This document shows, in pieces, positions 1 through 20,502 of a DNA stretch of 20,502 nt. The DNA is taken from positions 1-20,502 of the IMG/VR virus record IMGVR_UViG_3300045919_000155, one strand, 5' to 3'. Source of the stretch: a virus. Both the position numbers and the translations under genes were made by a program. Within the stretch, counting starts at the first letter, position 1. The number at the start of each line of letters is the position of its first letter. The notes beneath the pieces are model-generated. The model ran no database searches, was not told where the DNA came from, and saw nothing but the letters and a program-made list of their open reading frames with translations.

Positions 1-124
1 TTACTCCAGCCCCTGTGTGAGTACCTAGTAACTTTCTCTTAGCTGCGCACCTATCATGGTTGTATCCATTACCTTTGCGCTTGTTACATATGTCACATAC
101 AACTGGAGTATCTAGTCTCTTCAT
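1..124 (-). CDS. Small zinc-binding-type protein, C-terminus cut by window edge
   Basis: A leftward ORF starts with ATG at 124 and is still open at position 1, giving 41 visible codons. A strong Shine-Dalgarno (AGAGGAG, about 8 bases upstream) supports the start. The visible part carries C10-x2-C13-x9-H23-x2-C26, embedded in basic residues (KRKG, AAKRKLLG), which is a compact zinc-knuckle/ribbon pattern often seen in small phage nucleic-acid-binding proteins. It follows the nuclease gene after 20 bases and is probably co-transcribed with it. The zinc binding is inferred from residue spacing only, and the function and full length are unknown. Confidence 0.72.
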   Translation of the reverse strand, partial: MKRLDTPVVCDICNKRKGNGYNHDRCAAKRKLLGTHTGAGV

Positions 125-144
125 GTTATGTTCTCCTCTCTCTC

Positions 145-1053
145 TTAGTTCTTAGTGAGTTGACTTGTGATTAAGTCTGCAAGTGATAGTTCTATCTGGT
201 ACTCTACAGCATCTAGCTCATCGTCTGGAGGTACTGGACTAGATAACCTATCTGTACTTAGTGTACATACTTGTAAGTACTCACAGTCTCTGCCCCACTT
301 ACCTGCACAAGATTCACCTCGCATAGGATAGATACCTGAGGTTTCATATAAGGTTAGAGTATCTACATCTAACATAAGTTCCTGAATCCACAACGCACGT
401 TGTAAGTATGTCTTGGAAAAATCTAACTGTTCATACTCCAGCTCTTTAGTTTTATATACTAGATAGATTACTTTATAGGAAGACAGTTCTGGGAACATTA
501 CATCTAGAACTACTGAGTATCCTATAGCTTGTGCAGAGTTCTTATATGATGCAGGATTAAGAGCATATGCACTAGATGTTTTAACTTCTAATACTACAAC
601 TTCACCTGAGATTTTATGTCTGAGTACTGCATCTACATAACCTCTATATGTGTAACCTCCTAAGATAGTTATTCTGAATGAGAGTTCTACAGCAGGCTTT
701 CCACGGTATGAAACAAGTTCATAGTTAGCTAAGTATCCTTGTTCTCTCATAGCTACGAACTTCTGTACAGCATACACTGCTTGGTAGAAACTTTTATTCT
801 GCTTAGGATTATCTGCTGCTAAGTCACACTTCCATTCTTGGAACAGTGATAGTAGTATCTCAGATTCAGTCTTACCTTGTAATACAAGTTGTAATCCTAA
901 TCCTACACAGTGTCCATATGAGAATGTTACACTGGAACTTATATCTTCTTCAGAACGTGCAGCTTTAAGTTTATATAGTTGGTACTTTCTAGGACACTCG
1001 TGCATAGTTAGTAAACTAGAATAAGATAGTAATTTCAGTCGCGGGTCAGCCAT
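145..1053 (-). CDS. PD-(D/E)XK nuclease, Cas4/RecB-like, with probable Fe-S cluster
   Basis: From the ATG at 1053 the protein has 302 residues. This start is chosen over the one at 1104 because AAGAGGAGC lies just upstream; the longer form would add 17 residues without such a site. Motifs in order: an N-terminal SYSSLLTMHECPRKY block typical of RecB/Cas4-type nucleases, GYVDAVL with D141, VVVLEVKTS with E156 and K158, and QAIGY with Q175 and Y179. C20 together with C249, C257 and C263 recalls the four-cysteine Fe-S arrangement of Cas4 and AddB, although the C249-C257 spacing is wider than usual. The family acts as a DNA exonuclease in recombination or end processing. Here it would act in phage DNA replication, recombination or host DNA breakdown. 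It is not next to cas genes, so an adaptation role is unlikely. Confidence 0.8.
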   Translation of the reverse strand: MADPRLKLLSYSSLLTMHECPRKYQLYKLKAARSEEDISSSVTFSYGHCVGLGLQLVLQGKTESEILLSLFQEWKCDLAADNPKQNKSFYQAVYAVQKFVAMREQGYLANYELVSYRGKPAVELSFRITILGGYTYRGYVDAVLRHKISGEVVVLEVKTSSAYALNPASYKNSAQAIGYSVVLDVMFPELSSYKVIYLVYKTKELEYEQLDFSKTYLQRALWIQELMLDVDTLTLYETSGIYPMRGESCAGKWGRDCEYLQVCTLSTDRLSSPVPPDDELDAVEYQIELSLADLITSQLTKN

Positions 1054-1307
1054 GTATATAGCTCCTCTTGTAAGGTGTATGGGAATCTCTCCAGTAGTAC
1101 ACACACTTGGTATATACTAAATGCAGTCATTCTACTGCGTATCTCAGGATATAACTTATGTATGAGACTTGGATGTATATTAGTTGGAGTACAGAATCTA
1201 GGTAGTGGCTTCTCAGTTATGTACTCGTACATCATAGTCTGTAAGTGAGGAGTTAAGTCACCTCTTATACACAACAGAACTGCTAATGCCTCATTGGAAA
1301 GTTGCAT
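1035..1307 (-). CDS. Unrecognised 90-aa protein
   Basis: I do not recognise this protein. It has 90 residues, is mostly helical in character and carries three cysteines (C13, C39, C69), with no obvious signal peptide or membrane segment. Its 3' end overlaps the nuclease start at 1053 by 19 bases and its 5' end overlaps the preceding gene by 17 bases, so it sits in a tightly coupled chain. Codon use (AGA, CTA, ATA, TCT) matches its neighbours. A small host-takeover or accessory protein is possible, but nothing in the sequence shows it. Confidence 0.65.
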   Translation of the reverse strand: MQLSNEALAVLLCIRGDLTPHLQTMMYEYITEKPLPRFCTPTNIHPSLIHKLYPEIRSRMTAFSIYQVCVLLERFPYTLQEELYTWLTRD

Positions 1308-1581
1308 TGGTATCCTTTGCCAGTCTTAGTGTAGCTTCAATCACATGGTTAGATATAGTTGTGAATAGTGCATCTCTTAGAGTATCTGCTGTAGATTGCC
1401 AACAGAACTCAGGGCTTAGTGTTATGTGATTCTCAACACTGAACTCATTAGTTGTAGCTACGAAAAAGAACTTAGTATCTTCTGATGTGCATTTGTACAG
1501 TGCTACATGAGTAGCTTTATCTATCTTACCACTCCAGATGTGTATATGTTCTGAAGCATCCTCTCGGTCAGGGGAGTTCAT
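1291..1581 (-). CDS. Unrecognised 96-aa protein
   Basis: This is a 96-residue protein of unknown function. The ATG at 1581 follows the stop of the upstream gene by a single base (TAA-C-ATG), with little Shine-Dalgarno of its own, which points to translation by re-initiation. The sequence alternates short beta-like stretches (KFFFVATTNEF) with a C-terminal helix (TLRDALFTTISNHVIEATL) and shows no transmembrane segment or known motif. It overlaps the next gene by 17 bases. Confidence 0.62.
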   Translation of the reverse strand: MNSPDREDASEHIHIWSGKIDKATHVALYKCTSEDTKFFFVATTNEFSVENHITLSPEFCWQSTADTLRDALFTTISNHVIEATLRLAKDTNATFQ

Positions 1582-1582
1582 G

Positions 1583-1876
1583 TTACAAGTCCAGTAGTGT
1601 AAGTTTCTTTAGGCTCTTAGTTCCAGTTCCTTTATTAAGGGCAGCTGTAGTAATCTCAGTAAGAGTCTGTTTCTTAAGTCCTGATACTATAACTGAGATG
1701 TCCTCTTCTGATAGTAGAGTAACATTCTCAGGGTCTTTCTTAAGTAGTGTATGTATAGTACGTAGAAGTACTGGCATTGTAGGGTGAGCTGCTAGTATTG
1801 CACTCTGTAATGCAGCAACTTTCTCTTTAAGTTCTAGTCCTAAGATGGTTGTTGATTGTGTATCTGATTGTATCAT
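1583..1876 (-). CDS. Unrecognised 97-aa helical protein
   Basis: This 97-residue, largely helical protein has no motif I recognise. The start at 1876 forms an ATGA overlap with the stop of the gene before it and has a strong GGAGG four bases upstream. Long leucine- and lysine-rich stretches (LELKEKVAALQSAIL near residues 14-28; LKKLTLLDL at the C-terminus) suggest a small helical bundle or a partner-binding protein. It is part of the small-gene chain between the repeat-rich leader at 2447-2490 and the nuclease. Confidence 0.65.
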   Translation of the reverse strand: MIQSDTQSTTILGLELKEKVAALQSAILAAHPTMPVLLRTIHTLLKKDPENVTLLSEEDISVIVSGLKKQTLTEITTAALNKGTGTKSLKKLTLLDL

Positions 1877-2118
1877 AAATCCTCCAGTGTTATTCGCTCA
1901 TTCTTTAGTTTGAATTCTAGTATGTTGTGATTACTAGAGTAAGATATACGATACCATCTACCTTCTAGAGAAGCTTCAAACCTAAAACCTAAATCTAAAT
2001 CTTTCTCTTTAAGAACAGCTTTAGATATTCTCTTGTGCATAGGTGCAGGTGCAGATATGGAGATAGTTTTCTTAGGCGAAGTTTTAAGAGCTATCCAGAT
2101 AGGTTGGTATTTTCTCAT
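1873..2118 (-). CDS. Unrecognised small basic 81-aa protein
   Basis: This is a basic protein of 81 residues (several KK/KR pairs in the first 40) followed by a beta-like half (GFRFEASLEGRWYRISY). The function is unknown. No convincing Shine-Dalgarno precedes the ATG at 2118: the upstream stretch repeats AATACCTTA instead. Translation may depend on coupling to the gene ending at 2151. Its stop overlaps the next start as ATGA. The residue pattern resembles the 93-aa protein encoded just upstream (both end in a short beta segment with LKL/FKL), but I cannot show homology by eye. Confidence 0.6.
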   Translation of the reverse strand: MRKYQPIWIALKTSPKKTISISAPAPMHKRISKAVLKEKDLDLGFRFEASLEGRWYRISYSSNHNILEFKLKNERITLEDL

Positions 2119-2150
2119 ATAAGGTATTAAGGTATTTCTAAGGTGAGCTG

Positions 2151-2432
2151 TTAAGAGATTTCTAAGATAGAGTAAGTGGTTCTACCTGCCTTAGGTATTA
2201 GTTTAAGTACGCAGTTCTTATGTTCGTATGAGTATACACAGGATAGACTCTTACCTTCAAATACATCATAAGATACATCATTCATAACTGAGAATCCTAT
2301 GTTGTAAGATTCTCTTGCTTTATAGATAGCCGTTCTGAGTGAAGCTACGCTTTTGGGGGAGTCTATAGATACTGTAACAGTTCTATCGTTGATTAGTAAG
2401 TCTAGTATTTTAATTACATCTGCTTCTCCCAT
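2151..2432 (-). CDS. Unrecognised 93-aa protein, first gene after the 2.5-kb regulatory block
   Basis: This 93-residue protein of unknown function has an N-terminal helix (GEADVIKILDLLIND), then alternating strands (TVTVSIDSPKS, LSCVYSYEHKNCVLKLI). The ATG at 2432 has an excellent Shine-Dalgarno (AAGGAG, 9 bases upstream) at the end of a repetitive, structure-poor leader (2447-2490). It is the first gene downstream of the terminator and long hairpin at 2491-2573, so its expression, and that of the chain to the nuclease, would depend on read-through or on a promoter I could not identify. Confidence 0.68.
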   Translation of the reverse strand: MGEADVIKILDLLINDRTVTVSIDSPKSVASLRTAIYKARESYNIGFSVMNDVSYDVFEGKSLSCVYSYEHKNCVLKLIPKAGRTTYSILEIS

Positions 2433-2446
2433 GTCTGATATCTCCT

Positions 2447-2490
2447 TGTATGTATTGTATTGTATGTATTGTATGTATTGTATATTGTAT
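2447..2490. repeat. Tandem TGTAT-type repeat forming an unstructured leader
   Basis: This is a low-complexity run built from TGTATTGTA and TGTATG units. On the leftward transcript it reads as CAATACATA copies (9 bp, three copies with one 5-bp partial unit) made only of A, C and T, directly before AAGGAG and the start at 2432. Without G it cannot fold strongly, which is typical of a leader that keeps a ribosome site open. Confidence 0.8.
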
Positions 2491-2543
2491 AGTTTCTTGT
2501 AATCTCTAATTAACTCTGAGTTGTGTAGAGACTACAAGAAACT
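2491..2543. repeat. Long interrupted inverted repeat (17-bp arms)
   Basis: The arms at 2491-2507 and 2527-2543 are complementary except at one position, with a 19-base loop that contains a second small palindrome (AACTC-T-GAGTT). The right-hand arm shares bases 2539-2543 with the terminator stem at 2539-2573, so both stems cannot form fully at once. In the leftward RNA the terminator forms first and this hairpin second. It could be an antiterminator, an RNase III site or a stabilising 3' structure. Confidence 0.75.
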
Positions 2544-2573
2544 ACCCTCTCGATGCTTTGAGAGGAGTAGTTT
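2539..2573 (-). terminator. Intrinsic terminator after the 221-aa gene
   Basis: On the leftward strand a 13-bp stem (AAACTAC-CCTCTC on the plus strand pairs with 2560-2573, one bulged base) with an 8-base loop is followed by GTAGTTTCTTG, a moderately U-rich tail. It lies just after the stop of the gene at 2601-3266 and would end most of that transcript. Confidence 0.7.
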
Positions 2574-2601
2574 AGATACTTCCTAGATACTTCCTAGATA
2601 C
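2574..2601. repeat. 11-bp tandem repeat giving stops in three frames
   Basis: AGATACTTCCT is repeated twice and followed by a partial third copy (AGATAC) running into the stop codon of the 221-aa gene. On the coding strand this reads GTATCTAGGAA repeats, and because 11 is not a multiple of 3 the TAG triplets fall in successive frames. Compare the similar arrays at 14778-14801 and 15249-15272. Confidence 0.7.
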
Positions 2602-3266
2602 TACAAGTTAGCTAACAAGTCAGCTTCAGTCATGTTCAGTAAAGTATCTGCCTTGTTAAGCAAGAATTCAATACAGTCTGTGAACTGCTCTGCATTTGTA
2701 GAGTTGCTAAGATACAAAGATACTTGAGCCTTAAGCAAGTTAATAACTGGTTTATTAGTTTTAACTGCGCTAAACTTGTTAAGTAAAATCTTAGCTCCGT
2801 TAGAGATGGCTTCAGTAGTTTTACCTGTAATAGAAGGCATAACTTCAATGTAGTCTTTAGCAAAAGCTTCCCATGTTTCTTTAGGAATACCACCACCACG
2901 ACGCGCAGCTTTTTCTAAGTTAGAGATATATTCCCAAGTTGCTTTGTGATGAGGGAAGTTATCTTGAGTTACATCTTGTGTCTCATCTACATAGGCACGA
3001 GCTTGTGCTGCAATTACATCTGCAATAGTATCTAAGAGTAAGTCTAGTTGCTTACCTCCTTTAGATAGAATATCAATTACACCTTCAACTGAAGGTACAG
3101 GTAACTTAAGTTCTACACTTGCACGCTTGTTACCTAAGTCATCTTTACGGAAATGAAACTTAAATTCACGTGAATCTACCTTGTTATCAAAGTTTGCGTG
3201 TACTGGTGAGTGAACTGCGTGTGCTTGGTTATGTTCTTGGGTATGTACGTTATGTGCTTGTTCCAT
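2601..3266 (-). CDS. Highly expressed-type phage protein of unknown function, His-rich N-terminus
   Basis: This protein has 221 residues. The first 24 residues hold six histidines (H5, H8, H12, H16, H19, H23). A conserved-looking core follows (KFHFRKDDLGNKR, VELKLPVPSVEG, ARRGGGIPKETWEAFAKDY). I recall similar proteins in other podovirus-like phages, annotated only as hypothetical. It uses GGT, CGT, ATT and AAA, like the coat gene and unlike neighbours that favour AGA and ATA. It also has its own near-consensus promoter, an AAGGAG site and a terminator. It is therefore probably abundant early in infection. A structural role in replication, such as single-strand binding, fits abundance and position, but no OB-fold motif is visible and this is a guess. 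Confidence 0.82.
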   Translation of the reverse strand: MEQAHNVHTQEHNQAHAVHSPVHANFDNKVDSREFKFHFRKDDLGNKRASVELKLPVPSVEGVIDILSKGGKQLDLLLDTIADVIAAQARAYVDETQDVTQDNFPHHKATWEYISNLEKAARRGGGIPKETWEAFAKDYIEVMPSITGKTTEAISNGAKILLNKFSAVKTNKPVINLLKAQVSLYLSNSTNAEQFTDCIEFLLNKADTLLNMTEADLLANL

Positions 3267-3355
3267 TGTAATGCTCCTTAGTTGGTGAGAGGTTGTTATG
3301 ATACTGTTACTATGAGATACTATCTTGTGTTATCTCTGCATTTCACAGAACAGAC

Positions 3356-3384
3356 AGTATCTCACAGGGCTGTTATGAAGTCAA
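3356..3384 (-). promoter_or_regulatory. Sigma70 promoter for the 221-aa gene
   Basis: On the leftward strand TTGACT (3384-3379), a 17-base spacer and GATACT (3361-3356), with TGA directly before the -10 (extended -10). The predicted start is near 3349, leaving a leader of about 80 bases. An 8-bp inverted repeat, GAGATACT at 3314-3321 and AGTATCTC at 3356-3363, has one arm on the -10 box and may bind a regulator. The architecture matches the promoter at 7201-7229. Confidence 0.72.
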
Positions 3385-3438
3385 GTGCTATTTTGTAGGA
3401 TAGTTTCCTCTCTAGAATAATATACCTTGATATCTAGC

Positions 3439-3816
3439 CTATCTAGAATGTACAGGTCTGTAAAGATGTATCGTATAGTCTGAAGGCATATCATAGTCAT
3501 AGTCTTGTATATCTCCATATGCAGTTGTTTCTAGTACCCTATCTACTCTGTGATAGCAGTTGTAAGGTACTAGATATACTCTAAGACACTCAGCAGCTAA
3601 CTTGGGGAATACTCTACGTAGTTCAGCTTCATCTAGGTGATTAGATAATACATCACACGCTCCATCTTTTAGTATGAATCTCCATCTATCTGAACCTATT
3701 ATCTTGTGGAGTTGCTTTCTAGATTTCTCTCTGTACCTTCTTTCTTGGGTAGAGTCATTTTCTAGGAAGAAATCCACATCAGCTCCAAACATATCAAATA
3801 TACTAGATTTATTCAT
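3439..3816 (-). CDS. Unrecognised 125-aa protein with ADVDFFLE motif
   Basis: This 125-residue protein has no family I recognise. The N-terminus (SSIFDMFGADVDFFLEND) carries the acidic/aromatic motif ADVDFFLE at residues 12-19, which also occurs in the helicase encoded just upstream (ADMDFFLE). A basic patch (RRYREKSRKQLHK) follows, and the tail is rich in tyrosine and aspartate (QDYDYDMPSDYTIHLY). The start at 3816 has AAGGAG nine bases upstream; it comes 17 bases after the helicase stop, in the same transcription unit. A helicase partner or a protein that binds the same third component is plausible. It is the last gene before the promoter at 3384. Confidence 0.7.
   Translation of the reverse strand: MNKSSIFDMFGADVDFFLENDSTQERRYREKSRKQLHKIIGSDRWRFILKDGACDVLSNHLDEAELRRVFPKLAAECLRVYLVPYNCYHRVDRVLETTAYGDIQDYDYDMPSDYTIHLYRPVHSR
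3760..3784. repeat. 25-bp repeat copy A (encodes ADVDFFLE)
   Basis: It matches 4224-4248 at 23 of 25 positions and lies in the reading frame of the 125-aa gene. The copies encode the same motif in two adjacent genes. Confidence 0.85.
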
Positions 3817-3833
3817 GGTATTTTTCTCCTTTT

Positions 3834-5591
3834 TTAGTTTAGTGTATTGATTCTGGTATCTTGCTTACCTTTAAAGTACTCTCTCTTCTCTTCCAGCGTA
3901 TTACCTTTGATGCGTTGTGATTCTATACCCTTAGTGAAAGTCTCAGGCTCGCAGATTACATACAGTTCTTGCTTAGCTCTAGTTACAGCTGTATATAATA
4001 GTTCTCTCTGGCACATAGTTGCATGAGACTGATGCAGTACTAAGAATACTCTACTCCACTCAGAGCCTTGGGACTTATGTACAGTGATAGCATATCCTAG
4101 TATCATAGAGTTAAGTGCGGATGCTGTTTCTACTAGAACTTCTCTATCTGAATCTAGCATCTGTAATGTAACTATGTGTGAGGACTGAGTTACTCTATCT
4201 GAGTCTGAAGCATTAGATGCTTGTTCTAGGAAGAAGTCCATATCAGCTTCTGACATATTAGTATCTGTTATATGATGCTCCTTAGAACTTCCTGAGTTAG
4301 TTCTATCTGAATCATATCCCCAATAATCTAGTGTCCTAGATGGTTCTTGTGCAGCTTTACCTGTGTACATTCTATTAGGTGAGATTTTAGTTATAACTGC
4401 ATCTTCCTTATCGAATAGTACCTTATCTCCAACTGAGTAATAATGCTTGTTGAATCCAGCTATTATCTCATATGTTTCTTTATTAGAGTTCCTAGCTATG
4501 TGTGAGGCTATGTGCTTGTTAAGTTCATCTGTACCAAATGCTTTGTTATAAGGTATTAGAATAATATCCTCGTAAGGTAGATATGAGTTACTATCTATGG
4601 CAGCTGTAAAGAACTTAGCTACTGTAGCTAGTGCAGTATCACTGGATAGTTTCTTCTTCCAAGGATGTAATTTGAGCTGTCCTTTATAGTTCCAGTCTGG
4701 GTACTCAGTTGCAGGTATCCTGTTTCCAGATAGTATTCTATGTGCCAAGCGTATGATAGGTGATTCTAGAGCTTGCCTATATACTTGAGTTAGCTCCACT
4801 GTAGGTAACTCACACATCTTATAACCTAGGATAGCAGAACCAAATACTGGAGGTAACTGCTGTATATCACCTAAGAATATAAATGTAGGCTTATGAGGTG
4901 TAGCATCTATGATTAGATTGTAGAGTTCTACAGATACCATAGAAGCTTCCTCTATTATTATGTACTTAAGAGATGAGCTTAGTGGGTTGTATCTATTACG
5001 AGTAGCTTCGAATACTCTCTTAGTTACAAGTTCACCCTCACTGTTAGTTTCTTCATAGATTACAGGCTGATACTCTAAGAGCTTATGTATTGTGATGCAG
5101 TTACCTTGCAAGTCCTCAGGTAGATTCTTACGTATGTTATTAGTTGCTCTTCTAGTGTAAGCTACTACAGCTACTCCGTAAGTACCTGATGTTAGATACT
5201 TATGTTCCATACTAGATGGGAATCTAGGTAATAGTTCAGCTTGGATTAGAGCTGTGAGAGTTCCTTTCATACAAGTAGTCTTACCTGTACCAGCTGCACC
5301 TATTAGTATGCAGTCTCTACCTGAGGTAGCTAGAGATACGAAATCAGCTTGCTCTTTATTATATGAGATAGTATTACCATTACGGTCTGTGCTAGATAGA
5401 CTAGACTGAGAAGGTTGGTTAGGTTGGTTAGTCTGAGTGGGTATATTAGATACTTGTATATCTACTGGGCTATCTACTGGGCTATCTAGTTTATCTAGTT
5501 TAGATGCTCTAGCTTGAGCTAGTAACTCTGCTAGTCTAGATTGTGAGATACCTACTGTGTGTGATGTGTGTGATGTGTGTGATGTAGCCAT
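3834..5591 (-). CDS. SF1B DNA helicase, RecD/Dda-like
   Basis: This 585-residue ATP-dependent DNA helicase has all main SF1 motifs: Walker A GAAGTGKTT (98-106, K104), Walker B IIIEEASM (211-218), motif III GDIQQLPPV (241-249), motif IV around VYRQ (270-273), motif V TVHKSQGSE (503-511) and motif VI YTAVTRAK (533-540). These fit the RecD2/Dda branch, which moves 5' to 3' and can serve in phage replication or recombination. The first 70 residues are low-complexity linker with repeats TSH-TSH-TSH and DSPVDSPVD. A poorly conserved insertion near residues 420-460, rich in S, D and E, contains ADMDFFLE. It starts 5 bases after the upstream stop with AAGGGA as ribosome site. As the most recognisable replication gene of the left arm, it anchors this operon. 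Confidence 0.93.
   Translation of the reverse strand: MATSHTSHTSHTVGISQSRLAELLAQARASKLDKLDSPVDSPVDIQVSNIPTQTNQPNQPSQSSLSSTDRNGNTISYNKEQADFVSLATSGRDCILIGAAGTGKTTCMKGTLTALIQAELLPRFPSSMEHKYLTSGTYGVAVVAYTRRATNNIRKNLPEDLQGNCITIHKLLEYQPVIYEETNSEGELVTKRVFEATRNRYNPLSSSLKYIIIEEASMVSVELYNLIIDATPHKPTFIFLGDIQQLPPVFGSAILGYKMCELPTVELTQVYRQALESPIIRLAHRILSGNRIPATEYPDWNYKGQLKLHPWKKKLSSDTALATVAKFFTAAIDSNSYLPYEDIILIPYNKAFGTDELNKHIASHIARNSNKETYEIIAGFNKHYYSVGDKVLFDKEDAVITKISPNRMYTGKAAQEPSRTLDYWGYDSDRTNSGSSKEHHITDTNMSEADMDFFLEQASNASDSDRVTQSSHIVTLQMLDSDREVLVETASALNSMILGYAITVHKSQGSEWSRVFLVLHQSHATMCQRELLYTAVTRAKQELYVICEPETFTKGIESQRIKGNTLEEKREYFKGKQDTRINTLN
4224..4248. repeat. 25-bp repeat copy B (encodes ADMDFFLE in the helicase)
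   Basis: The partner copy is at 3760-3784; two mismatches. It lies in the acidic insertion of the helicase, between motifs IV and V, a region that is not part of the usual helicase core. Confidence 0.85.
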
Positions 5592-5595
5592 GATA

Positions 5596-6021
5596 CTATG
5601 TCCCTTCTCTTTGAATTACTCTACGTTGATTGGCTCTAGCTACTAGAACAGCTGGTAAGATTTTAGATTCTAGTACTGGGTATCTAAAACTAAGTTTTAT
5701 CTGAGATGCTTTGTATGCTTCCTCAGGTGTTATGTTAGTAAATATGATTCTATATGGTATAGAGAAATCATATGTTAGTATGCCTTCCTTGTTTCGTTCC
5801 TTTAGATAAGAACCTTTCCAGTATAGTAGGAAGTACATATTATATAAGTCTCTGTAAGATTCTGGTATCTCGAAACAAGTATCTGTTAAGAACCTATAAT
5901 CCTTAAGAGATATGTTTCTTAGTTTAGGTACTGATAGAGAATTCAGTTCTGAGCTAGGATTATATAATGTCTTAAGTTTATACTGTGTATTCTCTAAAGA
6001 GTTATTCATAGTTTTATTCAT
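5596..6021 (-). CDS. Unrecognised 141-aa protein
   Basis: This is a 141-residue protein of unknown function. The ATG at 6021 overlaps the upstream stop as ATGA and has AGGGGA about 8 bases before it; a second in-frame ATG (residue 5) is possible. The middle is aromatic-rich (YRDLYNMYFLLYWKGSYLKERN, residues about 56-77), then beta-like with a basic C-terminus (RANQRRVIQREGT). It lies between a 356-aa unknown gene and the helicase, separated from the latter by 4 bases, so all three are co-translated and probably act in the same process. Confidence 0.7.
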   Translation of the reverse strand: MNKTMNNSLENTQYKLKTLYNPSSELNSLSVPKLRNISLKDYRFLTDTCFEIPESYRDLYNMYFLLYWKGSYLKERNKEGILTYDFSIPYRIIFTNITPEEAYKASQIKLSFRYPVLESKILPAVLVARANQRRVIQREGT

Positions 6022-7088
6022 AGTGTTAGTTCCCCTATCTTAGATTCCTGAACCTGCTGAATTTGTTGTGCTTGTTGTGCCAGTTCGTACTTAACTTTAG
6101 CTCTTAAGTAAGCTATCTTAGATGGATAGTTAGATTCCACAGGCTTCTCAGTAGGTGCAGAATCTATCATAGCATTTAAGTTAGCAGCTTCTATACTAGA
6201 ATCACTCGATAGGATTCTGTATCCTACACTAGAATCTAAGTCTAGTTCTCCGAATCCTAGGAAGTCAGCTTGCTTAGCCATTCCAGTTCTTAGTGCTTTC
6301 ATTAAGTTATAAGCATATGATGAACCGTGTATGATATTATCCTCACAGTGAGTTATTAGTTCCTGTATATCTTCTCTAGGTATAGAGAAGATAGCTTCTG
6401 CATTGAAGCACTTAACTATAATCTGTTTCCAGTACTCATTAAGAGGTATGTAAGTACCAGCTCCACCTGATGAGCTTGTTACTAGTGTAGCATCCTTAGG
6501 GAAGTTACCAGCTACATCTGCCCAGTCTGCTAGAGTCTTAGCAAATGCCTTCTCACCTTGTGAGCCTTGTAGCTTAGTTTCATTCCTTGTTACTGCACTT
6601 AACATCTTATCTAATGCAGCTGTTCTACGTAGTAGCTTCTGTTCTTCAGATACAGAGATATAGGAACTATTCCATTCTTGTATGTAAGATTCCCAAATAG
6701 CTATCCAGTTAGATACATTCTGGAGTGTTCTAGTTTCGGTACTTAGTACGAACTGTGGAGGTAAGAAGCTAGGTGCTGATATACAATTCATCTTAGCTAT
6801 AACTGAGGTTAGATTCTCCATGTTAGATGCTACGATAGCATCAGTCATAGCTGTTTTAATTGTAGGTAGTCTGAATTCTACACGCTCAGTTGAAGCTAGT
6901 AGAGCCAAAAATAGCAGATAGGAATCTGTGCTAGTTAGTTCTCCACTTGCCCATTTGGTATAAGCTAGTGTTATTAGATTCTTTTGAGGTATATAGAATA
7001 CTGGATGCACTACCTCCCTTGCGCTTAGTGAGTAGGATAAATGCTGTACCTGATATTCTACACCTGAATATGCACATAGTATTTTCAT
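6018..7088 (-). CDS. Unrecognised 356-aa protein, first gene of the helicase operon
   Basis: This 356-residue protein matches no family I can name. No Walker, nuclease or zinc motif is visible. The middle contains a GGAGTYIP segment (about 209-216), and the C-terminus is a Gln-rich helix (KYELAQQAQQIQQVQESK) of coiled-coil type. It is translated from 7088 with AAGGAAG about 10 bases upstream, after a leader with ACTAAA-type repeats, and is the first gene downstream of the strong promoter at 7201-7229. Its place ahead of a helicase suggests a replication-initiation, loading or partner protein, which is inference from position alone. Confidence 0.75.
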   Translation of the reverse strand: MKILCAYSGVEYQVQHLSYSLSAREVVHPVFYIPQKNLITLAYTKWASGELTSTDSYLLFLALLASTERVEFRLPTIKTAMTDAIVASNMENLTSVIAKMNCISAPSFLPPQFVLSTETRTLQNVSNWIAIWESYIQEWNSSYISVSEEQKLLRRTAALDKMLSAVTRNETKLQGSQGEKAFAKTLADWADVAGNFPKDATLVTSSSGGAGTYIPLNEYWKQIIVKCFNAEAIFSIPREDIQELITHCEDNIIHGSSYAYNLMKALRTGMAKQADFLGFGELDLDSSVGYRILSSDSSIEAANLNAMIDSAPTEKPVESNYPSKIAYLRAKVKYELAQQAQQIQQVQESKIGELTL

Positions 7089-7104
7089 AATAGTTTCACT
7101 TCCT

Positions 7105-7134
7105 TTTTAGTGTTAGTTTTAGTTTTAGTGTTAG
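7105..7134. repeat. 12-bp direct repeat in the leader of the helicase operon
   Basis: TTTTAGTGTTAG occurs at 7105-7116 and 7123-7134, 18 bp apart. In the leftward RNA this gives CTAACACTAAAA repeats, an A/C/T-only leader next to the ribosome site, comparable in style to the repeat leader at 2447-2490. Confidence 0.75.
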
Positions 7135-7154
7135 TTATATCATGCACACAAAAC

Positions 7155-7185
7155 AAAAGAGATACTATATTAAAGTATCTCTTTT
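7155..7185. terminator. Bidirectional terminator-type hairpin right after a promoter start
   Basis: Perfect 12-bp arms AAAAGAGATACT (7155-7166) and AGTATCTCTTTT (7174-7185) enclose a 7-base loop. On the leftward strand TTTTGTTTTG follows and on the rightward strand the run of T continues to TTTTTG, so it can terminate both ways. It begins only about 9 bases downstream of the start predicted for the promoter at 7201-7229, so leftward transcripts must pass it to reach the gene at 7088. It contains the same GAGATACT/AGTATCTC pair seen around the promoter at 3356. Confidence 0.75.
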
Positions 7186-7200
7186 TGTGCTGTGCTTCGG

Positions 7201-7229
7201 ATTATCTCAATTTGAGACTTTCACGTCAA
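7201..7229 (-). promoter_or_regulatory. Strong sigma70 promoter for the helicase operon with embedded palindrome
   Basis: On the leftward strand TTGACG (7229-7224), a 17-base spacer and GATAAT (7206-7201), with TGA before the -10. The 13-bp palindrome TCTCAA-T-TTGAGA (7205-7217) overlaps the spacer and the edge of the -10, a classic operator position. The predicted start is near 7194. Confidence 0.8.
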
Positions 7230-7252
7230 GCCTTCATTTTGTTGCTAGTTCT

Positions 7253-7411
7253 TTAGTTCTTTAGTATCTTGATTTCGTAATCATGCGAACTATGCACGAT
7301 ATATGCAATAATTGCATATCCTTTTTTTCTAGCTTCGTACATTATCTTATGCGCTTCATACTCACTATTTGCGCTTAGTGTTTCAGTGATTCTATTATTA
7401 TCTTGTTTCAT
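7253..7411 (-). CDS. Small 52-aa protein, unrecognised
   Basis: A leftward ORF of 52 codons starts with ATG at 7411, AAGGA lying 9 bases upstream, and ends with TAA at 7255-7253. The product (start MKQDNNRITETL, core YEAHKIMYEARKKGYAIIAYIV, end KILKN) has the pattern of a small folded alpha/beta protein: a helix followed by a hydrophobic strand. Codon use is ordinary. It begins 5 bases after the stop of the tiny Asn-rich ORF upstream, suggesting coupled translation. Its function is unknown, and small phage regulators or host-takeover proteins are the obvious class. Confidence 0.6.
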   Translation of the reverse strand: MKQDNNRITETLSANSEYEAHKIMYEARKKGYAIIAYIVHSSHDYEIKILKN

Positions 7412-7416
7412 TTTAT

Positions 7417-7503
7417 CTAATCCTTGTATGTTATGTTATCCGAACCCTGATTATTCATATTATCCATATTATTTAAATTATCCATATTATTCATGTATCG
7501 CAT
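7417..7503 (-). CDS. Possible Asn/Met/Asp-rich leader peptide (28 aa)
   Basis: An ORF of 28 codons reads from ATG at 7503 (or 25 from ATG at 7494) to TAG at 7419-7417. A very strong Shine-Dalgarno (GGGGAGG) lies 10 bases before the second ATG. The product is nearly a repeat of NNMDN units (start MRYMNNMDNLNNMDNMNN). Its stop codon lies inside the ribosome site of the 52-aa ORF, so it may act as a coupling or leader peptide. The repetitive DNA (ATTATCCATATTATT twice) could equally be a binding site, hence low confidence. Confidence 0.4.
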   Translation of the reverse strand: MRYMNNMDNLNNMDNMNNQGSDNITYKD

Positions 7504-7663
7504 ACCTCCCCTCCCGATTTTTCACCTTGTGATTTTATCTGAGTTAGTATCTATGTCTTATGCCTATTTTATACCCATATCTAAAATTTATTACATACAC
7601 TCCCCTACAAACTAAGATAGTTATATGTATACTAATAAGAGTAGATAGTTATACAAGGTAACC
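7504..7663. other. Gene-free stretch between leftward units, with 11-bp direct repeat
   Basis: I see no ORF of note here. AGATAGTTATA is repeated at 7615-7625 and 7643-7653 (28 bp apart), and a TATAAA on the leftward strand (near 7571-7566) lacks a credible -35. A promoter for the two small ORFs at 7253-7503 probably lies here, perhaps regulator-dependent, but I cannot place it. Confidence 0.5.
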
Positions 7664-7694
7664 AAAAAGGGGAAAGTGCTAGACAGTCCCCCTT
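7664..7694 (-). terminator. Intrinsic terminator after the 98-aa gene
   Basis: On the leftward strand AAGGGG (7694-7689) pairs with CCCCTT (7672-7667), and a run of T (7668-7664) follows. It sits about 40 bases beyond the stop at 7732 and closes the unit that begins at the sigma54-type promoter. A 13-bp direct repeat, TAATCCTGATAAT, lies between it and the gene (7715-7727 and 7733-7745). Confidence 0.65.
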
Positions 7695-7731
7695 CGGTAT
7701 AACGGTAATAAGGCTAATCCTGATAATACTG

Positions 7732-8028
7732 TTAATCCTGATAATTCAGATATACAGGGCTTCCCTTTTTCTTTTCTCTTATCTCAGTTAGCACAGACCA
7801 TACTTCGAGTGCCAAGTCTCGTTCTTTCGGGGAGTATCTAATCATACTAGTATTAGGTATTCTCACCCCGTAGTATAGAGCAGTGCTAAGCTCCCTTACT
7901 TCATTAAGTGAATCTAACTTATATCTTGCCGTGATTATCATTATCGCACCGTTAGCTAGTTCTATTCTAGCAAGCCCGTCATTGGGTGATGTCCCGATAA
8001 CACAATTCCGTATAGTATCCATTTTCAA
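7732..8028 (-). CDS. Unrecognised 98-aa protein
   Basis: This 98-residue protein of unknown function has a beta-rich first half (NCVIGTSPNDGLARIELANGAIMIIT in outline) and a helical, charged second half ending GSPVYLNYQD. The start at 8028 has GGAG about 8 bases upstream. With the 228-aa gene before it, it forms the only unit behind the sigma54-type promoter. These two genes use more CpG-containing codons (ACG, GCG, CGA) than the rest of the left arm, which may mean a separate origin. The likely class, by position next to the divergent control region, is an early regulator or host-interaction protein. This is inference. Confidence 0.7.
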   Translation of the reverse strand: MKMDTIRNCVIGTSPNDGLARIELANGAIMIITARYKLDSLNEVRELSTALYYGVRIPNTSMIRYSPKERDLALEVWSVLTEIREKKKGSPVYLNYQD

Positions 8029-8062
8029 GTCTCCATATATCTCAATTAGCGCAAAGTTACGC

Positions 8063-8091
8063 TATATAACAGCCTGTCACACTGTTATATA
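8063..8091. repeat. Perfect 10-bp inverted repeat between two leftward genes
   Basis: TATATAACAG (8063-8072) and CTGTTATATA (8082-8091) are separated by 9 bases. There is no T-run after the stem in either direction, so it is not a standard terminator. It may be an RNA hairpin that separates expression of the 228-aa and 98-aa genes, or a two-fold protein-binding site. Confidence 0.75.
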
Positions 8092-8124
8092 ACTGCTCTA
8101 CATTCTACATTCTGTACCTTGTAA

Positions 8125-8811
8125 TTACAGTCCCAACATATCCTCTTTTACTTCCTGCATATTTTTAAGCTTATTAATAAAACTTGCACCTAATCGAGTG
8201 TTATCCGCGCCTGATACCTCTAATCCTCTAATAAGTTTATGCGATACATCTTTACTATATGACGTTTTAGACCCTGCTAATGCGCAATATTTAGTTTTAT
8301 AATCCTCTATGATTCTATTAATTCTTACTGTATCACTCGCGCTAGGTGTATCACTCACGCCTAACTTATCCGCGATGGCAATCATAAGGTAATCTTTAAC
8401 CTCTGCATCGTACCACACGCCGATACTTTCCTTAGATAACCTGTTGCTTACTGCTTCATTGCTCATGTACTTGATACACTTTTCTATGCTTAAACTGTCC
8501 AATTGTATTGTACAGCCAGCGCCATGCTCAAGTAATGTATCTCTTACGATGTCATTCTGTACAGATTCTATCATCGTGATTATATGTGGCAATAAAGCTG
8601 TGATGCTGTCTAACACTTCATTACTATCAATCTCGGGTATTTCGGTGAATTGGTTAGGCATTGGAGCATTAAACTCCTGCGTATTTTTAAACTTCGTTAC
8701 TACTAGTCTGCTACCATTTACAATTAGTGGTGGTTTCTTAGCGTTATATTCATGTGCCATTGTAACCCCGTTGCTGTTATTCACTGTATTACTAATTTGA
8801 TGATTGCTCAT
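8125..8811 (-). CDS. Unrecognised 228-aa protein under a sigma54-type promoter
   Basis: This 228-residue protein has no family I can name. The first 45 residues are polar and Asn-rich. A largely helical body follows (LDSITALLPHIITMIESV near 67-84; DYLMIAIADKLG near 140-151; VRINRIIEDYKTKYCAL near 162-178) and a basic C-terminal part (GASFINKLKNMQEVKED). No membrane segment or enzyme motif is visible. The start at 8811 has AGGGGA 8 bases upstream. It is the first leftward gene from the divergent control region and starts about 62 bases beyond the start site expected for the sigma54-type promoter, so it should be made under different host conditions from the sigma70-driven genes. An alternative start at residue 18 (Met-Ala-His) is possible. 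Confidence 0.75.
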   Translation of the reverse strand: MSNHQISNTVNNSNGVTMAHEYNAKKPPLIVNGSRLVVTKFKNTQEFNAPMPNQFTEIPEIDSNEVLDSITALLPHIITMIESVQNDIVRDTLLEHGAGCTIQLDSLSIEKCIKYMSNEAVSNRLSKESIGVWYDAEVKDYLMIAIADKLGVSDTPSASDTVRINRIIEDYKTKYCALAGSKTSYSKDVSHKLIRGLEVSGADNTRLGASFINKLKNMQEVKEDMLGL

Positions 8812-8880
8812 GTTATATGTCCCCTATAAAATTAAACTACATTAAACTACACTCGCAAGAATTATCCTTGCCCTATATAT

Positions 8881-8900
8881 AAAGCAATACTCGTGCCAAC
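8881..8900 (-). promoter_or_regulatory. Sigma54 (RpoN) -24/-12 promoter
   Basis: On the leftward strand the sequence is GTTGGCACGAGTATTGCTTT. It matches the RpoN consensus TTGGCACG-N4-TTGC in full, with GG (8897-8896) and GC (8885-8884) separated by exactly 10 bases. The expected start is near 8873, ahead of the gene at 8811. Such promoters need host RpoN and an ATPase activator bound upstream. Confidence 0.72.
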
Positions 8901-8927
8901 TATCTACAACCAACAAAAAATAATTAT

Positions 8928-9049
8928 CCTTTATAATCATATACTTACAGCATAACTTGTAATATGACTACTCACTAACTTACTACTCTTCTCACTTCCT
9001 AGAATATATCATTCTCATATATAACAATCCCTTTATAATCAGTAACTTA
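8928..9049. repeat. Dispersed 20-bp direct repeat with IHF-like site
   Basis: The 20-base stretches at 8928-8947 and 9030-9049 share 17 positions (CCTTTATAATCA-N4-CTTA), 102 bp apart. The second contains AATCAGTAACTTA (9037-9049), a full match to the IHF consensus WATCARNNNNTTR; the first has one mismatch. IHF often bends DNA between a sigma54 promoter and its enhancer. Confidence 0.6.
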
Positions 9050-9079
9050 TAGTTCTCATTCTTGAGAATACATTCTCAT
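9010..9079. promoter_or_regulatory. Cluster of TTCTCA half-sites, including a full inverted repeat
   Basis: TTCTCA-N4-TGAGAA at 9053-9068 is a full two-fold site, and single half-sites ATTCTCAT lie at about 9011-9018 and 9072-9079. They are 140-200 bp upstream of the expected sigma54 start site, the usual enhancer distance. They could equally be operators for the rightward promoter. Confidence 0.5.
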
Positions 9080-9091
9080 TTATAAGAACAT

Positions 9092-9124
9092 ATACATACT
9101 GCATACATACTGCATACATACTGC
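9092..9124. repeat. Three perfect 11-bp iterons (ATACATACTGC)
   Basis: Three identical head-to-tail copies occupy 9092-9102, 9103-9113 and 9114-9124, so each copy faces roughly the same side of the helix. They are followed by an AT-only-type tract (9131-9153). This arrangement fits either binding sites of an activator for the promoter at 9146 or origin iterons beside a melting region. Confidence 0.85.
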
Positions 9125-9145
9125 GCATCTACATAATAATAATAT

Positions 9146-9151
9146 TATAAT
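9146..9151 (+). promoter_or_regulatory. Candidate -10 box of the rightward morphogenesis promoter
   Basis: A perfect TATAAT lies at 9146-9151, but the -35 position (9123-9128, GCGCAT) does not resemble TTGACA. The iterons end exactly there, so an activator could replace -35 contacts. The start would be near 9158, about 160 bases before the small terminase gene. No better rightward promoter was found between 8812 and 9316. Confidence 0.4.
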
Positions 9152-9316
9152 ATGATGGGGTGGAAGCCTTTTTAAGTTGATGTGTTCGCTGCTAACCTAT
9201 GCGACAACATACAATTTTCTAAACTTTTTTAGATACCCTACTAGCTACAAGATACTATAAACGTGTAGTATACTCCTAAGATTCCAAGAATCTCATCCCA
9301 AGATAGGAACATACCC

Positions 9317-9961
9317 ATGAGCGCAACTAAATCAGAACTATCCACACAAGCAAAGATAGCAAGAAACTCCACAATAGAAAGAGCTATCTCACTACTAGGC
9401 TCAGGACTCAATCCAGAGATAGTAGCTAACACCCTGGGAGTAACAGCAGGTTACATATCACAGTTAATGTCTCAGACTGATATAGCCTCAGAAGTTACAG
9501 CTTTGCGCTACGAGGCATTGCAGAAACATAACACCAGAGACTTAGGATATGATGCACTAGAAGATGCACTCCTAGAAAAGATGAGAGACTTATTACCTCT
9601 CATGCACCGTCCAATGGAGATACTTAAAGCTCTCTCAGTAATCAATGCTGCTAAGAGGAGAGGTCAATCCGCTCCAGAAACTATACATAACCAACAGACT
9701 ATTGTACAACTAATCCTACCAACTAGTGTAATACAATCATTCCAAGTAGATACAAAAAACTCTGTAATTAAAACTGGCGAACAAGAACTGCTAACTATTT
9801 CTCCTAAGCACCTTCTAGCTACTGTAAAAGGAAATATACAAGATGATAAAACTAGAGACAGAGACAGAACTGGGAACAGAACTGGAAGTTCAGAAGGAAC
9901 AGTCCAAGAGCGAATTAGAGCTGCTAAAGAGCTTAGAAACTCAGCCACTAAGAATCTCTAA
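9317..9961 (+). CDS. Terminase small subunit
   Basis: This 214-residue protein should bind the packaging site in phage DNA and hand it to the large subunit. Residues about 18-60 form a helix-turn-helix (ERAISLLGSGLNPEIVANTL, then GVTAGYISQLMS), followed by a helical oligomerisation region (DALEDALLEKMRDLLPLMHRP) and INAAKRRGQ, as in small terminases of podovirus-like phages that I recall. A beta-rich segment (VQLILPTSVIQSF) and a charged tail end the protein. The ATG at 9317 has AGGAA about 9 bases upstream. It is the first gene of the rightward operon and lies 84 bases ahead of the large subunit. The gene context makes the assignment secure; sequence alone would be moderate. Confidence 0.8.
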   Translation: MSATKSELSTQAKIARNSTIERAISLLGSGLNPEIVANTLGVTAGYISQLMSQTDIASEVTALRYEALQKHNTRDLGYDALEDALLEKMRDLLPLMHRPMEILKALSVINAAKRRGQSAPETIHNQQTIVQLILPTSVIQSFQVDTKNSVIKTGEQELLTISPKHLLATVKGNIQDDKTRDRDRTGNRTGSSEGTVQERIRAAKELRNSATKNL

Positions 9962-9965
9962 TCCT

Positions 9966-10055
9966 ATGATGCAAGCTAACAAGTTAGAAGCTGCTAAGAT
10001 ACTTCTTAACCTATCTCTACGTCTGGAACTCTCAGGAGTATCTATATGCAAATAG
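9966..10055 (+). CDS. Possible 29-aa ORF between the terminase genes
   Basis: From the ATG at 9966 a 29-codon frame runs to TAG at 10053-10055 and overlaps the large-subunit start by 10 bases. The same frame stays open upstream to 9843 inside the small-subunit gene. Its codons (GCT, AAG, CTA, TCT, GTA, GAA) look like phage coding sequence and the product contains a neat amphipathic helix (KLEAAKILLNLSLRLEL). No Shine-Dalgarno precedes 9966. It may be a real coupled micro-gene, a frameshifted extension of the small subunit, or spacer. Confidence 0.25.
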   Translation: MMQANKLEAAKILLNLSLRLELSGVSICK

Positions 10056-11638
10056 TAGACTCCTTAGGCTTTACTAAAGAAGAGCGAGATAAGGCACTAG
10101 AATCTCTAGGAACTCTAAAAGATATCTCACTATCTATAGATTCAGAATCTACAGAAACTAAGATACATGAAGTGCAAGAAGCTGCATTCACAACTTCAGA
10201 AGTATCTAGTCTTGCAAAATCTGAACTTAACTTTCTCGCACCTCTGGCAATGCCTACAGTATTTAAGTTCGCATATCCTGCAGTATTCCTAGCTGTGTGG
10301 GCATTGCTTGTAACTACTGTACATAAAACCAGAGACTTTACTCAACTTGCTCTAGGATTACCTCGAGGCTTCGGTAAGACTACATTAGTAAAACTATTCA
10401 TATTATACTGTATTCTATTTACCTCTAAGAAGTTCATACTTATAGTATCTTCCACAGCTGGATTAGCAGAGAACATACTAGCTGACGTAGAAGATATGTT
10501 AAATGAACCCAACATTAAAGTTGTATTTGGAGACTGGAAACTAGGACTTGAAAAAGACACGCAAGGTATTAAGAAGTTCGGATATAGGGGACGTAATATA
10601 ACTCTTGCAGCACTTGGAGCTGGTACTTCTCTTCGAGGCTTGAATATTAAAAATGAGCGCCCAGATGTAATGATATTCGAAGATATACAAACTCGTGAGT
10701 GTGCAGATTCTGCAATACAATCTGATACTTTAGAGCGTTGGATGGTAGGTACAGCTATGAAAGCTAAGTCACCTGCAGGTTGTCTGTTCCTATTTGTAGC
10801 TAATATGTACCCAACTAAGTTCTCTATACTTAGGAAACTTAAATCAAACCCCTTATGGATTAAGTTTATAGCTGGAGGTATTCTCTCCACTGGTGAATCG
10901 CTGTGGGAAGAGTTACAACCTATCTCACAACTACTGCGTGAGTTTGAGTCTGACTTAGCTATGGGACATCCAGAGATATTCTTAGCTGAAGTACTCAATG
11001 ATGCAGAAGCAGCAGAAGGTACAGCAATAGATTTAACTAAGTTACCTAAATATCCTTATACTCCAGAGGAGATTTGCATAGGTAACTTCATAGTCATTGA
11101 CCCTGCCACTGATAAACCTGGTGCAGATGCTGTAAGTATCGGATACTTCGAAGTCTATGACTCCTATCCAGTACTTGTAGCTCTAGAGGAGGGCGCATTC
11201 TCACCTGGAGATACAATTAAAAGAGCTATAACTATGGCTCTCAAGCATCACTGCTCACTAATAGTCGTAGAATCCAATGCGTATCAGTACTCTCTTAACT
11301 ATTGGTTCGATTTTATCTGTTTGCAACTAGGAATAATAGGAATAGAGGCAGTTCCAATCTATAGTGGTACAGCTTCTAAGACATCTAGAATCTTAGCGAT
11401 GTTTAAAGCATGGTTAGCAGGTGAGATATTTGTATCTCCCGCAGTTAGAACAGCAGTATACAACCAAGCTACTCAGTTCTCGCCACTGCGTAAAGATAAT
11501 ACTGATGGAATACTCGACTTATTACATTATGCGCCCAGAGTAATAGTAGAATACGCAACTAAAATAGTAGCTCGCGGAATCCTACACAGAAGCAGCACAC
11601 TAGAAATAGATGTAGATGCACCTAACACAGACTTCTAA
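10046..11638 (+). CDS. Terminase large subunit
   Basis: This 530-residue packaging motor pumps DNA into the prohead and cuts concatemers. The ATPase domain has Walker A GLPRGFGKTT (104-113, K111), Walker B DVMIFED (207-213, E212) and a coupling motif around FLFVANMYP (248-256). The RNase H-like nuclease domain has FIVIDPATD (D352), LIVVES (E409) and GILDLLHYA (D491), three acidic residues expected to bind metal. The length is normal for the family. The start at 10046 is fixed by CAGGAG 7 bases upstream. The portal follows after 17 bases. The type of DNA end it makes cannot be read from the sequence without a phylogeny. Confidence 0.95.
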   Translation: MQIVDSLGFTKEERDKALESLGTLKDISLSIDSESTETKIHEVQEAAFTTSEVSSLAKSELNFLAPLAMPTVFKFAYPAVFLAVWALLVTTVHKTRDFTQLALGLPRGFGKTTLVKLFILYCILFTSKKFILIVSSTAGLAENILADVEDMLNEPNIKVVFGDWKLGLEKDTQGIKKFGYRGRNITLAALGAGTSLRGLNIKNERPDVMIFEDIQTRECADSAIQSDTLERWMVGTAMKAKSPAGCLFLFVANMYPTKFSILRKLKSNPLWIKFIAGGILSTGESLWEELQPISQLLREFESDLAMGHPEIFLAEVLNDAEAAEGTAIDLTKLPKYPYTPEEICIGNFIVIDPATDKPGADAVSIGYFEVYDSYPVLVALEEGAFSPGDTIKRAITMALKHHCSLIVVESNAYQYSLNYWFDFICLQLGIIGIEAVPIYSGTASKTSRILAMFKAWLAGEIFVSPAVRTAVYNQATQFSPLRKDNTDGILDLLHYAPRVIVEYATKIVARGILHRSSTLEIDVDAPNTDF

Positions 11639-11655
11639 CACACGAGGAATATATC

Positions 11656-13686
11656 ATGGCTGCAGAGCAGGCAACAACAGGAATAGTAGTAACTAAGAAA
11701 GTTCAGGAAGCTATCATAGCCTACCACGGACAGTGTTTTAGTATGTTAAATCAGCAGTTTAACATCAGAGAACAACTACGTCAGATAGACATGGTATATA
11801 TGAGAGAGACTGATAAGACTACTGAACAGTCTCGTGCATCTCTGAGCAATAAGTACGGAGATGCAACTCGCACCCAGAACATAACTGTGCCTGTAGTACT
11901 TCCTGTAATAGAAGCAGCAGTCACATACCAATCTAGTGTGTTCTTAACAGGTAATCCTATCTTCGGTATTTCAAGCGATGCTGCTAATGAAGATGCCGCA
12001 TTACAACTAGAATCTATTATTCAAGAGAACTCTACCAGAGGTGGCTGGGCACGGCACTTACAGATGGTTATGAGAGATGGATTTAAATACAACTTAGGTG
12101 CTGCAGAAGTTGTGTGGAGTAAACTTACAACTGCTTCCTTAGAAACAGACCTGAGCTTCTCAGTTAAACAAGCCAAGCAGAAAGAAGTTATATGGCAAGG
12201 TAATACTATTAAGCATCTAGACTTGTATAACTGTTTCTGGGATACTCGTGTAATACCTGCTGAGATTCACAGTCGTGGAGAGTTCGCAGGTTATACTGAG
12301 ATTATGTCACGTATAGAACTTAAATCATTCATAAATAAGTTAGATGATAAGCTAGTAGAGAATGTAATTACTGCTCTAGAATCTGGCATCGGTGAAGGTA
12401 TGGCTGGAGCTGGAACTGCTGAATCCTACTATACTCCTATCATAAACCAAGAAGCTCTGATGAATAAAAACCCTCGTCAGAGTACTGACTGGCTCGCATG
12501 GGCATCTATAGCAGGTAGCGAACAGAAGATACAGTATCGTAATATATACGAAGTTACAACTCTATATGCTAAGATTATACCTAATGACTTCGGACTATCT
12601 GTACCTTCTCGTAACACTCCACAGATATGGAAGTTTCTGATAGTTAATCACAGTGTAGTTATCTTTGCCGAGCGTCAAACTAATGCGCATGGATACTTAC
12701 CTATTATATTCTTACAGCCTCTAGAAGATGGACTAGGATACCAGACTAAATCACTAGCACAGAATGTTGCACCTTTCCAACACATAACTTCTAGTTTCTG
12801 GAACTCAGCAATTGCTGCACGTCGTAGAGCTATCTCAGATAGAGGTATCTATGACCCATCTAGGATATCAGAAAAACATATTAACAGTCCTAATCCATCT
12901 GCTAAGATACCAGTTTTGCCAGCAGCTTATGGTAAGCCACTAAATGAATCCTACTACTCTATACCTTTCAGAGATGACCAAAGTGGTATTATTCTTCAGG
13001 AGACTCCACAAATACTGCGAATGGCTGATACTGTAAGTGGGCAGAATCCAGCTCGCCAAGGACAGTTTGTTAAGGGTAATAAGACTCAACATGAATATGC
13101 AGATGTAATGGCTAATGCTAATGGCAGAGACCAGAACTGTTCACTGCTACTAGAAGCACAGTTCTATACTCCTATTAAAGAGATACTTAAAATCAATATT
13201 CTCCAGTACCAAGGAGCTACAACTGTATACAATACTTCTACTAAGTCAGCAGTTTCAGTTGACCCTACAGTACTTCGTAAGTCTATCTTAGCATTTGAAG
13301 TTTCTGATGGTCTCTTACCTACTGATAAATTAGTAGGAGCTGAGAGCATGAGAGTAGCAGTTCAAACTCTTGAGCAGTCTCCACAGCTTGCTGCTGCTTA
13401 TGATATGTCAGCACTATTTAGCTATCTCATGAAAACACAAGGTGCGCACATTGCACAGTTTGAGAAGTCCAAAGAACAACTTGCATATGAACAAGCAGTA
13501 CAGTCATGGCAACAAGCTGTAACTAGTATGTCAGAAGAGTTTAAGATTATATCTTCTAAGGCAGAGACACTAGAAGATATTACCAAACTGATGTCAGAAC
13601 TTAAGAAGGTGTTACCTCCACAACCTCAGCCACAACAATTTAACTACAATCCACAAGGAGTCTCAAGTGAGCAAAATCGTTCCTAA
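11656..13686 (+). CDS. Portal protein
   Basis: This 676-residue protein lies directly after the large terminase, with GAGGAA before its ATG. It should form the dodecameric ring at one capsid vertex through which DNA enters and leaves and on which the motor and adaptor dock. The length fits podovirus-like portals. Visible features: an N-terminal helical region with QFNIREQLRQIDMVYMRET, TQNITVPVVLPVIEAAVTYQ (stem/wing region), ARQGQFVKGNKTQHEYADVM (about 464-483) as in other long portals that I recall, a helical crown region rich in Gln, and a flexible tail (PPQPQPQQFNYNPQG). The last 20 bases overlap the next gene. Confidence 0.88.
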   Translation: MAAEQATTGIVVTKKVQEAIIAYHGQCFSMLNQQFNIREQLRQIDMVYMRETDKTTEQSRASLSNKYGDATRTQNITVPVVLPVIEAAVTYQSSVFLTGNPIFGISSDAANEDAALQLESIIQENSTRGGWARHLQMVMRDGFKYNLGAAEVVWSKLTTASLETDLSFSVKQAKQKEVIWQGNTIKHLDLYNCFWDTRVIPAEIHSRGEFAGYTEIMSRIELKSFINKLDDKLVENVITALESGIGEGMAGAGTAESYYTPIINQEALMNKNPRQSTDWLAWASIAGSEQKIQYRNIYEVTTLYAKIIPNDFGLSVPSRNTPQIWKFLIVNHSVVIFAERQTNAHGYLPIIFLQPLEDGLGYQTKSLAQNVAPFQHITSSFWNSAIAARRRAISDRGIYDPSRISEKHINSPNPSAKIPVLPAAYGKPLNESYYSIPFRDDQSGIILQETPQILRMADTVSGQNPARQGQFVKGNKTQHEYADVMANANGRDQNCSLLLEAQFYTPIKEILKINILQYQGATTVYNTSTKSAVSVDPTVLRKSILAFEVSDGLLPTDKLVGAESMRVAVQTLEQSPQLAAAYDMSALFSYLMKTQGAHIAQFEKSKEQLAYEQAVQSWQQAVTSMSEEFKIISSKAETLEDITKLMSELKKVLPPQPQPQQFNYNPQGVSSEQNRS

Positions 13687-13957
13687 TAGTTTTACTTCCT
13701 ATGAGCATACAGATACTGAGAAGCGTATTGGAGAGATTCTTAGTACTCATCAGCGTGAGTGTGTACAGAACATAATATCTCTAACAGCTCATACTAAGCT
13801 TAATCTAGTATATGACCCAGAGCATCCAATGCAGTTTGCACAGGATATGGCGTACCATCAAGGTAAGTTAGATGTACTTACTTATCTATTACAAGTATCA
13901 CAAGTTGCAGAGGAGGATATGCGAGATGAAATGAACTCCAATAGAAACTCCTCCTAG
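13667..13957 (+). CDS. Small 96-aa virion-cluster protein, GTG start
   Basis: This 96-residue, acidic, helical protein (YEHTDTEKRIGEILSTHQREC, then HPMQFAQDMAYHQGKLDVL) is located between portal and scaffold. It begins with GTG at 13667, inside the end of the portal gene, six bases after a perfect AAGGAG, so that start is firm. I recall small unassigned proteins at this place in related phages. It may assist portal or prohead assembly, but nothing shows a specific activity. It has no membrane segment. Confidence 0.75.
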   Translation: MSKIVPNSFTSYEHTDTEKRIGEILSTHQRECVQNIISLTAHTKLNLVYDPEHPMQFAQDMAYHQGKLDVLTYLLQVSQVAEEDMRDEMNSNRNSS

Positions 13958-14014
13958 CACAACAGCTCGTAACTTACAACTCGTAACTCACAATCTACTA
14001 TAAGGAATACAATC

Positions 14015-14776
14015 ATGAGTATCATGGATATGTTTAACACTACAGCAGTTCCTACACAAACACAACCACAACCTGGAAGTCCTGGAAATATTCCAGCTCC
14101 ACAAGGTTCTCCAACTGCACAATCTAATGGCACTGCACCTAATGGGATAGTTCCAGCTCCTGCAACTCCTACAACTCCAGCGCCAGCCACGAACCCGCTT
14201 GACGAGTTTTCTAAGATGTGGGAAGCTCCAACCAATGCAGAAGGCAAGCCAATTCCTCCAGCTAATACTGAGTTATTTACAGTAGACCACAAACAACTCA
14301 TGGAAGCAGCTGGTAAGGTAGACTTTTCTAAGACTCTAAGTCCTGAACTTCTTGCAAAGATTAACGCTGGTGGTGAAGGTGCAACAACTGCACTGTTAGA
14401 AGCAATGAACAAAACTTCCCAGCAAGTATATGCGCAATCCGCAATAGCAACTTCAGAGATAGTTAAAGAAGCAATTCGCAAATCCACAGAAGCTAGTGAG
14501 AAGTTGTTTGCTGATAAGGTAAAGAACTTGAACATCTCTGAATCACTAAGAGAACAGAATGCAGTATTCTCCCACCCAGCAGCAGCCCCCGTACTAAGTG
14601 CAATTCAGGAACGTCTAACTATTAAGAATCCTGGAGCTTCTACAGCAGAGATTAAAGAGATGGCTAATAAGTATCTCTCATCATTTGCAGATGCTCTAGC
14701 TCCTAAGACAGCTCCAGTAGTAACTCCTGGAAACAAGGGTGCAACTGAAACTGACTGGAGTACATTTCTAGGTTAG
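14015..14776 (+). CDS. Scaffolding protein
   Basis: This 253-residue protein lies between portal and coat genes. The first 65 residues are low-complexity Pro/Thr/Ala/Gln (TQPQPGSPGNIPAPQGSPT), followed by helical, charged segments (LMEAAGKVDFSKTLSPELLAKI; EIVKEAIRKSTEASEKLF) and a C-terminal stretch ending TDWSTFLG. Such disordered-then-helical, coat-adjacent proteins act as internal scaffolds that direct prohead assembly and then leave or are cleaved. The C-terminal end would be the likely coat-binding part by analogy to P22. AAGGAA precedes the ATG. No protease motif is visible, so self-cleavage is not indicated. Confidence 0.8.
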   Translation: MSIMDMFNTTAVPTQTQPQPGSPGNIPAPQGSPTAQSNGTAPNGIVPAPATPTTPAPATNPLDEFSKMWEAPTNAEGKPIPPANTELFTVDHKQLMEAAGKVDFSKTLSPELLAKINAGGEGATTALLEAMNKTSQQVYAQSAIATSEIVKEAIRKSTEASEKLFADKVKNLNISESLREQNAVFSHPAAAPVLSAIQERLTIKNPGASTAEIKEMANKYLSSFADALAPKTAPVVTPGNKGATETDWSTFLG

Positions 14777-14777
14777 A

Positions 14778-14801
14778 TATCTAAGTATCTAAGTATCTAA
14801 G
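14778..14801. repeat. TATCTAAG x3, stops in three frames after the scaffold gene
   Basis: Three exact 8-bp copies directly follow the scaffold stop. As 8 is not a multiple of 3, the three TAA triplets fall in three different frames. A T6 run follows at about 14811-14816 but without a convincing stem. Confidence 0.8.
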
Positions 14802-14837
14802 TAGCCAGTTTTTTAATTTATATAGGAGTAATATATT

Positions 14838-15254
14838 ATGTCATTTAAACGTCCACTGCTTATTGGGTCAGACGATGTAACAGCAAGGTTGTGTCAGCCA
14901 GGACTTCTGGGTGCTGCAGTTAATCCACTCATTACTAACATTGCAACTGTAGGCGCTGGAGTACTTACAGCTGCTGCAATGTTAGGAGGCGTAGTTCAGC
15001 GTACGGGACCTACAGGTGCTTACAGCGATGCAACTGACACAGCTGTTAACATTTTAGCTGCTATGTCTGGAGCTAACATCGGTGATTCTACCTACGGATA
15101 CATCTCTAACCAAGTAGCATTTATACAGACTATTACTGCTGGTGCTGGAGTAACTATTGTTGCTAATGGTACTTCTACAGTCCCAGCTAACAGTGCCCGT
15201 GAGTTCATCTTAACAGTGACCTCTGCCACTACTGTGCAGATTATGCTCATTTAA
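14838..15254 (+). CDS. Capsid decoration/stabilisation-type protein
   Basis: This 138-residue protein sits immediately before the major capsid gene. It is rich in G, A, T, V and I with a beta pattern: GGVVQRTGPTGAYSDATDTA (about 51-70), VAFIQTITAGAGVTIV (about 95-110) and a final FILTVTSATTVQIML. I know this repeating pattern (TGPT-x-TDTA, then beta strands with AGxGVT) from proteins annotated as capsid decoration or head-stabilising in many phages. They bind the outer capsid after expansion. AGGAG precedes the ATG. Codon use is of the high-expression kind. A head fibre domain is the main alternative. Confidence 0.6.
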   Translation: MSFKRPLLIGSDDVTARLCQPGLLGAAVNPLITNIATVGAGVLTAAAMLGGVVQRTGPTGAYSDATDTAVNILAAMSGANIGDSTYGYISNQVAFIQTITAGAGVTIVANGTSTVPANSAREFILTVTSATTVQIMLI

Positions 15255-15272
15255 GTATTTAAGTATTTAAGT
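15249..15272. repeat. ATTTAAGT x3, stops in three frames after the decoration gene
   Basis: Three exact 8-bp copies; the first contains the natural TAA stop (15252-15254), and the next two put TAA in the other frames. It is similar in design and sequence to 14778-14801. Confidence 0.8.
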
Positions 15273-15312
15273 ATCGAAACAAAACTTTTACAACTCTACA
15301 AGGAATCCAATC

Positions 15313-16533
15313 ATGTCAATCGGTATCTTTACTACTAACAATCTTACACAGGACTTAGCTAAGAAGTCATTTCCTGGTATGATTGTACGCCTCATGCCTA
15401 ATGGTACTGCACCTCTGTTCGCAATGACTTCTATGTTGCAATCAGAAACAGCAGTAGCAACTGAGCATGGCTTCTTCACTAAGACTATGTTATTCCCACA
15501 ACTTACAGTGAGTGCAGCTGGTCAACTTTCAACTGATACTACTTTCACGGTGGGTAGCACAACTAACATTCTTCCAGGAATGATTATGCGTGTAACTTCT
15601 ACTGGTGAGAACATCATCATCAATAGCGTACTGAGTGGTACTCAAGTACAAGTAACTCGTGGCTTGGGTGGAGTAGCTGCTGCTGCAATCGCTGCATCTA
15701 TTAACTTGTATCAAGTAGGTAATGCATACGAAGAAGGTTCTGTGCGTCCTTCAGCACTTGTAATTAACCCTGTTCGTATTACTAACTACACTCAGATTTT
15801 CCGTAATACTTGGGCTATCACAGATACAATCCGCTCAACTATGATGATTGCAGGAGAAACTAACGTAGCTGAATCTCGTCAAGACTGTGCAGCCTTCCAT
15901 GCAGCTGATATTGAGAAAGCTCTGTTCTTCGGTCAGAAGACACAAGGTACTCGTAACGGTCAGCCATTCCGTACTTGTGATGGTTTGATTCCTATTGTTG
16001 GTAACATTGCATACTACCCTGCAAGTATTGCTGTAGTCAACTCTTACACAGCTGGCGGTACTACTAACTTCACACAACTTGAAGGTTTCTTAGACCCTGT
16101 ATTCAATCAGGCTAGTGACCCTAAAGTTGCTAATGAGCGTGTACTATTCGTAGGTGGTACTGCTAAGAAAGTCATCAATAACATTGGGCGTCTGAATGGT
16201 ACTTACTACCTTGTAGATGGTCAAACTAACTGGGGCTTGCAGTTCTCTACATTTAAAACTGCTCGTGGAACTTTCCGTGTTATCGAACATCCACTGTTCA
16301 ATAGCAACCCAGACTGGTCTAAGATGGCTGTAGCAGTTGACTTAAGTACCTTCCGTGTAGCGTACTTAGGAGACCGTAAGACTCAGAATAAAGAGTTCAA
16401 TATGGACAACGATGCTACTGACAATGGTATTGATGCAGTAGGTGGAACTCTTACAACTGAACTTACTACAGTAGTTAAGAATCCTCCAGCTAACTCAGTA
16501 ATCTTTACTCTAACAGCTGCGGCAGCAGGTTAA
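15313..16533 (+). CDS. Major capsid protein
   Basis: This 406-residue coat subunit is expected to build the icosahedral shell with an HK97-type fold. Position after the scaffold and decoration genes, coat-typical length and high-expression codon use (CGT, GGT, AAC, ATT) support this. The C-terminal segment with GTFRVIEHPLF (about 319-329) and VAVDLSTFRVAYLGDR (about 340-355) resembles coat proteins of SU10/phiEco32-like phages as I recall them. An internal insertion (about 70-135; TVSAAGQLSTDTTFTVGSTT, GLGGVAAAAIAA) looks like a surface domain. AAGGAA precedes the ATG. A hairpin at 16547-16593 follows. Confidence 0.88.
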   Translation: MSIGIFTTNNLTQDLAKKSFPGMIVRLMPNGTAPLFAMTSMLQSETAVATEHGFFTKTMLFPQLTVSAAGQLSTDTTFTVGSTTNILPGMIMRVTSTGENIIINSVLSGTQVQVTRGLGGVAAAAIAASINLYQVGNAYEEGSVRPSALVINPVRITNYTQIFRNTWAITDTIRSTMMIAGETNVAESRQDCAAFHAADIEKALFFGQKTQGTRNGQPFRTCDGLIPIVGNIAYYPASIAVVNSYTAGGTTNFTQLEGFLDPVFNQASDPKVANERVLFVGGTAKKVINNIGRLNGTYYLVDGQTNWGLQFSTFKTARGTFRVIEHPLFNSNPDWSKMAVAVDLSTFRVAYLGDRKTQNKEFNMDNDATDNGIDAVGGTLTTELTTVVKNPPANSVIFTLTAAAAG

Positions 16534-16546
16534 TAGTAGCTAACTA

Positions 16547-16593
16547 AAGTGCGGGATACATCAGATGTAGTATAAGTCTGGTGTATCTCACTT
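16547..16593 (+). other. Hairpin between the coat gene and the next gene
   Basis: An imperfect stem pairs 16547-16565 with 16577-16593 (AAGTG/CACTT and GATACA-CAGA/TCTG-TGTATC, with a 2-base bulge and one mismatch), loop 16566-16576. No T-run follows, so it is more likely an mRNA-stabilising or processing hairpin that lets the coat message outnumber the rest. Confidence 0.6.
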
Positions 16594-16613
16594 AAATCCA
16601 ATAGGAGATTCAA

Positions 16614-17024
16614 ATGTCAAAAGTCAATGTGTATTACAGCTCAATGCCAAGTGTTCAATATGTATTCAAAGATGGAACTGTAGCAGGTTTTATTGCGGGG
16701 GTATTTAGTACGAGTATTCCAACTCAAGTAGAAGAGCTGAATGCAGAAGTTGCAGCTCGTCACCCTATCATCACAGTCAAAGTTGGTTATGAGGTAGTAG
16801 ACTCTGCCGACTTAGACCCACTAGCAGAGCTTAAGAAACAAGTTATTGCTAACTACCTAGCTGAACAAGCAGCTAATGCAGCCAAAGACAAGGATATGGG
16901 CAACTCAACTCCATTAGCAAATCTAGGCATGGCAAACTCTTCAACTATCAATGATGCCGCATCTGGCTCCAGCTCAGGAATGGATGTAGCTGGAATGATT
17001 GCAGCTGCTAAAGCATCTAGCTAG
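16614..17024 (+). CDS. Head-associated protein, unassigned
   Basis: This 136-residue protein directly follows the coat gene. The N-terminal half is beta-like (VNVYYSSMPSVQYVFKDGTVAGFI), then comes a helical Ala-rich region (ELKKQVIANYLAEQAANAAKDK) and a Ser/Gly/Ala-rich tail (AASGSSSGMDVAGMIAAAKASS). I recall short proteins with the same MPSVxYVFKDG opening in this position in other phages, without function. AGGAG precedes the ATG. A minor head protein or a coat chaperone is possible. Confidence 0.65.
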   Translation: MSKVNVYYSSMPSVQYVFKDGTVAGFIAGVFSTSIPTQVEELNAEVAARHPIITVKVGYEVVDSADLDPLAELKKQVIANYLAEQAANAAKDKDMGNSTPLANLGMANSSTINDAASGSSSGMDVAGMIAAAKASS

Positions 17025-17053
17025 TAGGCTAAGATAGTAATCTCAGGGGATTC

Positions 17054-17100
17054 AGAAGTCATGAGTCTCCTGTATTTAATACCTTACTTACAGGACTTCT
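17054..17100 (+). promoter_or_regulatory. Hairpin that can hide the ribosome site of the adaptor gene
   Basis: TCCTGTA (17068-17074) pairs with TACAGGA (17089-17095), which contains the Shine-Dalgarno of the gene at 17104. An outer pair, AGAAGTC (17054-17060) with GACTTCT (17094-17100), competes for the same bases. Closed, it would lower adaptor translation relative to the coat protein. Confidence 0.5.
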
Positions 17101-17103
17101 AAT

Positions 17104-17739
17104 ATGAGCACTCCTAACGCACTGTTACAGAGTATTATCAATGATGTATATACACATACTAATCGTCCAGACTTAGTAGCTGAGACTGCATTAGCTGTAA
17201 CTAAAGCTACTGTACGTATGCATACCCTAGGACAGCGCACATCTGGAGGTATCTCAGGTGCTGTATTCTACATAAAAGATATTTCTACTGTAGTTATATC
17301 TTTACCTACTCAGGCTGATAATCACTTCTCTATAGACCTAAGTCCTTATCCGCTGATAAGAGCTGTTAAGACTGTACAAGATTACAACTACCCACTTACA
17401 GGTAGAGAGGTACAGTATCCTCCACTAGACCCTGAGAATATATTTGATTCTTATAATGTAGAACGTGCTAACTACTTCTTTCGTGCGGGCTTAGGACTTA
17501 CTCTCAAGTGTCAGAAACCTCCAGCTGCAATACAGCTCCAGTACTATAGTTACCCAATAACAGATGGAGCTACTTATAACTCATGGATAGCTACAGATTT
17601 CCGTGATGCTATAACTGAAGAGGCGGCAGGTACAGTATTCCGTATGATAGGTAAAGATGAAGAGTTCAAAGTATACCAAGCTATGAGTCAAGATAACATA
17701 GCAATACTACAGTCCTCTAATATAACAAGTGCAGTATAA
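17104..17739 (+). CDS. Head-tail adaptor (connector) protein
   Basis: This 211-residue protein sits between head and fibre genes. The opening IINDVYTHTNRPDLVAETALAVTKATVRMH in outline (residues about 11-40) is the helical start I associate with adaptor/connector proteins that bind below the portal in podovirus-like and SU10-type phages. A beta-rich middle (IDLSPYPLIRAVKTVQDYN) and a C-terminal helical part (ITEEAAGTVFRMIGKDEEF) follow. Length and place fit a gatekeeper ring of 12 copies. ACAGGA precedes the ATG but can be sequestered in a hairpin. I cannot rule out another neck protein. Confidence 0.6.
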   Translation: MSTPNALLQSIINDVYTHTNRPDLVAETALAVTKATVRMHTLGQRTSGGISGAVFYIKDISTVVISLPTQADNHFSIDLSPYPLIRAVKTVQDYNYPLTGREVQYPPLDPENIFDSYNVERANYFFRAGLGLTLKCQKPPAAIQLQYYSYPITDGATYNSWIATDFRDAITEEAAGTVFRMIGKDEEFKVYQAMSQDNIAILQSSNITSAV

Positions 17740-17757
17740 GAGATACAGGAGAATAAA

Positions 17758-19173
17758 ATGCCAGGAGTATATACACCGAGTGCTACAGATAGCACCAGAC
17801 CAGCGGACAACGATGATGCATTCTATGCAGCTGCAGAACTTAGAACTCTTAAGGCATATGTAGCTACTCTTAATACATCTGCCGCAGCAGCCAGTGCAGC
17901 AGCCGCCGCCGCAAGTGCATCCTCTGCTACTGCTGCATCTACACAAGCTATTAATTCTGCACTGTTACTAGGAGCTAACACCACAATTCAGTACTGTGGA
18001 CTTGCTACAGGAACTGCTAATACTATACGAGTATTCCCTCCTTTAACTGTACTAACTCAAATCGAAGGGCAAGAATTTACATTTGTAGCTGCCTACACAA
18101 GTACTATACAAACTCCTACACTTCAGGTAAGTTCTCTAACTCCTATAACTCTTGACACTCATGATGAGCGCATAATAGCAGGTGAGGAGTATAAGGTAAT
18201 TATACAGTCTGGAGCAACTACAGCTAAGATATATAGAATATACTCTCTAGGCACTAATAACATTCCTGTGCCTTTAGATTATATCCAAGGTCTTACTATG
18301 TCAGTACTTACAGTAGTAGGTGCTATTTGTAGTTTCAGTGGTACAACTATGACCTGTACTACAGCAGGTAGTGCTGCCGTAGTTGTTGGAGATTCTGTGG
18401 TAGCTTCAGGAGTGCCACAAGGTACTTATATAACTGCAATACCTGGAGGTGGAGGTGTAGGAACTTACACTATATCTAGGTCTATTCCTGTTATAGCATC
18501 TGAGACTGTACATACTGTACGAGGATTTAATGGATATAATCTAGCTGTAAATGCTGGAGCAGCTTTGGATAGTACAGGCACAGTAATGCTATATCTGAAA
18601 ACTCCACTATATAAAACCACTGCTGCTTGGGCAGTTGGTACAGGAGTAGGTGGATTAGATACGGGAACAATTTCAGGTGGCGCTAGTTGGTACTACTGGT
18701 ACTTAATTCGTCGCCCAGATACTGGAGTAGTAGATACTATATTCAGTCTTAGTCCTTATGCTCCTGCACTGCCAACAGGTTATACTCAGTACAGATACAT
18801 AGGAGCTACTAGATTTTTTGGTGCTCCTGGCTGGCTCGGCTTTACTCAAGTAGATAGAGATTTCATGTGGTATAATCCTATCTTAGACGCTTCGTTTTTT
18901 TCTGTAAGTTCCACGGCTGTCACACTAGCACTAACTGTACCACAAGGTAGAAAGTGTTATGCTTATTTAACAGTTCTTGCAGCGGCAGCAACAACAATAT
19001 ATGTATCAGACCCTGCTGCCGCTGGAGGTAGTGGGGCTATAGGTAATATTGTATACCCAGGGTCAGGAGTATCTAGTTATACAGATGGGGTAGGAGCTAT
19101 TAGGATTGTTTCAACCACCTCTACTACAGTAAATATATACAACCTAGGTTATAGAGATTTAGCACTTTCATAA
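17758..19173 (+). CDS. Tail or head fibre protein with Ala-rich coiled stalk
   Basis: This 471-residue fibre-type protein has a short N-terminal attachment region, then an Ala/Ser-rich stretch (about 41-62) of the kind that forms trimeric coiled stalks in phage fibres. Beta-rich domains follow: GTANTIRVFPPLT, a Gly/Thr/Val-rich repeat-like part (about 185-250), and a domain with SWYYWYLIRRPDTG, SLSPYAPALPTGY and YRYIGATRFF. That YxW-YLI-x-P-TG then P-x-LP-x-GY-x-x-xR-x-IG pattern is common in phage fibre shafts. The C-terminus ends with beta strands (TTIYVSDPAAAG). The likely role is host-receptor contact or virion attachment. CAGGAG precedes the ATG. No enzymatic motif is visible. Confidence 0.72.
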   Translation: MPGVYTPSATDSTRPADNDDAFYAAAELRTLKAYVATLNTSAAAASAAAAAASASSATAASTQAINSALLLGANTTIQYCGLATGTANTIRVFPPLTVLTQIEGQEFTFVAAYTSTIQTPTLQVSSLTPITLDTHDERIIAGEEYKVIIQSGATTAKIYRIYSLGTNNIPVPLDYIQGLTMSVLTVVGAICSFSGTTMTCTTAGSAAVVVGDSVVASGVPQGTYITAIPGGGGVGTYTISRSIPVIASETVHTVRGFNGYNLAVNAGAALDSTGTVMLYLKTPLYKTTAAWAVGTGVGGLDTGTISGGASWYYWYLIRRPDTGVVDTIFSLSPYAPALPTGYTQYRYIGATRFFGAPGWLGFTQVDRDFMWYNPILDASFFSVSSTAVTLALTVPQGRKCYAYLTVLAAAATTIYVSDPAAAGGSGAIGNIVYPGSGVSSYTDGVGAIRIVSTTSTTVNIYNLGYRDLALS

Positions 19174-19185
19174 GGAATAAAAATC

Positions 19186-19536
19186 ATGTATGTATCAAGA
19201 GACGCCACAGGAAAGATTACAGGAGTATTTAATAATGAGCAGAGTTACGCAATAGAAGTACTTGCTGACAACTCTCCTGAGCTGCTAGCATTATCACAAG
19301 TCCCAGATTCTACTGGATTTGCACAGGCAGTTAAGCAAGGAGTTGGTGGCATACTTGCAGCTAATGCTCTCATGGTAGTGTATCCTGCATTCTTTCCTGC
19401 AATACAAGCACAGCAGTGGGTAGATGTGCAAGCTCTTATATTAGATGCTAATAGCAGAAGTGTGATAACTTCAGCACAGTACACTGCTATTAAGACTGCA
19501 GCAGTAGCTTATCACATACCATTGGTGCTGCCATGA
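19186..19536 (+). CDS. Fibre-associated small protein
   Basis: This 116-residue protein starts 12 bases after the fibre gene with AAGGAA. The opening MYVSRDATGKITGVFNNEQ is reminiscent of short tail-fibre accessory proteins (x-Y-x-KD-x-x-GxITGVF). The second half (FAQAVKQGVGGILAANALMVVYPAFFPAIQ, given in outline from about 45; then QWVDVQALILDANSRSVIT) is helical and hydrophobic. I recall similar unassigned proteins beside fibres in podovirus-like phages. It may act in fibre assembly. Its stop overlaps the next start as ATGA. Confidence 0.6.
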   Translation: MYVSRDATGKITGVFNNEQSYAIEVLADNSPELLALSQVPDSTGFAQAVKQGVGGILAANALMVVYPAFFPAIQAQQWVDVQALILDANSRSVITSAQYTAIKTAAVAYHIPLVLP

Positions 19537-19880
19537 TATTAAAACATAGACTTATATTAGCTATATACCTTATGAGTATATGGTGTGTATTTATATTAGG
19601 AGCTTTTGTGGCTCTAGTAACTCCATTGATAGGGATAGTTCTGATTCTAGTACATCCTACACATAAGTTAGAAAGAGTGCGTAACATAATACTTTCTGTG
19701 GATAGGCTTAATGCAGCTATCTTAGGATTCTCAGGACTAAGAACTATATCTGGAGAGTGCGGACTATCACAAGTATCTAATACTCCTTGTGCTTTCTGTG
19801 CTAATCTATGCAAGATACTATCTATAGCTGACCCTAATCACTGCACTAATGCAGCCCTCTCAGAGAGAACTTTACCATGA
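19533..19880 (+). CDS. Membrane protein, possible lysis-cassette member
   Basis: This 115-residue protein has a long hydrophobic N-terminus: residues about 7-42 could form one long or two short membrane helices with a turn at TP (30-31). A soluble part with six cysteines overall follows (C18, C76, C86, C89, C93, C104), in a pattern GECG...CAFCANLCKI...DPNHC. I recall small phage membrane proteins with the DPxHC ending near holin/endolysin genes, but without firm function. It starts within the stop of the preceding gene. No endolysin is in the window. Confidence 0.6.
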   Translation: MILKHRLILAIYLMSIWCVFILGAFVALVTPLIGIVLILVHPTHKLERVRNIILSVDRLNAAILGFSGLRTISGECGLSQVSNTPCAFCANLCKILSIADPNHCTNAALSERTLP

Positions 19881-20149
19881 ACGCTCAGAACTTAAATCCT
19901 GATGATATAGCAGAAGCAGTAGTATGTAAAATGAAAGAGCATCATCATACTATGTGGATTGACCCAGAGACACACAGTAACCAACACGAGTTTATAGCAG
20001 CTCTTATAAAAGAGAGGCAAGATAAAGAGATAAGAAGGAAACGAATTCAGGATAGGATAGCAGGTTCTATTATACTATCCGCTCTTACAGGACTAGTTAC
20101 ACTCCTAGGTGTAGGAGCATTAGACTGGTTACGAAACCACTTGAAGTAG
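19877..20149 (+). CDS. Single-span membrane protein, holin-like candidate
   Basis: This 90-residue protein has a polar, His-rich first half (EHHHTMWIDPETHSNQHEF, about 21-39), a very basic stretch (KERQDKEIRRKRIQDR, 45-60) and one membrane helix at about 61-82 (IAGSIILSALTGLVTLLGVG). This arrangement, a cytoplasmic charged domain with a C-terminal anchor, occurs in small phage proteins often labelled holin-like. It overlaps the upstream stop as ATGA. The pairing with another membrane protein suggests a joint role, perhaps lysis timing. Confidence 0.6.
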   Translation: MNAQNLNPDDIAEAVVCKMKEHHHTMWIDPETHSNQHEFIAALIKERQDKEIRRKRIQDRIAGSIILSALTGLVTLLGVGALDWLRNHLK

Positions 20150-20158
20150 AGGTATCTA

Positions 20159-20502
20159 ATGGCACAGACAGTATTCAGAGGTAATCTATCAGTTGGGTCA
20201 TTCCCTTTTATCTCTGGATTCGGAGGTAGAAGTGTAGTAATACCTCAACTAGATGAGAACTATCTACCTAAGAATCTCAATAATACCTCAGACCCAGATA
20301 GAGATAGAGGTATCCCACAGGTAGCATATCTACACAATGTACTACCTGTAGGGCAAGGCTATAAGAGTGTAGCCTATACTAAGGTAACAGTAGCTCCCAA
20401 TGTAGCTATTAATAACTTCACAGTTTCTATGATTGTTAAAGACTCCACAGGTAATAAAGCTATTATAGGATTGACAGCTACAGGAGGTGTGTATATCCTT
20501 AG
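20159..20502 (+). CDS. Virion/tail protein, N-terminal part only
   Basis: An ORF opens with ATG at 20159, AGAGG lying 7 bases upstream, and continues without a stop to the window end (114 codons seen). The start MAQTVFRGNLSVGSFPFISG, then IPQLDENYLPKNL and DRDRGIPQVAYLHNVLPVG, resembles the N-terminus of large (800-1000 residue) tail proteins, perhaps the tail nozzle, in SU10-like and other podovirus-like phages that I recall. It would be one of the largest structural proteins, following the membrane protein genes by 9 bases. Confidence 0.7.
   Translation, partial: MAQTVFRGNLSVGSFPFISGFGGRSVVIPQLDENYLPKNLNNTSDPDRDRGIPQVAYLHNVLPVGQGYKSVAYTKVTVAPNVAINNFTVSMIVKDSTGNKAIIGLTATGGVYIL

Follow-up and report, generated by a model that had tools for sequence, protein, structure and literature searches.

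The Locus and Its Core Promoter Element

The window, i.e., the whole 20.5-kb stretch of an IMG/VR virus record that was analyzed, carries terminase, portal and major head protein genes on its right and helicase/exonuclease genes on its left. A 505-bp divergent intergenic region (8812-9316) is flanked by gene X (8811-8125, minus strand) and the small terminase gene (9317-9961, plus strand). The features discussed here are as follows.

7732-8028, minus strand: second leftward ORF, 98 amino acids, TTG start (from the ORF list; no PHROG or Pfam match)
8125-8811, minus strand: gene X, 228 amino acids, conserved in the family
8821-8825, minus strand: RBS-like AGGGG, 9 bases ahead of the ATG (read from the sequence)
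8855-8873, minus strand: predicted transcript start (about 8872) and 5'-terminal hairpin GGGCAAGGATAATTCTTGC, 7-pair stem
8883-8898, minus strand: sigma54 -24/-12 element TGGCACGAGTATTGCT, perfect consensus, place and spacing conserved in relatives
8935-8947, plus strand: IHF-like site AATCATATACTTA, one mismatch to WATCAANNNNTTR, between candidate enhancer and promoter
8989-8994 and 9012-9017: two more TTCTCA half sites, 91 and 114 bp upstream of the promoter (read from the sequence; weak)
9053-9068: candidate enhancer palindrome TTCTCA-TTCT-TGAGAA, perfect inverted repeat, 155 bp upstream
9073-9088: second candidate enhancer, TTCTCA-TTTA-TAAGAA, 20 bp from the first copy and 175 bp upstream (read from the sequence)

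The minus strand at 8898-8883 (TGGCACGAGTATTGCT) is a perfect sigma54 -24/-12 element with GG at 8897-8896 and GC at 8885-8884, and matches GG-N10-GC within TGGCAYR-N4-TTGCW at every position. Read from 8899 to 8884 the same strand gives TTGGCACGAGTATTGC, i.e., TTGGCACG-AGTA-TTGC, the sole exact match (0 mismatches) in the window. The established consensus TGGCAYRNNNNTTGCW occurs once against 0.01 expected (mean of 100 dinucleotide shuffles), which bears out the view of an earlier note on this DNA that such a match is improbable by chance. That note had described a perfect element, 10 bases between GG and GC, in intergenic DNA about 70 bases from a gene start; it is indeed the only exact copy, and it lies 73 bp before the gene X ATG at 8811. 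A looser search (up to 3 mismatches) found 9 matches in the window with 7.2 expected. This is chance level, and weight is therefore given to the perfect match only. A DNA search with the promoter region against named phages returned 0 matches.

Conservation in Related Phages

Relatives were gathered by way of the large terminase, giving 80 related viral contigs, and conservation was scored in the 67 records (contigs or named phages) that extend 1.2 kb or more upstream of the terminase. A minus-strand match of at least 10/12, with GG and GC exact, is present at the equivalent place in 35 of the 67 loci and is perfect in 17, counts that are not independent because the loci are related (about 24 distinct lineages). 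When the spacer of 4 is replaced by one of 1, 2, 3, 5, 6 or 7, perfect matches number only 0-1. The strong sites face away from the terminase and are found about 0.9-1.7 kb ahead of it. A gene X homologue is found downstream of the site in 28 of 29 loci examined, often as the first ORF. The sigma54-type promoter that the earlier note saw facing gene X is thus strongly supported by GG-N10-GC conservation in many relatives, the check which that note itself had proposed.

The site is patchy. On the terminase tree 34 of 71 tips have it, which requires 15 or more changes, and about half of the relatives are without it, so it is not indispensable to the phage group. It was not found in the nearest named phages (Polaromonas Tiera, Aeromonas P5, EBPR podovirus 3 and Pseudomonas PaMx41). 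Some relatives keep gene X yet lack the site. Gene X could be transcribed mainly by sigma70 polymerase, with the sigma54 element minor or a relic, and a strong sigma70-like promoter is possible in relatives without the site (e.g., TTGACT-N16-TATTAT in L012, shuffle p 0.00). However, in the window the highest-scoring sigma70-like match ahead of gene X reaches 9/12, not above chance, and most sigma54-bearing loci are alike in this, which makes transcription mainly by sigma70 polymerase quite improbable. A general swap of sigma70 and sigma54 promoters before gene X was considered and set aside; only L012 is convincing and the group difference has p = 0.15.

In several relatives (L032/L034, L044, L058/L059, also L298, L323 and L337) sigma54 sites diverge at a separation of about 70-120 bp, with pilin-type boxes (described below) beside or between them.

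IHF Sites and the Leader Hairpin

The perfect IHF consensus WATCAANNNNTTR, sought 15-110 bp upstream of the sigma54 site in 29 loci, is present in 10 of them at 26-53 bp, with 0.22 expected. Nine of these ten sites share one orientation and lie at 38-53 bp. The one-mismatch site of the window, 49 bp upstream, has the same orientation and place as the perfect sites of its relatives. Sigma54-dependent promoters commonly, but not always, have an IHF site in this position between enhancer and promoter.

The predicted leader has a feature of its own. If transcription starts about 12 bases past the -12 C, as the test assumes, a hairpin of at least 5 pairs falls within the first 26 nt of the leader in 17 of 24 loci (5.9 expected); 11 other offsets gave no comparable excess. 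In the window this is a 7-pair stem, and the 65-nt leader has an MFE of -11.1 kcal/mol. The positional hairpin test replaced a z-score test of leader folding, which was not decisive alone. An Rfam search gave no match.

None of these features (IHF sites, leader hairpin, enhancers) was used in choosing the sigma54 sites, and together with the upstream palindromes they agree with the prediction of a working enhancer-dependent promoter. They also bear on whether the element is a chance match without function in AT-rich intergenic DNA. One site in one window, with relaxed matches at chance level, could be read that way, but the expectation of 0.01, the spacing and place conserved across the family and the registration of IHF site and leader hairpin make such a coincidence extremely improbable.

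Among viral contigs scanned for an IHF site with a sigma54 site, only 7 of the 80 checked stretches belong to the family of the window. In L129, two complete IHF-plus-sigma54 units lie in tandem at 1957-2098.

Candidate Enhancers in the Family

Palindromic candidate enhancers occur 50-180 bp upstream of sigma54 sites in the family, and they are of several classes. TGACA-N5-TGTCA was found 7 times with 0.03 expected, for example in L044, L058, L059, L073 and L118. TGCAC-N7-GTGCA was found 3 times with 0 expected (none in 1.03 Mb of other sequence). The latter is the NtrC box, defined as TGCACCAnnnTGGTGCA (PMC8743547), and is present upstream of the site in L049 as TGCACYA-N3-TGGTGCA and imperfectly in L040. 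The phage layout agrees with the described one, in which the UAS is 100-150 bp upstream and looping is assisted by IHF (PMC7057263).

The window carries neither of these; both the pilin-type TGACA-N5-TGTCA and the NtrC box TGCACCAnnnTGGTGCA are absent upstream of its sigma54 site. Its own motif, TTCTCA-N4-TGAGAA, shows a modest, about 3-fold enrichment in this zone across the family (7 versus 2.3 expected), and matches no identifiable regulator. The tandem TTCTCA palindrome was matched at no host promoter in 419 genomes (0/20 and 0/399), and a composite of the same type and spacing was found in 0 other viral contigs.

The first class is named pilin-type from its occurrence in cellular genomes. 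A scan of bacteria and archaea, one genome per species, for TGACA-N5-TGTCA followed by a sigma54 site gave at least 119 stretches. Among the matches listed, a type IV pilin is encoded within 500 bp in 74 of 120 composite-bearing loci (one of them a phage contig), as against 3 of 15 for other sigma54 sites in those loci. PilR has a known role at pilA, and by analogy it may be the protein that binds the pilin-type box. In IMG/VR viral contigs the pilin-type composite occurs in 54 stretches (57 sites), with 13 in an arm-swapped control, 6 of which were contigs that the true composite had also picked out; for the NtrC-type composite the numbers are 39 and 1. A type IV pilin gene follows none of the 57 viral pilin-type sites. 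With dozens of viral contigs carrying a sigma54 promoter and a host-type enhancer, the rarity that the earlier note ascribes to phage promoters of this class is doubtful.

Other palindromes have been seen in the same zone. Fur-box-like palindromes (AATGATAATCATT, at most 1 mismatch) number 13 with 0.1 expected and also occur in phages without a sigma54 site; they lie in the divergent intergenic region about 0.9-1.3 kb before the terminase (e.g., L015, L019, L023, L040, L058 and L062). A GTTAGTGAGTACTCACTAAC-like palindrome, 10 copies in the zone and 0 elsewhere in family loci (L020, L023, L047, L057, L073, L347 and L359), looks like a candidate regulator operator. For the GGTAACA repeats in L023-L025, CbrB is not claimed as the binding protein, CbrAB being described as confined to pseudomonads. 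A number of NtrC-type contigs (L342, L346-L349, L351, L353-L355, L366 and similar) have an inverted sigma54-like site directly after the sigma54 site, often with no ORF of at least 50 amino acids starting within 300 bp. Is this inverted site a decoy, part of a small RNA gene or of a longer leader?

Such clusters raise a rival role for the region, that of a sponge whose sigma54, NtrC, PilR-type and Fur-like sites would titrate out host factors without driving transcription. Some NtrC-type contigs, with more than one sigma54 site or an inverted one and no ORF of this size nearby, would fit a sponge, as would Fur-like boxes that cluster without an obvious promoter role. In the family of the window, however, one and the same gene follows the site at a distance typical of promoters, and the predicted start and the leader hairpin are in register; a handful of sites could also hardly titrate a host factor before replication. 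Titration is therefore very improbable, and a promoter for gene X is preferred.

Which protein would activate that promoter has been approached through the phage genomes. Across 29 records from the window's family and from named relatives, no PF00158 sigma54-activator domain scored above the Pfam cut-off; many of these records are fragments (several are of 42-46 kb), so that a phage activator outside them is possible. Since no enhancer-binding protein gene reaches the cut-off in these records, the activator is presumably the host's. Alternatively, an unrecognized phage-encoded activator might drive the promoter, the variable palindromes being its operators. The window and several relatives are fragments, and the palindrome class differs from phage to phage, as would be expected of operators for phage regulators that evolve fast. 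Against this, no PF00158 domain exceeds the cut-off in the 29 records, several of 42-46 kb among them, and two of the palindrome classes correspond to sites of host regulators, known or demonstrable, which leaves a phage-encoded activator improbable and a host protein the preferred candidate.

Gene X and Its Neighbors

Gene X belongs to a family of about 220 amino acids, of which 30 homologues align. Its AlphaFold model is confident (pLDDT 88.9) and mostly helical. It falls into no PHROG or Pfam family, a fold search gave no match at E ≤ 0.001 in the PDB or a viral library, and homologues are absent from named phages. As a query for close relatives in viral contigs it found none; the homologues were reached by way of the terminase instead.

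The earlier note had placed two genes under the promoter. For gene X this holds up well; the 98-aa ORF (8028-7732) is not among the families shared by sigma54 loci, and its co-transcription with gene X is only possible. Further along, a sigma70-like promoter at 7229-7201 (TTGACG-N17-GATAAT, shuffle p 0.02) may serve the next large gene (7088-6018). Sigma54 control may consequently reach no further than gene X and, perhaps, the 98-aa ORF. Ahead of this 356-aa gene a sigma70 promoter is seen in only 3 of 28 loci, the window being one, which does not make it a pattern of the whole family.

Positions 7089-7731 of the window form 640 bp with few genes, including a 12-pair terminator-like hairpin at 7185-7155. 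An 11-bp inverted repeat (CTATATAACAG/CTGTTATATAG) lies at 8062-8092 between gene X and the 98-aa ORF. At 9157-9175 a G-rich GGGGTNNGAGCCTTTTT-like element adjoins the small terminase gene, as in most relatives, and is a possible packaging or promoter signal.

A Proposed Host-Activated Promoter with Exchangeable Enhancers

We consider it about 85% probable that 8883-8898 forms the core element of a functional enhancer-activated, sigma54-dependent promoter for gene X, driven by a host enhancer-binding protein and with exchangeable enhancers. Host RNA polymerase with sigma54 would bind 8883-8898 as a closed complex, and a host-encoded enhancer-binding protein would bind palindromes about 90-190 bp upstream (9053-9088 in the window). 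An IHF bend near 8941 would then bring this protein to the promoter, where the closed complex would be opened and gene X transcribed leftward from about 8872. The phage group would retain the core promoter and vary the enhancer, which may be of the type IV pilin/PilR type, the NtrC type or others; if so, the host sensor to which the enhancer responds would set the expression of gene X.

Without an activated AAA+ enhancer protein a sigma54 promoter gives no transcription, and a phage gene behind one would for that reason be gated by a host sensor. The earlier note had expected dependence on host state. The pilin- and NtrC-type enhancers of relatives support this direction, but the palindrome of the window itself matches no regulator that could be identified. 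More tentatively, a large group of uncultured tailed phages might keep a conserved infection gene on a sigma54 promoter with exchangeable host-derived enhancers, so that the infection program is gated by the physiological state of the host; we hold this wider reading to be possible, though rather less than even odds. Cells making type IV pili, on which a phage might land, would be an example, and the Fur-like and other host-type palindromes of the region would then add further inputs. Were it true, a phage would be sensing the nitrogen or pilus state of its host through the host's own signaling, which can be tested directly, and the host signal to which a phage listens would be predictable from sequence.

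Comparison with Known Systems

A full-text search of the open-access literature, with titles and abstracts screened, found no description of a sigma54-driven phage promoter; the nearest parallels are in part bacterial. Bacterial type IV pilin (pilA) sigma54 promoters share the -24/-12 element and, with the relatives, TGACA-N5-TGTCA 70-150 bp upstream in the same orientation and spacing. They differ in what follows, since the viral composites never precede a pilin (0/57), and the window has another palindrome. The glnA-type NtrC promoters resemble the arrangement in L049 and, less perfectly, L040, where TGCACYA-N3-TGGTGCA lies upstream of the site, as well as the 39 viral contigs; the boxes are present in some phages only, and the window is without them.

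For the pho-box system of cyanophages we know of no interchangeable enhancer classes. Cyanophage genes are under host PhoBR control by way of pho boxes (PMC10976474). That system works through PhoB, not through sigma54 and an AAA+ enhancer protein, and the genes concerned are mostly metabolic or replication genes. The likeness is that phage genes are run by a nutrient two-component regulator of the host, as the sequences of the present phages suggest.
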